In this document: in pieces, positions 1-64,000 of the stretch
Layout of the letters: every line of letters starts with the position of its first letter
Position numbering within the stretch: position 1 is the first letter of the stretch
DNA from: an uncultured Oscillospiraceae bacterium
GTDB taxonomy: Bacteria; Bacillota; Clostridia; Oscillospirales; Oscillospiraceae
DNA length: 64,000 bases
Assembly: GCA_949841355.1 (NCBI GenBank)
Contig: CATKZP010000008.1
Coordinates: forward strand, 1-64,000
Direction: 5' to 3'
Position numbers and translations under genes: made by a program
The notes under the pieces: model-generated
What the model was told of the DNA's origin: nothing
Seen by the model: the letters and a program-made list of their open reading frames with translations, nothing else
The model's database searches: none

Positions 1-191
1 GCCAGGACGAAGGCGTCCGTGCTCCCGGCGCACCGGGACAGCGCGCTGCGCCGGACGCCGGCCAGGGCCAGCGACTCCGCGCCGCCGTACAGCGAGAGGA
101 AGCTGGCGGCCAGCCCCCCCAGGGCGCACGCCAGCAGCAGCGCGTCTCCCAGCAGGGTGAGGGGAGACAGCCGGGATTCCTGCTCAGTCAT
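1..191 (-). CDS. Membrane protein, 5' part only (probably transglutaminase-like)
   Basis: Only the first 63 codons are inside the window; the gene runs off the left edge. It starts with ATG at 191 and overlaps the stop of the DUF58 gene by 8 nt, so the two are likely translationally coupled. The N-terminus is short and polar, followed by a Leu/Ala-rich hydrophobic stretch from about residue 13 to 35 that looks like a membrane segment. In MoxR/DUF58 operons the third gene is usually a multi-pass membrane protein with a periplasmic-facing transglutaminase-like domain. That identity is inferred from position only, since the diagnostic part lies outside the window. Confidence 0.6.
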   Translation of the reverse strand, partial: MTEQESRLSPLTLLGDALLLACALGGLAASFLSLYGGAESLALAGVRRSALSRCAGSTDAFVL

Positions 192-1182
192 GGCCCTCAC
201 CCCCTTCCAGGGTCACATGGATGCGGAAGGCGGGGCCGCCGGGGGCGCGCAGCAGCTCCGGAAAGCCGTCCAGCTCCGGGCCTGTCGGGGGTGCGAAGGA
301 GCCCAGCAGGGCGGTCAGGCAGTCCCGCAGCTCCTTTTCGTCGGAGACGGGGCACAGCTGGGGCAGGCCCGCCCCGTCCAGCCACAGCACGGCGTGGGGC
401 CGCTGGACGCCCAGCAGGGCGCGGCTCAGCCCCGCCAGCTTGTCCAGCAGGGCGTCCAGCCTGCCCGGGGAGCCGAAGCGGTCCAGGGTGAGCAGGGGCA
501 GGGGGACCAGGGTGTCCGCCCGCTCCCGGACGATGAGCTTGTCCCACTTGGAGGACAGCTTCCAGTGGACCGCGCGCATGGGGTCGCCGGGGCGGTAATC
601 CCGCAGGTCGCAGTCCTCCCCCGGGCCCTTGCGCAGCGCGGCGCGGGGGGCGGGGGAGCCAAGCCCCTCGGGAATGGCGGGGGGCTGCGTTTTGACGGGG
701 ATGGGGCGGCACAGCAGCCGGGCGGGGGCGGGCGGGGGCACTCGCCGGGAGAACAGCCCCAGGTAGTCGTACACCCGGATTTTTTCCGCCCGGAACTCCA
801 GCACGCCGCAGTGGCCGGTGGGGGCGGCCATGTCCGCCGGCCGTCTCCGGGCCACGCCGGACATGGTGAGCAGGCGGCGCTGGGCGCGGCCGGTGAGCAG
901 GTTTTTCTCCACCGTGCGCAGGGACAGCCGGGCCAGGGGCAGGGGGCCGGGGACCTCCACCGACACCTGCCAGCGCCCCTCCTCTCCCCGGTTCAGGGCC
1001 GGGGGGAGGGCGGACAGGACCAGACGGCAGCCCATCATCCCCCGCAGGGACATGGCCAGCGACAGCAGCGGCAGGGCGGCGCACAGCGCCAGCAGGAAGT
1101 GGGCCAGGTAGTTGTCGTTGGTGATCTGGAACAGCAGCGCCCCGGCCAGCACCAGGGCGTATACGATGCGCCGGACGGCCAT
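184..1182 (-). CDS. DUF58 domain protein
   Basis: This 332-residue protein has two N-terminal hydrophobic segments (about residues 4-40) and then a soluble part with the DUF58 signature at about residues 170-200: G-E-D-x-D-x-R-x-Y-x-P-G-D followed by I/V-H-W-K, here read as DCDLRDYRPGDPMRAVHWK. DUF58 proteins have a von Willebrand-A-like fold and are encoded with MoxR ATPases; they are thought to act with them in envelope-protein assembly or quality control. The ATG at 1182 is used here. A GTG at 1191 forms a GTGA overlap with the MoxR stop and is an equally good start (335 aa). Neither has a clear Shine-Dalgarno, which fits translational coupling. Confidence 0.85.
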   Translation of the reverse strand: MAVRRIVYALVLAGALLFQITNDNYLAHFLLALCAALPLLSLAMSLRGMMGCRLVLSALPPALNRGEEGRWQVSVEVPGPLPLARLSLRTVEKNLLTGRAQRRLLTMSGVARRRPADMAAPTGHCGVLEFRAEKIRVYDYLGLFSRRVPPPAPARLLCRPIPVKTQPPAIPEGLGSPAPRAALRKGPGEDCDLRDYRPGDPMRAVHWKLSSKWDKLIVRERADTLVPLPLLTLDRFGSPGRLDALLDKLAGLSRALLGVQRPHAVLWLDGAGLPQLCPVSDEKELRDCLTALLGSFAPPTGPELDGFPELLRAPGGPAFRIHVTLEGGEGHD

Positions 1183-1187
1183 GGCCG

Positions 1188-2126
1188 TCACCGGACGCGG
1201 GGAGGCCGCACGCTGCGAAGCACCTCCGCGGCGATCTGGACGGCCCGCTGGGCGTCGAGGGCGGACCCGGCGGGGAGAACCAGCCGGTGGGCGATGGCGT
1301 CCGCCCAGATATACCGCACGTCGTCGGGCACCACATAGTCCCGCCCGTGGAGGAAGGCGGACGCCCGGCACAGCGCCGTCAGCGAGATACCCGCCCTGGG
1401 GCTGGCGCCCTGGGCCAGCCCCGGATGGCTCCGGGTGGCCTGCACCAGCTGGAGGATATAGCTGAGCACCTCCTCGTGGACGAACACCTGCTCCGTCTGG
1501 GCGCGCAGCTGGGAGAGCTCCCCGCTGCCCGCCACCTGGGACACCGCCTCCATGGGGTCGCCCCGCAGCTTGCGCTGGAGCAGCTCCAGCTCGTCCCGGG
1601 GGGAGGGGTAGCCCATGGACAGGCGCAGGGCGAAGCGGTCCAGCTGGGAGTCGGGCAGCAGCTGGGTGCCGGAGGCCCCCGCGGGGTTCTGGGTGGCGAT
1701 GACCAGGAAGGGGTCGGGTACGGGGTGGGAAACGCCGTCCACCGTCACCCGGCCCTCCTCCATGGCCTCCAGCAGGGCGGACTGGGTGCGGCTGGTGGCG
1801 CGGTTGAGCTCGTCGGCCAGAAACAGATTGCAGAGCAGCGCCCCGGGCTGATACTCCATCTTTCCAGTGGCCTTGTCGTACAGGGAGAAGCCGGTGAGGT
1901 CGGAGGGCATCACGTCGGGGGTGAACTGCACCCGGCGGCAGCTCAGGCCCAGGGCTTTGGAAAAGGCGATGGCCATGGTGGTCTTGCCCACGCCGGGGAT
2001 GTCCTCCAGCAGGATATGCCCCCGGGCCAGGATGGCCAGGAAGGCTTTGGACACGATCTCGTCCTTGCCCACCACGGCCTTTTTCACTTCGTTGACCACT
2101 TGAGCGGCCAGATGAATTTCGCTCAT
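1188..2126 (-). CDS. MoxR-family AAA+ ATPase
   Basis: The 312-residue protein is an AAA+ ATPase of the MoxR/RavA clade. Walker A is GVGKTT near residue 45, Walker B is LFLADELNRA near 110, and the sensor-1 segment ATQNP lies near 150. The C-terminal lid helices follow. MoxR proteins are thought to act as chaperones that mature partner proteins with vWA-like domains, here the adjoining DUF58 protein. The ATG at 2126 is chosen because AAGGAAG lies 11 nt upstream; upstream in-frame codons run into the promoter. It is the first gene of the operon and is read leftward. Confidence 0.9.
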   Translation of the reverse strand: MSEIHLAAQVVNEVKKAVVGKDEIVSKAFLAILARGHILLEDIPGVGKTTMAIAFSKALGLSCRRVQFTPDVMPSDLTGFSLYDKATGKMEYQPGALLCNLFLADELNRATSRTQSALLEAMEEGRVTVDGVSHPVPDPFLVIATQNPAGASGTQLLPDSQLDRFALRLSMGYPSPRDELELLQRKLRGDPMEAVSQVAGSGELSQLRAQTEQVFVHEEVLSYILQLVQATRSHPGLAQGASPRAGISLTALCRASAFLHGRDYVVPDDVRYIWADAIAHRLVLPAGSALDAQRAVQIAAEVLRSVRPPRVR

Positions 2127-2160
2127 AAGCTGATTCACTTCCTTGGATAAGCTGGGAAAT

Positions 2161-2169
2161 ATTATACCA
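2161..2169 (-). promoter_or_regulatory. Extended -10 promoter of the moxR operon
   Basis: On the minus strand TATAAT is preceded by TGG, giving an extended -10 (TGnTATAAT), about 35 nt upstream of the moxR start. No good -35 hexamer is present at 17 bp (TGTTCA), as is common for extended -10 promoters. Confidence 0.6.
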
Positions 2170-2206
2170 AAAAAAGCGGAGCTTGAACAGCCCCGCTTAT
2201 ATTTTG

Positions 2207-2246
2207 TCAAACAAAACAGGCGCCCGGTCCACAGGACCGGGCGCCT
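2207..2246 (-). terminator. Intrinsic terminator of infC-rpmI-rplT
   Basis: A 13-bp perfect stem (2218-2230 with 2234-2246, loop ACA) of AGGCGCCCGGTCC is followed on the minus strand by TGTTTTGTTTG. It lies 22 nt after the rplT stop. Confidence 0.9.
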
Positions 2247-2267
2247 TCCCGTCTGGATTCAGGCGCT

Positions 2268-2624
2268 TTAGGCCAGCTTGCTCTTGGCCAGCTCGGTGAG
2301 CTGGGTGAAGGCGGCCTTGTCGTTAATGGCCATCTCGGAGAGCATCTTGCGGTTGATCTCCACGCCGGCCAGCTTCAGCCCGTGCATGAAGGTGGAGTAG
2401 TTCATCCCGTTCATCTTGCAGCCGGCGCTGATGCGGGCGATCCACAGCTGGCGGAAGTCGCGCTTCTTCAGCCGGCGGCCGGTGTAAGCGTACTGCAGGG
2501 ACTTCATCACCTGCTCGTTGGCCATCTTGAAGTGCTTGCTCTTGGCGCCCCAGTAGCCCTTGGCCAGCTTGAGGATCTTATTCCTTCTCTTGCGCGTCAT
2601 CATCGCGCCCTTGACTCGTGCCAT
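2268..2624 (-). CDS. rplT: 50S ribosomal protein L20
   Basis: The 118-residue basic protein has the full L20 length and signature ([20 protein letters not shown] at the start, [15 protein letters not shown] later). L20 binds 23S rRNA early in 50S assembly. In low-GC Gram-positives it also binds the leader of its own operon and promotes termination there. The start has GGAGG 9 nt upstream. It is the last gene of the infC-rpmI-rplT operon, and a strong terminator follows. Confidence 0.98.
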
Positions 2625-2667
2625 TGTTGTTCAGCCTCCTATGTTGAGTGAAATATGATGTTATCCC

Positions 2668-2871
2668 TTATTTGTAGGGGACCATGCGCTTGATGGTGGC
2701 CGCGTTGGTCACGTCGGCGTAGCCGCCCTTGCGGAGGCTTCTCTTGAGCTTGCGGGTCTTGCCGTGACCGTTGAGCAGGTGGCTCTTGTTGGCGTGGGCG
2801 CGCTTGACCTTTCCGTTCTTGGTCAAATTGAAACGCTTTTTGGCGCCGCTGTGGGTTTTCACTTTAGGCAT
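2668..2871 (-). CDS. rpmI: 50S ribosomal protein L35
   Basis: The 67-residue very basic protein matches L35 ([14 protein letters not shown] at the N-terminus, NKSHLL and [10 protein letters not shown] in the middle). It is a structural protein of the large ribosomal subunit. AAAGGAG lies about 8 nt upstream of the ATG. It sits between infC and rplT, the conserved bacterial order, and is co-transcribed with them. Confidence 0.98.
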
Positions 2872-2921
2872 GGCGGTTGTCTCCTTTTCAGTAGTTGATC
2901 ATGCGGCTGGGCCGCGGGGGT

Positions 2922-3458
2922 TTACTGTTTGTTGGTCTTTGCGCTCTTGGCGGACAGGAAGATGCTCATGTGCCGGCCCTCCAGCTTGGGTTCCTTGTCC
3001 AGCACGGCCAGCTCGCCGCACTGCTCAGCGAAGTCCAGCAGCAGCTTCCGGCCGATGTCGGTGTGGGCCATCTCCCGGCCCCGGAAGCGGACGGTGACCT
3101 TTACCCGGTTGCCCTCCGCCAAAAACTTCTGGGCGTTGCGCAGCTTGGTGTTGAAGTCACCGATGTCGATGCCGGGGGACATCCGCACCTCCTTGACCTC
3201 CACCACGTGCTGGTTCTTTTTGGCCTCCTTTTCCCGCTTGGCCTGCTCAAAACGATACTTTCCGTAGTCCATGAGCTTGCACACCGGGGGGGTGGCGGTG
3301 GGAGAGATCTTGACCAGGTCGAGCCCGGCCTCGTCGGCGCGGGCCTGAGCCTCCCGGGCGGACATGACGCCCAGTTGAGCGCCGTCGGCGCCGATCAGGC
3401 GCACCTCCCGGTCGCGGATTTCCTCGTTGATCTGATGAGCCGTGTTAGCTATGGTCAC
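2922..3458 (-). CDS. infC: Translation initiation factor IF-3
   Basis: The protein has the IF-3 N-domain (INEEIRDREVRLI, then CKLMDYGKYRFEQAKREKE), the lysine-rich linker and the C-domain (VKEVRMSPGID, KVTVRFRGREMAHTDIG). IF-3 binds the 30S subunit and checks start-codon pairing. The start is unusual. The GTG at 3458 has GGAGG only 3 nt upstream, whereas an in-frame ATA at 3452 sits 9 nt from it. infC genes in other bacteria use rare AUU-type starts that IF-3 itself discriminates against, so initiation at ATA is plausible. It is the first gene of the operon, preceded by an attenuator. Confidence 0.95.
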   Translation of the reverse strand: MTIANTAHQINEEIRDREVRLIGADGAQLGVMSAREAQARADEAGLDLVKISPTATPPVCKLMDYGKYRFEQAKREKEAKKNQHVVEVKEVRMSPGIDIGDFNTKLRNAQKFLAEGNRVKVTVRFRGREMAHTDIGRKLLLDFAEQCGELAVLDKEPKLEGRHMSIFLSAKSAKTNKQ

Positions 3459-3469
3459 GCACCTCCGTC

Positions 3470-3508
3470 ATAAAAATAAAACACGCGGATGCGAAAAGGC
3501 ACCCACGT
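3470..3508 (-). terminator. Leader terminator (attenuator) upstream of infC
   Basis: On the minus strand a 10-bp stem (3499-3508 with 3483-3492, loop CTTTTC) is followed by GTTTTATTTTTAT and lies directly ahead of the infC Shine-Dalgarno. A second hairpin, 3521-3537, with a 7-bp stem CCGCGCA, lies just 5' of it. This is the arrangement of the L20-controlled leader known in Bacillus subtilis infC-rpmI-rplT. The sequence itself does not prove that L20 is the ligand. Confidence 0.8.
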
Positions 3509-3614
3509 CCACAACGAAGCCCGCGCACACTGCGCGGAGTTCACCATGTTAACCCCCTCGCCCGCGGCGGGAGGTGAGGACGGCAGCGCCATTCCTGCTT
3601 CCTTTTGCCCCAGT

Positions 3615-3643
3615 ATCATACCAGACGGGGGAGGGTTTGTCAA
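3615..3643 (-). promoter_or_regulatory. SigA promoter of infC-rpmI-rplT
   Basis: TTGACA (3638-3643) and TATGAT (3615-3620) are separated by exactly 17 bp on the minus strand, giving a leader of about 150 nt before infC. Confidence 0.9.
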
Positions 3644-3692
3644 CAGTTTTTTTGCGCGGAGACCATACGATATAACAAAAGTAAAGTCCGCT

Positions 3693-3719
3693 TATATTCC
3701 CCACGCGGGCGGTCGATAG
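3693..3719 (+). promoter_or_regulatory. Possible SigD (sigma-28) promoter
   Basis: TATA, 15 bp, then GTCGATAG resembles the sigma-28 consensus TAAA-N15-GCCGATAA (9 of 12 positions). It ends 38 bp before the start of the unknown gene at 3757. On its own the match is weak. It is listed because better versions precede two other unknown genes at 54-55 kb. Confidence 0.35.
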
Positions 3720-3756
3720 GAAAAATAGAAAGAGACGGAAGGGAGCTTATGCCGAT

Positions 3757-4686
3757 ATGAGGATCGAAAACCAGCCGCGCAGCTATGGCGCCGCGCGCCG
3801 GGCTGCGGCGAAAACCGGCGCCCAGCCGGGAACGTTCCAGCGGGCCATCGCCTCGGTTCCCCGGGAGCCGGAGGACACGCTCACAATATCCAATCGCGCG
3901 CCTGCGGCATCGGACATCCAGCCGGGGGATTCCACCCAGGTCAAACTGGCCAAGCTGCAGCAAATGGCGGAAGAGGCCGACTACACCGGGATGAGCTACA
4001 GCGAAATTTATACCGCCATATGGAACCGGTATGATCAGGCATTTGACGGGAATTGGGCGTCTATTTATACCTTCCCTACAATACAAGAGGATGGTTGCCT
4101 TGCCAAGTATCGTTTTCGGATGGAAATTGACCGTAATATCGGTAATCACCTAAAACGGGAATTTAAAGAAGAGACCGGGATTGATGTAACAGTGTGGACC
4201 AAGGAGGGATGGTCCCAGCATGATCGCGATGTAGAAGCCTATCGTGAATATGTCTTGTCCAAATATGGAAATCTTCATGCACAAGGATGCGGATATGGAG
4301 ATATGAGCATGGAGGAAATGGAACAGGCCATTTACAAAAAATATGAGGGTAAGGACACTCTTCGGGACTTTCTGAACATGCAGGGAGAACTGTTTCATAC
4401 AGGAGTAATGATAAATAAACTTGGTGAGCACGGTTCCATCGCCTACCAGAGGGTAATGGAGGATCAACTGGCCAGGACTTATTTTTTCGATGACTATATG
4501 AGCACGGCTGCCATGAATATCTCGCAGGCCCGGTGGGACGCTGTGCTAGACGGCAAATTTGACGCCCATGCTTTTGCCGCCGACATGCGGGAAACAGTCA
4601 AGAACGCATCTTGGAGCATTGACATGGAGAAAGTGATCAACAAAGGCATCGACTACCTGCTGGAAGCGGTGGAACGGACAAAATAA
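3757..4686 (+). CDS. Protein of unknown function, possible SigD regulon member
   Basis: I do not recognise this 309-residue protein. It has no signal peptide or membrane segment. The first 55 residues are Ala/Arg/Pro-rich and contain EDTLTIS (residues 39-45), a D-x-[VIL]-x-[IL]-S motif like the one in FlgM and other flagellar-associated firmicute proteins. A similar motif, FDTLELS, occurs in the unknown gene at 54480. The rest is charged, mostly helical and rich in Tyr and Met. Base composition is clearly lower in GC between about 4050 and 4520 than in neighbouring genes, which suggests different ancestry. AAGGGAG precedes the ATG. It stands alone between the infC promoter and addB. Confidence 0.8.
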   Translation: MRIENQPRSYGAARRAAAKTGAQPGTFQRAIASVPREPEDTLTISNRAPAASDIQPGDSTQVKLAKLQQMAEEADYTGMSYSEIYTAIWNRYDQAFDGNWASIYTFPTIQEDGCLAKYRFRMEIDRNIGNHLKREFKEETGIDVTVWTKEGWSQHDRDVEAYREYVLSKYGNLHAQGCGYGDMSMEEMEQAIYKKYEGKDTLRDFLNMQGELFHTGVMINKLGEHGSIAYQRVMEDQLARTYFFDDYMSTAAMNISQARWDAVLDGKFDAHAFAADMRETVKNASWSIDMEKVINKGIDYLLEAVERTK

Positions 4687-4790
4687 AACGGCATTTGGAT
4701 GGGCAGTGGTTCCGACGCGGGCCGCTGCCCATTGCTTTGCCCCGCCCGACCTGTTATACTGTAGAAAAACCGCGAAAGGGGGGTTCCGCC

Positions 4791-7700
4791 ATGCTGAATC
4801 TGCTGTACGCCCGGGCCGGGCAGGACATCCGGGGGGAGCTTTTGGAGCGGATGGGGGCGTCCCATGCCCGCCGCCGGCTGCTCATCGTGCCCGAGCAGTA
4901 TTCCCACGAGAGCGAGCGGGCGCTGTGCGCCGCCCTGCGGGAGGCGGGGAGCGCCGGGGCGTCCATGGCGTGCGAGGTGCTGTCCTTCACCCGCCTGGCC
5001 GGGCGGCTCACCGACGCGGCGGGGGGCGGGGCCGCCCCCATGCTGGACGCCGGGGGGCGGATGCTGCTGATGTACGCTGCGCTGCGCCGCGTGTCCGACG
5101 CGCTGAGCACCTACCGCGCCCCCTCCCGCAAGCCCGCGTTTTTGACGGGGCTGCTGGCCACGGTGGACGAGTGCCGCGCCTACCGGGTGGAGCCGGAGCG
5201 GCTCATGGCCGCCGGGGACGAGCTGGGGGGCAGCCAGGGGGACAAGCTGCGGGACCTGGGACTCATCTACGCCGCCTACCGGGAGCTGGAGGCCCAGGAC
5301 CGCGCCGACCCCCGGGGCCGTCTGGACCGGCTGGCCCGCCAGCTGGAGGACACCCGCTGGGGCGCGGGGATGGCCTTTTACGTCTACGGCTTCACCGACT
5401 TCACCCCCCAGGAGGAGGGGGTGCTGTCCGCCCTCATGGCCCAGGGGGAGCTGACGGTGGGGCTGGTGTGCGCCCCGGGGGACGACCCCTCCGGCATTTT
5501 TGAGCCCGCCCTGCGCTGCGCCCGGCGGCTGGTCCGGCTGGCCAAGCGCGCCGCCGTCCCCGCCCGGGAGGAAGCGCTGGACCGCCCCCTGCCCTGCCAC
5601 CCCTCTCTGGTCTTTTTGGAGCAGAACCTGTTTGGCCCAGCGCCCGGCGCCCCCTGGCGGGGGGAGTGCGCCGTCGCCCGGGTCCGCGCCGCCACCCCCC
5701 GGCAGGAGGCGGAGTGGTGCGCCGCCGAGATCCTGCGCCTGCTGCGGGAGGAGGGCTATCGCTGCCGGGACATCGCCGTGTGCGCCCGGCGGCTGGACGG
5801 GTACGGGGAGCTCATCGACAGCGTGTTTTCCCGGTACGGGGTGCCGGTGTTCCGCTCCGCCATGGAGGACATCCTGGCCAAGCCGGTGCTGGCCCTGGTG
5901 ACCTCCGCCCTGGCGGCCGCCGCCCAGGACTACCCCTATGAGGAGCTGTTCCGCTACCTGAAAACCGGGCTGACGGGGATTGACGAGGAGGAGCGGGACC
6001 TGCTGGAGAACTACGCCCTCACCTGGGACCTGAAGGGGTCCGCCTGGACGCGCAAAAAGCCCTGGGACATGCACCCGGAGGGCTATGGGCGGGAATTCTC
6101 CCCGGAGGACACCGCCTTTGTGGCCTGGCTGGACAACCTGCGCCGCAGGGTGATTACCCCGCTGGAAGCCCTGCGGAAAAACCCCGACCGGACGGGCCGG
6201 GGGCGGGCGCTGGCCCTGTACCAGCTGCTGGAGGACATCGGCCTGCCCGCGCGCCTGGGCCAGCGGGCGGACAGCCTGGACCGCCGGGGGGACCGCACCG
6301 CCGCCGCCCAGTACCGCCAGCTGTGGGACATCCTGGTGGGGGGGCTGGAGCAGTGCGCGCTGCTTCTGGAGGGCGAGGAGCTGGAGCTGGACGAGTTCTC
6401 CCGGCTGTTCTCCCTGGTGCTCAGCCAGTACGACGTGGGGGCCATCCCCGTGTCGCTGGACGCGGTGACGGTGGGGGACGCCCCCCGCATGGCCCACAAG
6501 CAGGTCAAGGCGCTGTTTCTGCTGGGGGCGGACAGCGGGGCCATCCCCGACTGCGCCCCGTCGCCGGGGCTGTTTTCCGATCAGGACCGGGACGCGCTGT
6601 CCGCCATGGAGGTGGAGCTGGCCCCCCGGCAGGAGGGCAAGCTGCGCCGGGAGATGACCATTGCCTACGAGACCTGCGCCCGGCCGTCGGCGCGGCTGTA
6701 CGTCAGCTACGCCGCCGGGGCGGGGGACAATCAAAAGCCCCCCTGCTTTCTCTGGGAGCGGCTGGGGGCGCTGTTCCCGGACGGGCCGGCGGCGGACGGG
6801 GGGGACCCCTTGGCCCGCATGTCCGCGCCGGACGCGGCGCTGGAGCTGGCGGGGCAGGACGGCGCGGTGGCGGCCGCCCTGGAGCGTGTCCCCGGCCTGG
6901 CCCCCCGGGTGGAGCGCATCCGAAACGCGGCCCAGTGGCGGCGGGGGCGGCTGTCCCGCCCTGCGGTGGACGCGCTGTTTGGCCCGGTGGTGCCCATGTC
7001 CGCCACCAAGCTGGACCTGGTGAACTCCTGCCACTTCAGCTATTTTCTCCGCTTCGGGCTGGACGCCAAGCCCCGGCAGCGGGCCGCGCTGCGCCCGTCC
7101 GACTACGGCACCTTCGTCCACGACGTGCTGGAGCGCACCCTGCGCGGGGCGCAGGAGGCGGGGACGCCCCTGAGCGACGGGGAGGCGGTGGAGCGGCTGT
7201 CCCAGGCGGCGGCGGACCGCTATGAGCGGGAGGTGCTCAGCGGCCTGGAGGGGGAGCCCGCCCGGCTGCGCTGCCTGTTCCAGCGCATGAAGGGGGCGGC
7301 TCTGGCGGTGGTGCGCAGCGTGTGCGCCGAGCTGTCGGCGTCCGACTTCACCCCCGCCGCCTTCGAGCTGGGCTTCGGCCCCGGCAAGGCCCTGCCCCCG
7401 GTGGAGGCGGAGCGGGGGGTGCGCCTGCGCCTCACCGGCTACGTGGACCGGGTGGACCAGTGGCTCCACGAGGGCAGGCGCTACCTGCGGGTGGTGGACT
7501 ACAAGACCGGAAAGAAGAGCTTCGACTTTGCCGACGTGGAGGACGGCCGGGGGCTTCAGATGCTGCTCTACCTCTTTGCCCTGAGCCGCGCGGGGGGCGG
7601 GGAGGAGACGGTGCCCGCCGGGGTGCTGTACGTCCCCGCCCGCACCCCCCTGGTGGACGGCGAGCGGGGCATGACCGACCAGGAGATCCAAAGCGCCCGG

Positions 7701-8093
7701 GACAAGCTGCTGCGCCGCCAGGGGCTGGTGCTGGACGACCCGGAGGTGCTGCGCGCCATGGAGCGGGGGGAGGGGAGCGCCTTCCGCTTTCTGCCCGTGA
7801 GCGCGGGCCGGGGCGGCTCGGACTGCCTGGTCAGCCGGGAGCAGATGGCGGCGCTGGAGCGGTACGTGGCCGCCTGCCTGGAGGACGCCGCCGGGGAGCT
7901 GGCCCAGGGGAACATCGACGCCGACCCCTATTGGCAGGGGGCGGACAAAAATCCCTGCCGATGGTGCGACTACCGGGCGGCCTGCCACTTCGAGGAGGGC
8001 TGCGGGGACCGGCGGCGGTACAGAAAGGGAATGCGGGCGGCGGAGTTCTGGAATGCGCTGGCCCGGCGGGAGGAGGATGAGCATGGCCATTGA
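4791..8093 (+). CDS. addB: ATP-dependent helicase/nuclease subunit B
   Basis: This 1100-residue protein is AddB, partner of AddA in the firmicute RecBCD counterpart that resects double-strand breaks and recognises Chi. The C-terminal nuclease carries DYKTGKK near residue 905. The iron-sulphur cluster cysteines are one in NSCHFSYF (about 745) and three in CRWCDYRAAC near 1060. The N-terminal P-loop expected as GRAGSGKT reads ARAGQDIRG here, so the nucleotide-binding lysine is missing. AGGGGGG lies 7 nt before the ATG; an earlier in-frame ATG at 4695 lacks this. It overlaps addA by 11 nt. Confidence 0.95.
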   Translation: MLNLLYARAGQDIRGELLERMGASHARRRLLIVPEQYSHESERALCAALREAGSAGASMACEVLSFTRLAGRLTDAAGGGAAPMLDAGGRMLLMYAALRRVSDALSTYRAPSRKPAFLTGLLATVDECRAYRVEPERLMAAGDELGGSQGDKLRDLGLIYAAYRELEAQDRADPRGRLDRLARQLEDTRWGAGMAFYVYGFTDFTPQEEGVLSALMAQGELTVGLVCAPGDDPSGIFEPALRCARRLVRLAKRAAVPAREEALDRPLPCHPSLVFLEQNLFGPAPGAPWRGECAVARVRAATPRQEAEWCAAEILRLLREEGYRCRDIAVCARRLDGYGELIDSVFSRYGVPVFRSAMEDILAKPVLALVTSALAAAAQDYPYEELFRYLKTGLTGIDEEERDLLENYALTWDLKGSAWTRKKPWDMHPEGYGREFSPEDTAFVAWLDNLRRRVITPLEALRKNPDRTGRGRALALYQLLEDIGLPARLGQRADSLDRRGDRTAAAQYRQLWDILVGGLEQCALLLEGEELELDEFSRLFSLVLSQYDVGAIPVSLDAVTVGDAPRMAHKQVKALFLLGADSGAIPDCAPSPGLFSDQDRDALSAMEVELAPRQEGKLRREMTIAYETCARPSARLYVSYAAGAGDNQKPPCFLWERLGALFPDGPAADGGDPLARMSAPDAALELAGQDGAVAAALERVPGLAPRVERIRNAAQWRRGRLSRPAVDALFGPVVPMSATKLDLVNSCHFSYFLRFGLDAKPRQRAALRPSDYGTFVHDVLERTLRGAQEAGTPLSDGEAVERLSQAAADRYEREVLSGLEGEPARLRCLFQRMKGAALAVVRSVCAELSASDFTPAAFELGFGPGKALPPVEAERGVRLRLTGYVDRVDQWLHEGRRYLRVVDYKTGKKSFDFADVEDGRGLQMLLYLFALSRAGGGEETVPAGVLYVPARTPLVDGERGMTDQEIQSARDKLLRRQGLVLDDPEVLRAMERGEGSAFRFLPVSAGRGGSDCLVSREQMAALERYVAACLEDAAGELAQGNIDADPYWQGADKNPCRWCDYRAACHFEEGCGDRRRYRKGMRAAEFWNALARREEDEHGH

Positions 8094-11000
8094 GCTGACG
8101 GCGCGGCAGCGAGCCGCGGTGGAGAACCGGGGGGGAGATCTGCTGGTGTCCGCCGCCGCCGGATCGGGCAAGACCCGGGTGCTGGTGGAGCGGCTGATGA
8201 GCTGCGTGGAGCGGGGGGAGGACATCGACCGCTTTCTGGTCATCACCTTCACCAACGCCGCAGCCGCCGAGCTGCGCGACCGCATTGCCGCCGCCCTCCA
8301 CGCCCGGCTGGCCCAAAAGCCCGGGGACCGGCATCTGAGGCGGTGCGCCACGCTGGTTTACAACGCCAAAATCTGCACCATCGACGCCTTCTGCCTGGAC
8401 CTTCTGCGCCAGTGGGGCCATCTGGCGGACCTGGACCCCGACTTCCGGCTGTGCGACGAGGCGGAGGGGGACGAGCTGCGCCGCCGCGCCCTGGAGGAGG
8501 TGCTGGAGGCGCGGTACGCCCGCATTGAGGACGACGCCCCCTTCGCCGCCCTGGTGGACGCGCTGGCGGGGGAGCGGGACGACCAGACCCTGGAGGAGGC
8601 GGTGCTGTACGTCCACAAGCAGGTGCAGGCCCAGGCGGACCCGGAGCAGTGGCTCACCCAGCGCAAGGGGGACTTCGCGCTGCCCCGGGGCGCCGGGCCG
8701 GAGGACACCCCCTGGGGCCGGGCGCTGCTGGCGGACGCGCTGGAGCTGGCGGCGTACTGGCAGGAGGCCATGGAGCGGCTGCGGGACGAGGTTTATTTCG
8801 ACGAGCTGCTGGAAAAGAACTACGGCGCGTCGCTGGAGGCCACCGCCGCCGCTCTGACGGGGCTGTGCGGGGCGCTGCATCAGGGCTGGGATGCCGCCGC
8901 GGCCTGCTTCCCCATCCCCTTTCCCCGGGCGGGGACCAGCAAAAAGGGGGAGTGCAGCCCCGAGCTGAAGGAGCGCATGACCGCTCTGCGCAAGCGGTGC
9001 AAGGCCCAGCTCACCGAGCTGGGGGAGCGCTTCGGCGTGGGGGCGGAGCAGGCCATGGACGATCTGCGGGCGGCGGCCCCGGCCATGACCGCCCTGCTGG
9101 ACGTGACGGTGGAGTTCGGCCGGGCGTTCACCCAGCTCAAGCGCCGGCGCGGCCTGATCGACTTTGCCGACGGGGAGCACCTGGCGGCGGGGCTGCTGCG
9201 GGAGGCGGACGGCTCCCCCTCCCAGCTGGCCCGGGACGTGGGGCGGCAGTTCGCGGAGGTGATGGTGGACGAGTACCAGGACACCAACGCCGTGCAGAAC
9301 GCCATTTTCGCCGCCCTGGCGGGGGCGGGGAGCCTGTTCATGGTGGGGGACGTGAAGCAGTCCATCTACCGCTTCCGGCTGGCCGAGCCAGCCATCTTCC
9401 TGGACAAGTACCGCCGCTTTGCGCCGGCGGAGGAGGCCGCCCCCGGCCAGGGGCGCAAGATCGTGCTGCCGGATAACTTCCGCTCCCGGCCGGAGGTGCT
9501 GGCCGGGGTGAATTTCATCTTCCAAAACGTGATGACCCAGGCCGCGGGAGAGCTGGACTACACCCAGGACGAGGCCCTGCGCCCCGGCCGGGGGGACCTG
9601 CTTCCCGATCCCCGCTACTGTGTGGAGCTCAACTGCGTGGACCTGTCCGCCCTGGAGGGCGGGGAGGGGGAGGAGAAGGCGGACAAGGATCTGGTGTCCG
9701 CCCGGGCCGCCGCCGCGCGGGTGCGGGCGCTGCTGGACAGCGGCCTGAGCGTGGGGGAGCGCCCCGTCCGGGCGGAGGACGTGGTGATTCTGCTGCGCTC
9801 GCCGGGGCCCGTGCTGCGCCGCTACGCCGCCGCCCTGGAGGAGCAGGGCATCCCCTGGTCCGCCGACGGGGGGCAGGAGTTCTTCGGTACGACGGAAATT
9901 TCGGTGGCCATATCCCTGTTACAGGTGCTGGACAACCCCCGGCAGGACGTGGCGCTGCTGGCCGCCCTGCGCTCGCCCCTGTTCCAGTTCACCCCCGACC
10001 GGCTGGCGGCGCTGCGGGCCGGGGGAGAGGGCGCGGTGTACGACTGGCTGCGGGAGGGGGCCCGGCGGGGGGAGGAGGACTGCGCGTCGTTCCTGGCCCT
10101 TTTGGGCGAGCTGCGGGAGCTGGCGGCGGAGGAGAGCAGCCACCGCCTGCTCTGGCACATCTACGGGCGGCTGGACGTGCCCGCGGTGTTCGCCGCCATG
10201 CCCGGCGGCCAGGGGCGGCGGGCCAACCTGATGGCCCTGTACGACGAGGCGGAGCGCTTTGAGAGCGGCGGCCACCGGGGCCTGATGGCCTTCCTGCTCC
10301 ACCTGAGCCGGATGGCGGAAAACGGCGTCCCCGTCCCGGTGGCGGGGGGCGGGACGGGCGGCGTGCGCATCCTGTCCATTCACAAGTCCAAGGGCCTGGA
10401 GTTCCCGGTGGTGCTGGTTTGCGGTCTGGACCGGCAGTTCAACGAGGCGGACGCCAAGGCCACCGTCCTGTTCCACCCCCAGCTGGGGCTGGGCCCCAAG
10501 CGGGTGGACCGGGCGCGGGGCCTGCGCTACACCACCATCGCCCGGGACGCGGTGGCCCTGCGCCTGCGGCGGCAGCTGCGGGCGGAGGAGATGCGGCTTT
10601 TGTACGTGGCCATGACCCGGGCGGAGCACAAGCTGATTCTGTTTGCCGCCGTCAACGGCCGGGGGGGAGCCCTGGCCGCCCTGGCGGGGCAGGCCCAGTG
10701 CCCTCCGCCCCCCCGGCAGATGGCCTGCGTGCGCTCCATGGCGGAATGGGTGCTGGCTCCGGCGCTGTGCCGCCGGGACAGCGGGGCGCTGTGGCAGGGG
10801 CTGGACGCCGCCCGCCCCCCCTTCCCGGAGGAGGAGGGGTTCCCCTGGGATATCCGTCTGCTGTCCGGGGGGGACTATGAAGCGCCCCCGGCCGGCGCGG
10901 GGACGGGAGCGCAGGCTCCGAGCCCCGCGCCGGTCCCCCCGGGCCTGGCGGAGCGGCTGAGCTGGCGCTATCCCCATCTGGGGAGCGCGGCCATCGCCTC

Positions 11001-11646
11001 CAAGCTCACCGCCACCCAGCTCAAGGGGCGGGAGAAGGACACGGAGGCGGCGGAGAACGCCGTGGAGCTGCGCCCCGGCGCGTCCCAGGACGTGCGCCTG
11101 CGCCGCCCGGTGTTCCAGGGGGAGCGTCCCCTCACCCCCGCCCAGCGGGGCACCGCCCTGCATATGGTGATGCAGTATCTGAACTATGGCCGCACGGGCA
11201 GCTTTGAGGAGATCGCGGAGGAGGTCACCCGGCTGGTAGAGGGCCGGTACATCACCCCGCAGCAGGGCAATGCCGTCAATCCGGCGGACATACTGGCCTT
11301 TTTCCGCTCGGAGCTGGGGGAGCGCCTGCGCCGGTCAAGGCGGGTGGAGCGGGAGTTCAAGTTCTCCCTGCTGGTCCCCGCCGCCGGGTACTACCCCGGG
11401 GCGGAGGAGGGCGAGGAGGTCCTGCTCCAGGGCGTGGTGGACTGCTGGTTTGAGGAGCGGGACGGCACGGTGACGGTGCTGGACTTCAAAACCGACCGGG
11501 TGGGCGTGGACGGGATAGACCGCCGCGCCCTGGACTACCGCCCCCAGCTGGACGCCTACACCCGGGCCTTGTCTCAGGCGGCGGGGGTGGCGGTGGGGCG
11601 GCGCTGCCTGTGGTTTTTCAGCGCGGGGCGCGCCGTGGAGCTGTGA
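8083..11646 (+). CDS. addA: ATP-dependent helicase/nuclease subunit A
   Basis: This 1187-residue protein is a UvrD-type helicase with a C-terminal RecB-like nuclease. Helicase motifs in order: AAAGSGKT (I), TFTNAAAAELRDRI (Ia), DEYQDTN (II), GDVKQSIYRFR (III), NFRS (IV), SIHKSKGLEFPVV (V) and LLYVAMTRAE (VI). The nuclease motif LDFKTDR lies near the C-terminus. Together with AddB it unwinds and degrades DNA ends to load RecA. The start at 8083 has AGGAGG 6 nt upstream, inside the end of addB, so the pair is coupled. Length is normal for AddA. Confidence 0.97.
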   Translation: MAIELTARQRAAVENRGGDLLVSAAAGSGKTRVLVERLMSCVERGEDIDRFLVITFTNAAAAELRDRIAAALHARLAQKPGDRHLRRCATLVYNAKICTIDAFCLDLLRQWGHLADLDPDFRLCDEAEGDELRRRALEEVLEARYARIEDDAPFAALVDALAGERDDQTLEEAVLYVHKQVQAQADPEQWLTQRKGDFALPRGAGPEDTPWGRALLADALELAAYWQEAMERLRDEVYFDELLEKNYGASLEATAAALTGLCGALHQGWDAAAACFPIPFPRAGTSKKGECSPELKERMTALRKRCKAQLTELGERFGVGAEQAMDDLRAAAPAMTALLDVTVEFGRAFTQLKRRRGLIDFADGEHLAAGLLREADGSPSQLARDVGRQFAEVMVDEYQDTNAVQNAIFAALAGAGSLFMVGDVKQSIYRFRLAEPAIFLDKYRRFAPAEEAAPGQGRKIVLPDNFRSRPEVLAGVNFIFQNVMTQAAGELDYTQDEALRPGRGDLLPDPRYCVELNCVDLSALEGGEGEEKADKDLVSARAAAARVRALLDSGLSVGERPVRAEDVVILLRSPGPVLRRYAAALEEQGIPWSADGGQEFFGTTEISVAISLLQVLDNPRQDVALLAALRSPLFQFTPDRLAALRAGGEGAVYDWLREGARRGEEDCASFLALLGELRELAAEESSHRLLWHIYGRLDVPAVFAAMPGGQGRRANLMALYDEAERFESGGHRGLMAFLLHLSRMAENGVPVPVAGGGTGGVRILSIHKSKGLEFPVVLVCGLDRQFNEADAKATVLFHPQLGLGPKRVDRARGLRYTTIARDAVALRLRRQLRAEEMRLLYVAMTRAEHKLILFAAVNGRGGALAALAGQAQCPPPPRQMACVRSMAEWVLAPALCRRDSGALWQGLDAARPPFPEEEGFPWDIRLLSGGDYEAPPAGAGTGAQAPSPAPVPPGLAERLSWRYPHLGSAAIASKLTATQLKGREKDTEAAENAVELRPGASQDVRLRRPVFQGERPLTPAQRGTALHMVMQYLNYGRTGSFEEIAEEVTRLVEGRYITPQQGNAVNPADILAFFRSELGERLRRSRRVEREFKFSLLVPAAGYYPGAEEGEEVLLQGVVDCWFEERDGTVTVLDFKTDRVGVDGIDRRALDYRPQLDAYTRALSQAAGVAVGRRCLWFFSAGRAVEL

Positions 11647-11681
11647 AAACAGAAAAAGGTTGGCGAATTTGAAAAAAGTCC

Positions 11682-11710
11682 TTGCAATTTTCCGCCGGGC
11701 GTGATATCAT
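11682..11710 (+). promoter_or_regulatory. SigA promoter of rpmE
   Basis: TTGCAA and TATCAT are separated by 17 bp and followed by a leader of about 63 nt. GGAG/CTCC can pair in that leader, but I see no clear known L31 leader structure. Confidence 0.8.
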
Positions 11711-11779
11711 ACACCTTGCGTTTACATGGAGTCAGTGTGCTCCTGGACTTTTGGCAGCGACAGAAAGAGGTGAATCCCC

Positions 11780-11980
11780 ATGAAGGAAGGCATCCATCCC
11801 AATTATCAGCAGACCACCATTACGTGCGCCTGCGGCAACGTGATCGAGACTGGCTCGACGAAGAAGGACATCAAGGTGGAAGTCTGCTCCAAGTGTCACC
11901 CCTTCTACACCGGCAAGCAGAAGATGGTGGATACCGGCGGACGCGTCAGCCGCTTCAACAAGAAGTTCGGTTTGGGCTGA
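11780..11980 (+). CDS. rpmE: 50S ribosomal protein L31, zinc-binding form
   Basis: The 66-residue protein starts [20 protein letters not shown] and has the four zinc cysteines of the C+ type: C16 and C18 in TCACG and C36 and C39 in CSKCHPF. L31 bridges the two ribosomal subunits; the C+ form is the zinc-replete version. AGAGGTG precedes the ATG. It is transcribed alone, between its own promoter and a strong terminator. Confidence 0.98.
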
Positions 11981-12001
11981 GCCACAACAACCAGTCAGTT
12001 C

Positions 12002-12045
12002 AAAGACCCGTTGCAAGAGATTGCGGCGGGTCTTTCTCTTTATTT
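12002..12045 (+). terminator. Terminator of rpmE
   Basis: A 15-bp stem (12002-12016 with 12021-12035, loop GAGA) is followed by a pyrimidine-rich tail CTCTTTATTT. Confidence 0.85.
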
Positions 12046-12138
12046 CCGCCCGGGGGCGCGGACGCCGCGCCCAGGGAAGAGACGGCCGGAACGCCGCGAA
12101 ATCGCCAACTCTAGAGAAAACGAGGTATCACAGCCTGT

Positions 12139-13404
<1,266 letters not shown>

Positions 13405-13409
13405 ACGGC

Positions 13410-13859
13410 ATGTTCATCAGAGCGTACCAGCCATCGGACTGCCGGGAGCTGGCGGAGCTTTTTTACCACACGGTCCACACGGTCAACGGGAAGGATTACA
13501 GCCCGGAGCAGCTGGACGCGTGGGCCGCGGGACAGGTGGATCTGGAGCAGTGGGACCGGTCCTTCCAAGAGCATTTCAGCCTTGTGGCGGTGGAGGGCGG
13601 TATCATTGTGGGCTTCGGGGACATGGATTCGACGGGCTATCTGGACCGCTTATATGTCCATTCCGAGTACCAGGGAAGAGGGATTGCCGCCGCCCTATGC
13701 GGCCGGCTGGAGGCGGCTGCGCCAAAGAACGTTGTCACTCACGCCTCCATCACGGCCAGGCCCTTCTTTGAAAAAAGAGGGTATCGGGTCGTGAAGGAGC
13801 AGCAGGTGGAGCGAAAGGGAATTTTCCTCACCAATTTCGTGATGGTGAAGGAGCAGTGA
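13410..13859 (+). CDS. GNAT-family N-acetyltransferase
   Basis: The 149-residue protein has the GNAT fold: an N-terminal Ile-Arg-x-Tyr-x-x-x-Asp segment and motif A with LYVHSEYQGRGIAAAL near residue 80, where Q-G-R-G-I-A binds acetyl-CoA. The C-terminal segment FFEKRGYR is the usual motif B. The substrate cannot be told from sequence. The ATG at 13410 has GGAG 10 nt upstream, and the gene follows hflX with no promoter between. A strong terminator follows. Confidence 0.9.
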   Translation: MFIRAYQPSDCRELAELFYHTVHTVNGKDYSPEQLDAWAAGQVDLEQWDRSFQEHFSLVAVEGGIIVGFGDMDSTGYLDRLYVHSEYQGRGIAAALCGRLEAAAPKNVVTHASITARPFFEKRGYRVVKEQQVERKGIFLTNFVMVKEQ

Positions 13860-13867
13860 GCCAAAGA

Positions 13868-13902
13868 GAAGGGAAAGCCCAAAATCCGGGCTTTCCCTTT
13901 TT
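13868..13902 (+). terminator. Terminator after the GNAT gene
   Basis: A 12-bp stem AAGGGAAAGCCC (13869-13880 with 13888-13899) is followed by TTT, just before the proB promoter. Confidence 0.9.
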
Positions 13903-13911
13903 GCTTTAGCG

Positions 13912-13920
13912 TGGTATAAT
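13912..13920 (+). promoter_or_regulatory. Extended -10 promoter of proBA
   Basis: TGGTATAAT is a TGn-extended perfect -10, 33 bp before proB. The -35 region lies in the preceding terminator and is poor (TTTCCC). Confidence 0.65.
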
Positions 13921-13952
13921 GGTGAAAATCAGGAGTGAGAGAGGGAACGGCA

Positions 13953-14741
13953 ATGAAGATCGTGGTAAAAGTGGGCACCTCTACCCTGGCCCATCCCACC
14001 GGGCGGCTGAACATCCGGGGCGTGGAGAAGCTGGTGAAGGTGCTGTCCGATTTGAAAAACGCGGGGCACCAGCTGGTGCTGGTGTCCTCCGGGGCCATCG
14101 GCATGGGGGTGGGCAAGCTCAACCTGCCCGGCCGCCCGGCGGACATGCCCACCAAGCAGGCCGCCGCCGCCGTGGGCCAGTGCGAGCTGATGTATACCTA
14201 CGACAAGCTGTTCGGGGCGTACAATCACACCGTCGCCCAGCTGCTGCTCACCGCGGAGGACGTGAACTTCCCCCAGCGGCGGCAGAATTTCGAGAACGCC
14301 GTCCGCCGCCTGCTGGAGCTCAACGCCCTGCCCATTGTCAACGAGAACGACGCGGTGGCCACCGACGAGGTGGGCGTGTCCACCACCATCGGGGAGAACG
14401 ACACCCTGTCCGCCATTGTGGCCCAGTGCGCGGGGGCGGAGCTGCTCATCCTGCTCAGCGACATCGACGGGCTCTACACCGCCGACCCCCATCAGGACGA
14501 CCACGCCGCCCTCATCCCCGAGGTGCGGGAGATCACCCCCGAGCTGCGGGCGCTGGCGGGGGCGGCGGGCACCGCCCTGGGCACCGGCGGCATGGCCACC
14601 AAGCTCAGGGCGGCGGAGATCGCCATGGCTGGCGGCTGCGACATGGTCATCGCCAACGGCCGCAGTCCCGAGGTTTTGTACGACATCGCGGCGGGGCGGC
14701 ACACCGGCACCCGCTTCATTGGAAGGAGAGAGGGAGCATGA
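13953..14741 (+). CDS. proB: Glutamate 5-kinase
   Basis: This 262-residue amino-acid kinase makes gamma-glutamyl phosphate, the first step of proline synthesis. The N-terminal VVKVGTST nucleotide site, VSSGAIGMG, the NENDAV substrate loop and the GTGGMATKL motif are all present. It ends after the kinase domain and lacks the C-terminal PUA domain of the E. coli enzyme (367 aa), as in many Firmicutes. The ATG at 13953 follows GAGGGA. It overlaps proA by 4 nt (ATGA). Confidence 0.96.
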
Positions 14742-15994
14742 CCACCTTAGAGCTGCTTCAGCGGGCGAAGGCCGCCAAGCGCGCCATGGCCCTGGCGGAC
14801 ACCCGGACCAAAAACCGGGCGCTGCTGGCCATGGCGGACGCGCTGCTGGACAATACCCAGGCCATTCTCACCGCCAACGGCCTGGATCTCATCGAGGCCA
14901 AGGGCACGGTGTCCCCCGTGATGCTGGACCGGCTGGCCCTCAGCGAGGAGCGGGTTTTCGGCATGGCCCAGGGGGTGCGGGAGGTGGCGGCGCTCCCCGA
15001 CCCGGCGGGCCGGGTGGTCAGCCGGGTGGAGCGGCCCAACGGCCTGGTCATCGAAAAGACCGCCGTTCCCATGGGTGTGATCGCCATTATCTACGAGAGC
15101 CGTCCCAACGTCACCTCCGACGCGGCGGCGCTGGCGCTGAAGGCGGGCTCCGCCTGCGTGCTGCGCTGCGGCAAGGAGGCCCACCGCTCCGCCGCCGCCA
15201 TCACGGCCGCCCTGCGGGAGGGGCTGGCCGCCGCGGGCCTGCCCCAGGACGCACTGGGGCTGGTGGAGGACACCTCCCGGCAGTCCGCCCGGGAGCTGAT
15301 GACCGCCTCCGGCCTGGTGGACCTGCTCATCCCCCGGGGGGGCGCGGGGCTCATCCGGGCCTGCGTGGACAGCGCCACTGTCCCGGTGATCGAAACGGGC
15401 ACCGGCATCTGCCACGTCTACGTGGACAGGGACGCGGACGTCAACATGGCGCTGGACATTGTGGACAACGCCAAGTGCTCCCGGCCCAGCGTGTGCAATG
15501 CCGCCGAGGTGTGCCTGGTCCACCGGGACGTGGCGGGGGCCTTCCTGCCCCGGCTGCGGGAGCGGCTGGTGGACGCCCGCAAGGCCAAGCGCCTGCCCCC
15601 GGTGGAGCTGCGGCTGGATGAGGAGTCCGCCGCCGTCATCAAGGGCGTGCCCGCCGGGGAGGCCGACTTCGACACGGAGTTTTTGGACTACATCCTGGCG
15701 GTGAAGGTGGTGGGCGGAGCGGACGAAGCCGCCGCCCATATCGCCGCCCACTCCACCGGCCACTCCGAGGCCATTGTCACCGAAAACGGGGAGACCGCCA
15801 GGCGCTTCACCGCTCTGGTGGACTCCGCCGCCGTGTACTGGAACGCGTCCACCCGGTTCACCGACGGCGGGGTGTTCGGCCTGGGGTGCGAGATGGGCAT
15901 ATCCACCCAGCGCCTCCACGCCCGGGGGCCCATGGGGCTGGCGGAGCTGTGCACGTATAAGTACGTGATCTCCGGGACGGGGCAGGTGCGGTGA
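14738..15994 (+). CDS. proA: Gamma-glutamyl phosphate reductase
   Basis: This 418-residue aldehyde-dehydrogenase-fold enzyme reduces gamma-glutamyl phosphate to glutamate 5-semialdehyde with NADPH. The catalytic cysteine is in [10 protein letters not shown] near residue 252. The IYESRPNVT nucleotide-binding segment and the C-terminal [10 protein letters not shown] and [11 protein letters not shown] segments are typical. Its ATG overlaps the proB stop, and GGAAGGAG lies upstream. No terminator follows before the convergent gene at 16035. Confidence 0.97.
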
Positions 15995-16007
15995 CGGTCC
16001 CGCGGAG

Positions 16008-16023
16008 CGTTTCACGTGAAACA
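16008..16023. promoter_or_regulatory. parS-like site 1
   Basis: CGTTTCACGTGAAACA matches 15 of 16 bases of the ParB/Spo0J site TGTTTCACGTGAAACA, including the complete GTTTCACGTGAAAC palindrome. It lies between the convergent genes proA and the membrane protein. Confidence 0.8.
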
Positions 16024-16034
16024 TTCGTTTGCTG

Positions 16035-16559
16035 TCACACCGGGATGGTGAGGAAGGTGCGCACCGCGCCGCTCAGATCGGCAAACAGCGCCGACTGGGG
16101 CGGAAAAAACGTGAACCACACGATGAACGCCCCCAGCAGGGCGGTCAGGAGAACCGCCGCCTTGTCCGTCCCCGGCCACTCGCACAGCGGCCACAGCACC
16201 CTGGGCAGCAGGAACCCCACCGCCAGCAGCACGAAATAGAGGGTCAGATCCACGTACAGGCTCTCGCCCCGCAGGACGATGTGATACAGCCAGCCCACCC
16301 CCAGCAGAATGGCGCAGACGGCGGTGAGGCTGAGCAGCCAGGGGGCGCGGCCCATGCCGCCCCCGCCCCGGCCCAGCAGCGCCGCCGCCGCCAGCAGGGG
16401 GAAGTAGAGCAGCTTCACATGCTCCCACACGCTCTCCCGCACCGGGGAGATCAGGGCGGTGGCCGGGTTGGGCAGCCAGGTGAAGAGGAAGTGGAGCGCC
16501 GCTCCGGCCGCGGCGGCGGCCAGGTAGTAAAGCAGCAGTTTTTTGGTCGATTTTTCCAT
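16035..16559 (-). CDS. DUF6512-type membrane protein
   Basis: The 174-residue protein has about five hydrophobic segments (residues 8-28, 43-62, 70-95, 101-122, 135-155). The segment ISPVRESVWEHVKLLYFPLL near residues 38-57 is the characteristic conserved stretch of DUF6512 family proteins. The function is unknown; the acidic/His pair in E-S-V-W-E-H-x-K inside a membrane context may be functional. GAGGTG lies 5 nt from the ATG. It is a single minus-strand gene convergent with proA and divergent from spoIVB. Confidence 0.8.
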   Translation of the reverse strand: MEKSTKKLLLYYLAAAAAGAALHFLFTWLPNPATALISPVRESVWEHVKLLYFPLLAAAALLGRGGGGMGRAPWLLSLTAVCAILLGVGWLYHIVLRGESLYVDLTLYFVLLAVGFLLPRVLWPLCEWPGTDKAAVLLTALLGAFIVWFTFFPPQSALFADLSGAVRTFLTIPV

Positions 16560-16866
16560 AGTCGCACCTCGCTTTTTTTCTTAAAGTATGCGGCGGCGGG
16601 GGCAGACTATGTTTGTCCCCGCCGGTTTTTTCTCGCCTGGCTGTCGAAATTTGTCCAATATCGGCCAGCGGCGGGGGATTTTTCCAGCATAAACGGGGAA
16701 AAGCCTGCGGCTGCGGGACGCCGACGCTTTTCCCTGTCAAACCCGCCTGACTTTGCCACGGTGAAAATCCCGCCCCGCCGCCATATTAACAGGGCGGGCG
16801 TCGGGGCGTTTGCGGAGCGGTCCTCCGCAGATGCCTGGATACCCGCCAGTTTCAAAAAGGCGGTGA
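16560..16866. other. Intergenic region upstream of spoIVB
   Basis: This 307-bp stretch holds no convincing gene. It contains the plus-strand terminator at 16594-16632, a 9-bp GGGAAAAGC stem around 16700-16735, and a CATATTA heptamer at 16782-16788 that matches a SigG -10 but has no matching -35 at the proper distance. Confidence 0.6.
16594..16632 (+). terminator. Plus-strand intrinsic terminator upstream of spoIVB
   Basis: CGGCGGGG (16594-16601) pairs with CCCCGCCG (16617-16624) and GTTTTTTC follows. The nearest upstream plus-strand gene is proA, more than 600 bp away, so it probably ends proBA read-through transcripts that run antisense to the DUF6512-type gene. Confidence 0.65.
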
Positions 16867-17916
16867 ATGGATTTGAATGAAGAAGCCAGACCATGTATGG
16901 GGGCGGCGGTCCTGCGGGGGCTGGGGCTGCTGCTGGCGGCGGTGCTGGCCATGTGGCCGGCGCTGAGCGTCGCCCACGCCGGCGCGCCCACGGTGATCCC
17001 GGTGGGGAAGGCGGTGGGCATCAAGCTCTTTTCCGACGGCGTGGTGGTGGTGGGCACCTCGGACATCGCCACCGACGGGGGCAGCGTCAACCCCGCCAAG
17101 GCCTGCGGGCTGCGGGAGGGCGACATCATCACCCACATCAACTCCACCGAGGTGGACACCATTGAGGAGGTGTCCGCCCTGCTCCAGGAGCTGGAGGGGG
17201 AGACCATGAGCATCCGGGCCATCCGGGACGACAAGCAGGTGCAGCTCACCGCCACGGCGGCGCTGTGCGCCTCCGACGGGGCGTATAAGCTGGGGGCCTG
17301 GATTCGGGACTCCATGGCGGGCATCGGCACGGTGACCTTCTACTGTCCCGGCTCCGGGGCCTTCGGCGCCCTGGGCCACGGCATCAACGACGTGGACACC
17401 GCGAAGCTCATGCCGCTGGACAGCGGCTCCATCCTCCCGGCCGTGGTGGCGGGGGTGCAGAAGGGCAGAGCGGGCGCTCCGGGCCAGCTCCAGGGGGTGT
17501 TTGACACCGATGCCACCCTGGGCCTGCTCAGCGCCAACACCGACGGCGGCGTGTTCGGCGTGATGGCGGACAGCGGCTGGGTGGAGGGAACCGCCGTGGA
17601 GGCGGCGGCCCGGGAGGAGGCGGCCCCCGGCCCGGCCACCATCCTGTGCAATATCTCCGGCGAGCGGGTGGAGGAGTACGCCATCGAGATCGCCAAGGTG
17701 TTCCCCCAGCGGGAGGACGACTGCCGGGATTACCTGCTCAAGGTCACCGACCCGCGGCTGCTGGACGCCACCGGCGGCATCGTCCAGGGGATGAGCGGCA
17801 GCCCCATTTTGCAGAACGGAAAGATTGTGGGCGCGGTGACCCACGTGCTGGTGGACGACCCCACCAGCGGCTACGGCATCTGGGTGGGCCGGATGCTCCA
17901 GCAATGTGATAACTAA
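16867..17916 (+). CDS. spoIVB: SpoIVB peptidase
   Basis: This 349-residue protein is the forespore-secreted serine peptidase that cleaves SpoIVFA and so triggers pro-SigK processing. It has a signal-anchor segment (residues 11-37), a PDZ domain (about 40-125), and a peptidase domain with the His region GALGHGINDVD and the active-site serine in GIVQGMSGSPILQNGK near residue 305. The gene lies directly upstream of spo0A, the conserved order in spore-formers. It is shorter than the B. subtilis protein (about 426 aa). The upstream Shine-Dalgarno is weak (AAGGCGGTG). Confidence 0.96.
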   Translation: MDLNEEARPCMGAAVLRGLGLLLAAVLAMWPALSVAHAGAPTVIPVGKAVGIKLFSDGVVVVGTSDIATDGGSVNPAKACGLREGDIITHINSTEVDTIEEVSALLQELEGETMSIRAIRDDKQVQLTATAALCASDGAYKLGAWIRDSMAGIGTVTFYCPGSGAFGALGHGINDVDTAKLMPLDSGSILPAVVAGVQKGRAGAPGQLQGVFDTDATLGLLSANTDGGVFGVMADSGWVEGTAVEAAAREEAAPGPATILCNISGERVEEYAIEIAKVFPQREDDCRDYLLKVTDPRLLDATGGIVQGMSGSPILQNGKIVGAVTHVLVDDPTSGYGIWVGRMLQQCDN

Positions 17917-17962
17917 CTGTAATTTCGTGATTTTTGATTCCAAAAACCGGAGTGTGACCAAA

Positions 17963-17982
17963 TTCCGACAGAAGATGTCGAA
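17963..17982 (+). promoter_or_regulatory. 0A boxes in the spo0A control region
   Basis: TGTCGAA at 17976-17982 is the core Spo0A-binding heptamer. TTCCGACA at 17963-17970 is a near match in inverted orientation. Both lie about 130-150 bp before spo0A, which fits autoregulation. Confidence 0.7.
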
Positions 17983-18012
17983 GAATAATTTGAAAAAATG
18001 TGAAAAACTTCC

Positions 18013-18041
18013 TTGCCATGTGGAGGATTCTGTGGTATTTT
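18013..18041 (+). promoter_or_regulatory. Candidate SigA promoter of spo0A
   Basis: TTGCCA and TATTTT are separated by 17 bp and lie 70 bp before the gene and downstream of the 0A boxes. The -10 is imperfect, and I found no good SigH promoter. Confidence 0.45.
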
Positions 18042-18110
18042 AAGGGTACACCAGATTTTGGTAAAACTGATTGTTAAACTCAGGTCACAGACCGGAAAGG
18101 AACAGGAGAC

Positions 18111-18869
18111 ATGGGCGACAAGAAGAAGATCGTGCTGGCGGACGCCGCGGAGGAGTTCCGCCAGATGCTGGCGGATATGATAGGCGGGGAGGCGGACCTG
18201 ACGGTGTGTGCCCAGACGGGCAGCGGCGAGGAGCTGCTGGACCTCGTCGCCCGCCACCGGCCGGACGTGGTGGTGATGGACCTGATGCTGGCGGATATGG
18301 ACGGGCTGGAGGTGCTGGAAGAGCTGGGAGAGGACCGGCCCAAGGTGCTGGTGCTGTCCGCCTTCGGCGGCCCGGCGCTGGCGGGGCAGATCTCCCAGAA
18401 GGGCGGGGATTACTGTATGCTCAAGCCCTGCCGGGCGCAGTCGGTGATCGAGCGGACCCGGCTGCTGGCCGACGCGCCCTCGGGCCAGTTCCAGGAGGAA
18501 AACGACGCCCGGGACCTGGAGCGCCAGGTCACCGCCATCATCCATGAGATCGGCGTGCCCGCCCACATCAAGGGCTACCAGTACCTGCGGGAGGCCATCG
18601 GCCTGGCCGTGGCGGACATGGAGATCATCAACGCCGTGACCAAGGTATTGTACCCTGCGGTGGCCAAGAAATTCGGCACCACCGCCAGCCGGGTGGAGCG
18701 GGCCATCCGCCACGCCATCGAGGTGGCGTGGGACCGGGGCGATTTGGAGACGCTGCAAAAATATTTCGGCTACACCGTCTCCAACGCCAAGGGCAAGCCC
18801 ACCAACAGCGAATTCATCGCCATGATTGCCGACCGCATCTCGCTGGAGCGGGACCGCAAGGCGGGCTGA
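18111..18869 (+). CDS. spo0A: Stage 0 sporulation response regulator
   Basis: This 252-residue master regulator of sporulation has a receiver domain with phospho-acceptor D57 (VVVMDLML), S83 in the switch position and K105 (MLKPC). A linker and the Spo0A C-terminal DNA-binding domain follow. The recognition segment [18 protein letters not shown] matches B. subtilis. The acidic pocket reads LADAAEEF (D11, A12), so the usual second aspartate is replaced by alanine. AAAGGA lies 9 nt before the ATG. A terminator shared with luxS follows. Confidence 0.98.
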
Positions 18870-18884
18870 ACGGACCAAACAGAA

Positions 18885-18919
18885 GGGCCGCCGTGCAAAA
18901 CGCACGGCGGCCCGTTTTT
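18885..18919. terminator. Bidirectional terminator between spo0A and luxS
   Basis: A 12-bp stem GGGCCGCCGTGC (18885-18896 with 18902-18913) is followed by GTTTTTG on the plus strand. It lies between two convergent genes, 8 bp from luxS. Confidence 0.9.
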
Positions 18920-18926
18920 GAACCGT

Positions 18927-19397
18927 TTACAGGTGATATTCGTAGTCCAGCTGGTCCACGGTCCAGTGTTTGATGACTTCGGCGTAGGCGGCGCACTCCC
19001 GGCGGCACAGGGCCACGTCCAAATTGCGGTAGTTTCCGCACTCGACGGCGCTCTGGCCCGGCATGGGCTTATCCCAGGCGGCGGCCTGGTCAAAGGCCCG
19101 CTTCAAAAGGGCCACGATGCCGTCCAGCGGCAGCTTGGACTGGTCAAACAGGGCGTAGAACCCGGTCTGGCAGCCCATGGGGCCGAAGTAGAGCACCGCG
19201 TCCTTCTCGGGGCTGTTGCGCAGGATGGTGGCCATTATGTGCTCCACCGAGTGGAGCGCGGCGTTGCTGAGCAGGTCCCCGGTGTTGGGCCGGCGCAGGC
19301 GCAGGTCGATGGTGGCGGTGTCCCCGTCCCGCCGGGACAGGTACATCCCCGGCTGGAGCCGGGTGTGGTCCACGGAAAAGCTGGCGATCCGTTCCAA
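18927..19397 (-). CDS. luxS: S-ribosylhomocysteine lyase (AI-2 synthesis)
   Basis: The 156-residue LuxS splits S-ribosylhomocysteine into homocysteine and DPD, the AI-2 precursor. Metal ligands H49 and H53 in HSVEH, catalytic C76 in GPMGCQTGF and ligand C120 in ECGNYRNLD are all present. The start is TTG at 19397; AAAGGAG sits 10 nt upstream and no ATG is available. It is the last gene of pncB-mtnN-luxS, directly downstream of the nucleosidase that supplies its substrate. Confidence 0.97.
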   Translation of the reverse strand: MERIASFSVDHTRLQPGMYLSRRDGDTATIDLRLRRPNTGDLLSNAALHSVEHIMATILRNSPEKDAVLYFGPMGCQTGFYALFDQSKLPLDGIVALLKRAFDQAAAWDKPMPGQSAVECGNYRNLDVALCRRECAAYAEVIKHWTVDQLDYEYHL

Positions 19398-19404
19398 TTT
19401 TGAT

Positions 19405-20067
19405 TCACTCCTTTCGGTCCATGGCCGCCGCCAAGGCCCGGTTGAGCGTCCCCACGGCGGCGGGCAGATTGGCCTGATACTCTTCGTACTGGGATGGATG
19501 GAACAGGTGGTCGGACACCACCCGGACGCAGCGGAAGGGCACGGCGCTGCGCAGGCACACCTGGGCGATGGCCGCCGCCTCCATATCGCACACCAGGGCG
19601 CCGAAGCGGTCCCGGATGCGCGCGGCCCGCTCCAGATCCCGGCCGAACCAGTCCCCGCTGGCGGCCACGCCGGGGACGGCCTCGATCCCCGCGGCGGCCA
19701 GGCGGGCCAGGGTCTGCTCCGGCTGGGCGCAGGGCAGCTCTACCCGCTCCAGCACGGGGACCAGCCCCGGGGGATCGCCAAACACGTCCAGATCGTGCTG
19801 GACGCAGTGGGTGACGGCCACCGCCGTCCCGGCGCTCAGGTCATGGAAGCAGCCGGACACCCCGGCGTTCCACACCTCGGCGGGGGCGAAGCGGTCGATG
19901 AGAAGCTGGGCGGCCAGGGCGGCGTTCACCTTGCCCACGCCGCATACGCACACCAGAAGGTCCCCCGGCAGGCGGCGCAGGGTAAGCCCCGCGCCGTTTT
20001 CCACCGGCGCGCCGCCGGTGAAGGGAGGCGCCGCCTCCTTGTGCATGGCGAAGATAACCGCGCGCAT
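19405..20067 (-). CDS. mtnN: 5'-methylthioadenosine/S-adenosylhomocysteine nucleosidase
   Basis: The 220-residue protein is a PNP-fold nucleosidase that removes adenine from S-adenosylhomocysteine and methylthioadenosine. The catalytic acid sits in RVVSDHLF (E. coli Asp197 position) and the ribose-binding glutamate in VCDMEAAA. The N-terminal GVGKVNAA phosphate-site loop is present. It starts 3 nt after pncB and ends 7 nt before luxS, so the two consecutive steps of the activated methyl cycle are co-translated. There is no strong Shine-Dalgarno, which suggests coupling to pncB. Confidence 0.92.
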   Translation of the reverse strand: MRAVIFAMHKEAAPPFTGGAPVENGAGLTLRRLPGDLLVCVCGVGKVNAALAAQLLIDRFAPAEVWNAGVSGCFHDLSAGTAVAVTHCVQHDLDVFGDPPGLVPVLERVELPCAQPEQTLARLAAAGIEAVPGVAASGDWFGRDLERAARIRDRFGALVCDMEAAAIAQVCLRSAVPFRCVRVVSDHLFHPSQYEEYQANLPAAVGTLNRALAAAMDRKE

Positions 20068-20070
20068 GGC

Positions 20071-21501
20071 TCAGTGCTTGGCGGCCAGAAGGCCCGCGCG
20101 CACGTCCCACAGCTTCTGGGACAGGTCCACATAGTAGTTGTGGGGGAACTCGAAGCGCTTCACCTCGTCCCACAGGCTGTCCACCTCCCGCTGGCAGTGG
20201 GCGCGGGACTCCTGGATGGTGGGGAGCTTGCAGACCAGCCTGCCGTCCTTGAAAATGGGGACCAGCAGGGGCCGGACGGTGAAGTCGGTGACGGTTTTGC
20301 GCTTCCAGGTGGCCTCGGGGTCGAACAGCTCCAGGGGCTTGGTGAAGTCGGGCTGCTCGTCGTGGACGCAGATGTAGTCGGCCATGGCCTTGCCGGTGGC
20401 GTTCTCAAACAGGCGGTACACCTTCTTGAAGTGGGGCAGGGTGACCTTGGCGGCGTTTTCACTGATTTTGATTTTGGGGGTGACGGAGCCGTCCGCCTCC
20501 TCGATGGCGGCCAGCTTGTAGACTCCGCCGAACACCGGCTCGCTCTTGGAGGTGATGAGCCGCTCGCCCACGCCGAAGGCGTCGATGCGGGCGCCCTGGG
20601 TGATGAGGTCGCGGATGATGTACTCGTCCAGGGAGTTGGAGGCCACGATCTTGATGCCGGGCAGGCCCGCGTTGTCCAGCATGGCCCGGGCCTTTTTGGA
20701 CAAATAGGTCAGGTCCCCCGAGTCGATGCGGATGCCGCCGGAGGTGATGCCCAGCTCCCGGAACACCTTGATGGCGTTGGGCACGCCGGAGTGGAGGACG
20801 CTGTAGGTGTCCACCAGCAGGGTGGCGGCGGCGGGGTAGACCTGGCAGTAGGTCTTGAAGGCGGTGTACTCGTCGGGGAACATCTGCACCCAGGAGTGGG
20901 CCATGGTGCCGGTGGCGGGGGTGCCGTACAGCTCGTCGGCCATGGCGCAGGCGGTGCCCCCCGCCCCGGCGATGTAGCTGGCCCGGGCGCCCAGCACCGC
21001 GCCGTCCGACCCCTGGGCCCGGCGGGAGCCGAACTCGGACACCGGGCGGCCCTGGGCGGCCCGGACGATGCGGTTGGACTTGGTGGCGATGAGGGACTGG
21101 TGGTTCAGGGCCAGCAGGATATAGGTCTCCACAAACTGGGCCTCGATGGCGGGGGCGCGGACGGTGAGGATGGGCTCCCGGGGGAAGATGGGGGTGCCCT
21201 CGGGCACGGCCCAGATGTCGCCGGTGAAGCGGAAGCCCTTCAGATAGTCCAGAAATTCCGGGGCGAAGCACCCCTTGCTCCGGAGGTATTCGATGTCCTG
21301 CTCGTCGAAGTGGAGGTTTTGGATGTAATCCACCACCTGCTCCAGCCCCGCGGCGATGGCGAAGCCGCCCCCGTCGGGGACGCTGCGGAAAAACACGTCG
21401 AAATAGCATACCCGGTCCTTCATGCCGGTCTGGAAGTAGCCGTTGCCCATGGTCAGCTCGTAGAAGTCGAACAGCATGGTGTAGTTGATGTCGTGCTTCA
21501 T
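20071..21501 (-). CDS. pncB: Nicotinate phosphoribosyltransferase
   Basis: This 476-residue enzyme makes nicotinate mononucleotide from nicotinate and PRPP, for NAD salvage. The start DINYTMLFDFYELTMGNGYF, FGSRRAQGSDGAVLGARASY (which holds the conserved F-G-x-R-R), and the later IRIDSGDL phosphate-site segment are typical of the family. GGAGGG lies 10 nt before the ATG at 21501. It leads the pncB-mtnN-luxS operon, with a SigA promoter whose spacer contains a perfect GCTGTC-TT-GACAGC palindrome. Confidence 0.96.
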   Translation of the reverse strand: MKHDINYTMLFDFYELTMGNGYFQTGMKDRVCYFDVFFRSVPDGGGFAIAAGLEQVVDYIQNLHFDEQDIEYLRSKGCFAPEFLDYLKGFRFTGDIWAVPEGTPIFPREPILTVRAPAIEAQFVETYILLALNHQSLIATKSNRIVRAAQGRPVSEFGSRRAQGSDGAVLGARASYIAGAGGTACAMADELYGTPATGTMAHSWVQMFPDEYTAFKTYCQVYPAAATLLVDTYSVLHSGVPNAIKVFRELGITSGGIRIDSGDLTYLSKKARAMLDNAGLPGIKIVASNSLDEYIIRDLITQGARIDAFGVGERLITSKSEPVFGGVYKLAAIEEADGSVTPKIKISENAAKVTLPHFKKVYRLFENATGKAMADYICVHDEQPDFTKPLELFDPEATWKRKTVTDFTVRPLLVPIFKDGRLVCKLPTIQESRAHCQREVDSLWDEVKRFEFPHNYYVDLSQKLWDVRAGLLAAKH

Positions 21502-21535
21502 AGGGAGAATCCCTCCTGTGTTCGTTGTGGATATC

Positions 21536-21564
21536 ATTATAAGCTGTCTTGACAGCAAAAGCAA
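21536..21564 (-). promoter_or_regulatory. Promoter of pncB-mtnN-luxS with an embedded palindromic operator
   Basis: TTGCTT (21559-21564) and TATAAT (21536-21541) lie 17 bp apart on the minus strand. The spacer holds the 14-bp perfect palindrome GCTGTCTTGACAGC (21543-21556). Its TGTC-N2-GACA core resembles, from memory, operators of the niacin repressor NiaR (YrxA), which would fit a niacin-salvage gene. Confidence 0.7.
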
Positions 21565-21570
21565 GCATAA

Positions 21571-21706
21571 AAGGCGCCGAGCCGCCGCGAGCGGCACGGA
21601 TGGAGTGCAGCGAAGGTAAAAACCCAAGCCCAGAAGATGGGCTTGGGTTTTTACCTGAGTCAGAGCGGAGCCGCGCGCCGCGACCAGGCGAAGCGTGACA
21701 AGGCGC
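21571..21706. repeat. Foldback repeat element, copy 1, containing a terminator
   Basis: The core is a 19-bp perfect stem (21614-21632 with 21638-21656) that ends in A-runs and T-runs and can terminate transcription in both directions. It is flanked by CGGATGGAGTGCAGCGAAGG on the left and GAGTCAGAGCGGAGCCGC on the right, and the element begins and ends with AAGGCGC. Very similar flanks occur in the copy at 24798-24935. It lies between the 3' end of the rubrerythrin gene and the pncB promoter. Confidence 0.75.
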
Positions 21707-21713
21707 GGCGCAG

Positions 21714-22346
21714 TTATTTGCCTGCGGTGTACGGGGCCCAGTCCAGCCGGACGAAAAAGTCCTGGTTGTGGCGGCAGACGGGGCAGGTCTGGGGTGCGAT
21801 GGAGGCGCGGACGATCTCCCCGCAGTTGAGGCACATCCACAGCGTCTCCCCCTGTTCCGCGAAGAGCATCCCCTGCTCCAGCAGGTCGGCCAGCATCCCG
21901 AAGCGGTCGCCGTGGACCTTCTCGATCTGGGCGATGAGCTCGAACTGCCCGCCGATGAGGTCGAAGCCCTCCTCGTGGGCGGTTTTGGCGAACTGGGCGT
22001 AGTCGTGCTCAAACTCCTGGTACTCGTTGTGCCGGGCGGCCTTCAGCAGGTCCAGCGTCTTGTCCGACAGGTCGATGGGGTAATTGCCGTCGATGGCGAT
22101 GTTCTGCCCCGCCGAGGGCAGCAGCAGGTCGTAGAACACCTTGGCGTGGGCCCGCTCCTGGTCGGCGGTGAACTCGAACACCCGGGCGGCCACCTCTAGT
22201 TGCTCCTTCCGGGCGGCGGAGGCGGCGATGGTGTAGCGGTTGCGGGCCTGGCTCTCCCCGGCGAAAGAGCGCATCAGGTTTTCCCTGGTTTGACTCTTCA
22301 TAAAGTCCACGGTTCCCTTGTGGTAGTTTTCATAGGCGTTTGTCAT
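21714..22346 (-). CDS. rbr: Rubrerythrin
   Basis: The 210-residue protein has an N-terminal ferritin-like diiron domain (FAGESQARNRYT near residue 30, ADQERAHAKVF near 65, and later E-x-x-H motifs) and a C-terminal rubredoxin domain with CLNCG and CPVCRH. It reduces hydrogen peroxide in anaerobes. The ATG at 22346 has GGAGGG upstream; an internal Met at residue 16 is where many shorter rubrerythrins begin. It is a single gene ended by the repeat-borne terminator. Confidence 0.95.
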   Translation of the reverse strand: MTNAYENYHKGTVDFMKSQTRENLMRSFAGESQARNRYTIAASAARKEQLEVAARVFEFTADQERAHAKVFYDLLLPSAGQNIAIDGNYPIDLSDKTLDLLKAARHNEYQEFEHDYAQFAKTAHEEGFDLIGGQFELIAQIEKVHGDRFGMLADLLEQGMLFAEQGETLWMCLNCGEIVRASIAPQTCPVCRHNQDFFVRLDWAPYTAGK

Positions 22347-22430
22347 AGAATTCCCTCCAATGTATTGGTAGGGATAGTATGCCCGGGGAACGACGGAATC
22401 TTGCAGGCGCGGCGAAAAAAAGCGGCTGGG

Positions 22431-22961
22431 TTACAGCTTACCCCGCCAAAGCGTGGCGGCAGGGCGGTACAAAAGCGCCGTACCCGCTGTGTTCAGCCCC
22501 CCTTTGATCAGGTTAAAGGGCAGAAAGACGGGAAGCAACAGCTCCACTACGGCCTGCCGGGAGCAGCCCATGTAGACAGGGGCGATGAGGTAATTCCAGA
22601 ACAGCATCACCAGCGCCATGCACGCCCAGCCGCACAGAAGGCCGCGCAGCGCGCCGGAGAAGCCCGGCCGCTTTTTGTGGATCAGGGCGGCGGTACACGC
22701 GAAGGAGCAGCTGGAGATGACGTTCATCATCAGACCCAGCACGCCGTTTTCGCTGACGGTGAGCAGCTCCAGCAGGGAGGCGGCCAGGGCGACCGCGAAG
22801 CAGGCCGCAGGCCCCAGCGCAAAGCCGCTGATGGCGATGACGATGTCCTTGGGGTCGTACTTCAAAAAGAGGACCAGGGGGAAGCGGCCCACAGCTGCGG
22901 CGGCGTAGGCCAGGGCGCAGAACATGGCGGTGGCGGTGATGGTTTTTGTGCTGCGGTTCAT
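22431..22961 (-). CDS. ribU: Riboflavin ECF transporter S component
   Basis: The 176-residue membrane protein has about six hydrophobic segments. FLKYDPKDIVIAISGFALGP near residues 28-47 is the RibU signature (Lys-Tyr-Asp-Pro at the riboflavin site). It would pair with an energising ECF module encoded elsewhere to import riboflavin. AGGAGG lies 8 nt before the ATG at 22961. The gene sits behind an FMN riboswitch and a leader terminator, which supports the substrate assignment. Confidence 0.93.
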   Translation of the reverse strand: MNRSTKTITATAMFCALAYAAAAVGRFPLVLFLKYDPKDIVIAISGFALGPAACFAVALAASLLELLTVSENGVLGLMMNVISSCSFACTAALIHKKRPGFSGALRGLLCGWACMALVMLFWNYLIAPVYMGCSRQAVVELLLPVFLPFNLIKGGLNTAGTALLYRPAATLWRGKL

Positions 22962-22976
22962 AAGAGAGACCTCCTG

Positions 22977-23015
22977 AAAAAAATTAACGCCTGAACGGGC
23001 GCAATGCCGTTCAGG
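22977..23015 (-). terminator. Expression-platform terminator of the FMN riboswitch
   Basis: CCTGAACGG (23007-23015) pairs with CCGTTCAGG (22990-22998) on the minus strand, and the tract CGTTAATTTTTTT follows, ending at the ribU Shine-Dalgarno. FMN binding would be expected to favour this hairpin. Confidence 0.8.
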
Positions 23016-23110
23016 AGCTAACATTCCAGGCGTGTCAAACAGGGCGGCGGGGCGGGATGGACGGAAAAAAGCGCGAAGAGCCGGCGTCGCCGCCGGACGG
23101 TTCAACACAC

Positions 23111-23217
23111 CTTCTTCGAATCCAGACTATGACTGTCGGTTTTGGAATTGCGCCAAATCAGCGCTTTCGCGCTCGCGGACTGTACCGCCGATCGGGAATT
23201 TCACCCTGCCCTGAAGA
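23111..23217 (-). ncRNA. FMN riboswitch (RFN element)
   Basis: The minus strand carries the conserved RFN blocks in order: TCTTCAGGGCAGGGTGAAAT, CCCGATCGGCGGTA, the CCGCGAGC block followed by a variable GCGC-GAAA-GCGC stem, GATTTGG with ATTCCAAAACCGACAGT, and AGTCTGGAT-x-GAAGA. The six-stem junction can be drawn by eye. It controls ribU downstream. Confidence 0.97.
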
Positions 23218-23243
23218 CATCACCATGTTCAGTTGTCCCCAAG

Positions 23244-23272
23244 AGTATACCAGAGCCGGGGGAGCCTGTCAA
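23244..23272 (-). promoter_or_regulatory. SigA promoter of the ribU riboswitch transcript
   Basis: TTGACA (23267-23272) and TATACT (23244-23249) are separated by 17 bp, about 25 bp ahead of the riboswitch. Confidence 0.9.
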
Positions 23273-23350
23273 CCGGCAGTCACCCGCCCGGCCGGGGGAG
23301 AATACACTGGAATGACGACGAACAAGGCCAAGAGGCCGGACGGGAGGTTT

Positions 23351-24217
23351 ATGATGCTGCGGGCAAAAAACATCTGGGTGGCGGGGGGCGACCCCCGGCA
23401 GGCGGCGCTGGCGGCGCTGCTGGCCGACGACGGCCACAGCGTGCATACATACGCCCTGGAGCGGGGAGAGGGACGGCGGTGCGAGCCGTCCATGGCGGGG
23501 GCGGACCGAGCGGACTGCGTGGTGCTTCCCCTCCCGGCGGCGGGGCCGGACGGGCGGCTGAACGCGCCCCTGGCGGAGCGGGAGCACGAGCTTTCGGAGG
23601 TGCTGGACGCGCTGCGCCCGGGCCAGCTGGTGTGCGCCGGGATGGCGGGAGAGGCGCTGGAGGAGATGGCGGCGGCGCGGGGGCTGGCGCTGCGGGACTA
23701 CTTCGCCCGGGAGGAGCTGGCGGTGATGAACGCGGTGGCCACCGCCGAGGGCGCCCTGCAAATCGCCATGGAGGAGCTGCCCATCACCCTCCACGACGCC
23801 CGGGTGCTGGTCGCCGGCTTTGGACGGCTGGGGCGGGCGCTGGGGCCGCGGCTGCGGGCGCTGGGGGCCCGGGTGTGGGTGTGCGCCCGGCGGTACGAGC
23901 AGCGCGCCGCCGCCGAGTGCATGGGCCTGGGCAGCGAGGGGATGGACCGGCTGAGCGACTGGCTGTGCAGCTACGACCTGGTGTTCAACACCGTGCCCGC
24001 TCCGGTGCTGGGGGTGGAGGAACTGGCCGCCCTCAAGGAGGGGGCGCTGGTCATCGACCTGGCCTCCCGGCCCGGCGGGGTGGATCTGGACGCCGCCGCC
24101 GCGCTGGGGGTGCGGGTGGTGTGGGCGCTGTCCCTGCCGGGGAAGGTGGCCCCTGTCACCTCGGGGCGGTACATCAAAAACACCATTTATCATATCATGG
24201 AGGAATCAGACCTGTGA
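23351..24217 (+). CDS. dpaA: Dipicolinate synthase subunit A
   Basis: The 288-residue protein is DpaA (SpoVFA), which with DpaB makes the spore-core compound dipicolinic acid in the mother cell. It has a split N-terminal domain starting NIWVAGGDPRQ, and a C-terminal Rossmann domain with VLVAGFGRLGRALGPRL near residue 155. LVIDLASRPGGVD and PGKVAPVTSGRYI are family signatures. GGGAGG lies just ahead of tandem ATG codons at 23351 and 23354; the second has the better spacing. It overlaps dpaB by GTGA. Confidence 0.95.
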   Translation: MMLRAKNIWVAGGDPRQAALAALLADDGHSVHTYALERGEGRRCEPSMAGADRADCVVLPLPAAGPDGRLNAPLAEREHELSEVLDALRPGQLVCAGMAGEALEEMAAARGLALRDYFAREELAVMNAVATAEGALQIAMEELPITLHDARVLVAGFGRLGRALGPRLRALGARVWVCARRYEQRAAAECMGLGSEGMDRLSDWLCSYDLVFNTVPAPVLGVEELAALKEGALVIDLASRPGGVDLDAAAALGVRVVWALSLPGKVAPVTSGRYIKNTIYHIMEESDL

Positions 24218-24798
24218 ATTGCAAGGAATTGAGAGTGGGCTTCGCCTTCTGCGGGTCCTTCTGCACCATGTCCCGGGCGCTGGACGCCCTGGAACAGACC
24301 GCCGCCCGCTTCGGGCCGGTGACCCCCATCGTATCCGAGACGGCGGCGGGCACCGACACCCGCTTCGGCGCGGCCCACGACTTCATGCGGGAGATGGAGC
24401 GCATCTGCGCCCGCCGGGTCGTCTCCACCGTGGCCGGGGCGGAGCCAATCGGCCCCAAGGGCCTTTTAGACGTGCTGGTCGTCTGCCCCTGCACCGGCAA
24501 CACCCTGGCCAAGCTGGCCCACGGCGTGACGGACACCGCCGTCACCATGGCGGCCAAGGCCCATCTGCGGAACGGCCGGCCCCTGGTGCTGGCCCTGGCC
24601 ACCAACGACGGCCTCACCGGGTCCGCCCCCAACCTGGGGACCATGCTCAACCGGAAAAACGTCTATTTCGTCCCCTTCGGCCAGGACGACTGTATGGGCA
24701 AGCCCGCCTCCCTGGTGGCGGACTTCTCCCTGGTGCCCGAGGCCATCGAGGCCGCCTGCCGGGGCGAACAGCTGCAGCCGCTGTTGCTGCGACGATAG
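24214..24798 (+). CDS. dpaB: Dipicolinate synthase subunit B
   Basis: This 194-residue flavoprotein-fold protein is DpaB (SpoVFB). The N-terminal VGFAFCGSFCTM and central VCPCTGNTLAKLAHGVTDTA segments are typical of the family. The start is GTG at 24214, overlapping the dpaA stop, with GGAGGA 9 nt upstream. The stop codon TAG is part of the ACGATAGGCGC sequence that opens the downstream foldback repeat. Confidence 0.95.
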   Translation: MNCKELRVGFAFCGSFCTMSRALDALEQTAARFGPVTPIVSETAAGTDTRFGAAHDFMREMERICARRVVSTVAGAEPIGPKGLLDVLVVCPCTGNTLAKLAHGVTDTAVTMAAKAHLRNGRPLVLALATNDGLTGSAPNLGTMLNRKNVYFVPFGQDDCMGKPASLVADFSLVPEAIEAACRGEQLQPLLLRR

Positions 24799-24935
24799 GC
24801 GCATAGGGGCGGATGGACCGGAGCGAGGACAAAAGCCCAGAGTTCACGCAGTGAAATCGGGTTTTGTCCGAGTCGGAGGGAAGCCGCCCCGTAATGCGCC
24901 CAATCGGAGCGCGAAAATGCTGTAACGATAGGCGC
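24798..24935. repeat. Foldback repeat element, copy 2
   Basis: GGCGCAT (24798-24804) pairs with ATGCGCC (24894-24900), GGGGCGG (24806-24812) with CCGCCCC (24884-24890), GGACAAAA (24827-24834) with TTTTGTCC (24862-24869), and an inner TTCAC with GTGAA. The flanks CGGATGGACCGGAGCGAGG and GAGTCGGAGGGAAGCCGC match the copy at 21571. ACGATAGGCGC occurs at both ends (24792-24802 and 24925-24935). Confidence 0.75.
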
Positions 24936-24945
24936 GATTTTCTCC

Positions 24946-24974
24946 TTGCAATCGGAGGAAAAAGGGCATATAAT
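24946..24974 (+). promoter_or_regulatory. SigA promoter of corA
   Basis: TTGCAA and a perfect TATAAT are separated by 17 bp. The predicted leader before corA is about 245 nt long. Confidence 0.85.
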
Positions 24975-25020
24975 AATAAAAGCCGCAGAGTGCGGAAATT
25001 GAATTCATAAAGGGAGTGAG

Positions 25021-25047
25021 ATGCGTCGTGTCAGGCGATCCGTTTAG
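25021..25047 (+). CDS. Possible leader peptide MRRVRRSV upstream of corA
   Basis: This eight-codon ORF starts with ATG after AAAGGGAGTGAG, a good ribosome-binding site, about 40 nt downstream of the expected transcription start, and ends with TAG. Four of its eight residues are Arg. The remaining 180 nt of leader is predicted to be structured. It may be a regulatory uORF, as magnesium-transporter leaders in enteric bacteria contain short ORFs, but chance cannot be excluded. Confidence 0.4.
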   Translation: MRRVRRSV

Positions 25048-25117
25048 TCGAAGTTGGACCTTGCAAGCACGGCGCACCCGCTGAGCCGGCATTTGCTGCC
25101 TCCCCGTGCGCCCGCTG

Positions 25118-25149
25118 CCCATTGGCCGAAGGCCGATGGGAAAATTTTA
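25118..25149 (+). promoter_or_regulatory. Hairpin in the corA leader
   Basis: CCCATTGGCC (25118-25127) pairs with GGCCGATGGG (25131-25140) around a GAA loop and is followed by AAAATTTTA. It could act as a weak terminator or as part of an attenuator. The leader does not match the M-box consensus. Confidence 0.5.
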
Positions 25150-25226
25150 CTGCGGAAGCGGCGGGGGATTTTTCTGCCCTTTTGAGGGGGCGTCCCGCCC
25201 GCCTTCCGGGAAAGGTGTGAGCGCGT

Positions 25227-26153
25227 ATGCTGACCATCCACAAGACGGTGGAGGGCAAGATGACCCGGCTCAATTCCGTCGTGGACGGCTGCTGGGTGAA
25301 CCTCATCAACCCCAGCGAGGACGAGCTGAAAACCGTGGCCGCCACCCTGGCGGTGGAGCCCACCTTCCTCCGGGCGGCCCTGGACGAGGAGGAGACCTCC
25401 CGTATCGACAAGGAGGACGGCTCCACCCTTATCATTGTGGACACCCCCGCCATGGAGCAGGACGAAATCGGCGTGGTGTACTCCACCCTGCCCCTGGGGA
25501 TTATCGTGACGGAGAAGCACATCATCACCGTGTGCCTGAAGGAGACCTCGGTGGTGCGGGACCTTCAGGACGGCGTGGTGCGGGACGTGCGCACCGAGCA
25601 GCGCACCCGGTTCATTTTGAACATCCTGCTGTTGGTGGCCAAGCGCTACTTAAGCTACCTGAAACAGATCGACAAGACCTATAACCACATGGAGCGGCAG
25701 CTGTACAAGTCCCAGCGGAACAAGGAGCTCATCCAGCTGCTGGACCTGGAGAAGTCGCTGGTCTACTTCAACACGTCGCTGAAGGCCAACGAGGTGACGC
25801 TGGAGAAGATCCTCCGGGGGCGCATCGTCACCCTCTACGAGGAGGACCACGACCTGCTGGAGGACGTGCTCATTGAGGTGCGTCAGGCCATCGAGATGGC
25901 CCAGATCTACTCCGACATCATCTCGGGCATGATGGACGCCTTCGCCTCCGTCATCTCCAACAACCTGAACGTGGTGATGAAGCTGCTGGCCTCCGTCACC
26001 ATCCTCATGACGGTGCCCAATATCGTGTTCAGCTTTTACGGCATGAACGTGGGGTGGCTGCCCTTCGCCGGGAGCTTCTGGCCGCCGCTGCTCATCTCCG
26101 CGGCCATCATCGTGGCGGCGGGAATCGTGCTGAAGAAGAAGGATCTGCTTTAA
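25227..26153 (+). CDS. corA: CorA-family magnesium transporter
   Basis: The 308-residue protein has a large acidic cytoplasmic N-terminal domain, a long helix (about residues 165-245), and two C-terminal membrane segments. The selectivity motif YGMNVG follows the first one near residue 272. The C-terminus is basic (LKKKDLL). CorA pentamers import magnesium, and some relatives move cobalt or nickel. AAAGGTG precedes the ATG. It is transcribed alone from a promoter with a long leader. Confidence 0.95.
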   Translation: MLTIHKTVEGKMTRLNSVVDGCWVNLINPSEDELKTVAATLAVEPTFLRAALDEEETSRIDKEDGSTLIIVDTPAMEQDEIGVVYSTLPLGIIVTEKHIITVCLKETSVVRDLQDGVVRDVRTEQRTRFILNILLLVAKRYLSYLKQIDKTYNHMERQLYKSQRNKELIQLLDLEKSLVYFNTSLKANEVTLEKILRGRIVTLYEEDHDLLEDVLIEVRQAIEMAQIYSDIISGMMDAFASVISNNLNVVMKLLASVTILMTVPNIVFSFYGMNVGWLPFAGSFWPPLLISAAIIVAAGIVLKKKDLL

Positions 26154-26159
26154 AACGAA

Positions 26160-26175
26160 TGTTTCACGTGAAACG
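26160..26175. promoter_or_regulatory. parS-like site 2
   Basis: TGTTTCACGTGAAACG matches 15 of 16 bases of the ParB/Spo0J consensus with the complete palindromic core. It lies between the corA stop and its terminator. Confidence 0.8.
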
Positions 26176-26179
26176 CTCC

Positions 26180-26214
26180 AACCGGGCGCGGAAATTTTCC
26201 GCGCCCGGTTTTTT
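26180..26214 (+). terminator. Terminator of corA
   Basis: A 14-bp stem AACCGGGCGCGGAA with a 3-nt loop is followed by TTTTTT, directly after the parS-like site. Confidence 0.92.
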
Positions 26215-26255
26215 GCAGCTTGGGCGCCCATTCCGGCAGGTCGCGTCGACGCCCC

Positions 26256-26284
26256 TTGCCAAGGGCGGGGCCGTCGTGTATGCT
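26256..26284 (+). promoter_or_regulatory. SigA promoter of lytTR-DUF3021
   Basis: TTGCCA and TATGCT are separated by 17 bp, 32 bp before the LytTR gene. Confidence 0.7.
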
Positions 26285-26316
26285 CAAGATGCAGCTGCGA
26301 AAGGAGGACGACGCCC

Positions 26317-26754
26317 ATGAAAGTGACCGTGGAGGAGTGCCCGGAGCTGGAGCAGACGGAGGTGAGCGTGCGCTGCAAGCGCATGGACGCCCAGACCGCC
26401 CGGCTCATCGAGCTGCTGCGGCTGGCCGACGCCCGGCTCACCGGGGAGAGGGACGGCGAGACCTGCATCCTGGACGGGGCGGAGGTGCTCTACATCGACA
26501 CCGTGGACCGGGGGACCTTCCTGTATACGGCGGGCGGGGTGTACGAGACCCGGCTGCGGCTGTACGAGCTGGAGGAGCAGCTGGCCCCCAGGGACTTCGT
26601 GCGGGTGAGCAAGTCAGCCATTGTGAATTTCGCCCAGGTGCGTTCGCTGCGCCCCGACTTCGGGGGGCGGCTGCGGCTGACCATGAGCAGCGGCGAGGTG
26701 GTGGTGGCCAACCGCCAGTATGTCCCCGCCATCAAGGCAAAGCTGGGCTTGTGA
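26317..26754 (+). CDS. LytTR-type DNA-binding regulator
   Basis: The 145-residue protein has no receiver domain. After about 45 helical residues it has a LytTR domain (about 48-145), with VLYIDTVDRGTFLYT, the helix LYELEEQL, DFVRVSKSAIVNFAQV, and the end segment VVVANRQYVPAIKAKL. The following gene encodes a DUF3021 membrane protein. Such pairs form LytTR regulatory systems in which the membrane partner inhibits the regulator, which usually autoactivates its own operon. AAAGGAGG lies 9 nt before the ATG. Confidence 0.92.
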   Translation: MKVTVEECPELEQTEVSVRCKRMDAQTARLIELLRLADARLTGERDGETCILDGAEVLYIDTVDRGTFLYTAGGVYETRLRLYELEEQLAPRDFVRVSKSAIVNFAQVRSLRPDFGGRLRLTMSSGEVVVANRQYVPAIKAKLGL

Positions 26755-26770
26755 AAGGAGAGCGGAACCC

Positions 26771-27214
26771 ATGAAAAAGTTTTTTGAGGTAGTCGTGACC
26801 ATCAAGGAGCGTGTGGCGCTGGCCTATGCCGCCGCCATGTGTATCTACCTGTTTTTCCTGTGGGTGTTCCAGCAGGAGAGCGCGTCCCTGCCTCAGCTGT
26901 TCTCCGTGCTGCTGGCCAGCGTGGCGGCGGGGACGATGCAGGTTGTGGCGTTCTCCGACCTGTTCCTCAAGAAGCTGGCCTACGGCTGGCGGATGGTGAC
27001 GTTTTTCCTCGTCTTTGGGGCCGTCCTCACCGGCATCGCGGTGGGCTTCGGCTGGTTCCCGGCGGAGAACGCCGGGGCGTGGGTGAGCTTTGGGGCGGCC
27101 TTCCTGCTCATCTTCGCGGCCATCACGGCGGGCATTGAGATCTACTACCGGGCCAGCGGGCGCAGGTGGGACGACCGGCTGGACTGGTACCGGAAAAACC
27201 GGGACAAGGAATAA
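26771..27214 (+). CDS. DUF3021 membrane protein, partner of the LytTR regulator
   Basis: This 147-residue protein has four hydrophobic segments (about residues 13-33, 42-62, 72-95, 103-122) and a basic, charged C-terminal tail from residue 123 that would be cytoplasmic. The pattern fits DUF3021 proteins, the membrane half of LytTR regulatory systems. It starts 16 nt after the regulator gene, with AAAGGAG upstream, so they are one operon. The signal it senses cannot be read from the sequence. Confidence 0.88.
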   Translation: MKKFFEVVVTIKERVALAYAAAMCIYLFFLWVFQQESASLPQLFSVLLASVAAGTMQVVAFSDLFLKKLAYGWRMVTFFLVFGAVLTGIAVGFGWFPAENAGAWVSFGAAFLLIFAAITAGIEIYYRASGRRWDDRLDWYRKNRDKE

Positions 27215-27217
27215 CGA

Positions 27218-27250
27218 AAGCCCCTCCGGACACGCCGGAGGGGCTTCTTT
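27218..27250 (+). terminator. Terminator of lytTR-DUF3021
   Basis: A 12-bp stem AAGCCCCTCCGG with loop ACACG is followed by CTTTC. Confidence 0.85.
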
Positions 27251-27294
27251 CGCGTGCAGTCCCGGCCTGAAGGGATTTGGCCGGAGGGGCGGCT

Positions 27295-28443
27295 TTACAG
27301 CCCCAGCTTGAACAGGTTCTGGTCGGTGGAGAAGTTGGCCGCGGAGTAGAGCACCAGCACCTGGTCGATGCCGTTGTCCGCCACGTACTTTTTCAGCGAC
27401 GTGTTGTTATACCGCAGGTCGAACAGGTGGACCTCCTGGAACGCCTCCGACAGGAAGGGGGCCAGACAGTCGGCGTAGGAGTCCCGGATCACCAGCAGCC
27501 TGCCGTTTTCGGCGTCGGGGTTCTTGACGACGCACAGGGGCTGGTTGCCCCCCAGGAAGTAGGCGTACTTGTCCTTGACCTCCAGCTTCTCCGGGTAGTA
27601 CAGCCCGCCCGGAATGGCCACGCCCTCGGGGTAGCGGTCCACGGTGGTGCGGCCCCTGGTACCGCCCTCGGGGATGACGGTGTAGATGCTGTCCGGCTCC
27701 ACCCACGCCGCCCCGGAGGAGGAGTAGGTGGTGCCGTAGAAGCTGTCGCTCACCTGGGTGTAGGACAGCCCCTGGTAGGAGAGGCCGTCCGTGTCCCCTG
27801 CCTGCCCGGTGAGGCCCATTCCGGCCCGCAGGGCCTCCCAGGCGTGCTGGGCGCCCAGGGTGGTCCAGTGGTGGTCGGTGCGGTAAAAGTCGTTCCGGCC
27901 CGCCAGCGCGTTCCGCAGGTCTACAAATGTCACCCCGTCCCCGCACAGCCCCCGGGCCTTCTCAATGGTGGAGCCGTCGTCCACGTTGGGGGCGTTGGCG
28001 GGCAGCAGATCCGCCAGCACAAAGCTCTTGTCCGGCACCAGGGAGAAATACACCGGCACGTCCAGGTTGGCCCCCAGCTTGTTCACATAGCCCGCCTTCT
28101 GCTCCAGCTCTTCCTCGGAGGGGACCTGGAACTGGGCGAAGAGGGTGCCGTTCCCGCCGAAGTAGACCTTGTTGTTTTCCTGCTTGCCCAGGGCGCGCTC
28201 GGAGTACGCCTTGAGCTGAATCCACTGGTCCCGCAGGGGAAACTGGTCGGTGACGTAATCCTCAAAGCTCTCCATAAACTTGCCGGAGCGCAAAGTGTCC
28301 AGGGTGGGGGCCTTGAACTGGGCCAGAAAGCGGTTCTCCTGGTCGGAGAAGTCCCGGCTGGGGGAGAGGATCAGCGCGATGCCAAAGCCGAAGGTGAACA
28401 GGCAGAACAGCGCGGTGATAAAGATAGAATATTGTTTGCTCAT
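27295..28443 (-). CDS. DHHW / AlgX-J-like protein
   Basis: The 382-residue protein has an N-terminal membrane anchor (residues 7-27) and an extracytoplasmic domain with the eponymous motif FYRTDHHWTTLGA near residue 190, plus LLVIRDSYADCLAPFL near 320, the SGNH-like catalytic Ser-Asp block. DHHW proteins are relatives of AlgJ/AlgX and take acyl groups from an MBOAT partner for transfer to surface polysaccharide. It lies 12 nt downstream of the MBOAT gene, which fits such a pair. AGGGGGA precedes the ATG. The polymer acceptor is unknown. Confidence 0.9.
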   Translation of the reverse strand: MSKQYSIFITALFCLFTFGFGIALILSPSRDFSDQENRFLAQFKAPTLDTLRSGKFMESFEDYVTDQFPLRDQWIQLKAYSERALGKQENNKVYFGGNGTLFAQFQVPSEEELEQKAGYVNKLGANLDVPVYFSLVPDKSFVLADLLPANAPNVDDGSTIEKARGLCGDGVTFVDLRNALAGRNDFYRTDHHWTTLGAQHAWEALRAGMGLTGQAGDTDGLSYQGLSYTQVSDSFYGTTYSSSGAAWVEPDSIYTVIPEGGTRGRTTVDRYPEGVAIPGGLYYPEKLEVKDKYAYFLGGNQPLCVVKNPDAENGRLLVIRDSYADCLAPFLSEAFQEVHLFDLRYNNTSLKKYVADNGIDQVLVLYSAANFSTDQNLFKLGL

Positions 28444-28455
28444 ACGCTTTCCCCC

Positions 28456-29886
28456 TTAGAAGCGGAAGTAGAGGAATGGGTTATAGGTGCCGTCCACCAG
28501 ATAGGCGGTGGTGAACACCAGCCCCGCCAGCATCAGCACCGGGAAGGCGATCTTCTGCGCCCGCTCCGGCAGCCTGTGCCAGAGGTTTTTGCCCAGGGGC
28601 GTGGCCGCCGCCACGGCGATGGCCAGAATGGGCAGGTAGTTGCGCAGGTAATAGAGGAAATCCGTATCCAGCGCCCCGGCCCCAAAGCCGAACATGGCGG
28701 CCAGGTACGGCCCCATGGCGGCGAAGTCCTCCACCGCGAAGATGGCCCAGCCCACGATGGCCACGAGCACGCCGTACACATGGGTCAGCCAGACGGGGGC
28801 CCTGTCCAGCGCCTGGCCCAGCCACAGCTTTTCCAGGGTGATCCACACAAACCAGTACAGGCCCCAGAGCAGGAAGTTCCAGCTGGCCCCGTGCCAGATG
28901 CCGGTGGCCGCCCAGACGATGAGCAGGTTGAGCACCATCCGGCCCCGGCTCACCCGGCTGCCCCCCAGGGGGAAGTACAGGTACTCCCGGAACCAGCTGC
29001 CCAGGGAGATATGCCACCGCCGCCAGAACTCGCTGGCCGACTTGGACAGATAGGGGTAGTTGAAGTTCTCCAAAAACTCAAAGCCCAGCATCCGCCCCAG
29101 GCCGATGGCCATGTCCGAGTAGCCGGAGAAGTCAAAGTAGAGCTGAAGGGAGAAGGCGATAATCCCCAGCCAGGCCCCCAGGGTGGTGAGCTGGGCGGAC
29201 GGCGTGGCCAGGTACACGTCCCACAGGGGGCCCAGGGCATTGGCCAGCAGCACCTTCTTGCAGGCCCCGATGGTGAAGCGCTGCACGCCGGAGGCGAATT
29301 TCTCCACCGTGTGGTCCCGGTGCTCCAGCTGGTCGTCCAGGTCCTTGTACTTGATGATGGGCCCGGCGATGAGCTGGGGAAACAGGGTGACGAAGGTGCC
29401 GAAGGTGACGATGTTCTTCTGACACCGGGCGTCCCCCCGGTACACGTCGATGGTGTAGCTCATGGTCTGGAAGGTGTAGAACGAGATGCCGATGGGCAGG
29501 GTGAAGGGGATGGTGCCGCCGGGCAGGGGCAGGCTGTCGATGACGGGCAGGAAGCTCAGCCCCACCGCCGCCAGACTGCCGGCGATGAAGTTGTAATACT
29601 TGAAGAAACCCAGCAGCAGCAGGTTGAACACCACCGACGACGCCACCGCCATCCGCGCCCCGCGGTCGTTCCCCCCGGCCTTGCAGCGGGTGACGATGCG
29701 CCCGTGGGAATAGTCGATGGCGATGGACAGGAACATGATGAGCACATACACCGGCTCGCCCCAGCCGTAGAAGATCAGGTTGGCGATGAGCAGCACCAGA
29801 TTGCGCCAGCGCAGTGGGGAGATATAGTAGAGCGTGAGCACAATGGGGAAGTAGAGGAAGAGAAAATACGGGCTGGAAAAAATCAC
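28456..29886 (-). CDS. MBOAT-family O-acyltransferase (AlgI/DltB-like)
   Basis: The 476-residue polytopic membrane protein matches AlgI-type MBOATs. It has RWRNLVLLIANLIFYGWGEP at the N-terminus, FDFSGYSDMAIGLGRMLGF, FWRRWHISLGSWFREYLYFP with the conserved His, and IWHGASWNFLLWG with the catalytic His. It should pass acyl (usually acetyl) groups across the membrane to the DHHW partner. The start is GTG at 29886 with GAGGTG upstream. The two DUF4358 lipoproteins precede it in the same orientation. Confidence 0.93.
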   Translation of the reverse strand: MIFSSPYFLFLYFPIVLTLYYISPLRWRNLVLLIANLIFYGWGEPVYVLIMFLSIAIDYSHGRIVTRCKAGGNDRGARMAVASSVVFNLLLLGFFKYYNFIAGSLAAVGLSFLPVIDSLPLPGGTIPFTLPIGISFYTFQTMSYTIDVYRGDARCQKNIVTFGTFVTLFPQLIAGPIIKYKDLDDQLEHRDHTVEKFASGVQRFTIGACKKVLLANALGPLWDVYLATPSAQLTTLGAWLGIIAFSLQLYFDFSGYSDMAIGLGRMLGFEFLENFNYPYLSKSASEFWRRWHISLGSWFREYLYFPLGGSRVSRGRMVLNLLIVWAATGIWHGASWNFLLWGLYWFVWITLEKLWLGQALDRAPVWLTHVYGVLVAIVGWAIFAVEDFAAMGPYLAAMFGFGAGALDTDFLYYLRNYLPILAIAVAAATPLGKNLWHRLPERAQKIAFPVLMLAGLVFTTAYLVDGTYNPFLYFRF

Positions 29887-29953
29887 AGACCTTCACCTCG
29901 CAGGGCAGATTTGCGGGAAGGGAGCGGTTTCCCGCTCCCCTCCCGGCCGTTTA

Positions 29954-30733
29954 TCACTGGAATAAGGCGTTGAACGCCGACACGATGTCGTCGCAGTTCT
30001 CGTGGACCACCATCATAACGTAATTCCCGTTGGACACCACCCGGGAGTTATTGGTCCACTGCTCGGTGGGCCCGGGATACCACGCGCCGCCGGGGCCCTC
30101 GCCGTCCCCCGCCATATAGTCGATGCGGGCCTGGAAGATGGCCTTCACCGTGTCCACGTCGGCGCTGTCGCTCACCTGCACCAGGCCGAATTCGCCGTTG
30201 TTCAAAGACATCTGGGTGATATAGACCAGGCACTGCTGGGCGTCCACGGCGGACAGACCGGCGTAGTAGCCGTCCAGCAGCTCGGTGGAGGCCAGCTCCA
30301 AAAAGCCGAACTGATACTGGCTGGTCATGTCCGTGTAGAAGGCGGCCAGGTCCACGTCCCCGGCGGGAGCGGGGGTGGGCTCCGGCGTGGGAGTGGGCGT
30401 GGGCGCCGGAGTGGGGGTAGGAGCGGGCGTGGGCTTGGGCGTGGGAGTGGGCTCGGGCGTGGTGGGCAGGGGCTTGAGGGAGGGATCTTCGCTGGGCGCT
30501 TCAGAGGGCTCCACGCTGGGTTCCACGGAGGGCTCGGCGGAGGGCTCCTCAGACGGCTCCGGGCTGGGGGTGTCGGAGGGCTCCTGGGTGGGGTCGGGGT
30601 CGCTCAGGGGGCCGTCGGTGACGGCGGGATCGGTGGGGTCCGCGCTCTGCTGAGCGGCGCGGTCGCTGCACGCGGCCAGCAGGGCCAGCGCCAGGGCGGC
30701 GCACAGGGTCATGGCAAGAATACGCTTTTTCAT
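29954..30733 (-). CDS. DUF4358 lipoprotein with a Pro/Ser/Thr-rich linker
   Basis: The 259-residue protein has a lipobox (LLAAC, lipidated Cys22). Residues 30-125 form a low-complexity linker rich in P-E-P-S and P-T-P repeats that should span the cell wall. A DUF4358 domain (about 128-259) follows, with FLELASTELLDGYYAGL, VYITQMSLNNGEFGLVQV and VKAIFQARIDYM. It is paralogous to the next gene (178 aa) but has a much longer linker. AAAGGAG lies 11 nt before the ATG. Function is unknown; the context suggests envelope polysaccharide modification. Confidence 0.88.
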   Translation of the reverse strand: MKKRILAMTLCAALALALLAACSDRAAQQSADPTDPAVTDGPLSDPDPTQEPSDTPSPEPSEEPSAEPSVEPSVEPSEAPSEDPSLKPLPTTPEPTPTPKPTPAPTPTPAPTPTPTPEPTPAPAGDVDLAAFYTDMTSQYQFGFLELASTELLDGYYAGLSAVDAQQCLVYITQMSLNNGEFGLVQVSDSADVDTVKAIFQARIDYMAGDGEGPGGAWYPGPTEQWTNNSRVVSNGNYVMMVVHENCDDIVSAFNALFQ

Positions 30734-30801
30734 ATGTCGCAGAACTCCTTTGTTACTTGATGGCTTATGTGGTCACGGGGAGCGGGGACGCTCCGCGCTC
30801 T

Positions 30802-31338
30802 TTACGCGAACAGGGCGTTGAATTCCTCCACGATGGCGTCGGCGTCGCCGTGGCAGACCAGCATGACGTAAGCGCCGTTTTCCGCCACCTGGGCGCTGCG
30901 CTGCCACATCTCCACCTCTTCGGGGTAGTTGCCCGGGCCGTCGGTGCCCTTGGCGTCGATGCGGGCCTGGAAGATCTTCTTCACCTCAGCGGCGTCCTCG
31001 GCGCTCTTGGCCTGGACCAGCGCCAGCTCGCCGCCGCTGAAGGAGATCATGGGCAGATAGACCTCCACCTGCTCCAGGTCCATGTCCTTCAGGCCGGGGT
31101 AGTTGTTCTCCAGCATGATGGCGCCCAGCTCCTCGTCGGCGGGGTCGGCCTTCTCCAGGGCGGCGAACTCGTGGTTTTCCTGGACCGCGGCGGCAAAGTC
31201 GGCCAGGTTGGCGTCCTTGACGGCGGGGGTGTCGGAGGGAGTATCGGAGGGGGCGTCCCCCTGATTGGGCGCGCCGCAGGCGGACAGCAGGGACAGGCAC
31301 AGCACGGCGGCGGTGCACAGGGAAATGAGTTTTTTCAT
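30802..31338 (-). CDS. DUF4358 lipoprotein
   Basis: The 178-residue protein has a signal peptide with lipobox (LLSAC, Cys21), a short Pro/Ser/Asp linker, and a DUF4358 domain from about residue 45 with the same landmarks as its neighbour (EVYLPMISFSGGELALVQ, VKKIFQARIDAK, NGAYVMLVCH). It is the first gene of the predicted DUF4358-DUF4358-MBOAT-DHHW operon. AAGGAG precedes the ATG. No biochemical role is known to me for DUF4358. Confidence 0.88.
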   Translation of the reverse strand: MKKLISLCTAAVLCLSLLSACGAPNQGDAPSDTPSDTPAVKDANLADFAAAVQENHEFAALEKADPADEELGAIMLENNYPGLKDMDLEQVEVYLPMISFSGGELALVQAKSAEDAAEVKKIFQARIDAKGTDGPGNYPEEVEMWQRSAQVAENGAYVMLVCHGDADAIVEEFNALFA

Positions 31339-31426
31339 GACGGCATTCTCCTTAGATAATCAAATTTTCAGTTTGCTGGAACCGGGCGCCGGACGGGCCG
31401 CGGAGCGGGACAGGCTGAAAAGCGCG

Positions 31427-31472
31427 CCTTGCGCCTATAGTCTGCCCGGTTTTGCGGATTTCCTTGCGCCTA
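31427..31472. repeat. Short direct repeat at the udk 3' end
   Basis: CCTTGCGCCTA occurs at 31427-31437 and 31462-31472; on the minus strand it reads TAGGCGCAAGG. The udk stop codon TAG is the start of the upstream copy. The TAGGCGC part is shared with the ends of the foldback repeat after dpaB. Confidence 0.6.
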
Positions 31473-32087
31473 GCGGTTCTCGATATGGCCCCGGATGCGC
31501 TGGGTGATCATGTCAAGGGCCACCAGGTTGTGCCCGCCGGCCAGCACCACGATGTCGGCGTACTGGCGGGAGGGCTGGACGAACTGCTCGTGCATGGGCT
31601 TGACGGTGGTGAGGTACTGGGAGATCACCGAGTCCAGCGAGCGGCCCCGCTCCTTCACATCCCGGAGGATGCGGCGGAGGATGCGCACGTCGGCGTCGGT
31701 GTCCACGAAGATCTTCACGTCCATCAGATCCCGCAGGGCCGGGTCGGCAAAGATGAGGATGCCCTCCACAATGACCACCTTGGTGGGGCGCACCTCCACG
31801 GTGTCCTCCGAGCGGTTGTGGATGGAATAGTCGTACACCGGGCAGCGGATGGCCTCGCCCGCCGCCAGCTTTTTCAGGTCCGCCACCATCAGGTCCGTGT
31901 CAAAGGCGTCGGGATGGTCGTAGTTCAGCGCCGCGCGCTGCTCGTAGCTCATCCCCACGTGCTTTTTATAGTAGTTGTCGTGGTAGACCACGGACACGTC
32001 CGCCCCAAAGGCGTCCTGAAGCCTGCGGGTCAGGGTGGTTTTGCCTGAGCCGGTTCCCCCGGCAATGCCGATCATCATGGTATCCAT
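31470..32087 (-). CDS. udk: Uridine kinase
   Basis: The 205-residue enzyme phosphorylates uridine and cytidine in pyrimidine salvage. It has Walker A GGTGSGKTT (residues 10-18), the YHDNYYK substrate segment, NYDHPDAFD, and VIVEGILIF. The length is typical. GGAGG lies 8 nt before the ATG. It has its own promoter; the DUF4358 operon lies downstream on the same strand with a gap of about 130 bp. Confidence 0.97.
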   Translation of the reverse strand: MDTMMIGIAGGTGSGKTTLTRRLQDAFGADVSVVYHDNYYKKHVGMSYEQRAALNYDHPDAFDTDLMVADLKKLAAGEAIRCPVYDYSIHNRSEDTVEVRPTKVVIVEGILIFADPALRDLMDVKIFVDTDADVRILRRILRDVKERGRSLDSVISQYLTTVKPMHEQFVQPSRQYADIVVLAGGHNLVALDMITQRIRGHIENR

Positions 32088-32137
32088 GCCCTTATCCTCC
32101 CCTTAGAAGCTGTACGGTCTATCGGGTAATCGCGGCT

Positions 32138-32166
32138 ATTGTAGCACATGCGGGGGGAAATGGCAA
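32138..32166 (-). promoter_or_regulatory. SigA promoter of udk
   Basis: TTGCCA (32161-32166) and TACAAT (32138-32143) are separated by 17 bp on the minus strand. Confidence 0.8.
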
Positions 32167-32366
32167 CCTCTGCCTCCGGGCCGCACAATGAGCCCGTCTG
32201 CTAACAATACCCGCCGTCCCGCCGGAGGGTTGCGCGGGGGATAAAAAAATCCTGCGGCGCCCCCCAAAAACGGCCCCCAATTCTAAAAATTTGAAAAATA
32301 AAGGGGCTGCTGTTCAATGTGCCAGCAAAAACGGGTAAATTTTTGACAGTTTCGCCACATTTTCTC
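32167..32366. other. Intergenic region between udk and trmL promoters
   Basis: These 200 bp hold no convincing ORF or known RNA. The right half is A/T-rich (AAAAATTTGAAAAATAAA around 32285-32302). Nothing else stands out. Confidence 0.5.
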
Positions 32367-32395
32367 TTGCTATTTTTTTGTCAAGCGTCTATAAT
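32367..32395 (+). promoter_or_regulatory. SigA promoter of trmL
   Basis: TTGCTA and a perfect TATAAT are 17 bp apart, 32 bp before trmL. It may also feed pgk and the glycolytic genes by read-through. Confidence 0.8.
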
Positions 32396-32427
32396 GTGCA
32401 TGGTTGAGAGAGAATTTGGGGGAACAT

Positions 32428-32922
32428 ATGGTCAATATCGTGTTAGTTGAGCCGGAAATCCCGCAGAACTGCGGCAATATCGCCCGCACCTGCGCCGCCA
32501 CCCGCAGCCGCCTGCACCTGGTGAAGCCCCTGGGCTTCGACATCAGCGAAAAAGCGGTGAAGCGGGCGGGGCTGGACTACTGGCCCATGGTGGACCTGCG
32601 GGTATACGACGGCCTGGACGACCTGTTTGCCCAAAACGCTGTGACCGACCTGTGGCTGGCCACCACCAAGGCCCCCCGGGACTACGCCCAGGCCCAATTC
32701 CGGGACGGGTGCTGGCTGTTCTTCGGCAAGGAGACCGCCGGACTGCCGGAGGCGTTTCGCATGGCTCACGCCCAGCGCTGCATCCGCATTCCCATGCGGG
32801 AGGACGCCCGCAGCCTGAACCTGGCAAACTCGGTGGCCGTGCTGGCCTACGAGGCGCTGAAGCAGCAGGGCTTCCCCGGGCTGAGCGGAAGCGGCCCGGC
32901 GGCGCGTCCAGCCCCAGGATGA
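32428..32922 (+). CDS. trmL: tRNA (cytidine(34)-2'-O)-methyltransferase
   Basis: The 164-residue SPOUT methyltransferase starts VNIVLVEPEIPQNCGNIART, the TrmL signature. The trefoil knot that binds SAM is formed by LFFGKETAGLP and IRIPM with SLNLANSVAVLAYE. TrmL methylates the wobble ribose of tRNA-Leu. The ATG at 32428 has GGGGGA just upstream. About 90 bp separate it from pgk, without an obvious terminator. Confidence 0.95.
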   Translation: MVNIVLVEPEIPQNCGNIARTCAATRSRLHLVKPLGFDISEKAVKRAGLDYWPMVDLRVYDGLDDLFAQNAVTDLWLATTKAPRDYAQAQFRDGCWLFFGKETAGLPEAFRMAHAQRCIRIPMREDARSLNLANSVAVLAYEALKQQGFPGLSGSGPAARPAPG

Positions 32923-33011
32923 CAGTGCGGAAGCGTGACAACAAAGCAAGGCATCCAGGATACAAACCTTAATTCACTTCAAATTGTAATGATGAAAGGA
33001 GCTAGATCACC

Positions 33012-34283
33012 ATGAATTACAACAAGAAGACGGTCAAGGACATCGACGTGAAGGGCAAGAAGGTGCTGCTGCGCTGCGACTTCAACGTGCCCATGGCCAA
33101 GGACGGCAGCGGCGTCATCACCGACGACAAGCGCATCCGCGCCGCCCTGCCCACCATCCAGTACCTGCTGGAGCAGGGCGCGGCGGTCATCGCCTGCTCC
33201 CACATGGGCAAGCCGGTGGCCACCTTCGACAGCTACAAGAAGAAGCAGCTGGAGAAGGGCAAGGACGAGGCGTCCATCACCGAGGAGAAGTGGAAGAAGT
33301 CCCTTCAGGAGCTGCGCATGGAGCCTGTGGCCGCCCGGCTGGGCGAGCTGCTGGGCAAGGACGTGATTCTGGCCGACGACGTGGTGGGTCCCGACGCCAC
33401 CGCCAAGGCCGCCGCCCTCCAGCCCGGCCAGATTCTGCTGCTCCAGAACACCCGCTTTGAAAAGGGCGAGACCAAGAACGACCCCGAGCTGGCCAAGAAG
33501 ATGGCGGCCATGGCCGAGGTGTACGTGTCCGACGCCTTCGGCGCCGTCCACCGCGCCCACGCCTCCACCGCCGGCGTGGCCGACTACCTGCCCGCCGTGT
33601 CCGGCTTCCTGATCCAGAAGGAGCTGGACTTCATCGGCGGCGCGCTGGCCAATCCCAAGCGCCCCCTGGTGGCCATCCTGGGCGGCTCCAAGGTAAGCTC
33701 CAAGATCGGCGTCATCAACAACCTGCTGGAGATTGCCGACACCATCATCATCGGCGGCGGCATGGCCTACACCTTCTCCGCCGCCCAGGGCGGCAGCGTG
33801 GGCGACTCCCTGCTGGAGGAGGACTGGAAGGACTACGCCAACGATATGGTGAAGAAGGCCGCGGACAAGGGCGTGAAGCTGCTGCTCCCCGTGGACACCG
33901 TGACCGCGGACAAGTTCGCCCCCGACGCCGACAGCCAGGTGGTCAAGGCCGGCCAGATCCCCGACGGCTGGCAGGGCCTGGACATCGGCCCCGAGACCGT
34001 CAAGCTGTACTGTGACGCCGTGGCCGACGCGGGCACCGTCATCTGGAACGGCCCCATGGGCGTGTTCGAGTTCGAGAAGTTCGCGGCGGGCACCAAGGCG
34101 GTGGCCGAGGCCCTGAGCAAGACGGACGCCATCACCATCATCGGCGGCGGCGACAGCGCCGCGGCGGTGCAGCAGCTGGGCTATGCCGACAAGATGACCC
34201 ACATCTCCACCGGCGGCGGCGCCTCCCTGGAATTCATGGAGGGCAAGGAGCTGCCGGGCGTCGCCTGCCTGCTGGACGCGTAA
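33012..34283 (+). CDS. pgk: Phosphoglycerate kinase
   Basis: This 423-residue two-domain kinase transfers the acyl phosphate of 1,3-bisphosphoglycerate to ADP. Signatures are [11 protein letters not shown] near the N-terminus, CSHMGKP, the [11 protein letters not shown] segment, [15 protein letters not shown] and the C-terminal GGGDSAAAV and [11 protein letters not shown] short lysine-rich insertion lies near residues 75-100. GGAG lies 10 nt before the ATG. It heads the pgk-tpiA-gpmI-eno run. Its last six codons are duplicated in frame just past the stop. Confidence 0.98.
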
Positions 34284-34312
34284 CCTCATCGCGCCGCCTG
34301 CCTGCTGGACGC
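34262..34312 (+). repeat. Tandem duplication at the pgk 3' end
   Basis: The 18-bp sequence CGCCTGCCTGCTGGACGC occurs at 34262-34279 (end of pgk) and again at 34295-34312. The offset is 33 bp, so both are in the same frame. The second copy encodes the same residues ACLLDA and ends in TGA. Confidence 0.9.
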
Positions 34313-34377
34313 CTGAAACCGGCATCAGGACCGTAACCATTAGACCTCGTTCCAAATAAAAGAAGGGAGTTCCACAA

Positions 34378-35151
34378 ATGAACCTCAAGTACCGCAAGAC
34401 CATCATCGCCGGAAACTGGAAGATGAACAAGACCCTCACCGAGACCAAGACCTTTGCCGACGCGCTCAAGCCCCAGCTGGGCCGCCACAAGTGGTGCGAG
34501 GTGGTGCTGTGCGTTCCCGGGGTGAACATCCCCGGCGCCGTGCGCCTGTTTAAGGACACCCGCGTGGCCATCGGCGGCGAGACCTGCCACTACGAGGCCA
34601 GCGGCGCGTTCACCGGCGAGATCACCGTGGAGATGCTCAAGGACGTGGGCGCCAAGTACGTCATCATCGGCCACTCCGAGCGCCGCCAGTACTATAACGA
34701 GACCGACTTCACCGTGAACAAGAAGGTCCACGCCGCCCTGGAGGCCGGCCTGCGGCCCATCGTGTGCGTGGGCGAGAGTCTGGAGCAGCGGGAGCTGGGC
34801 GTCACCGAGGAGCTGATCTCCTATCAGGTGAAGGTGGCCCTGGCGGGCTTAAACGACACCCAGGTGCGCCGTGTGGTCATCGCCTATGAGCCTATCTGGG
34901 CCATCGGCACCGGCAAGACCGCCACCGCCGAGCAGGCGGGCGCGGTGTGCACCCACATCCGCTCCATCATCCGCAAGCAGTACGGCGCGCGGGTGGCCCG
35001 GGCCGTCACCATCCAGTACGGCGGGTCCATGAACGCCAAGAACGCCCACGAGCTGCTGGCGCAGCCCGACATCGACGGCGGCCTCATCGGCGGCGCGTCC
35101 CTGAAGCCGGACGACTTCATGGCGATCATCAACGCCGCGAACCAGGAATAA
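34378..35151 (+). CDS. tpiA: Triosephosphate isomerase
   Basis: The 257-residue TIM barrel interconverts dihydroxyacetone phosphate and glyceraldehyde 3-phosphate. N-terminal AGNWKMNK supplies Asn and Lys, IGHSERR the electrophilic His, and [12 protein letters not shown] the catalytic Glu with loop 6. The phosphate-binding YGGSMN is near 220. GGGAG precedes the ATG. It lies 94 bp after pgk, in the same operon. Confidence 0.98.
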
Positions 35152-35165
35152 GAAGCGCGAGGATA

Positions 35166-35215
35166 GACGCGCCCATCGCCGGCTGAGCCCACAAGCGAGC
35201 CGGGAAGAGCGCGTC
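35166..35215 (+). repeat. Foldback hairpin between tpiA and gpmI
   Basis: GACGCGC (35166-35172) pairs with GCGCGTC (35209-35215), and CCGGCT (35179-35184) with AGCCGG (35198-35203). No T-run follows. It is followed by CCAATCCGAGCGTGAC, similar to sequences near the ends of the two larger foldback elements. Confidence 0.5.
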
Positions 35216-35245
35216 CAATCCGAGCGTGACGACACGAGGTATGTT

Positions 35246-36769
35246 ATGAAAACACCTACCACACTTATCATCATGGACGGCTTTGGCCTGTCCTCCTCCA
35301 CCGCGGCGGGGGACAACGCCATCGCCGCCGCCAGCACCCCCAATCTGGACCGCATCTTTGCCGAAAACCCCATGTGCAGGCTGTCCGCGTCCGGCATGGA
35401 CGTGGGCCTGCCCGACGGGCAGATGGGCAATTCCGAGGTGGGCCACACCAACATCGGCGCGGGCCGGGTGGTGTTCCAGGACCTGCCCAAGATCACCAAG
35501 GCCATTCAGGACGGGGACTTCTTCCAGAACCCCGCCTACAAGGACGCCATGCTGGCCGCCAAAAACGCGGGCAGGGCCGTCCACATCTACGGCCTGATGT
35601 CCAACGGCGGCGTCCACAGCCACATCACCCACATCCAGGCGGCGGTGAAGATGGCCCACGATCTGGGCTGCGGGAAGATTTTCGTCCACTGCTTTATGGA
35701 CGGCCGCGACGTGCCCCCCACCTCCGGGAAGGACTTCGTGGCCCAGATGAAGGAGACCTGCGACCAGTACGGCGCCCAGATCGCCACCATCTCCGGCCGC
35801 TACTACGCCATGGACCGGGACACCAACTGGGACCGGGTGGAGCGCGCCTACAAGGCCATGGTGTACGGCGAGAGCGAGGCCCGTTTTATTGGCGACCCCG
35901 TGGGGGCCATGCAGGCCAGCTATGACGCGGGCGTCACCGACGAGTTCGTGGTGCCCGTCGTCACCGCAGAGCACGCCGAGATCGGTGAGGGCGACTCCAT
36001 CATCTTCATGAACTTCCGCCCCGACCGGGCCAGGGAGATCACCCGCACCTTCGTGGACCCCGACTTCGCCGGCTTTGAGCGCAGGAAGGGCTTCTTCCAC
36101 GTGAATTACGTGTGCACCACCTCCTACGACGCCTCCATGCCCAACGTGGTCATCGCCTTCCCCAAGGAGAGCCTGGACAATATCTTCGGTGAGTATATCG
36201 CCCAGCAGGGCATGACCCAGCTGCGCATTGCCGAGACGGAGAAGTACGCCCATGTCACGTTCTTCTTCAACGGGGGCGTGGAGCAGGTGTTCTCCGGGGA
36301 GGACCGCTGCCTCATCCCCTCCCCCAAGGTGGCCACCTATGACCTCCAGCCCGAGATGAGCCAGCCCCAGGTCACCGCCGAGGCGGTGGCGCGCATCAAG
36401 AGCGGCAAGTACGACGTGGTGATCCTCAACTTCGCCAACTGCGACATGGTGGGCCACACCGGCGTGTTCGACGCCGCCGTCAAGGCCGCCCAGGCGGTGG
36501 ACGACGGCGTGAGCCAGGTGGTGAACGCCACCCGGGAGATGGGCGGCGTGGCCATCATCACCGCCGACCACGGCAATGCCGAGCACATGGCGGAGCCAGA
36601 CGGCTCCCCCTTCACCGCCCACACCACCAACCTGGTGCCCTGCTGCGTGGTGGGCGCGGACGTGACGCTGCGGGACGGCCGCCTGGCCGACCTGGCCCCC
36701 ACCATGCTGGACCTGATGGGGCTGAAGCAGCCCGCCGAAATGACTGGACAGACCCTGATCGTAAAATAA
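35246..36769 (+). CDS. gpmI: 2,3-bisphosphoglycerate-independent phosphoglycerate mutase
   Basis: This 507-residue metalloenzyme of the alkaline phosphatase fold interconverts 3- and 2-phosphoglycerate. The metal site begins with IIMDGFG, the phosphorylated serine is in QMGNSEVGHTNIGAGR near residue 65, and HGNAEHM near 435 provides further metal ligands. The usual central phosphotransferase domain is present. The start at 35246 follows GAGGT; an earlier ATG at 35241 opens only a two-codon frame. It lies between tpiA and eno. Confidence 0.98.
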   Translation: MKTPTTLIIMDGFGLSSSTAAGDNAIAAASTPNLDRIFAENPMCRLSASGMDVGLPDGQMGNSEVGHTNIGAGRVVFQDLPKITKAIQDGDFFQNPAYKDAMLAAKNAGRAVHIYGLMSNGGVHSHITHIQAAVKMAHDLGCGKIFVHCFMDGRDVPPTSGKDFVAQMKETCDQYGAQIATISGRYYAMDRDTNWDRVERAYKAMVYGESEARFIGDPVGAMQASYDAGVTDEFVVPVVTAEHAEIGEGDSIIFMNFRPDRAREITRTFVDPDFAGFERRKGFFHVNYVCTTSYDASMPNVVIAFPKESLDNIFGEYIAQQGMTQLRIAETEKYAHVTFFFNGGVEQVFSGEDRCLIPSPKVATYDLQPEMSQPQVTAEAVARIKSGKYDVVILNFANCDMVGHTGVFDAAVKAAQAVDDGVSQVVNATREMGGVAIITADHGNAEHMAEPDGSPFTAHTTNLVPCCVVGADVTLRDGRLADLAPTMLDLMGLKQPAEMTGQTLIVK

Positions 36770-36787
36770 TTTTCCCGTGATCCGTGA

Positions 36788-38143
<1,356 letters not shown>

Positions 38144-38172
38144 TTCAAGCAAGAAACCCCAACAGGCAGAAC

Positions 38173-38205
38173 GGGCGGCGGAGGACACCTCCGCCGCCCT
38201 TATTC
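38173..38205 (+). terminator. Terminator of eno
   Basis: A 12-bp stem GGGCGGCGGAGG (38173-38184 with 38188-38199) is followed by TTATTCT. Confidence 0.85.
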
Positions 38206-38227
38206 TACACAAGACAGGAGAAAAACC

Positions 38228-38704
38228 ATGTCAATTCAGCGTGTAAAGGACTATTTCCGCACCCTCGGCATGGAGGACCGGGTGCTGGAATTCGATGTGT
38301 CCAGCGCCACCGTGGATCTGGCGGCCCAGGCCCTGGGCTGCGCGCCCTGCCGCATCGCCAAGACCCTGTCCTTCCTGGTGGACGGCGCCCCCATCCTCAT
38401 CGTGGCCGCTGGGGACGCGAAAATCGACAACCCCAAGTACAAGGCCCAGTTCGGGACCAAGGCCAAAATGCTCTCCCCCCAGGAGGCGGAGACGCTGGTG
38501 GGCCACGCCGTGGGCGGCGTATGCCCCTTTGCCGTCAACGAGGGCGTGACGGTCTATCTGGACGAGTCCCTCAAGCGGTTCGAGACGGTGTTCCCCGCCT
38601 GCGGCAGCGGAAACAGCGCCATCGAGCTGTCCATCCCCGAGCTGGAGCGCTGCTCCGGCTATGAGCGGTGGGTGGACGTCTGCAAGGGCTGGCAGGAGGC
38701 GTAA
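38228..38704 (+). CDS. YbaK/EbsC-type aminoacyl-tRNA deacylase
   Basis: The 158-residue protein has the YbaK/ProX editing-domain pattern: AKTLSFLVDGAPILIVAAGDAKID with the conserved Lys at residue 45, VGHAVGGVCPFAV with the G-x-x-P-x loop, and a C-terminal FPACGSGNSAIELSI. These domains hydrolyse misacylated tRNAs (for example Cys-tRNA-Pro or Ala-tRNA-Pro). The exact substrate is uncertain. AGGAG precedes the ATG. It lies between two terminators, so any promoter must sit in the 22 bp after the eno terminator, or it depends on read-through. Confidence 0.9.
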   Translation: MSIQRVKDYFRTLGMEDRVLEFDVSSATVDLAAQALGCAPCRIAKTLSFLVDGAPILIVAAGDAKIDNPKYKAQFGTKAKMLSPQEAETLVGHAVGGVCPFAVNEGVTVYLDESLKRFETVFPACGSGNSAIELSIPELERCSGYERWVDVCKGWQEA

Positions 38705-38708
38705 AAAG

Positions 38709-38739
38709 ACGGCGCGGGAGCGCTCCCACGCCGTTTTTT
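38709..38739. terminator. Bidirectional terminator
   Basis: ACGGCG-C-GGGAGC pairs with GCTCCC-A-CGCCGT (38709-38734) with AAAAA before and TTTTTT after. It serves the deacylase gene and the convergent radical SAM gene. Confidence 0.92.
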
Positions 38740-38742
38740 GCT

Positions 38743-39654
38743 CTATGATAGGCCGGTCAGATCGAAGGCGGGGATGAACCCCTCCCCGCAGGAGTCCAGC
38801 TCCTGCACGTACCCCGCCAGCCCCAGGCTTTCCATGTACGCCCTGGCGGCGCGCAGCTCGGAGGGGCGCAGGGGCCGGCGCAGCTCGGGGCAGCCGTCCA
38901 GCGCCCCCACAGGCGTGTACTGGGCCATGAGGGAGAACAGCACCGCCCCGGGGGGGAAGCTGTCCGCCACCCAGTCCATCACCCGCTGGGCCTCCCGCGT
39001 CTGCCCGGGCAGGATGAGGTGCCGGATGAGCACGCCGCTTTTCAGCAGTCCCCCCTCCAGCCGGACCGGCCCGCGCTGGCGGTACATCTCCAGGATGGCG
39101 GCTTTGGCCGCCTCGGGGTAGTCCGCCGCGCCGGAATAGCGCTGGGCCAGCGCCGGGGCGACGTATTTCAGGTCGGGCAGGTACACGTCCACCCGTCCCT
39201 CCAGGGCGCGCAGCACCTCCGGCCGCTCATAGCCGCCGCTGTTCCACACCACCGGCAGCCCTCCGGGGATGGGCCGGGCCAGCACCCGGACCAGCGCGTG
39301 GGTGAACTGGGTGGGGGTGACCAGCTCAATGCAGGACGCCCCCTGGTCCGCCAGACGGCCAAAGACGGCGTACAGCTCGTCCTCGGACAGGGCTTTTCCG
39401 AAGTTCTCCCGGCTGATGGAGCGGTTCTGGCAGAACACGCACCCCAGGGTGCAGCCGGAGAAAAACACCGTCCCCGCGCCGGTTTTCCCGGAGATGCACG
39501 GCTCCTCCCAGCGGTGGAGGGCCGCCCGGGCGCACACCGGCAGGGCGGGCATCCCGCAGAAGCCCTCCCCCCGGCGCCCGTCCCGCGGGGCGCCGCACTG
39601 CCGGGGGCAGAGGCGGCACACAAATCTGTCCGCAGCATGTTTCACGTGAAACAC
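38743..39654 (-). CDS. Radical SAM protein, PflA-like (COG1313 type)
   Basis: This 303-residue protein has an N-terminal cysteine cluster (CRLCPRQCGA, then FCGMPALPVC) and the radical SAM motif CTLGCVFCQN (C-x3-C-x2-C) near residue 70, preceded by GTVFFSGC. ELVTPTQFTHAL and VVWNSGGYE are also typical of the uncharacterised PflA-related family COG1313. The substrate is unknown. The start is GTG at 39654 with AGGA 9 nt upstream, so a parS-like sequence encodes residues 1-6 (MFHVKH). It follows tdk by 11 nt. Confidence 0.85.
   Translation of the reverse strand: MFHVKHAADRFVCRLCPRQCGAPRDGRRGEGFCGMPALPVCARAALHRWEEPCISGKTGAGTVFFSGCTLGCVFCQNRSISRENFGKALSEDELYAVFGRLADQGASCIELVTPTQFTHALVRVLARPIPGGLPVVWNSGGYERPEVLRALEGRVDVYLPDLKYVAPALAQRYSGAADYPEAAKAAILEMYRQRGPVRLEGGLLKSGVLIRHLILPGQTREAQRVMDWVADSFPPGAVLFSLMAQYTPVGALDGCPELRRPLRPSELRAARAYMESLGLAGYVQELDSCGEGFIPAFDLTGLS
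39638..39653. promoter_or_regulatory. parS-like site 3
   Basis: TGTTTCACGTGAAACA is a 16 of 16 match to the ParB/Spo0J consensus. It lies inside the first codons of the radical SAM gene. Confidence 0.88.
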
Positions 39655-39665
39655 CCGTTCTGATC

Positions 39666-40259
39666 CTAGCCGAAGGAGAGGGGCCTGGGGCCGTCGGGGC
39701 CCAGATCGCCCTGCTTCCAGTGGCGGCGGCACAGGCCGATGTAGCAGTCGTTGGCCCCCAGCACCACCTGCTCGCCCTCCTTGAGCACCACGCCGTTTTT
39801 GTCGAACCGGGCGTTGCAGATGGCCTTTTTGCCGCACCAGCAGATGGTCTTGACCTCCTCGATGATGTCCGCGCAGGCCAGCAGCGCCTCGGACCCGGGG
39901 AACAGCCGCCCGCTGAAGTCGGCCCTCAGCCCGTAGCAGATCACCGGCACGTTCAAGCCGTCCACCAGCTCCGTCAGGTAGTCCACCTGGGCGTGGGTGA
40001 GGAACTGGGCCTCGTCCACGATGATGCACTGGTGGCGCCGGATGGCCTCCGGCGGCATGTTCTCCAGCTCCTCGAACCAGATGCACTCGTATTGCAGCCC
40101 GATGCGGGAATTGACCACGCTGTGCCCCTCCCGCTGGTCCAGGGCGGGCTTCACCATCAGGGCGCTCTGGCCCCGCTCCTCGTAGTTATAGCGCACCATC
40201 AGCGCGTTGGCGGACTTGCTGGACCCCATCACGCCGTAGCGAAAATACAGCTTTGCCAT
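39666..40259 (-). CDS. tdk: Thymidine kinase
   Basis: The 197-residue type II thymidine kinase phosphorylates thymidine and deoxyuridine for salvage. The P-loop is YGVMGSSKSANAL, the Walker B-like segment is IIVDEAQFL with the catalytic region nearby, and zinc cysteines occur in CWCGKKA and CRRHW. The lasso-loop segment LGANDCYIGLCRRHW is present. Its start lies 1 nt after the mutY stop, so the genes are coupled. It is the middle gene of mutY-tdk-radical SAM. Confidence 0.95.
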   Translation of the reverse strand: MAKLYFRYGVMGSSKSANALMVRYNYEERGQSALMVKPALDQREGHSVVNSRIGLQYECIWFEELENMPPEAIRRHQCIIVDEAQFLTHAQVDYLTELVDGLNVPVICYGLRADFSGRLFPGSEALLACADIIEEVKTICWCGKKAICNARFDKNGVVLKEGEQVVLGANDCYIGLCRRHWKQGDLGPDGPRPLSFG

Positions 40260-40260
40260 G

Positions 40261-41307
40261 TCATGCTCCCCCGTTCAATCTCCGTTTCGCGCACTCCAAC
40301 GCCCGGTCAAAGGCATTGGGGACGGCGTATTTCTCATCCAATTCCTCCCCGCCGGCCCATACCCAGCCGGGAGGAAGCGGCGGCCCCTTGGCCTGCGCGG
40401 GCAGGATGGACATATGCCACTCGATGTGGGTAAAGATGTGCTTGGCCTGGGCCCCCCATTCCTGGAGCTCGGCGTCGATCCCCCACTGCTCCGGCCCCTG
40501 CCCGCCAAACAGCTCGTTGGGAAACTCCCACAGCCCCGCCAGCAATCCCTTGTCCGGGCGGCGGCGCAGGGCCACGCGGTTTTCCCAAAAGATGAGCCAT
40601 ACCGCCCGCTTCTCCACCCGCCGGGCCTTTTTGGGGGCTTTGACGGGCAGCTCTCCGGTGCGGCCCTGGGCCAGGGCGGCGCAGAAGCCCTTTGCCGGAC
40701 ACCGCTGGCACAGCGGCGCGCCGTTGGGCAGGCACACCGTGGCCCCCAGCTCCATCAGCGCCTGGTTGAAGGTCCCCGCCGCGTTCAGCGGGATGATCTC
40801 TCCCACGGCCTGGGCGGCCTTCCGCTTCATCTGCGGGGCGGCGATGTCCCCGTCGTCCCCCACAATCCGGGCGTATACTCGCAGGACATTGCCGTCCACG
40901 GCGGGCTCCGCCTGCCCGAAGGCGATGGAGCAGATGGCCCCGGCGGTGTAGTCCCCCACCCCCGGCAGGGCGCGCACCGCGGCGTAGTCCGCCGGGAACA
41001 CCCCGCCGTACTGCTCCACGATCACCTGAGCGGCCCTTTGCAGGTTCCTGGCCCGGTTGTAGTAGCCCAGCCCCTGCCACAGCTTCATGAGGCGCTCCTC
41101 CGGCAGGGCGGCCAGGGCGGCGATGTCGGGAGCCTGCTCCAAAAACCGGCGGTAGTAGTCCAGCACCGCCGCCACCCGGGTCTGCTGGAGCATGATCTCC
41201 GACAGCCACACGTGATAGGGGGTGGGGTCGTCCCGCCAGGGCAGGGACCGGGCGTTGTCCCGGAACCACTCCAGCAGCGGGACCGTCAGTTGTTCCAGCG
41301 GCTCCAC
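40261..41307 (-). CDS. mutY: A/G-specific adenine glycosylase
   Basis: The 348-residue MutY removes adenine mispaired with guanine or 8-oxoguanine. The helix-hairpin-helix is LPGVGDYTAGA, the catalytic Asp is in AVDGNVLRVYAR, and LSEIMLQQTRV holds the catalytic Glu. The 4Fe-4S cluster cysteines are CLPNGAPLCQRCPAKGFC, with seven residues between the first two. A NUDIX-like C-terminal domain follows. The start is GTG at 41307 with GGGAGG 8 nt upstream. It opens the mutY-tdk-radical SAM operon. Confidence 0.95.
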   Translation of the reverse strand: MEPLEQLTVPLLEWFRDNARSLPWRDDPTPYHVWLSEIMLQQTRVAAVLDYYRRFLEQAPDIAALAALPEERLMKLWQGLGYYNRARNLQRAAQVIVEQYGGVFPADYAAVRALPGVGDYTAGAICSIAFGQAEPAVDGNVLRVYARIVGDDGDIAAPQMKRKAAQAVGEIIPLNAAGTFNQALMELGATVCLPNGAPLCQRCPAKGFCAALAQGRTGELPVKAPKKARRVEKRAVWLIFWENRVALRRRPDKGLLAGLWEFPNELFGGQGPEQWGIDAELQEWGAQAKHIFTHIEWHMSILPAQAKGPPLPPGWVWAGGEELDEKYAVPNAFDRALECAKRRLNGGA

Positions 41308-41349
41308 GGCGCACCCCTCCCAGCTTCCACAAGATCTTGGCGTTCCTCC

Positions 41350-41378
41350 ACTATACCACACAAAGCGCGCTTTTTCAA
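41350..41378 (-). promoter_or_regulatory. SigA promoter of the mutY operon
   Basis: TTGAAA (41373-41378) and TATAGT (41350-41355) are separated by 17 bp on the minus strand. Confidence 0.8.
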
Positions 41379-41411
41379 CGGCGGAAAGGGCCCGCTTTCC
41401 CGGAAACGCCC

Positions 41412-41440
41412 TTGTAATTTCCCCGGGGGTCTGATAAAAT
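41412..41440 (+). promoter_or_regulatory. SigA promoter of the SLH/transglutaminase gene
   Basis: TTGTAA and TAAAAT are separated by 17 bp, 48 bp before the ATG, and divergent from the mutY promoter. Confidence 0.75.
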
Positions 41441-41488
41441 AAAAAAAACGCGTCTGGCGGGAAACGGACGAAGGAAGGGGAGCTCAAG

Positions 41489-43078
41489 ATGAAAAAACAA
41501 CTGCTTACCGCGCTGCTGGCGCTGGCGCTGGCGGTGGGACTGCTCCAGGGCGGGGCGTTGGCGGCGCAGCCGGCGGGCAGGGCGGGCAGCCGCCTGACCG
41601 GCGCGGACCGGGAGGTATACCAGGTCCTGCGGGAGGAGGCGGCTAAAATCGCCGCCGGGACCAGGAGCAGCACCGTCATTCAAATACCCGACCTGAGCTC
41701 CCTGTCCTGGAGCATGGCGGAGCTGGGGCTGACGGAGGAGAACCGGCAGGCCGCGCTGAGCAAGCTGGACGAGAAATTCAGCCAGACCCTGAACATGGAC
41801 CGGGTGTATACGGCCTTGGCGGCGGACTGCCCCTATGAGCTGTACTGGCGGGGGCTGCAGTACGGCTGGAAATACGACCGGTCCGTTCAGAACGGGAGGG
41901 CGTCCATCCGCAACCTGGTCATCCAGATCAAGACGGCCCCGGACTATCAGGGGGGCGGCGACACTACGGTGGACGCCCAGGAGGCCGCCCGGGGGAAACA
42001 GGCGGCGGAAACCGCTAAGACTATTGTGGAGCGCTATCAGGACCTGCCCGACCATGAGAAGCTGGACGCCTACCGCCGGGAGATCTGCGCGCTGGTGTCT
42101 TACAACAAGGCGGCGGCGGGGGGCGGCGCGCCCTACGGCGACCCCTGGCAGCTGGTGTACGTGTTCGACGGCGACCCCGCCACCAACGTGGTGTGCGAGG
42201 GGTACTCCAAGGCGTTCCAGTACCTGTGCGACCTGTCCCGGTTCAGCGGGGACGTGAGGTGCTACACCGTGTCCGGCCAGATGAACGGCGGCCGCCACAT
42301 GTGGAACGTGGTGCGCATGGAGGACGGGAAGAATTACCTGGTGGATCTGACCAACTGCGACGAGGGCACGGCGGGCGCGCCGGACAAGCTCTTCCTGGCC
42401 GGGGCGCGGGAGAGCGGCGGCGGCCAGAGCTATACGGCGGTCAACGGCGGCGGCGCGGTCTACACCTACGCCCAGGACGAGAAGGACCTGTTTGTGGACG
42501 GCTGGCTGGCGCTGAGCGGCGAGGACTACCGCTATGACCCCTCCGCCCAGCCCCCGGCGAATACGGCCTTTTCCGACGTGAAGGCGGACGCCTATTACGC
42601 CCAGGCGGTGGCCTGGGCGGTGGAGGCCCGGATTACCCAGGGAACCGGCCCGGATACCTTCTCCCCGGAGGACAACTGCACCCACGCCGAGATCGTCACC
42701 TTTTTGTGGCGGGCGGAGGGGGAGCCGGACAGCCAGGGCTGGAGCTTCATCCCCCTCAGCGGCAAAGAGTTTTACGCCCAGGCGGCGTGCTGGGCGGCGG
42801 AGCGGGGCGTGATCGCCCAGGGCTTTGACCCGGAGGCGGAGTGCACCCGGGCCCAGGCCATGGACTACATCTGGGCGGCCTTTGGCCGGAAGGATGCCCC
42901 GGCGTGCGCCTTTGACGATGTGGCCCAGGACGCGCCCTATGCCGGCGCGGTGGCCTGGGCGGTGGAGCAGGAGGTCACCACCGGGACCACGGACACCACC
43001 TTCGAGCCGGACCAGGTGTGCACCCGGGGGCAGATCGCCACCTTCCTCCACCGGGCGTACCAGCAGGGCGGGATTTGA
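41489..43078 (+). CDS. Secreted transglutaminase-like protein with S-layer homology domains
   Basis: The 529-residue protein has a signal peptide (residues 1-26). Its transglutaminase/protease-like domain (about 180-300) has candidate triad C236 in NVVCEGYSKAF, H270 in GGRHMWNVV and D286 in YLVDLTNC. Three SLH modules follow (about 358-410, 418-470, 473-527), recognisable by FSDVKADAYYAQAVAWAVE and FDDVAQDAPYAGAVAWAVE. The SLH modules would anchor it to cell-wall polymer. AAGGGGAG precedes the ATG. The protein may cross-link or cleave surface proteins or peptidoglycan; the activity is inferred from fold only. Confidence 0.92.
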   Translation: MKKQLLTALLALALAVGLLQGGALAAQPAGRAGSRLTGADREVYQVLREEAAKIAAGTRSSTVIQIPDLSSLSWSMAELGLTEENRQAALSKLDEKFSQTLNMDRVYTALAADCPYELYWRGLQYGWKYDRSVQNGRASIRNLVIQIKTAPDYQGGGDTTVDAQEAARGKQAAETAKTIVERYQDLPDHEKLDAYRREICALVSYNKAAAGGGAPYGDPWQLVYVFDGDPATNVVCEGYSKAFQYLCDLSRFSGDVRCYTVSGQMNGGRHMWNVVRMEDGKNYLVDLTNCDEGTAGAPDKLFLAGARESGGGQSYTAVNGGGAVYTYAQDEKDLFVDGWLALSGEDYRYDPSAQPPANTAFSDVKADAYYAQAVAWAVEARITQGTGPDTFSPEDNCTHAEIVTFLWRAEGEPDSQGWSFIPLSGKEFYAQAACWAAERGVIAQGFDPEAECTRAQAMDYIWAAFGRKDAPACAFDDVAQDAPYAGAVAWAVEQEVTTGTTDTTFEPDQVCTRGQIATFLHRAYQQGGI

Positions 43079-43090
43079 CAAAACGAAAGC

Positions 43091-43125
43091 GGGCGGGGCG
43101 GACCAAATGATCCGCCCCGCCCTTT
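43091..43125. terminator. Bidirectional terminator
   Basis: GGGCGGGGCGGA (43091-43102) pairs with TCCGCCCCGCCC (43111-43122) and TTT follows, between convergent genes. AAAGC precedes it, so it is weak in the minus direction. Confidence 0.75.
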
Positions 43126-43175
43126 GCGCGCCCGCTGCCTCTTCCCTCCGCGCGTTCCAAGCTGCGGGCCGGTTC

Positions 43176-45596
43176 TCAGCGCAGGCAGGCGGCGGCACGG
43201 GCCAGCATGGCCCCGCCCCCCACCCGGTAGCCGCTGGCGGCATAGCGGGCCCGGCCCGCGCCGTCGCACAGCACCGCCAGGGGCGGGGCGTCCGGGTCGC
43301 AGGCCAGACGCCGGGCGAAGTCCTCCAGGTTGTAGGCCCAGTCGTCCAGCAGCACCCGGGCGGCGGGCCACCGCCCCAGCAGCCCGGCCAGGGTGGGCTG
43401 GGCCGCTCCCTCCCGGCGGCGCAGGAGGAAGAGTACGTTCACCCCCAGGCAGTCCAGCGCGGCGCGCTGGCCGTCCAGCTCGCCCAGCAGGTGCTCGGTT
43501 GGCTCGGCACCCTCCTCCACCCACACCAGCAGGGTGGGACGGCCGTTGAGGCGGAAGATGTCGGCCGTCTCCCCGCCGTCCGGCGCGCGGGCGGGGGTGG
43601 CAGGCATGGGCAGGCAGGTGAGCGCCCGCTCCAGGTCGAAGGGGCGGCGGCGCAGCTCCACGGCGGCGGTTTCGCCGGGGGAGAGGTCCAGCTCCCGCCG
43701 GGAGGCCAGCTGGCTGCCGTTGGGCAGGCGGGTGGAGGTGATAAGGCGGCAGCGCCCCGCGGGCAGGCGGACGGTGAGCGCGCCGTCCGTCCAGGTCCCG
43801 TCCTCCAGAGACAGCGCCTGCCAGCCCGTTCCCGTCCAGCGGGAGAGGGTCCAGTCCTGGCCGCAGACGGGGGGCGTGCCGGGGCAGGTCAGGCGCAGCG
43901 TCCCCGTCTCCTCCGGGCGGATGGCGTGGAAGGCCCCGTCCCGCCAGAACTGGGGCGCGCCGTCCAGCGGCCGCAGCCGGGCGGGAACCCCCAGGGCGCG
44001 CAGGGCGGCGATGAGCAGCACCCGGCGGCTCTTTTCATCGCACCGCCCCGCCCGCAGCGCCGCCAGCGGCGGCCAGTACAGGGGACGGTAGGAGTCCTGG
44101 CCGTCCGCGAGGGCTGTCCGCTCCTCCAGCCAGGAGGCCAGGGCGGCGGGATCGTCCCCCAGGGGGGGCAGCAGGGCGCGCAGCCCGTTCAGCCAGGGGG
44201 TGAGGGGCTCCAGAGCCGCCCGGGGGCAGGCCAGATAGGGCCAGTACACCTCCTCCGGCACGCCGGGGGGCGGGGGCGGGAGGCCTTGCAGGTGTCCGGC
44301 CAGGGCGGCGGCGCCGGCGTCCCGCAGGTCCTTGTCCGTGAGGGTGTGCGCCAGCGCCTCCCGGCGGGGACCGCCGTCCCCGGCGAGAAAGGCGGCGATC
44401 TGGCCGAAGTTCCCCCGGGCCGCCCGGAGCAGGTCCTCCCGGCCGGGGAGGGCGCGGGCGGGGTCGTACTGTCCGGCCAGGCGCTGGGCGCGGGCGGCGG
44501 CGCACTGGGCCAGCTCCCGGGCGCGCCGGCGCTTTTGGGCCGGGGTGAGGGGGACGGCCCGGGCGGGGTCGGGCTCCGGGGCGCGAACGTCAAAGTCCGT
44601 CCAGCCGCTGTCCCCCGACGGGAGGGGGGCCAGCTCCAGGGTGAGGGCGTCCCCCTCGCAGTCCCCCTCCGCAGCAAGGGAGCCCAGGCGGGCCAGTACG
44701 TGGACGCCGCCCAGCCCCAGCTCCACCCGGGCCTGTCCCGCGCCGTCCGCGGTGAGGGCGGCGATGGTGTGGAAAAAGCCGTCGTTGAGCAGCTGCACCT
44801 CAAAAACCGCCCCGGCGGCGGGCCTGCCGTCCAGCAGCGCCCGGAGGACGGCGGTATGGGTCCGGGCGTACCGGGAGGTCTGGTTAAACCAGCTCACGCC
44901 CCCCTCCCGCCCCAGGGGCGCGCCGTGGAGGGGGGAGCTGCCGGAGCCGAACAGCCTGCTGTGCACCAGCACCGCCCGGGAGGCGGCGGTGTTGAACCAG
45001 CCCCGGTCCAGCACCGGCTCTGGCTCGCAGGCCCCCAGAAACCGCCACGTCCCATCGCACAGCGCCTCCACCCAGGCGTGGTTGTCCCCGCAGTGGGCCC
45101 AGCGGGGGGCGTATACCTGCCGGGCGGGGATGCCCACGCTGCGCAGGGCGGACACCAGGAAGGCGGACTCCTCCCCGCACCGGCCGCTGCCGCAGCGGTA
45201 TACCGTCAAGGGGGAGGCGGTACGCTCGTCCTGGGCCTCGTAGGAGGCGTGCTCGCAGCACCAGCGGTTGGCCTCCAGCACCCGGTCCTCCGCGGCGGGA
45301 AGGTCCTTTACCCGGGGCCACAGGGAGGCGTGAAACAGCGCCCGGTGGAAGGACAGATCCTCGTCGTTCACCCGGGGGAAGAGAACGTAGTGGGCGAAAA
45401 TCTCCCACTCCAGCGCCCCGCACCAGGGGGCCGCCTCCCGCAGGGCTAGGGCGTGATGGGCAAAGCGCAGGAAGAGGGAGAAGGGATAGCAGTCCAAATC
45501 GCTGTCCGGCAGGTGGTCCCGGAGAAACTCCATGGCCCGGCGGCGATCCCCCTCCAGGGCGGAGAGCTCCCGCGCCCAGCAGGCGTCACGGCGCAT
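43176..45596 (-). CDS. Large transglutaminase-like protein with a degenerate second core
   Basis: The 806-residue protein has no signal peptide or membrane segment. Its N-terminal transglutaminase core has YRCGSGRCGEESAFLVSALR (catalytic C140), GDNHAWVEALCDGTWRFLG (H173) and an acidic residue nearby. A central Ala/Arg-rich region leads to a second, degenerate core, GRCDEKSRRVLLIAALRALGVPARL, that lacks the His motif. The C-terminal 120 residues (LLVWVEEG, NVLFLLRRREG) look thioredoxin-like. It overlaps the upstream aminopeptidase gene by 11 nt. Probably a cytoplasmic peptide- or amide-processing enzyme; I cannot name a substrate. Confidence 0.8.
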   Translation of the reverse strand: MRRDACWARELSALEGDRRRAMEFLRDHLPDSDLDCYPFSLFLRFAHHALALREAAPWCGALEWEIFAHYVLFPRVNDEDLSFHRALFHASLWPRVKDLPAAEDRVLEANRWCCEHASYEAQDERTASPLTVYRCGSGRCGEESAFLVSALRSVGIPARQVYAPRWAHCGDNHAWVEALCDGTWRFLGACEPEPVLDRGWFNTAASRAVLVHSRLFGSGSSPLHGAPLGREGGVSWFNQTSRYARTHTAVLRALLDGRPAAGAVFEVQLLNDGFFHTIAALTADGAGQARVELGLGGVHVLARLGSLAAEGDCEGDALTLELAPLPSGDSGWTDFDVRAPEPDPARAVPLTPAQKRRRARELAQCAAARAQRLAGQYDPARALPGREDLLRAARGNFGQIAAFLAGDGGPRREALAHTLTDKDLRDAGAAALAGHLQGLPPPPPGVPEEVYWPYLACPRAALEPLTPWLNGLRALLPPLGDDPAALASWLEERTALADGQDSYRPLYWPPLAALRAGRCDEKSRRVLLIAALRALGVPARLRPLDGAPQFWRDGAFHAIRPEETGTLRLTCPGTPPVCGQDWTLSRWTGTGWQALSLEDGTWTDGALTVRLPAGRCRLITSTRLPNGSQLASRRELDLSPGETAAVELRRRPFDLERALTCLPMPATPARAPDGGETADIFRLNGRPTLLVWVEEGAEPTEHLLGELDGQRAALDCLGVNVLFLLRRREGAAQPTLAGLLGRWPAARVLLDDWAYNLEDFARRLACDPDAPPLAVLCDGAGRARYAASGYRVGGGAMLARAAACLR

Positions 45597-46944
45597 CGGA
45601 AAGCTCCCGGCACAGCTCGTACAGGGTGGTCACTCCCGCGCCGGTGGCCCCGGCGGTCTGGTACTCCCAGCGGGGCCGGTCCACCCAGGCGGTGCCCGCG
45701 ATGTCCAGGTGAATCCAGGGCAGGCTTTCCGCGAACGCGCCCACAAAGAGCCCCGCGGTGATGGCCCCGCAGCCGTCGCTGGACTGATTGCAAAGGTCGG
45801 CCACCGGGCTTTCGATCATTTTCCGGTACTCGGGGAAGCCGGGGAAGCGCCAGTACTGCTCCCCGGCCCGCTCGGCGGCGCTCAGGAAGGTGTGGAACAG
45901 CCCCTCGTCATTGGTGAGCAGCCCCGCCGTGGTGAAGCCCAGGGCGGCCACGCACGCCCCGGTGAGGGTGGCGATGTCCACCACCCGGCCGGCGCCCTCC
46001 TGCTGGATGGCGTAGGTGATGGCGTCGGCCAGGATGAGGCGGCCCTCCGCGTCGGTGTTGTTTACCTGGATGGTCTTGCCGGACATGGAGCGGATCACGT
46101 CGCCGGGGAGGAAGCTGTCCGCCGACAGGCGGTTCTCCACCGCCGGGATGACGGCCACCGCGTTCACCGGCGCTTTGTTCTCCGCCAGGGCCAGCACCGC
46201 GCCGCACACCGCCGCGCCCCCGGCCATGTCTCCCCGGGTGCCCTTGAGCCCGGCGGCGGTTTTCAGGCAGTAGCCGCCGGTGTCGCAGCACACCCCCTTG
46301 CCCACCAGGGCGATGGGGGGCGCGCCCTCCCGCCCGCCGCGCCAGCGCAGCACGATGAGCTGGGGCGGGTGGACGGCGCTGTCCGCCACGGCGTGGTAGG
46401 CCCCCATGCCCAGCGCCCGGGTCCGGTCCCCGTCCAGGATTTCCACCTCCACGCCCAGCGGTCCGGCGGCTTGGGCCATCCGCTGGGCCATGTCCTGGGG
46501 GGTGAGCAGGTTGGCGGGGCAGTTCACCAGGTCCCGGGCGAAGCACACCGCCCGGGTGACCGCGTCCGCCTGGGCCAGGGCGTCCTCCAGCCCCTCCGCC
46601 CCGGCGAGGTAGAGGGTAAAGGGGGTATCCTCCCGCTCCTTCCAGGCGGGCTGGCGGTAGCAGGCCAGCTGCGCCCCCTGGGCCAGGGCGGCCGCGCCCT
46701 GGGGCCCCAGGGCCTTCACCGCCGGGGCGGCGTCCAGCACGGCGCTGTCAGCCCCCAGCTCCCGCAGGGCCTTCACCGCCTTGGCGGCGGCGCGGCGGAG
46801 GGTTTCAAGGCCGGGGTCCTTCCCCAGACCGACGATGAGCACACGGCCCTGAACCCCCGTGCGCAGGGCCAGGGCTCCGCCCGGGCCGTCCAGCTCCAAT
46901 TCTACGCGCCAGGCGGCGCTCTCTTCTTGCCAAAGTTTGACCAT
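45586..46944 (-). CDS. M17 leucyl aminopeptidase family protein
   Basis: This 452-residue protein has the M17 signature NTDAEGRLILAD near residue 280 and the metal and catalytic ligands Lys and Asp in GKGVCCDTGGYCLK, Asp in GTRGDMAGG, and Asp and Glu in the signature. The usual F-D-S-G-G segment reads C-D-T-G-G and has extra cysteines. It would release N-terminal amino acids from peptides in the cytoplasm. It lies between the fucosidase gene (14 nt upstream) and the transglutaminase-like gene, so all three form one operon. Confidence 0.93.
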   Translation of the reverse strand: MVKLWQEESAAWRVELELDGPGGALALRTGVQGRVLIVGLGKDPGLETLRRAAAKAVKALRELGADSAVLDAAPAVKALGPQGAAALAQGAQLACYRQPAWKEREDTPFTLYLAGAEGLEDALAQADAVTRAVCFARDLVNCPANLLTPQDMAQRMAQAAGPLGVEVEILDGDRTRALGMGAYHAVADSAVHPPQLIVLRWRGGREGAPPIALVGKGVCCDTGGYCLKTAAGLKGTRGDMAGGAAVCGAVLALAENKAPVNAVAVIPAVENRLSADSFLPGDVIRSMSGKTIQVNNTDAEGRLILADAITYAIQQEGAGRVVDIATLTGACVAALGFTTAGLLTNDEGLFHTFLSAAERAGEQYWRFPGFPEYRKMIESPVADLCNQSSDGCGAITAGLFVGAFAESLPWIHLDIAGTAWVDRPRWEYQTAGATGAGVTTLYELCRELSDAP

Positions 46945-46958
46945 GTTTTGGTTCCTCC

Positions 46959-48275
46959 TTATATTTCGGGCCGGAGGCGGATCTCCAGCACCGTGTCAAT
47001 CTCGTCGGGCAGCACCGGGTCGGGGCCCAGCTCGGCAAAGGCCAGGGCGGGGTAGTCGCTGTGCACCCAGCTGTGGGACAGCCTCACCTCGCTGCCGTCC
47101 GCCAGGCGGCGGATGGACAAAATGCGGTCCTTGTCCACCCCGAACAGGGGCAGAGGGCCCACGGTGTTCTCAAACACGTGGGCGTACAGCCGATCCCCCC
47201 TGCGGGTGTAGCGGCCGAAGTCCGGCTTGGGCAGGCCAGCCGGGCCGCAGCCATAGACGCTCTCCCCGTTTTGATCCATCCACCGGCCCATCTCCGCCAG
47301 CACGGCCTGGGCCTGGTCCGGGAAACGCCCCTGGGCGTCGGGGCCCACGTTGAGCAGCAGATTGCCCCCCTTGGACACGCACTCCACCAGCTTTTTGACC
47401 AGCATGGGGGCGGGCTTGTAGAACCGGTCGCCGGCGCAGTAGCCCCAGTGGTTGTTCATGGTGACGCAGCTCTCCCACACCAGGGGGCGGCCCTGGGCGT
47501 CGAACAGGCCGTCGGGAGGGACGATCTGCTCGGGGCTGACGAAGTCCCCGTGGAAGGGGGTGGGGGCGCAGGCGGCCAGAGAGCCAAAGCCCTCGCCGCT
47601 CACCTCCAGGCGGTTGTTCACCACCACGCCGGGCTGGAGGGAGCGCACCAGCTCCATCAGCTGGGTCCCCCGCCACGCCTCCCCCCGGAGCCGGCCGTAG
47701 GAGAAGTCGAACCACAAAAGGTCCAGCCTGCCGTAGTTGGAGCACAGCTCCCGCACCTGGGCGTGCAGGTAGTCCAGGTAGCGGCTGAAATCCCGGCCCT
47801 CATTGCCGCAGGCGGGGTCGTCCCGCATGGGGTGGTTCTCGTCGCCGTAGTGGGGGAAGTCGGGGTGGCGCCAGTCGATGAGGGAGAAGTACAGCCCGGC
47901 CCTCAGCCCCGCCTCCCGGGCGGCGTCCAGAAACTCCCGGACGAAATCCCGGCCCGCCGGGCTGTTGGTGGACTTGAAGTCGGTATACGCGCTGTCGAAC
48001 AGGCAGAAGCCGTCGTGGTGCTTGGCGGTGAGCACGGCGTACTGCATCCCGGCCCCCTTGGCGGCGGCCATCCACTGGCGCATGTCGCAGTGCCTGGGGT
48101 TAAATTCCGCCATGAGGGGGTCGTAATCCTCGCTGGGAATGCGCTCCACGCTGCGCACCCACTCCCCCCGGGCGGGGATGGCGTACAGCCCCCAGTGGAG
48201 AAACAGCCCAAACCGGGCCTGAGTGAACCAGGCCGTCCGGCGCTCATAGGCCTGGCGGTCGAATACAAAGGACAT
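46959..48275 (-). CDS. Alpha-L-fucosidase, GH29 family
   Basis: The 438-residue protein is a GH29 retaining fucosidase. FGLFLHWGLYAIPARGEW is the N-terminal signature, YAVLTAKHHDGFCLFDS follows, and the nucleophile Asp is in DLLWFDFSYGR near residue 195; GGNLLLNVGPDAQG near 315 is also typical. There is no signal peptide, so it should act on fucosylated oligosaccharides already imported. GGAGGGG precedes the ATG. It leads the fucosidase-aminopeptidase-transglutaminase operon, suggesting use of host glycoprotein or glycopeptide fragments. Confidence 0.95.
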   Translation of the reverse strand: MSFVFDRQAYERRTAWFTQARFGLFLHWGLYAIPARGEWVRSVERIPSEDYDPLMAEFNPRHCDMRQWMAAAKGAGMQYAVLTAKHHDGFCLFDSAYTDFKSTNSPAGRDFVREFLDAAREAGLRAGLYFSLIDWRHPDFPHYGDENHPMRDDPACGNEGRDFSRYLDYLHAQVRELCSNYGRLDLLWFDFSYGRLRGEAWRGTQLMELVRSLQPGVVVNNRLEVSGEGFGSLAACAPTPFHGDFVSPEQIVPPDGLFDAQGRPLVWESCVTMNNHWGYCAGDRFYKPAPMLVKKLVECVSKGGNLLLNVGPDAQGRFPDQAQAVLAEMGRWMDQNGESVYGCGPAGLPKPDFGRYTRRGDRLYAHVFENTVGPLPLFGVDKDRILSIRRLADGSEVRLSHSWVHSDYPALAFAELGPDPVLPDEIDTVLEIRLRPEI

Positions 48276-48297
48276 GGCGTCCCCTCCTCTCCCGATT

Positions 48298-48326
48298 ATT
48301 TTACCGGCTTATCCGCGGGATGACAA
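48298..48326 (-). promoter_or_regulatory. SigA promoter of the fucosidase operon
   Basis: TTGTCA (48321-48326) and TAAAAT (48298-48303) lie 17 bp apart on the minus strand. Its -35 is only 7 bp from that of the divergent cutC promoter. Confidence 0.8.
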
Positions 48327-48333
48327 GCCCTTG

Positions 48334-48362
48334 TTGACAGGCGGGAGGGAGAAATATATAAT
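48334..48362 (+). promoter_or_regulatory. SigA promoter of cutC
   Basis: Perfect TTGACA and TATAAT hexamers are separated by 17 bp, 30 bp before cutC. Confidence 0.92.
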
Positions 48363-48392
48363 ATTCCCCAAACAGACAAGGAGGACGGGGCT

Positions 48393-49145
48393 ATGGGAAG
48401 GATTCTGCTTGAGGTGTGCTGCGGCAGCGCGGACGACGTGATCGAGGCCCACCGCGGCGGGGCGGACCGGGCGGAGCTGAACTGCGACCTGTTCCACGGC
48501 GGGCTCACCCCCACGCTGGGGTCCCTGCTGGTGGCCAAGCGGGAGACGGGAATGAAAATCATCGCCATGGTGCGCCCCCGGGAGGGGGGGTTCTGCTACA
48601 CCCAGGCGGAGTTCGCCGCCGCGGTGGAGGACGCGAAGCTGCTGCTGGACCACGGGGCGGACGGGCTGGCCTTCGGCTTCCTCCGCGAGGACGGCACGGT
48701 GGACGCGCAGCGCACCGGCGCACTGGCCCAGCTGTGCCGGGAGCGGGGGAAGGAGCCGGTGTTCCACCGGGCCATCGACGTGACCCCGGACTGGCGCGGG
48801 GCGCTGGATACGCTCATGGAGCTGGGGGTGGCCAGGGTGCTCACCAGCGGGCAGCAGTCCAGCGTCCCCCTGGGGGCGGACACCATCCGGCAGATGCTGG
48901 AATACGCCGATGGGCGCATTGAGATCCTCCCCGGCGGCGGCGTCAACGCCCGGAACCTGGAGTGGGTGGCCGCCCAGACCGGCTGCACCCAGCTGCACAT
49001 GTCGGGCCACACCGTCCGGACCGACCCCTCCGCCCGGAACGACCGGGGCATCCACTACGGCGGCTGCCTGTACCCCCCGGAGGACAGCTATAAGGTGGTG
49101 GACGGGGCGTATGTCGCCGGAGTGGCGGCGGCGCTGAAAAAATAA
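48393..49145 (+). CDS. cutC: CutC family protein
   Basis: The 250-residue TIM-barrel protein has the CutC signature ILLEVCCGSADDVIEAHRGGADRAELN at its start (residues 4-30), MVRPREGGFCYT, VFHRAIDV and the C-terminal LHMSGHT. CutC was linked to copper tolerance in E. coli, but the molecular role is unsettled; do not assume a role in copper handling here, since the csoR-copA locus is 12 kb away. GGAGG precedes the ATG. It is followed at once by a new promoter. Confidence 0.93.
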   Translation: MGRILLEVCCGSADDVIEAHRGGADRAELNCDLFHGGLTPTLGSLLVAKRETGMKIIAMVRPREGGFCYTQAEFAAAVEDAKLLLDHGADGLAFGFLREDGTVDAQRTGALAQLCRERGKEPVFHRAIDVTPDWRGALDTLMELGVARVLTSGQQSSVPLGADTIRQMLEYADGRIEILPGGGVNARNLEWVAAQTGCTQLHMSGHTVRTDPSARNDRGIHYGGCLYPPEDSYKVVDGAYVAGVAAALKK

Positions 49146-49149
49146 GGGC

Positions 49150-49178
49150 TTGACAATCCCCGGGGAAAGGGATATACT
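49150..49178 (+). promoter_or_regulatory. SigA promoter of the leader peptide and ABC exporter
   Basis: Perfect TTGACA and TATACT are separated by 17 bp, about 40 bp before the leader ORF. Confidence 0.9.
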
Positions 49179-49218
49179 TGTCAACGCTGTGAAAATGTAT
49201 AGAAAGGAGGCGCGCGAT

Positions 49219-49302
49219 ATGCTGAATACTCTATTTGTGGGCAAGAAGAACGCAGGCAGTATGGGATTGTTGGGATATTTGCGCGCCTTGGGGATGGAGT
49301 AA
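49219..49302 (+). CDS. 27-residue leader peptide of the ABC exporter operon
   Basis: This short ORF has a very strong ribosome-binding site (GAAAGGAGG, 8 nt before ATG) and encodes 27 residues starting MLNTLFVGKKNAGSMG, mildly hydrophobic and basic, ending in LRALGME. It lies between the promoter and an intrinsic terminator, and is not part of a longer frame. The layout is like bmrB ahead of bmrCD in B. subtilis, where ribosome stalling on the leader by translation-targeting antibiotics permits read-through. The 3' codons GGGATGGAG can pair with CTTCCATTCCC just downstream (49309-49319). Confidence 0.75.
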   Translation: MLNTLFVGKKNAGSMGLLGYLRALGME

Positions 49303-49335
49303 TCGGGCTTCCATTCCCGGTCATTTTGGTATGCG

Positions 49336-49366
49336 GCGTCCCTTCTGTCCAGAAGGGGCGCTTTTT
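49336..49366 (+). terminator. Attenuator terminator ahead of the ABC exporter
   Basis: An 11-bp stem GCGTCCCTTCT / AGAAGGGGCGC (49336-49346 with 49351-49361, loop GTCC) is followed by TTTTTG. It lies between the leader ORF and the exporter genes and would block them unless bypassed. Confidence 0.85.
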
Positions 49367-49391
49367 GCGTCCATGAGGAAAGGAGAAGTGT

Positions 49392-51233
49392 ATGGAATCA
49401 CAAACCAAACTGTCCGGGCGGGAAAAGACCGGGCTGATCCTGCGGTACCTGCGGGGCTGCTGGGGCTTTTTCGCCGCGTCCATTCTGCTGGCCTGGATGA
49501 ACACGGTGTGTAACGCCCTGGTGCCCCAGATCATCAGCTTTACCGTGGACTCGGTGCTGGGGGGCGAGGTCCCCGACCTGCCGGGCTTTCTGCGGGGATT
49601 GATCCCGCTGGACCGGCTGCGGGCCGATCCGCTGCCCTTTTTGTGGTGGGCGGCGGCGGGGGTGGCGCTGGCGGCGGCGGCGCGGGGCGTGTGCATTTAC
49701 GGTATGCGCGTCAACCTGTCCAAGGGGTCCGAGGGCTTTGTGAAGAGCCTGCGGGACGGCCTGTACAGCCATATCCAGCGCCTGAGCTTTCAATGGCACA
49801 CCGCCCACGCCACCGGCGACATCATCCAGCGGTGCACCTCCGACGTGGAGGTCATCCGCACCTTCGTCTGCAATCAGCTGATGGAGGTGGTGCGCACGGT
49901 GTTCCTCATCGTGCTCTACTCCTCCATCATGGTGGCCATGAACTGGCGCCTGGCCATGGTGTCGCTGGCCTTTATCCCCATCTCACTGCTGGCCTCGTGG
50001 GTGTTTTACGGCAAGATATCCCACCGGTTCAAGGCTGCGGACGAGGCGGAGGGCGAGCTGACCACCTGCACCCAGGAGAACCTCACCGGCGTGCGGGTGG
50101 TGCGGGCGTTCGGCCGGGAAAAATTTGAGATCGACCGGTTTGGCGAGAAAAACGACCACTTTTCCGCCCTCTGGGTGGAGCTAGGCAAGCTGCTCAGCGT
50201 CTACTGGGCGTCAGGGGCCTTCCTCACCGCCGCCCAGGTGATGGCGGTGATCGTGGCCGGGACGGTGGAGGCGGTGAACGGCGGGCTCTCCCTGGGCGAC
50301 TTCCAGGCCTTCGTCATCTACAACAGCGCCATGGCGTGGCCGGTGCGGTCGCTGGGCCGGGTGCTGTCCGACATGAGCAAGGCGGGGGTGTCCCTGGACC
50401 GGGTGGGCTATATCCTCCAGGCCGACGAGGAGAAGGACGGCCCGCAGGCCGGGACCGCCCGCTTGTCCGGCGACATCGCGTTCGACCACGTCACCTTCGG
50501 CTACGAGGGGCAGCAGGTGCTGCGGGACGTGTCCTTCACCATCCCCTGGGGGTCCACCTTCGCCATTCTGGGGGGCACCGGGTCGGGCAAGTCCACCCTG
50601 GTCCACCTGCTGGACCGCCTCTATGACCTGGGGGAGGGCCAGGGGAGAATCACCGTGGGCGGCACGGACATCCGGGACATCCCCCGGGAGGAGCTGCGCC
50701 GCCAGATCGGCCTGGTGCTCCAGGAGCCATTTTTGTTCTCCCAGACCATCCGGGAGAACATCGCCGCCACCCGGCCGGACGCCGCGGAGGAGGAGCTGCG
50801 CGCCTGCGCCCAGATCGCCTGCGTGGACGAGGCCATTGCCGAGCTGGCCGACGGCTGGGACACGGTGGTGGGCGAGCGGGGCGTCACCCTGTCCGGCGGG
50901 CAGAAGCAGCGGGTGGCCATCGCCCGGATGCTGCTGCAAAACGCGCCGGTGATGGTGTTCGACGACTCGCTGTCCGCCGTGGACGCGGAGACCGACGCAA
51001 AGATCCGCGCCGCGCTGAAGCAGCGTATGGCGGACGCCACCGTCATCCTCATCTCCCACCGGGTGACCAGCCTGATGCAGGCCGACCGCATCCTGGTGCT
51101 GGACGGGGGCCGGGTGGCGGACGAGGGAACCCACGCCGAGCTGGTGAGCCGCCCGGGCATCTATAAGGAGATCTACGACATTCAGATGAGCAGCGACGAC
51201 AGGGCGCTGGTGGAAGAAAGGGGGGAGGCGTAA
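49392..51233 (+). CDS. ABC exporter half-transporter, degenerate-site subunit
   Basis: The 613-residue protein has six membrane helices (about residues 25-330) and a C-terminal ATPase domain with Walker A GGTGSGKST, signature LSGGQKQR, and Walker B VMVFDDSLSAVD. The catalytic Glu after Walker B is Asp (F-D-D-S), as in the BmrC-type subunits of heterodimeric multidrug exporters. Its intact LSGGQ would complete the active site of the next gene product. GGAAAGGAG precedes the ATG. The stop overlaps the next start by 1 nt. Confidence 0.94.
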   Translation: MESQTKLSGREKTGLILRYLRGCWGFFAASILLAWMNTVCNALVPQIISFTVDSVLGGEVPDLPGFLRGLIPLDRLRADPLPFLWWAAAGVALAAAARGVCIYGMRVNLSKGSEGFVKSLRDGLYSHIQRLSFQWHTAHATGDIIQRCTSDVEVIRTFVCNQLMEVVRTVFLIVLYSSIMVAMNWRLAMVSLAFIPISLLASWVFYGKISHRFKAADEAEGELTTCTQENLTGVRVVRAFGREKFEIDRFGEKNDHFSALWVELGKLLSVYWASGAFLTAAQVMAVIVAGTVEAVNGGLSLGDFQAFVIYNSAMAWPVRSLGRVLSDMSKAGVSLDRVGYILQADEEKDGPQAGTARLSGDIAFDHVTFGYEGQQVLRDVSFTIPWGSTFAILGGTGSGKSTLVHLLDRLYDLGEGQGRITVGGTDIRDIPREELRRQIGLVLQEPFLFSQTIRENIAATRPDAAEEELRACAQIACVDEAIAELADGWDTVVGERGVTLSGGQKQRVAIARMLLQNAPVMVFDDSLSAVDAETDAKIRAALKQRMADATVILISHRVTSLMQADRILVLDGGRVADEGTHAELVSRPGIYKEIYDIQMSSDDRALVEERGEA

Positions 51234-53062
51234 TGGCGGCCTTTGACGAGAAAGAGTATACAAAATCCTTTGACTGGGCCATCTGGAAGCGGCTGCTGCC
51301 CATTCTGGGCCGCTACAAGAAGTTCATCGCGGGAATGGTGCTCATCAACAGCCTCACCGCCGTGGTGGACGTGGCTCTTCCCCTGTTCCAGAAGTACGCC
51401 ATCGGCCACTTCATCGAGAAGGGGACGCTGGACGGCCTGCCCATATACGCGGCGGCCTACCTGGCGGCCATTGTGCTGCAGACGCTGATGGTGGTGGGCT
51501 TTGCCCGCCGGGCCATGTATGTGGAGATGTACCTGGGCCGGGATATGCGGCGGGACCTGTTCCGGCATTTGCAGACCCTCTCCCTGTCCTTCTACAACGT
51601 CACCCCGGTGGGCTACCTCATCACCCGGGTGATGAACGACACCAACCGCATCGCCGGCAATATCGCCTGGAGCTTGACGGATATGGCCTGGGCGGTGCTG
51701 TACGTGCTCAGCGCCTTCGGGGCCATGCTGCTGCTCAACTGGCGGCTGGCGCTGGTGGTCATCCTCATCGTGCCGGTGGTGGCGGCGCTGACGGGCTGGT
51801 TCCAGCCCCGCATCCTCCACTGGAACCGCAAGGTGCGCAAGCTCAACTCCAAAATCACCGGCGCCTTCAACGAGGGCATCACGGGAGCCAAGACCTCCAA
51901 AACCCTGGTCATCGAGGACCAGAGCATCAAAAACTTCCGGGAGCTCACCGACACCATGCGGGGCTCCGGCGTGCGGGCCTCCCGGCTCAACGCGGTGTAT
52001 ATCCCGCTGACGCTGTTTTTCTCCACCCTGACGGTGGCCATCGTGCTGCTGCGGGGAGGCTATCTGGTGGCGGACCAGGTGCTGGACATCGCCACCCTGG
52101 CGGCGTTCATCTCCTACGCCATGGGCATATTCGAGCCCATCCAGATCACCGCCGCCAATCTGGCGGAGTTCATCGCCCTTCAGGCGTCCATCGAGCGGGT
52201 CACCGACCTGCTCAACGAGCAGCCCCAGATCACCGACACCCCCGAGGTGGCGGAGAAGTACGGCGACAGCTTCGACCCCAAGCGGGAGAACTGGGAGCCG
52301 CTGAAGGGCGAGATCGAGTTCAAGGACGTGACCTTCCGCTACCCCGACGGCGGGGACAACGTGCTGGAGCACTTCAACCTCCACATACCCGCGGGCACCA
52401 CCGTGGCTATCGTGGGGGAGACGGGGGCGGGCAAGTCCACCCTGGTGAATCTGGCCTGCCGCTTCTTCGAGCCCACCCAGGGCCAGATTCTCATTGACGG
52501 CCGGGACTACCGGGAGCGCAGCCAGCTCTGGCTCCACTCCAACATCGGCTATGTGCTGCAAAGCCCCCACCTGTTTTCCGGCTCCGTCCGGGAGAATATC
52601 CGCTATGGCCGGCTGGACGCCTCCGATGCCGAGATCGAGGCGGCGGCCCGGGCGGTGTCGGCGGACAAGGTGGTGGCCAAGCTGGAGCAGGGCTGGGACA
52701 GCGACGTGGGCGAGGAGGGCGACCGCCTGTCCACCGGCGAAAAGCAGCTGATCTCCTTTGCCCGGGCGGTGCTGGCCGACCCGCGCATCTTCGTGCTGGA
52801 CGAGGCCACCTCCTCCATCGACACCCAGACCGAGCAGTATATCCAAAGCGCCATCGACCACCTTCTCCAGGACCGCACCTCCTTCCTCATCGCCCACCGC
52901 CTGTCCACCATCCGCAAGGCGGATATGATCCTGGTGGTGCGGGACGGAAAGATCGTGGAGCAGGGCACCCACCAGTCCCTGCTGCGGGCCCACGGCTACT
53001 ATCATGACCTCTACAGCAAGCAGTTTGCCGAGGAGAACGCGGCCAAGGTGCTGGGGGCATAA
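51233..53062 (+). CDS. ABC exporter half-transporter, catalytic-site subunit
   Basis: This 609-residue protein has six membrane helices and an ATPase domain with Walker A GETGAGKST, Walker B IFVLDEATSSID (catalytic Glu present) and the altered signature LSTGEKQL. The residues complement those of the first subunit, so the pair should form one consensus and one degenerate ATP site, the hallmark of heterodimeric exporters such as BmrCD or LmrCD. It starts within TAATG and ends 16 nt before the NUDIX gene. Drug export is the likely role; the substrate is unknown. Confidence 0.94.
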   Translation: MAAFDEKEYTKSFDWAIWKRLLPILGRYKKFIAGMVLINSLTAVVDVALPLFQKYAIGHFIEKGTLDGLPIYAAAYLAAIVLQTLMVVGFARRAMYVEMYLGRDMRRDLFRHLQTLSLSFYNVTPVGYLITRVMNDTNRIAGNIAWSLTDMAWAVLYVLSAFGAMLLLNWRLALVVILIVPVVAALTGWFQPRILHWNRKVRKLNSKITGAFNEGITGAKTSKTLVIEDQSIKNFRELTDTMRGSGVRASRLNAVYIPLTLFFSTLTVAIVLLRGGYLVADQVLDIATLAAFISYAMGIFEPIQITAANLAEFIALQASIERVTDLLNEQPQITDTPEVAEKYGDSFDPKRENWEPLKGEIEFKDVTFRYPDGGDNVLEHFNLHIPAGTTVAIVGETGAGKSTLVNLACRFFEPTQGQILIDGRDYRERSQLWLHSNIGYVLQSPHLFSGSVRENIRYGRLDASDAEIEAAARAVSADKVVAKLEQGWDSDVGEEGDRLSTGEKQLISFARAVLADPRIFVLDEATSSIDTQTEQYIQSAIDHLLQDRTSFLIAHRLSTIRKADMILVVRDGKIVEQGTHQSLLRAHGYYHDLYSKQFAEENAAKVLGA

Positions 53063-53078
53063 TTTGCGAGGTGAAAAC

Positions 53079-53567
53079 ATGGAACTTTGGGATGCGTATG
53101 ACAAGGACTTTCAAAAAATCCCGGGCAAAACCCTGGTCAGAGGGGAGTCCATCCCCCAGGGACTGTACCATCTGGTGTGCGATGTGATCGTCAGGCACGC
53201 CGACGGCGCCTACCTGCTGATGCAGCGGGACCCGCGCAAGCCCTGGGGCGGTATGTGGGAGGCCACGGCGGGCGGCTCCGCCCTGGCGGGGGAGACGCCG
53301 CTGGAGTGCGCCGCCAGGGAGCTGCGGGAGGAGACGGGCATTGTGTCCACGGACCTGACGCAGGTGGGCACGGTGATCGCCCCGGAGAATTGCGCCATCT
53401 ATGTGGAGTTTCAGTGCGTCACCGATTGGGACAAGGGGGCGGTCACGCTCCAAGAGGGCGAGACCGTCGATTTCCGATGGGTGAGCCGGGACGAGCTGCT
53501 GGGCATGAAAGAGGATGAGCTGGTGACGAAGCGGATGCAGCAGTTCCTTGAGGAACTGAAGCGGTAA
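53079..53567 (+). CDS. NUDIX hydrolase
   Basis: The 162-residue protein has a full NUDIX box, G-x5-E-x7-REL-x-EE-x-G-I (GSALAGETPLECAARELREE then TGI) near residues 64-86. The N-terminal part KTLVRGESIPQGLYHLVCDV and the QRDPRKPWGGMW segment are like those of many small NUDIX pyrophosphatases (NTP or nucleotide-sugar hydrolysis). The substrate cannot be assigned. GAGGTG precedes the ATG at 53079. It follows the exporter genes by 16 nt and is probably in their operon. A terminator follows. Confidence 0.9.
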   Translation: MELWDAYDKDFQKIPGKTLVRGESIPQGLYHLVCDVIVRHADGAYLLMQRDPRKPWGGMWEATAGGSALAGETPLECAARELREETGIVSTDLTQVGTVIAPENCAIYVEFQCVTDWDKGAVTLQEGETVDFRWVSRDELLGMKEDELVTKRMQQFLEELKR

Positions 53568-53586
53568 CGCCCCGGGAAGCGCAGAA

Positions 53587-53616
53587 AACCGCCCGCCGCA
53601 TATGCGGCGGGCGGTT
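53587..53616. terminator. Bidirectional palindromic terminator
   Basis: AACCGCCCGCCGCA pairs with TGCGGCGGGCGGTT (53587-53616) between convergent genes, with AAAA before it and TAAAT after it. Confidence 0.8.
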
Positions 53617-53619
53617 AAA

Positions 53620-54342
53620 TTACGCCTGTACGTTTACCTGGGGGGCCTCCATAGGGGCGTCCACGTCGGCGGCGGCCAGCTGCGCGCCCGCGGAATAGCC
53701 CTGAAGCGCGGCGTCCACCGAAGTGATGGCGCCCAGCTGCTCCGCCTGGGCCTTCAGCTCCATCTTGGTGGCGGTGAGCTGGTCGGCCTGACGGTTTGCG
53801 ATCTCCGTTTCCCGGAAATAGCCGGATTCCCGCACGGCCCGCATGGACTGGCTGCGGCGCAGCTCCTGCTTGATGCGCTGTTCCTCCCGGCGCTTGTTCT
53901 CCCGGGCCATGCGCTTCTGGCGGGCACGGGCCAGCTGCTCCCGGCTTAGCTCCAGCTTTTTGCGCCCCGCCCGGGCGACGGCCTTCCTCAGCTGGCCCAC
54001 GGCGGCGCGGATCTGGTCGGCGTGGTCGGGATCGGACCGCCGGGCGGATTCCAGCTGGACGATGCGGCGGCGGGCGTAGCCCGCGGCGGAGCTGACCTGG
54101 GCCTGGGTGCGGGCCCGGCTCAGGCGGGCGTAAGCCTCCAGCGGGGCGTCGCCGTAGCGGGGGGAGGTCTTGGCCAGCTTGAACTTTTCCCGCTGGGCGT
54201 CGGCCTTCTCCTTGGCGTCCTGGATCATCTCGGTGAGGGAGGCGCGGCTCTCCTCCTGCTTTTTCAGCGACTGGGCCAGCAGGCCGGCCTGCTGCTCCTC
54301 CGCGTCCTCCCGCCCGACGGCGGATACGGGTTGGATTGCCAT
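53620..54342 (-). CDS. Coiled-coil protein of unknown function
   Basis: I do not recognise this 240-residue protein. It starts MAIQPVSAVGRED, has no signal peptide or membrane segment, and residues 15-180 are strongly charged and helical (Lys, Arg, Glu, Gln-rich), consistent with a long coiled coil. The C-terminal 60 residues are Ala/Gln/Asp-rich and end in QVNVQA. GGGAGGG precedes the ATG. Upstream, GCCGATAT at 54376-54383 is a near-perfect SigD -10, and the next gene upstream also has a SigD-like promoter. A flagellar or motility link is an inference from these promoters only. Confidence 0.8.
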   Translation of the reverse strand: MAIQPVSAVGREDAEEQQAGLLAQSLKKQEESRASLTEMIQDAKEKADAQREKFKLAKTSPRYGDAPLEAYARLSRARTQAQVSSAAGYARRRIVQLESARRSDPDHADQIRAAVGQLRKAVARAGRKKLELSREQLARARQKRMARENKRREEQRIKQELRRSQSMRAVRESGYFRETEIANRQADQLTATKMELKAQAEQLGAITSVDAALQGYSAGAQLAAADVDAPMEAPQVNVQA

Positions 54343-54375
54343 GAATTACCCTCCCTTCCAGTTTCTCTACCCTCT

Positions 54376-54383
54376 ATATCGGC
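54376..54383 (-). promoter_or_regulatory. SigD-like -10 element
   Basis: On the minus strand GCCGATAT matches 7 of 8 bases of the sigma-28 -10 (GCCGATAA), 34 bp before the ATG. The -35 position 15 bp upstream reads TTCC rather than TAAA, so only half of the promoter is convincing. Confidence 0.4.
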
Positions 54384-54479
54384 CAAAGAAGGGGAAAAGG
54401 AAAGGGGGGCGGATCAATTTTTCCCGCGGCGGGCGGGCACCTGGGCCGGACAGCGATTTACGGCCAGACGCCGCTGCCA

Positions 54480-55376
54480 TCAAAAATCCCCATACTCTTC
54501 CAGGCCGGACTTCGTAATCCACGGATCACTCTTTTCGGCAGCGCTTTGGCGCAGCGCGGTCCAGATGCCATCATAGAGATCCTGAGCCAGCGACGCCATC
54601 ATGGAAGGCCCGCGCTCTGCGGACGCCTGACCGTCAAGTGAAAAATCCTCCTCTGCCTGCACGCAGCCCCGGCGCTTCAATTCGGCCAGGACGCCGGAGG
54701 CCCCGTCGCGGAATGTGGAAGTGGTTCGGTGGGCAGTCGCCAGGGCGCGGTCAATCTCCCCATAAATATCATCGGATTCGGGATCAATCTCCCAACGAGG
54801 ATGGTCCTGAGCGTTTTTGGCATACCCGGTAATCATGGAGTATGCGCGCCCCAAAAACTTCTCCGGCGTGGGACCCTCCCTGGAAATTCGATTCAGCTCC
54901 TGCGCGCCCTGCTGTAGGAACTGCTCTCGCGCCGCCCTGGTATGCTCCAGCAGCAGGGCGACGTCCTCCTGCTTCATCTGGCTGGGCAGCGCGGTTTTGC
55001 CGCTCAGCATATCTTGGTATGTCTGAATGGTCTGGTCAAAGGTGGAGAGCTGATCCCGGTACTCCGCCAGAGACGTCTCCTGACTTTGGCTTATGCTTGC
55101 GCCGAACCTGCACATATGCAAATAGTAGCGCAGCAGGCCCTCCGGTACGTCCGCCAGCGACGAATGTTCCGCGCCGTCCGCAGCCTCTGCCGACAGCTCC
55201 AGCGTGTCAAACCGGGCCTTCATGTTCTTCGCCTGCTCCTGCGCGGTGGTCAGGGATTCAGACAGCCGGTTCAATGTATTGCTGATGGGCGTTGGGGCAG
55301 ACGTCTGCCCCAACAGGCGGTTTTGCTGAAAAATATTGTTCTGGGAAAAGAGATTTGCAAAGTTCGACACATTCAT
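54480..55376 (-). CDS. Protein of unknown function behind a SigD-type promoter
   Basis: I do not recognise this 298-residue protein. It lacks a signal peptide and membrane segments. The N-terminus is Asn/Gln/Ser-rich (MNVSNFANLFSQNNIF), followed by a helical stretch and FDTLELS at residues 56-62, a D-T-L-x-L-S motif matching EDTLTIS in the unknown gene at 3757. Residues 100-175 look coiled-coil; the rest is mixed. GGAGG lies 11 nt before the ATG at 55376. The upstream TAAC-N15-GCCGATAA promoter suggests SigD control with flagellar genes. Confidence 0.8.
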   Translation of the reverse strand: MNVSNFANLFSQNNIFQQNRLLGQTSAPTPISNTLNRLSESLTTAQEQAKNMKARFDTLELSAEAADGAEHSSLADVPEGLLRYYLHMCRFGASISQSQETSLAEYRDQLSTFDQTIQTYQDMLSGKTALPSQMKQEDVALLLEHTRAAREQFLQQGAQELNRISREGPTPEKFLGRAYSMITGYAKNAQDHPRWEIDPESDDIYGEIDRALATAHRTTSTFRDGASGVLAELKRRGCVQAEEDFSLDGQASAERGPSMMASLAQDLYDGIWTALRQSAAEKSDPWITKSGLEEYGDF

Positions 55377-55420
55377 AATGGCGCGCACCTCCACATGTAT
55401 TCCCGAAACTATCATATATA

Positions 55421-55447
55421 TTATCGGCCATCATGTGGAAAAAGTTA
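55421..55447 (-). promoter_or_regulatory. SigD (sigma-28) promoter
   Basis: On the minus strand TAAC (55444-55447), 15 bp, then GCCGATAA (55421-55428) matches the sigma-28 consensus TAAA-N15-GCCGATAA at 11 of 12 positions. The ATG is 45 bp downstream. Confidence 0.7.
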
Positions 55448-55548
55448 AGAACCTGTACTCAAAACCAAACATCCCGCTGCAATCCGGCACGTTCGGTTAT
55501 GAATACAGGTTCGCTCCAGCCTCCGGAAGGGAAGCTGGCGGCGGGGGC

Positions 55549-56433
55549 CTACAGCGGAAAGCGGAGCGTCACCGCCAGCCGTCCCGCCTCGTACCGGGCG
55601 GCGATGGTCCCGCCCATGCGCTCGGTGAGCGCCCGGGCGATGGACAGACCCAGCCCCGTGGAGCTGCGGCCCGTCTCCACGGTATAGAAGCGGTCGAACA
55701 GGCGCCCCACCTGCACTTCGTCCAGTCCCGGGGCGGCGTTGGACAGGATGATGGAACCGTCCGGCGTCAGCGTCACTTCCAGGTCCCCGCCGCTGTACTT
55801 CAGGGCGTTGGTGAGCAGATTGCCCAGCACCCGGGACAGCGCCGCCCGGTCCAGTATGCGCACCACCCGCTCTTCCGGCAGGGAGACGGCGGGGACGATG
55901 CCGCGCTCCATGAACGCGCCGTAGAGGGCGGCCGCCGCCTCCTCCACCGCCCCGTTCAGGTCCACCGGCTCCAGGGCTGGCTCGTCCTCCAGGCTGGCGG
56001 CTACGGAGTAGCGCAAAAGCTCCTCGGTGAGTTGGCGCATGGCCTGCGCCCGACCGGCGATGAGGGAGAGGTAGCGGGCCTGATCCGGAGTCCTGTCCCC
56101 CCGCTCCAGCAGCTCCAGATAGCCGCAGATGGCGGTGAGGGGGGTGCGCAGGTCGTGGGAGATGTTGGTGACGGCCTCCTTCAGCTCCCGGTCGCCGTTT
56201 TCATACCGGCGGCGCTGGCGGCGCAGCTCCTTGAGGTGGATGTTGAGCTCCGCGGCCAGCCTGCGGGCGTAGGGGTCCCGGGCGGAGAGAAAAATGGGGT
56301 TGTTGGTGTCGGAGGAGAGGCGCTCCCCCAGCTGGCCGGTGATGTCGTCCAGGGAGCGTTGGAGCAGGCGCAGCTTGACCAGCAGGGCCAGGACGGCGGC
56401 GGCCAGCGCGGCGCACAGCAGCCAGGGAAGCAT
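55549..56433 (-). CDS. Sensor histidine kinase
   Basis: The 294-residue kinase has one N-terminal membrane helix (residues 2-20), a HAMP-less linker, the DHp motif ISHDLRTPLTAICGYLE near residue 94, N-box NLLTNALKYS, and G-boxes LFDRFYTVE and TGLGLSIARAL. With almost no extracytoplasmic domain it resembles intramembrane-type kinases of antimicrobial-peptide detoxification modules. ATG 56433 has GAGGTG upstream; GTG at 56442 is an alternative. It is the last gene of the operon with the permeases, ATPase and response regulator. Confidence 0.93.
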   Translation of the reverse strand: MLPWLLCAALAAAVLALLVKLRLLQRSLDDITGQLGERLSSDTNNPIFLSARDPYARRLAAELNIHLKELRRQRRRYENGDRELKEAVTNISHDLRTPLTAICGYLELLERGDRTPDQARYLSLIAGRAQAMRQLTEELLRYSVAASLEDEPALEPVDLNGAVEEAAAALYGAFMERGIVPAVSLPEERVVRILDRAALSRVLGNLLTNALKYSGGDLEVTLTPDGSIILSNAAPGLDEVQVGRLFDRFYTVETGRSSTGLGLSIARALTERMGGTIAARYEAGRLAVTLRFPL

Positions 56434-56443
56434 GGGGGTCACC

Positions 56444-57265
56444 TCATTTCAGGTCTTTTCTGCGGAACAGGGCGATGCCCGCGGCGGTGGACAGGAGGAT
56501 GACAAGCAGGGAATACAGCGGCATCCAGCCCGCGTCCTGCCCCTGCTGGCTGGCGTACTGCACGATCTGGCAGGTGGGCAGAAAAACGTTGAGGACTTCA
56601 AAGACAGCGCGCTGCGGGCCGCCCAGATACTGGGGGTTGGGCGTCGGAAGGCCGGGGACATACTCACCGGCCGCGTTCCAGGAGCCGTTCAGATATTCCG
56701 GGGCCAGCAGGCGGCTCCGGATATAGATGCTGGCAATCAGCAGGAGGAATACCCCCAGCACGCACGCCGCCGCCGACACGCTCGTCCGCTCGCAGTTGGC
56801 CGCCACCAGGGTGAGCAGGGCGCACAACGCCGCCACCGCCGCCAGCGAGCCCAATACCATCAGTGCGGCCTGTCCCAGGGCCATGGAAACCGGCCCCACC
56901 AGCGGTATGCCAATCGCGGCCACCACCGCCATGTAGGCCGCGCAGAGCAGGAGCGATACCGCCGTACCGGTGAGCAGGTTGGCGGCATAAATGGCTGCGC
57001 GGGGATGCCCCGCCGCCACCTTGCTGCGGATGGCGTGGCCGCTGTGCTCCGCGCCGAAGAACAGGGGGATAAACACTGCAATGATGATACAGACGAATAT
57101 GGGGTAGGTAAAAAAAGCTCCGTCCAGCGGGAAGTATTCATATTGGTTCATCTGGTAAAGCTGGAGGGCCATTAAGGCCCCGGTGCCGAGGCAGAACGCC
57201 AGCACGCCCCAGAACAGCGCGCTTTTCCTCAGCCGCAGAAAGTTGGCCGCCAGCAGATTTCTCAT
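56444..57265 (-). CDS. ABC-2 type permease, second subunit
   Basis: The 273-residue protein has about six membrane helices. It is a paralogue of the preceding permease: both begin with ANFLRLRKSALFWG-like or ANFLRLKKSALFWG-like sequence and contain IPLFFG-x-EHS and IR-x-K, and both end in RKDLK. Such tandem permeases occur in LanFEG- and CprABC-type exporters for lantibiotics or cationic peptides. AGGTGG precedes the ATG at 57265. It lies between the first permease and the kinase. Confidence 0.9.
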   Translation of the reverse strand: MRNLLAANFLRLRKSALFWGVLAFCLGTGALMALQLYQMNQYEYFPLDGAFFTYPIFVCIIIAVFIPLFFGAEHSGHAIRSKVAAGHPRAAIYAANLLTGTAVSLLLCAAYMAVVAAIGIPLVGPVSMALGQAALMVLGSLAAVAALCALLTLVAANCERTSVSAAACVLGVFLLLIASIYIRSRLLAPEYLNGSWNAAGEYVPGLPTPNPQYLGGPQRAVFEVLNVFLPTCQIVQYASQQGQDAGWMPLYSLLVILLSTAAGIALFRRKDLK

Positions 57266-57274
57266 GCCGCCCAC

Positions 57275-58105
57275 CTATTTCAGGTCCTTGCGCCAGAACA
57301 GCATGGCCCCCGCCCCGGTGAACGCCGCGCACACCGCCGCCGCCAGCTCCATCAGCCGCACGGGATCGGTGAAGTTCACATTGCTGTATTGGATGGACTG
57401 CCCCGTGGGCAGCAGGTCGTAGAGGAACTGGCAGACCTCCCGCTTCATCCCGGTGAGGTAGGCGGGGTTTGGCTCCGGCTTGGCGTTCACAACCTGCCCG
57501 TTTATGCTCATCTCGTAGCCAGTGATGAACTCCGGCGCGTCCAGCCGCCCGTTGAGATACACGGCGGCAAGCAGCAGGGTAAACACCCCCAGCAGGCACA
57601 CCACCGCCGAGACGGCTTTCTTGGAGCAGTTCATCGTCGCGCAGGTGAATATGGCGCAGAAGGCCGCCGTCATCACCAGCGAGCCGCCCAGGGCGGCGGC
57701 GGTGGCGGAGGCAGGCAGGTCCAGAGCGCCGATCAGCGGTATGCCCACCGCCGCGCAGGCCAGCAGATAGGCGGCGAAGAACGCAACGGCCGCTGCGAAG
57801 CTGGTGATGAGGTTGGCAAAATAGACGGCGATGCGGCTGTGGCCCACGGTGAGCTTGTTGCGGATGGCGCCGTCGCTGTGCTCCGTGCCGAAAAACAGGG
57901 GGATGAACGGGGCTGTGACAATGCCCGCCACCATGGCAAAGCCGAAAAACACGGAGTCCAGCGACACCGCAAAGCCGTAATCCAGGTGCTCCCGAAAGCG
58001 CGTGACGCACATGAACGCGCCGAAGCCGAAGCTGAGGGCCAGCGTTCCCCAGAACAGCGCGCTTTTTTTCAGCCGCAGAAAATTCGCGCCCAGCAGCTTA
58101 GTCAT
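57275..58105 (-). CDS. ABC-2 type permease, first subunit
   Basis: The 276-residue protein has about six membrane helices with FIPLFFGTEHSDGAIRNKLTVGHSR in the first cytoplasmic loop region (about residues 67-91). It starts at ATG 58105, overlapping the ATPase stop by 8 nt (ATGACTAAG), and ends 9 nt before the second permease. With the ATPase it should form an ABC-2 exporter of the LanFEG kind. The substrate is inferred only from the architecture. Confidence 0.9.
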   Translation of the reverse strand: MTKLLGANFLRLKKSALFWGTLALSFGFGAFMCVTRFREHLDYGFAVSLDSVFFGFAMVAGIVTAPFIPLFFGTEHSDGAIRNKLTVGHSRIAVYFANLITSFAAAVAFFAAYLLACAAVGIPLIGALDLPASATAAALGGSLVMTAAFCAIFTCATMNCSKKAVSAVVCLLGVFTLLLAAVYLNGRLDAPEFITGYEMSINGQVVNAKPEPNPAYLTGMKREVCQFLYDLLPTGQSIQYSNVNFTDPVRLMELAAAVCAAFTGAGAMLFWRKDLK

Positions 58106-59012
58106 GAGAGCCACCCCCCACCAGATTGACGAAGTAGCTCTCCAGGCTCTCGTCCCGCTCCTGGGCGGAGAGCAGCTCGCAGCCCTCCGCGTCCAACGCC
58201 TTGGACAGCTGGGAGATGTTCACCTGGGCGAACACGTCCGCCTGGCCGTCGGACAGGATTTTGTAGTCCACCCCCATGGCGTCCAGCGCCCGGGCCAGCG
58301 TGCGGGTGTCTGTGACCTCCACCCGCAGGCACTTGCGGCAGGCCGCCTCCAGCTCCCGGGCGGACAGCTCCTTGACGATGCGGCCCCCGTCGATGAACCC
58401 ATAGTGGGTGGCCAGCTTGGCCAGCTCGTCCAGAATGTGGGAGGAGATGAGCACGGTGATGCGCCGCTCCCGGTTGAGCTTGAGGATGAGCTCGCGTATG
58501 TCAATAATGCCCTGGGGGTCCAGGCCGTTCACCGGCTCGTCCAGCACCAGAAAGTCCGGGTCCCCCGCCAGGGCCACGGCGATGCCCAGCCGCTGCTTCA
58601 TGCCCAGGGAGAAGTTCCGGGCCTTTTTCCTCCCAGTGCCCTCCAGGCCCACCAGCTTCAAAAGCTCCGGGATGCCGCCGTCCGACGGCACCCCCAGCAC
58701 TCGGAACTGCTCCTTGAGATTGTCCTCGGCGGAGAGGTCCAGGTAGATGGAGGGGGTCTCCACCACCGCGCCCATGCGGCGGCGGACCTTGGCGATGTCC
58801 CGCTGGGCGCTGTCCACGCCGTAGAGGGCGTAGGCGCCCGACGTGGGGGCCTGAAGGCCGCAGATGAGCCGGATGAGGGTGGTTTTGCCCGCGCCGTTGC
58901 GGCCCACAAAGCCGTAAATGCTGCCCTTGGGCACGCGCATGGTGAGGTTGTCCAGGGCCTTGAAGTCCTTGTAATGCTTGGACAGGCCCTGGGTGACCAG
59001 TACGTATTCCAT
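58098..59012 (-). CDS. ABC transporter ATP-binding protein
   Basis: The 304-residue ATPase has Walker A GRNGAGKTT near residue 37, signature FSLGMKQRLGIAVAL, Walker B FLVLDEPVNGLDPQG, and the switch His in LISSHILDEL. The C-terminal 80 residues form the extra domain typical of bacitracin/lantibiotic-type exporters (BcrA, NisF, CprA). GGAGG precedes the ATG. The two permeases follow with overlapping or nearly overlapping reading frames. Confidence 0.93.
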   Translation of the reverse strand: MEYVLVTQGLSKHYKDFKALDNLTMRVPKGSIYGFVGRNGAGKTTLIRLICGLQAPTSGAYALYGVDSAQRDIAKVRRRMGAVVETPSIYLDLSAEDNLKEQFRVLGVPSDGGIPELLKLVGLEGTGRKKARNFSLGMKQRLGIAVALAGDPDFLVLDEPVNGLDPQGIIDIRELILKLNRERRITVLISSHILDELAKLATHYGFIDGGRIVKELSARELEAACRKCLRVEVTDTRTLARALDAMGVDYKILSDGQADVFAQVNISQLSKALDAEGCELLSAQERDESLESYFVNLVGGGSHD

Positions 59013-59044
59013 AAGATTGCCTCCGTTTCCTTTGGGATAGGGCT

Positions 59045-59101
59045 ATCCTAACAGGAAACCGTCAAGAAAGCGGTCAAGGAAATCGTTGAGATTTCGTCAA
59101 G
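59045..59101 (-). promoter_or_regulatory. Candidate response-regulator binding array and promoter of the ABC genes
   Basis: On the minus strand CTTGAC / CTCAAC / CTTGAC / CTTGAC recur with periods of 11, 12 and 12 bp (59096-59101, 59085-59090, 59073-59078, 59061-59066), then an extended -10 TGTTAGGAT (59045-59053). OmpR-type regulators bind direct repeats with about 11-bp spacing. The array starts inside the regulator's stop codon. Confidence 0.65.
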
Positions 59102-59771
59102 GTTTGGGGGGATTCGCGGCCATCTTAAACCCAATGCCCCACACGGACTCGATGCAGTCCCCCGCCCCCGCGTCCCGGAGCTTGCGGCGCAGGTTGCTGA
59201 CGTGGGTTTTCAGCGAGCTCTCGGTGCAGTCCGGCGTGTCCCGGCCGATCTCGTCCAGCAGGCGGGACTTGGTGACCACCTGGGCGGGATTGGCCATGAG
59301 CAGCTTCAAAATGGCGTACTCCGTCCGGGTGAGGCGCACATCGCCGCCATGGACGCAGACCGAGCGGGCGTCCGGGTCCAGCCGCAGGGAGCCGAAGGCG
59401 AGGGCGGCTCCCGGATGGGCGGCGGCCTCCCGCAGGCGCACCGCCACCCGGGCCAGCAGCTCCCGCAGGGCGAAGGGCTTGGTAACGTAATCCGCCGCGC
59501 CTCCCAGCAGCAGGGCGGTTTTGCTGTCCACGTCGGCCTTGGCGCTGACCACGATGACGGGAATGCCCGCCAGCTTGGGCAGCACCTGCTCCCCGGACAG
59601 GCCGGGGAGCATCAGGTCCAGCAGGATGAGGTCGGGCCGTCCCCGGTCCAGGGCCAGCACCGCCTCGGTGCCGGAGTAGGCGCGGCTCACCCGGTAGCCC
59701 TCCCCCTCCAGCGCCTCCTGGAGGAGGTTCCCGATGTGGATGTCGTCGTCGATGACTAAGATATGGCTCAT
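59097..59771 (-). CDS. OmpR-family response regulator
   Basis: The 224-residue regulator has a receiver domain (acidic DDD at residues 8-10, phospho-acceptor in LILLDLMLPG near residue 52, switch Ser in VIVVSAK, Lys in YVTKPF) and an OmpR-type winged helix with LTRTEYAILKLLMANPAQVVTK and LKTHVSNLRRKL. It is encoded ahead of the ABC exporter and kinase and probably activates them through the repeats at 59061-59101. GGAG lies 8 nt before the ATG. Confidence 0.95.
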   Translation of the reverse strand: MSHILVIDDDIHIGNLLQEALEGEGYRVSRAYSGTEAVLALDRGRPDLILLDLMLPGLSGEQVLPKLAGIPVIVVSAKADVDSKTALLLGGAADYVTKPFALRELLARVAVRLREAAAHPGAALAFGSLRLDPDARSVCVHGGDVRLTRTEYAILKLLMANPAQVVTKSRLLDEIGRDTPDCTESSLKTHVSNLRRKLRDAGAGDCIESVWGIGFKMAANPPKP

Positions 59772-59801
59772 AGCGCCCGCTCCAATCCTGCGTTTTTGTC
59801 T

Positions 59802-59830
59802 ATTATATGTGGGATGCCGGAGGGACGCAA
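59802..59830 (-). promoter_or_regulatory. SigA promoter of the response regulator gene
   Basis: TTGCGT (59825-59830) and TATAAT (59802-59807) are separated by 17 bp on the minus strand. Confidence 0.75.
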
Positions 59831-59840
59831 GAAAAAAGGG

Positions 59841-59869
59841 TTGAAGAAATTCTTAAAATGCCGTATACT
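59841..59869 (+). promoter_or_regulatory. SigA promoter of the thioesterase gene
   Basis: TTGAAG and TATACT are separated by 17 bp, 29 bp before the gene. Confidence 0.75.
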
Positions 59870-59898
59870 TGGCATAATTTGAAAATGGAGGGATCGCG

Positions 59899-60291
59899 AT
59901 GCCAGTTGAAATCGGAATGAGGGGCGAGGCCGCCGCAGTGGTGGCCCAGGAGGATACCGCCCAGGCGGTGGGCTCGGGCCTGGTGCCGGTGTTTGCCACC
60001 CCGCGGATGATCGCCCTGATGGAGCAGGCGGCGGTGAACGCGGTGCAGTCCGCCCTGGAGCCGGGGCAGGGCACGGTGGGCACCCGCCTGGACGTGAAGC
60101 ACTCCGCCGCCACCCCCGTGGGCATGAAGGTGCGGGCTCAGGCGGAGGTCATCGGCGTGGAGGGCCGGCAGGTGGTCTTTTTGGTGACGGCCTTCGACGA
60201 GGCGGAGCAGATCGGCGGAGGGACCCATGAGCGGTTTATCATCCAGACGGACAAATTTTTGGCTCGTGCCCAGGGAAAGCTGAACGGGTGA
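59899..60291 (+). CDS. FlK-like hotdog thioesterase
   Basis: The 130-residue protein matches the family of fluoroacetyl-CoA thioesterase FlK. The Thr and Glu of the active site appear in FATPRMIALMEQAAVNAV (residues 32-49), and the His in VKHSAATPVGM (near residue 67). TVGTRLDVKH and the C-terminal GTHERFII are common in the family. Most members are housekeeping acyl-CoA thioesterases of unknown substrate; fluoroacetate detoxification should not be assumed. GGAGGGAT precedes the ATG. It is a single gene between a promoter and a terminator. Confidence 0.9.
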   Translation: MPVEIGMRGEAAAVVAQEDTAQAVGSGLVPVFATPRMIALMEQAAVNAVQSALEPGQGTVGTRLDVKHSAATPVGMKVRAQAEVIGVEGRQVVFLVTAFDEAEQIGGGTHERFIIQTDKFLARAQGKLNG

Positions 60292-60292
60292 G

Positions 60293-60323
60293 AAAAATTC
60301 CCGGCGTAGGCCGGGAATTTTTT
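60293..60323 (+). terminator. Terminator of the thioesterase gene
   Basis: AAAATTCCCGGC pairs with GCCGGGAATTTT and TT follows, ending just before the csoR promoter. Confidence 0.88.
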
Positions 60324-60324
60324 C

Positions 60325-60353
60325 TTGACAAAAGCCCAGCGCTATGGTAGGAT
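60325..60353 (+). promoter_or_regulatory. SigA promoter of csoR-copA
   Basis: TTGACA and TAGGAT are separated by 17 bp, immediately upstream of the CsoR operator. Confidence 0.85.
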
Positions 60354-60358
60354 AACAC

Positions 60359-60375
60359 TACCCCCCAGGGGGGTA
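60359..60375. promoter_or_regulatory. CsoR operator
   Basis: TACCCCCCAGGGGGGTA is a perfect inverted repeat around one central base, and matches the G-tract/C-tract palindromes bound by copper-sensing CsoR proteins. It starts 6 bp after the -10, so a bound repressor would block initiation. Confidence 0.9.
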
Positions 60376-60396
60376 TTAAGAAGGGGGGCGAGGGCC

Positions 60397-60657
60397 ATGA
60401 TGGCCGACCAGAAAACGGTGCTGCGGCTGCTGAAAACCGCCCGGGGCCAGATCGACGGCATCATCAAAATGGTGGAGGACGACCGCTACTGCATGGACAT
60501 CTCCCAGCAGGTCGCCGCCGCCGGGGCCATGCTCCGCCGGGCCAACCGGGATATTTTGACCGCCCACCTGAAGCGCTGCGTGGAGCACGCCGGGAGCGAC
60601 GCGGAGCGGGCGGAGAAGATCGACGAATTGGTAAAGGCTCTGGAAAAAATACTATGA
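60397..60657 (+). CDS. csoR: Copper-sensing transcriptional repressor CsoR
   Basis: The 86-residue all-helical protein belongs to the CsoR/RcnR family. The Cu(I) ligands are Cys in DDRYCMDI (near residue 28) and His and Cys in AHLKRCVEH (C-x-H-x3-C arrangement of CsoR). RGQIDGIIKMVEDDRYC is the family signature. Copper binding releases the operator. GGGGGG and AGGG precede tandem ATG codons at 60397 and 60400. It is followed 31 nt later by copA. Confidence 0.95.
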   Translation: MMADQKTVLRLLKTARGQIDGIIKMVEDDRYCMDISQQVAAAGAMLRRANRDILTAHLKRCVEHAGSDAERAEKIDELVKALEKIL

Positions 60658-60688
60658 CCATACTGCTGAGAAAGCAAGGTGAAGCCCG

Positions 60689-63232
60689 ATGAAGCAAAAA
60701 TTCAACGTCACCGGCATGACCTGCTCCGCCTGCTCCGCCCACGTGGACAAGGCGGTGCGCAGGCTGGACGGCGTGTGCGAGGTGAACGTCAACCTGCTGG
60801 GCGGCTCCATGACGGTGGACTGGGAGGGGGGCCTCACCCCGGACCAGATCGTGTCCGCCGTGGAGAAGGCGGGGTACGGCGCGTCCCTGCCCGCTGCGGG
60901 GGGTACGGGCGCGGTCCAGGCCAAGCCCGCCGCCGGCGCCATGGAGGACGACCTGAAAAACATGAAGGCCAGGCTGATCGCGTCCTTTGTGTTTCTCATC
61001 CCCCTGTTCTACCTGTCCATGGGCCACATGATGGGCTGGCCCATCCCCCACTTCTTCCACGGCGCGGAAAACGCCATGACCTACGCCCTCACCCTGTTCC
61101 TGCTCACCGTGCCCATCATGGTGATTAACCAGAAATACTACCGGGTGGGGTTCAAAACCCTGTTCCGCCTGACCCCCAACATGGATTCCCTCATCGCCGT
61201 GGGCTCCGCCGCCGCCGTGGTGTACGGCATCGCTGCCCTGTACTGCATCGGCTGGGGGCTGGGCCATGGGGACGCGGCTTTGGTGGAGCACTACTCCATG
61301 GACCTGTATTTTGAGTCGGCGGGGATGATCCTCACCCTCATCACCCTGGGCAAGTATATGGAGACCCGCTCCAAGGGCAGGACCGGCCAGGCTATCGCCC
61401 GGCTCATGGACCTCACCCCCAAGACCGCCGCCGTGCTGCGGGACGGTGCGGAGCTTGAGGTGCCGGTGGAGCAGGTGCAGGCGGGAGACCTGGTGCTGGT
61501 GCGGCCGGGGGCCTCCGTTCCGGTGGACGGCGTGGTGGTGGAGGGCGCGTCCAGCGTGGACGAGTCCGCCCTCACCGGCGAGTCCATCCCGGTGGACAAG
61601 GGTCCGGGGGACACGGTGATCTCCGCGTCCATCAACAAATCCGGTGTGCTCACCCTCCGGGCCACCCGGGTGGGGGAGGACACCACCCTGGCCCAGATGA
61701 TCCGGCTGGTGGACGAGGCGGCCTCCTCCAAGGCCCCCATCGCCAAGCTGGCGGACAAGGTGGCGGGGGTGTTCGTCCCGGTGGTGATGGCCATTGCCCT
61801 GGTGGCCGCCGTGGGCTGGCTGCTGGCCACCGGGTCTGTGGAGCGGGCCCTCACCTCCGGTGTGGCGGTGCTGGTCATCTCCTGCCCCTGCGCCCTGGGG
61901 CTGGCTACCCCGGTGGCCATTATGGTGGGCACCGGCAAGGGGGCCGAGCACGGTATCCTGGTGAAGTCCGCCGAGGGGCTGGAGCACCTGCGCTCCGTCA
62001 CCACGGTGGTGCTGGACAAGACGGGCACCGTCACCCAGGGCAAGCCCAAGGTGACCGACCTGTACCCCCTGGGGCGGACCACCGCCGAGGAGCTTTTGTG
62101 CGTGGCCGCGTCGCTGGAAAAGCCCTCCGAGCACCCGCTGGGCGCGGCCATTGTGGAGGAGGCGGCAAGCCGCTCCATCCCCCTGGCTCCGGTGGAGGGG
62201 TTTGAGGCCGTCCACGGCAAGGGAGTCCGGGGCAGAATCCAAGGAGCGGACTTCCTGGCGGGCAATGCCGCCATGCTCTCGGACGCTGGGGTGGAGCTGG
62301 GCCAGGACGCCATGATTGCCGACGAGCTGGCCAAGCAGGGCAAGACCCCCCTGTTCTTCGTGGAGGACGGCCGCCCCATCGGCATCATCGCCGTGGCGGA
62401 CACGGTGAAGGCGACCAGCCGCGCCGCCATCGAGGGCTTCCAGAGGCTGGGGCTGAAGGTGGTGATGCTCACCGGCGACAACAAGCGCACCGCCGAGGCC
62501 ATCGGCCGGGAGCTGGGGCTGACGGAGGTGGTGAGCGAGGTACTCCCCGCCGACAAGGAGCGGCAGATCGCCGCCCTCCAGGCCCGGGGAGAGAAGGTGG
62601 CCATGGTGGGCGACGGCATCAACGACGCTCCCGCCCTGGCAAGGGCGGATGTGGGCCTGGCCATCGGCGCGGGGGCGGACGTGGCCATTGAGAGCGCCGA
62701 CATCGTGCTGATGAAGTCCGACCTGGCGGACGCGGTGACGGCGGTGGAGCTGTCCCGGGCCACCATCCGCAACGTGAAGCAGAACCTGTTCTGGGCGTTT
62801 TTCTACAACGCCGTGTGCATTCCGGTGGCGGCGGGTGTGCTGGCCATCTGGGGCGGGCCCCAGCTCAACCCCATGATCGCCGGGGCGGCCATGAGCTTCA
62901 GCTCGGTGTGCGTGGTGGCCAACGCCCTGCGCCTGCGGTTCTTCAAGCCCGGCATTGCGCGCAAAACCGAACCATATGACGTGAAAACCGGCGGAAATGC
63001 CGCCGTTGAAGTGAAAGGAGAACAAAAGGCTATGGAAAAGAAAGTTGTGATCGAGGGCATGATGTGCCAGCACTGCCGCGCCCATGTGGATAAAGCGCTC
63101 AACGCCATCCCAGGGGCTTCCGCCACCGTGGACCTGGACAGCAAGACCGCCGTGGTGTCCGGCGACGTGACCGACGAGGCCATCCGCGCCGCCGTGAAAG
63201 AGGCGGGGTACGAGGTGGCCGGCATCTCCTGA
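60689..63232 (+). CDS. copA: Copper-exporting P1B-type ATPase fused to a C-terminal metal-binding domain
   Basis: The 847-residue Cu(I) exporter has an N-terminal HMA domain (GMTCSACSAH, residues 9-18), membrane helices, actuator motif TGES, the ion-site CPC in VISCPCALGLATP, phosphorylation motif DKTGT, HP in SEHPLG, and hinge GDGINDAPA. After the last helices (about residue 750) a basic linker leads to a second HMA domain (GMMCQHCRAHVD, near residue 790) at the extreme C-terminus, which is unusual for CopA. That domain carries its own internal ribosome-binding site. Controlled by CsoR. Confidence 0.97.
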   Translation: MKQKFNVTGMTCSACSAHVDKAVRRLDGVCEVNVNLLGGSMTVDWEGGLTPDQIVSAVEKAGYGASLPAAGGTGAVQAKPAAGAMEDDLKNMKARLIASFVFLIPLFYLSMGHMMGWPIPHFFHGAENAMTYALTLFLLTVPIMVINQKYYRVGFKTLFRLTPNMDSLIAVGSAAAVVYGIAALYCIGWGLGHGDAALVEHYSMDLYFESAGMILTLITLGKYMETRSKGRTGQAIARLMDLTPKTAAVLRDGAELEVPVEQVQAGDLVLVRPGASVPVDGVVVEGASSVDESALTGESIPVDKGPGDTVISASINKSGVLTLRATRVGEDTTLAQMIRLVDEAASSKAPIAKLADKVAGVFVPVVMAIALVAAVGWLLATGSVERALTSGVAVLVISCPCALGLATPVAIMVGTGKGAEHGILVKSAEGLEHLRSVTTVVLDKTGTVTQGKPKVTDLYPLGRTTAEELLCVAASLEKPSEHPLGAAIVEEAASRSIPLAPVEGFEAVHGKGVRGRIQGADFLAGNAAMLSDAGVELGQDAMIADELAKQGKTPLFFVEDGRPIGIIAVADTVKATSRAAIEGFQRLGLKVVMLTGDNKRTAEAIGRELGLTEVVSEVLPADKERQIAALQARGEKVAMVGDGINDAPALARADVGLAIGAGADVAIESADIVLMKSDLADAVTAVELSRATIRNVKQNLFWAFFYNAVCIPVAAGVLAIWGGPQLNPMIAGAAMSFSSVCVVANALRLRFFKPGIARKTEPYDVKTGGNAAVEVKGEQKAMEKKVVIEGMMCQHCRAHVDKALNAIPGASATVDLDSKTAVVSGDVTDEAIRAAVKEAGYEVAGIS
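63032..63232 (+). CDS. Possible internal translation product: CopZ-like copper chaperone
   Basis: Inside the 3' end of copA, in the same frame, AAAGGAG lies 11 nt before an ATG that would yield a 66-residue HMA protein (MEKKVVIEGMMCQHCRAHVD at the start). This is the size and sequence type of CopZ, the copper chaperone usually encoded as a separate gene just after copA. The simplest reading is that copZ fused to copA after loss of the copA stop while its start signals stayed. Whether the short form is made is not shown by sequence. Confidence 0.5.
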   Translation: MEKKVVIEGMMCQHCRAHVDKALNAIPGASATVDLDSKTAVVSGDVTDEAIRAAVKEAGYEVAGIS

Positions 63233-63235
63233 GAG

Positions 63236-63272
63236 AAAATCCCCGGCGCGGCATTGCCGCGCCGGGGATTTT
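63236..63272 (+). terminator. Terminator of csoR-copA
   Basis: A 17-bp perfect stem (63236-63252 with 63256-63272) runs from AAAATCCCC to GGGGATTTT with an ATT loop. Confidence 0.93.
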
Positions 63273-63279
63273 GCGCCGG

Positions 63280-63597
63280 TCAGCCAGGAGTGCGCGCAAA
63301 CCGCTCCCACATGACCAGCTGCCGGTGGCAGATCAGCACGCCGGAGAGGTACAGGTAGAGGAGCTCCAGCCCCCCGATGATGCCAACCCATGCGGAGTGG
63401 ACGGGGATGCGGGGCAGCAGCAGTACGCTTACAAGTCCCAGGGGTACGAAGATCAGCAGGAACGTCAGGCTCACCGTCACGCTCCAAAACCTGAGCCAGA
63501 AGTCAAGAGGTTCCTTCCGGCGGAAAATTTCTATGCCGGTGATGAAGAGCAGGATGCCAATGCCGGGATAGGATAAGAACATGATCCACTTTTTCAT
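63280..63597 (-). CDS. Small membrane protein of unknown function
   Basis: The 105-residue protein has three hydrophobic segments (about residues 5-23, 38-62, 70-90) and a basic loop FRRKEPLDFWLRFW between the first two. I do not recognise a family. GGAG lies 9 nt before the ATG at 63597. It follows the next gene by 18 nt on the minus strand, so they are probably one operon. The copA terminator lies at its 3' end. Confidence 0.75.
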   Translation of the reverse strand: MKKWIMFLSYPGIGILLFITGIEIFRRKEPLDFWLRFWSVTVSLTFLLIFVPLGLVSVLLLPRIPVHSAWVGIIGGLELLYLYLSGVLICHRQLVMWERFARTPG

Positions 63598-63615
63598 AAT
63601 AAAGCGCTCCGATCC

Positions 63616-64000
63616 TCACAGGATGAAATTCACGACGGAGAATATCAGGTGGCAGATGGCGAAACCTCCCGCCGCCAGCAGCGCGGGGGCGTTTTTCCGC
63701 GCCAGCGCGAACACCAGAAACGCCCCACAGGGGGCCAGGCACAGCGTCAAGATCACCCCGGGGCCGGCAATCCCGGCGTAATAGGCCGCCCATCCGGCGA
63801 AGTACAGCGCCGCGCACAGCAGGACGCCCGCCGCCCATCTGCGTTTTGCAGGGGCGCTTCGGGTCCCGTTGACCACCCCGCACAGAGCTGCGGCCAGGGT
63901 GATCTGAAAAGCCTGGGCAATGGCGTCCGCCAGCGGCGTGACGGACTGCGCGCGCAAGACGTCGTCGGGCGCGGGGAAGGCGAACCACAGAAGGTTGGGG
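63616..64000 (-). CDS. Small membrane protein, 5' end outside the window
   Basis: The open frame continues without a stop to the right edge, so the start may lie beyond 64000. The visible 127 codons contain about four hydrophobic segments and end in HLIFSVVNFIL. The frame near the edge reads NLLWFAFPAPDDVLRAQS, which looks like protein rather than leader. No family was recognised. It is upstream of, and probably co-transcribed with, the 105-residue membrane protein. Confidence 0.65.
   Translation of the reverse strand, partial: PNLLWFAFPAPDDVLRAQSVTPLADAIAQAFQITLAAALCGVVNGTRSAPAKRRWAAGVLLCAALYFAGWAAYYAGIAGPGVILTLCLAPCGAFLVFALARKNAPALLAAGGFAICHLIFSVVNFIL

Follow-up and report, generated by a model that had tools for sequence, protein, structure and literature searches.

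The two-gene ABC exporter encoded in the window (the whole stretch of 64,000 nucleotides that was analysed, from an uncultured Oscillospiraceae bacterium) is preceded by a conserved, putative leader-ORF transcription attenuator. It is somewhat probable (roughly 0.55) that this leader is a ribosome-controlled attenuator of four segments, with A being the Shine-Dalgarno (SD) arm, B the 3' end of the leader ORF, and C and D the two arms of an intrinsic terminator. The main structure of the leader is a helix between the SD and the ORF end (P1), which had been overlooked in an earlier sequence-only reading of this DNA.

Architecture of the locus

The leader region is approximately 245 nt long and lies between a CutC-family gene (48393-49145) and the exporter (49392-53062). 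The features are as follows:

49150-49178, + strand: sigma-70-type promoter TTGACA-17-TATACT, consensus at 11 of 12 positions
49203-49215, + strand: segment A, SD arm AAAGGAGGCGCGC, candidate antiterminator strand; 49209-49215 is the 5' arm of P1
49219-49302, + strand: leader ORF of 27 codons plus stop (ATG at 49219, stop at 49300-49302), whose length changes in frame among relatives, where the peptide is weakly constrained
49281-49287, + strand: segment B (GCGCGCC), forming the 3' arm of P1 close to the ORF end; P1 cells are 98.5% paired, with own-versus-cross p<5e-5
49290-49318, + strand: P2, hairpin across the stop codon (GGGATGGAG / CTTCCATTCCC), from the minimum-energy fold (own-versus-cross p<5e-5)
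49335-49366, + strand: intrinsic terminator and T run, with covarying arms; segment C 49335-49346, segment D 49351-49362
49392-51233, + strand: ABC exporter half 1, BmrC/YheI-like (matches YheI, 7m33_C)
51233-53062, + strand: ABC exporter half 2, BmrD/YheH-like (matches YheH, 7m33_D)
53070-53567, + strand: NUDIX-domain gene (PF00293) adjoining the exporter downstream, perhaps co-transcribed in the same operon

The promoter and the 27-codon ORF with its very strong SD (AAAGGAGG, ahead of the ORF) were already recognized in the sequence-only reading and are borne out here; the predicted product of the ORF is MLNTLFVGKKNAGSMGLLGYLRALGME. The terminator that it described also stands, with a hairpin (49335-49362) of 12 pairs and not 11, followed by TTTT and starting 32 nt past the leader stop codon. 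The 211-nt leader folds better than all of 200 shuffled versions (z -3.4), and in its minimum-energy fold GGGGATGGAG (49290-49299) pairs with CTTCCATTCCC (49308-49318). The pairing proposed for the last codons (GGGATGGAG with CTTCCATTCCC) is thereby recovered, but not its role as an alternative to the terminator: P2 does not overlap the terminator and the two coexist, so P2 is ruled out as the antiterminator. Pairing of the SD with the ORF end (off) versus pairing of the SD or the ORF end with C (on) would be better candidates for the switch.

The PDB matches of halves 1 and 2 include BmrC/YheI and BmrD/YheH of B. subtilis, respectively, with many ABCB-type exporters outscoring YheI and YheH (best 60 of 250 and 255 matches). 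Walker B, judged by eye, reads Asp-Asp in half 1 and Asp-Glu in half 2, a pattern that we take to be that of heterodimers with one degenerate site. Elsewhere in the window, a perfect 12/12 promoter (TTGACA-17-TATAAT, 48334-48362) precedes the cutC-family gene. The Rfam scan of the window gave an FMN riboswitch (23105-23222, - strand, 100 bits), outside the leader, as its sole match above the curated threshold, while at E up to 5 positions 49100-49450 gave three matches, every one far under threshold.

Conservation upstream of exporters

The contig scan with exporter half 1 yielded 42 loci, among which 21 are close (66-89% identity), with intact upstream DNA in 19. The sequence-only reading had made its proposal depend on the ORF and terminator being kept upstream of orthologous exporters; both were present, together with an SD, in 18 of these 19 (ORFs of 24-56 codons). 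L027 (67% identity) is the sole exception, lacking a leader of this kind according to the script's SD pattern. With BmrC/BmrD-like halves and a layout kept upstream of orthologs, the central claim of that reading, a leader-ORF attenuator ahead of a heterodimeric exporter, is supported. At the 21 distant ABC loci (L030-L050, 23-33% identity), no detector match having P1 was obtained, and the detector gave seven candidates without it. Of the 19 leaders obtained through exporter homology, counting that of the window, 16 have the promoter TTGACA-17-TATACT; another has TTGACA-17-TAGACT, and in L019 and L025 a weaker pair with 19-nt spacing was chosen by the script.

A covariance model, R1, was built from the close-ortholog leaders. 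Across 42 genomes of the genus, the leader was found in 33 (R1, E up to 0.01) and the exporter in 32 (E up to 1e-150); 31 genomes have both, eight have neither, and three have a single one. Leader and exporter are adjacent in 30 of the 31 genomes having both. Contig ends account for all three discordant genomes: in G018, the exporter starts at base 3 of its contig, and in G016 and G023 the leader contig ends shortly past the leader, without an exporter match. In the genome to which the window belongs, R1 has a single strong match, the next best having an E of 0.13.

Two irregular arrangements were observed. In G029, 959 nt devoid of any exporter match come after the leader (L132), and then a minus-strand ORF begins that by eye resembles a transposase. 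The exporter lies on another contig, in a locus ending 73 nt upstream of it; the separation is perhaps due to an insertion between them. In L125 and L126 (G022 and G040), tandem leaders at about 1235 and 1508 precede one exporter, each with its own SD, ORF, and terminator, as attenuators in series.

The detector for SD, ORF, and terminator returned 47 distinct candidates in 562 kb (the window and the fetched loci), which is not a genome-wide rate since most of this DNA was fetched for its resemblance to the finding. The SD pairs with the ORF end in 40 of the 47, and three first-order Markov copies of the same 562 kb gave no candidates. The leader layout is not a product of chance, and the counts are not independent, as the leaders are related.

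Covariation of the leader helices

P1 joins the SD arm GGCGCGC to GCGCGCC near the ORF end and is often extended toward the start codon. In the 19 leaders of the covariation test, which were gathered via exporter homology and not via P1, 98.5% of its cells are paired, with changes on both sides at three of the seven pairs (for instance GGCGCAC/GTGCGCC and GGCGTGC/GCACGCC), whereas slid-partner controls gave 27-69% pairing. For P1 and the terminator jointly, four of five measures were reached by none of 500 shuffles, while 38 of the 500 reached the fifth (further pair types). A table of 40 leaders that was chosen by P1 was hence not used as a test of it.

Pairing energies of each leader's own arms were also compared with those of arms crossed between leaders, in 34 of the 40 leaders picked as SD, ORF, and terminator (the near-duplicates L010 and L028, as well as L068, L077, L078, and L083, were excluded; L070, L073, and L075 were retained). 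P1 has an own energy of -22.8 versus -19.1 kcal crossed (p<5e-5), and P2 reached the same significance (p<5e-5), whereas a control region gave p 0.90.

Proposed ribosome-controlled switching

In the proposed mechanism, when no ribosome lingers on the leader, A would pair with B as P1, P2 would form alongside, and C would pair with D, so that transcription stops before the exporter. A ribosome lingering over approximately the last 10 codons as C emerges would cover B and free A, and the freed A could capture C before D exists, letting RNA polymerase read into the exporter. Were the ribosome stopped at the start codon instead, B would be the strand set free, and it may also pair with C. Translation of the leader, this direction of on and off, and slowed ribosomes as the signal, for example through ribosome-targeting drugs, are what we infer.

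The SD arm AAAGGAGGCGC resembles the 3' arm of the terminator. To model capture of C, the transcripts of 33 exporter leaders, ended at the 3' end of C, were folded under a ribosome mask of 29 nt. These leaders were drawn from the 40-leader set (from which the duplicates L056 and L074 had been removed beforehand), with L068, L070, L073, L075, L077, L078, and L083 left out as not ahead of an exporter; the exporter match was found earlier for 31 of the 33 and later for L061 and L059 (the L059 match spans 52 residues, up to where the contig ends). Without a ribosome, the mean probability of C:A was 0.20. With one, it was 0.42 (codon 4), 0.23 (codon 11), 0.39 (middle of the ORF), 0.66-0.70 (10 to 2 codons ahead of the stop), and 0.53 (last step). 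With the ribosome six codons before the stop, it was 0.68 for the real leaders versus 0.13 with flipped terminator arms and 0.23-0.26 with other terminators (37 distinct from 50, three having been removed as possible leader terminators), and the real value exceeded the flipped one in 31 of 33. In the window leader, C:A rose from 0.01 without a ribosome to 0.83 with one at the ORF end. A further 15 related leaders, which are the new peptides from 32 loci, gave 0.51 versus 0.14 flipped, the real value being higher in 12. Five leaders failed the flipped test, namely, L029 and L059 in the first set and L128, L131, and L132 in the further set. The modelling thus supports capture of C by A under masking of B and before synthesis of D.

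This behavior is not uniform in the folding. A pairs with C already without a ribosome in some leaders (0.88 in L063), and the same P1 is accompanied by no A:C in the Met-rich leaders L078 and L083. The window leader also reaches a C:A of 0.76 with the ribosome at codon 4, where A is partly freed, so the ORF end is not the sole sensitive place. The coevolution of A with C is weak (p 0.03 in the 34 leaders, 0.065 in a hand-thinned 28, 0.14 with flanks), and A:C covariation was set aside as proof of the switch.

A rather doubtful alternative places the event at the start side: a drug-stalled ribosome, or a queue, near the start codon would cover A, and the freed B would pair with C as the antiterminator, making P1 an anti-antiterminator and the SD just its blocking strand. 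B:C does better than A:C in the own-versus-cross comparison (p 0.002, 34 leaders), and with a ribosome on the start codon C:B is 0.56 in the 33 leaders versus 0.31-0.32 with control terminators; in Met-rich leaders before metN, a candidate antiterminator suggested by sequence and folding lies just 3' of B. However, C:B exceeds its flipped-terminator value only slightly (0.56 versus 0.41, and 0.47 versus 0.36 in the 15 further leaders), and the first codons, by eye, have no common motif except a loose M-x-[KN]-[TI] start.

For the four-segment attenuator, the duplex energies in the window are -21.0 kcal for A:B, -17.3 for A:C, and -21.5 for C:D. Once the whole leader is made, C:D has a probability of 0.93-0.98 under every mask tried (0.97 with the ribosome six codons before the stop); thus, with C:D dominant at equilibrium, A:C could act only kinetically, by forming first. 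The same dominance of the complete terminator, together with the weak A:C coevolution and the fact that P1 would block the SD and the start codon, is compatible with P1 being a device of translational autocontrol that closes the SD after the first ribosome, next to a terminator of fixed efficiency that is blind to translation. We regard this as unlikely, as the 5' arms of the terminators are more complementary to A than controls are and the ORF stop is kept 19-36 nt before the terminator in the 40 leaders, a set picked as SD, ORF, and terminator (the gap is 41 nt in L086). Termination in E. coli stayed at about 90% when the stop codon lay 28 bp ahead of the terminator (PMC4824070), so with gaps of 19-36 nt a ribosome at the stop codon should not directly block the hairpin.

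Peptide versus RNA

The leader ORF varies between 20 and 63 codons across the 40 leaders, and in five of the 40 in the P1-selected table the P1 arm is read in a different frame. The mid-ORF pN/pS, pooled over 11 related pairs (two of which are non-exporter leaders), is 0.64, a rough value since the pairs overlap. Such weak conservation of the peptide argues against a sequence-specific arrest peptide, and a conserved arrest peptide was rejected as the main reading on these grounds and on the frame shifts of the P1 arm. The Arg-Leu-Arg motif of the RLR macrolide-arrest peptides is absent from the window peptide and, by eye, from all 19 exporter-homology leaders; it is present, also by eye, in the leader peptide of L063. 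The retained frame and stop position speak for leader translation. Conservation of the RNA folds far exceeds that of the peptide. This suggests a switch sensing the presence of a ribosome on the leader, and the switch would depend on such occupancy and not on any one peptide. That better-conserved RNA could also be expected of a new type of ligand-binding riboswitch with an incidental ORF, but this is very improbable, given a leader without an Rfam match, a conserved helix made of the SD and the ORF end around an ORF of 20-63 codons with no evident conserved pocket, and an ATG retained in the leaders listed.

SD/ORF-end leaders ahead of other genes

R1 matches in the family and the order show the SD/ORF-end layout also before non-exporter genes:

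L078, L083: Met-rich leaders before a MetN-like ATPase (family search, below cut-off)
L089: leader before HflX
L091, L103: leaders before GNAT acetyltransferases
L070, L073, L090: leaders before PF09818 ATPases
L068: leader before a LytTR response regulator

P1 is weak in L073 and L068 and was judged by eye alone in L088-L091 and L103. At the family level, R1 matched 53 places in 51 of 400 genomes (E up to 0.1), with loci obtained for 30 and none for 23; the parser found no leader in six of the 29 new loci (L064, L065, L069, L076, L079, and L082), and yet L064 and L065 precede an exporter. At the order level, there were 37 places in 35 of 394 genomes, seven without a locus, and the 26 new loci comprised nine with a leader and 17 with none by the parser. 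Misses are expected, as the parser requires an SD, an ATG, and a T run. The strict pattern AAGGAGGCGGACA...TTTGTC matched in two of 394 genomes, both at known loci.

Several of these leaders have peculiarities of their own. In L078 and L083, the terminator 5' arm can pair with a segment lying just 3' of the SD/ORF-end helix; their specificity would be that of a classical codon sensor. L068 and L075 are long (63 and 53 codons) and have a common SYTxLRxxGxT...GxTLS-like peptide. L070 and L073 have GGCGGACAA-type SD arms, in which GGAGGCGG matches the terminator 3' arm of L073. The PF09818 ABC-class ATPases behind L070, L073, and L090 are of unclear role, and their leaders are short. A general hflX regulon was also considered and rejected: hflX occurs in 106 of 147 genomes, and a relaxed detector on 30 loci plus the window's own hflX found two candidates in the 31 stretches (L176 and L179), both TTG-start ORFs unlike the design. 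The window HflX gene (12214-13224) is without a leader of this kind.

It is possible, as a tentative generalization, that the leader's SD is an antiterminator strand locked by its own ORF end, so that the device reports the presence of a ribosome with any peptide, and that this design has been reused in the order before unrelated genes. Should the four-segment model prove correct, the leader would be a compact ribosome-occupancy sensor with no need for a drug-specific arrest peptide, placed before multidrug-type exporters in mostly uncultured, gut-type bacteria, and it would explain how such exporters could respond to many unrelated translation inhibitors. A short ORF whose end is complementary to the SD arm, with a terminator some 20-40 nt later, gives a signature with which more such switches can be searched for.

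Comparison with known systems

In trp-type leader-peptide attenuators, mutually exclusive RNA segments are read by a ribosome on the leader ORF. The leader described here resembles them in this respect but differs in that its segment 1 is the leader's own SD and in that no run of regulatory codons was seen in the exporter leaders.

The hflXr leader rli80 of Listeria (PMC6310831) and uORFC-6-1 before hflX (PMC8632094) likewise hold a small ORF within alternative structures or covarying RNA and, going by the available portions of both reports, precede an antibiotic or ribosome-rescue target. Their peptides carry Arg-Leu-Arg, unlike the window peptide; those portions describe no SD/ORF-end helix, and the structure of uORFC-6-1 lies wholly downstream of the start codon, unlike P1 with its SD arm. 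The ABC-leader of Lactobacillus gasseri and L. johnsonii is similarly a predicted attenuator before a multidrug export operon of Gram-positive bacteria; the accessible part of its report describes neither a leader ORF nor an SD helix, which sets it apart by description and not by sequence (PMC2965389). Among the matches listed in a literature search of titles and abstract starts, with few subscription journals, neither this leader nor an SD/ORF-end attenuator was named for the group.

A close parallel is the bmrB leader of bmrCD in Bacillus subtilis, for which the consulted part of the report gives ribosome-mediated attenuation with drug induction shown (PMC4191407). Both place a leader ORF and a terminator ahead of a BmrC/BmrD-type exporter. 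In bmrB, the terminator is inside a 53-aa ORF, whereas here it lies 32 nt past the stop, and that part of the text describes no SD/ORF-end helix, in contrast to P1 (PMC4191407). A drug-sensing role is plausible for the present leader, which would work like bmrB without being a member of it, having a different layout and the helix P1.
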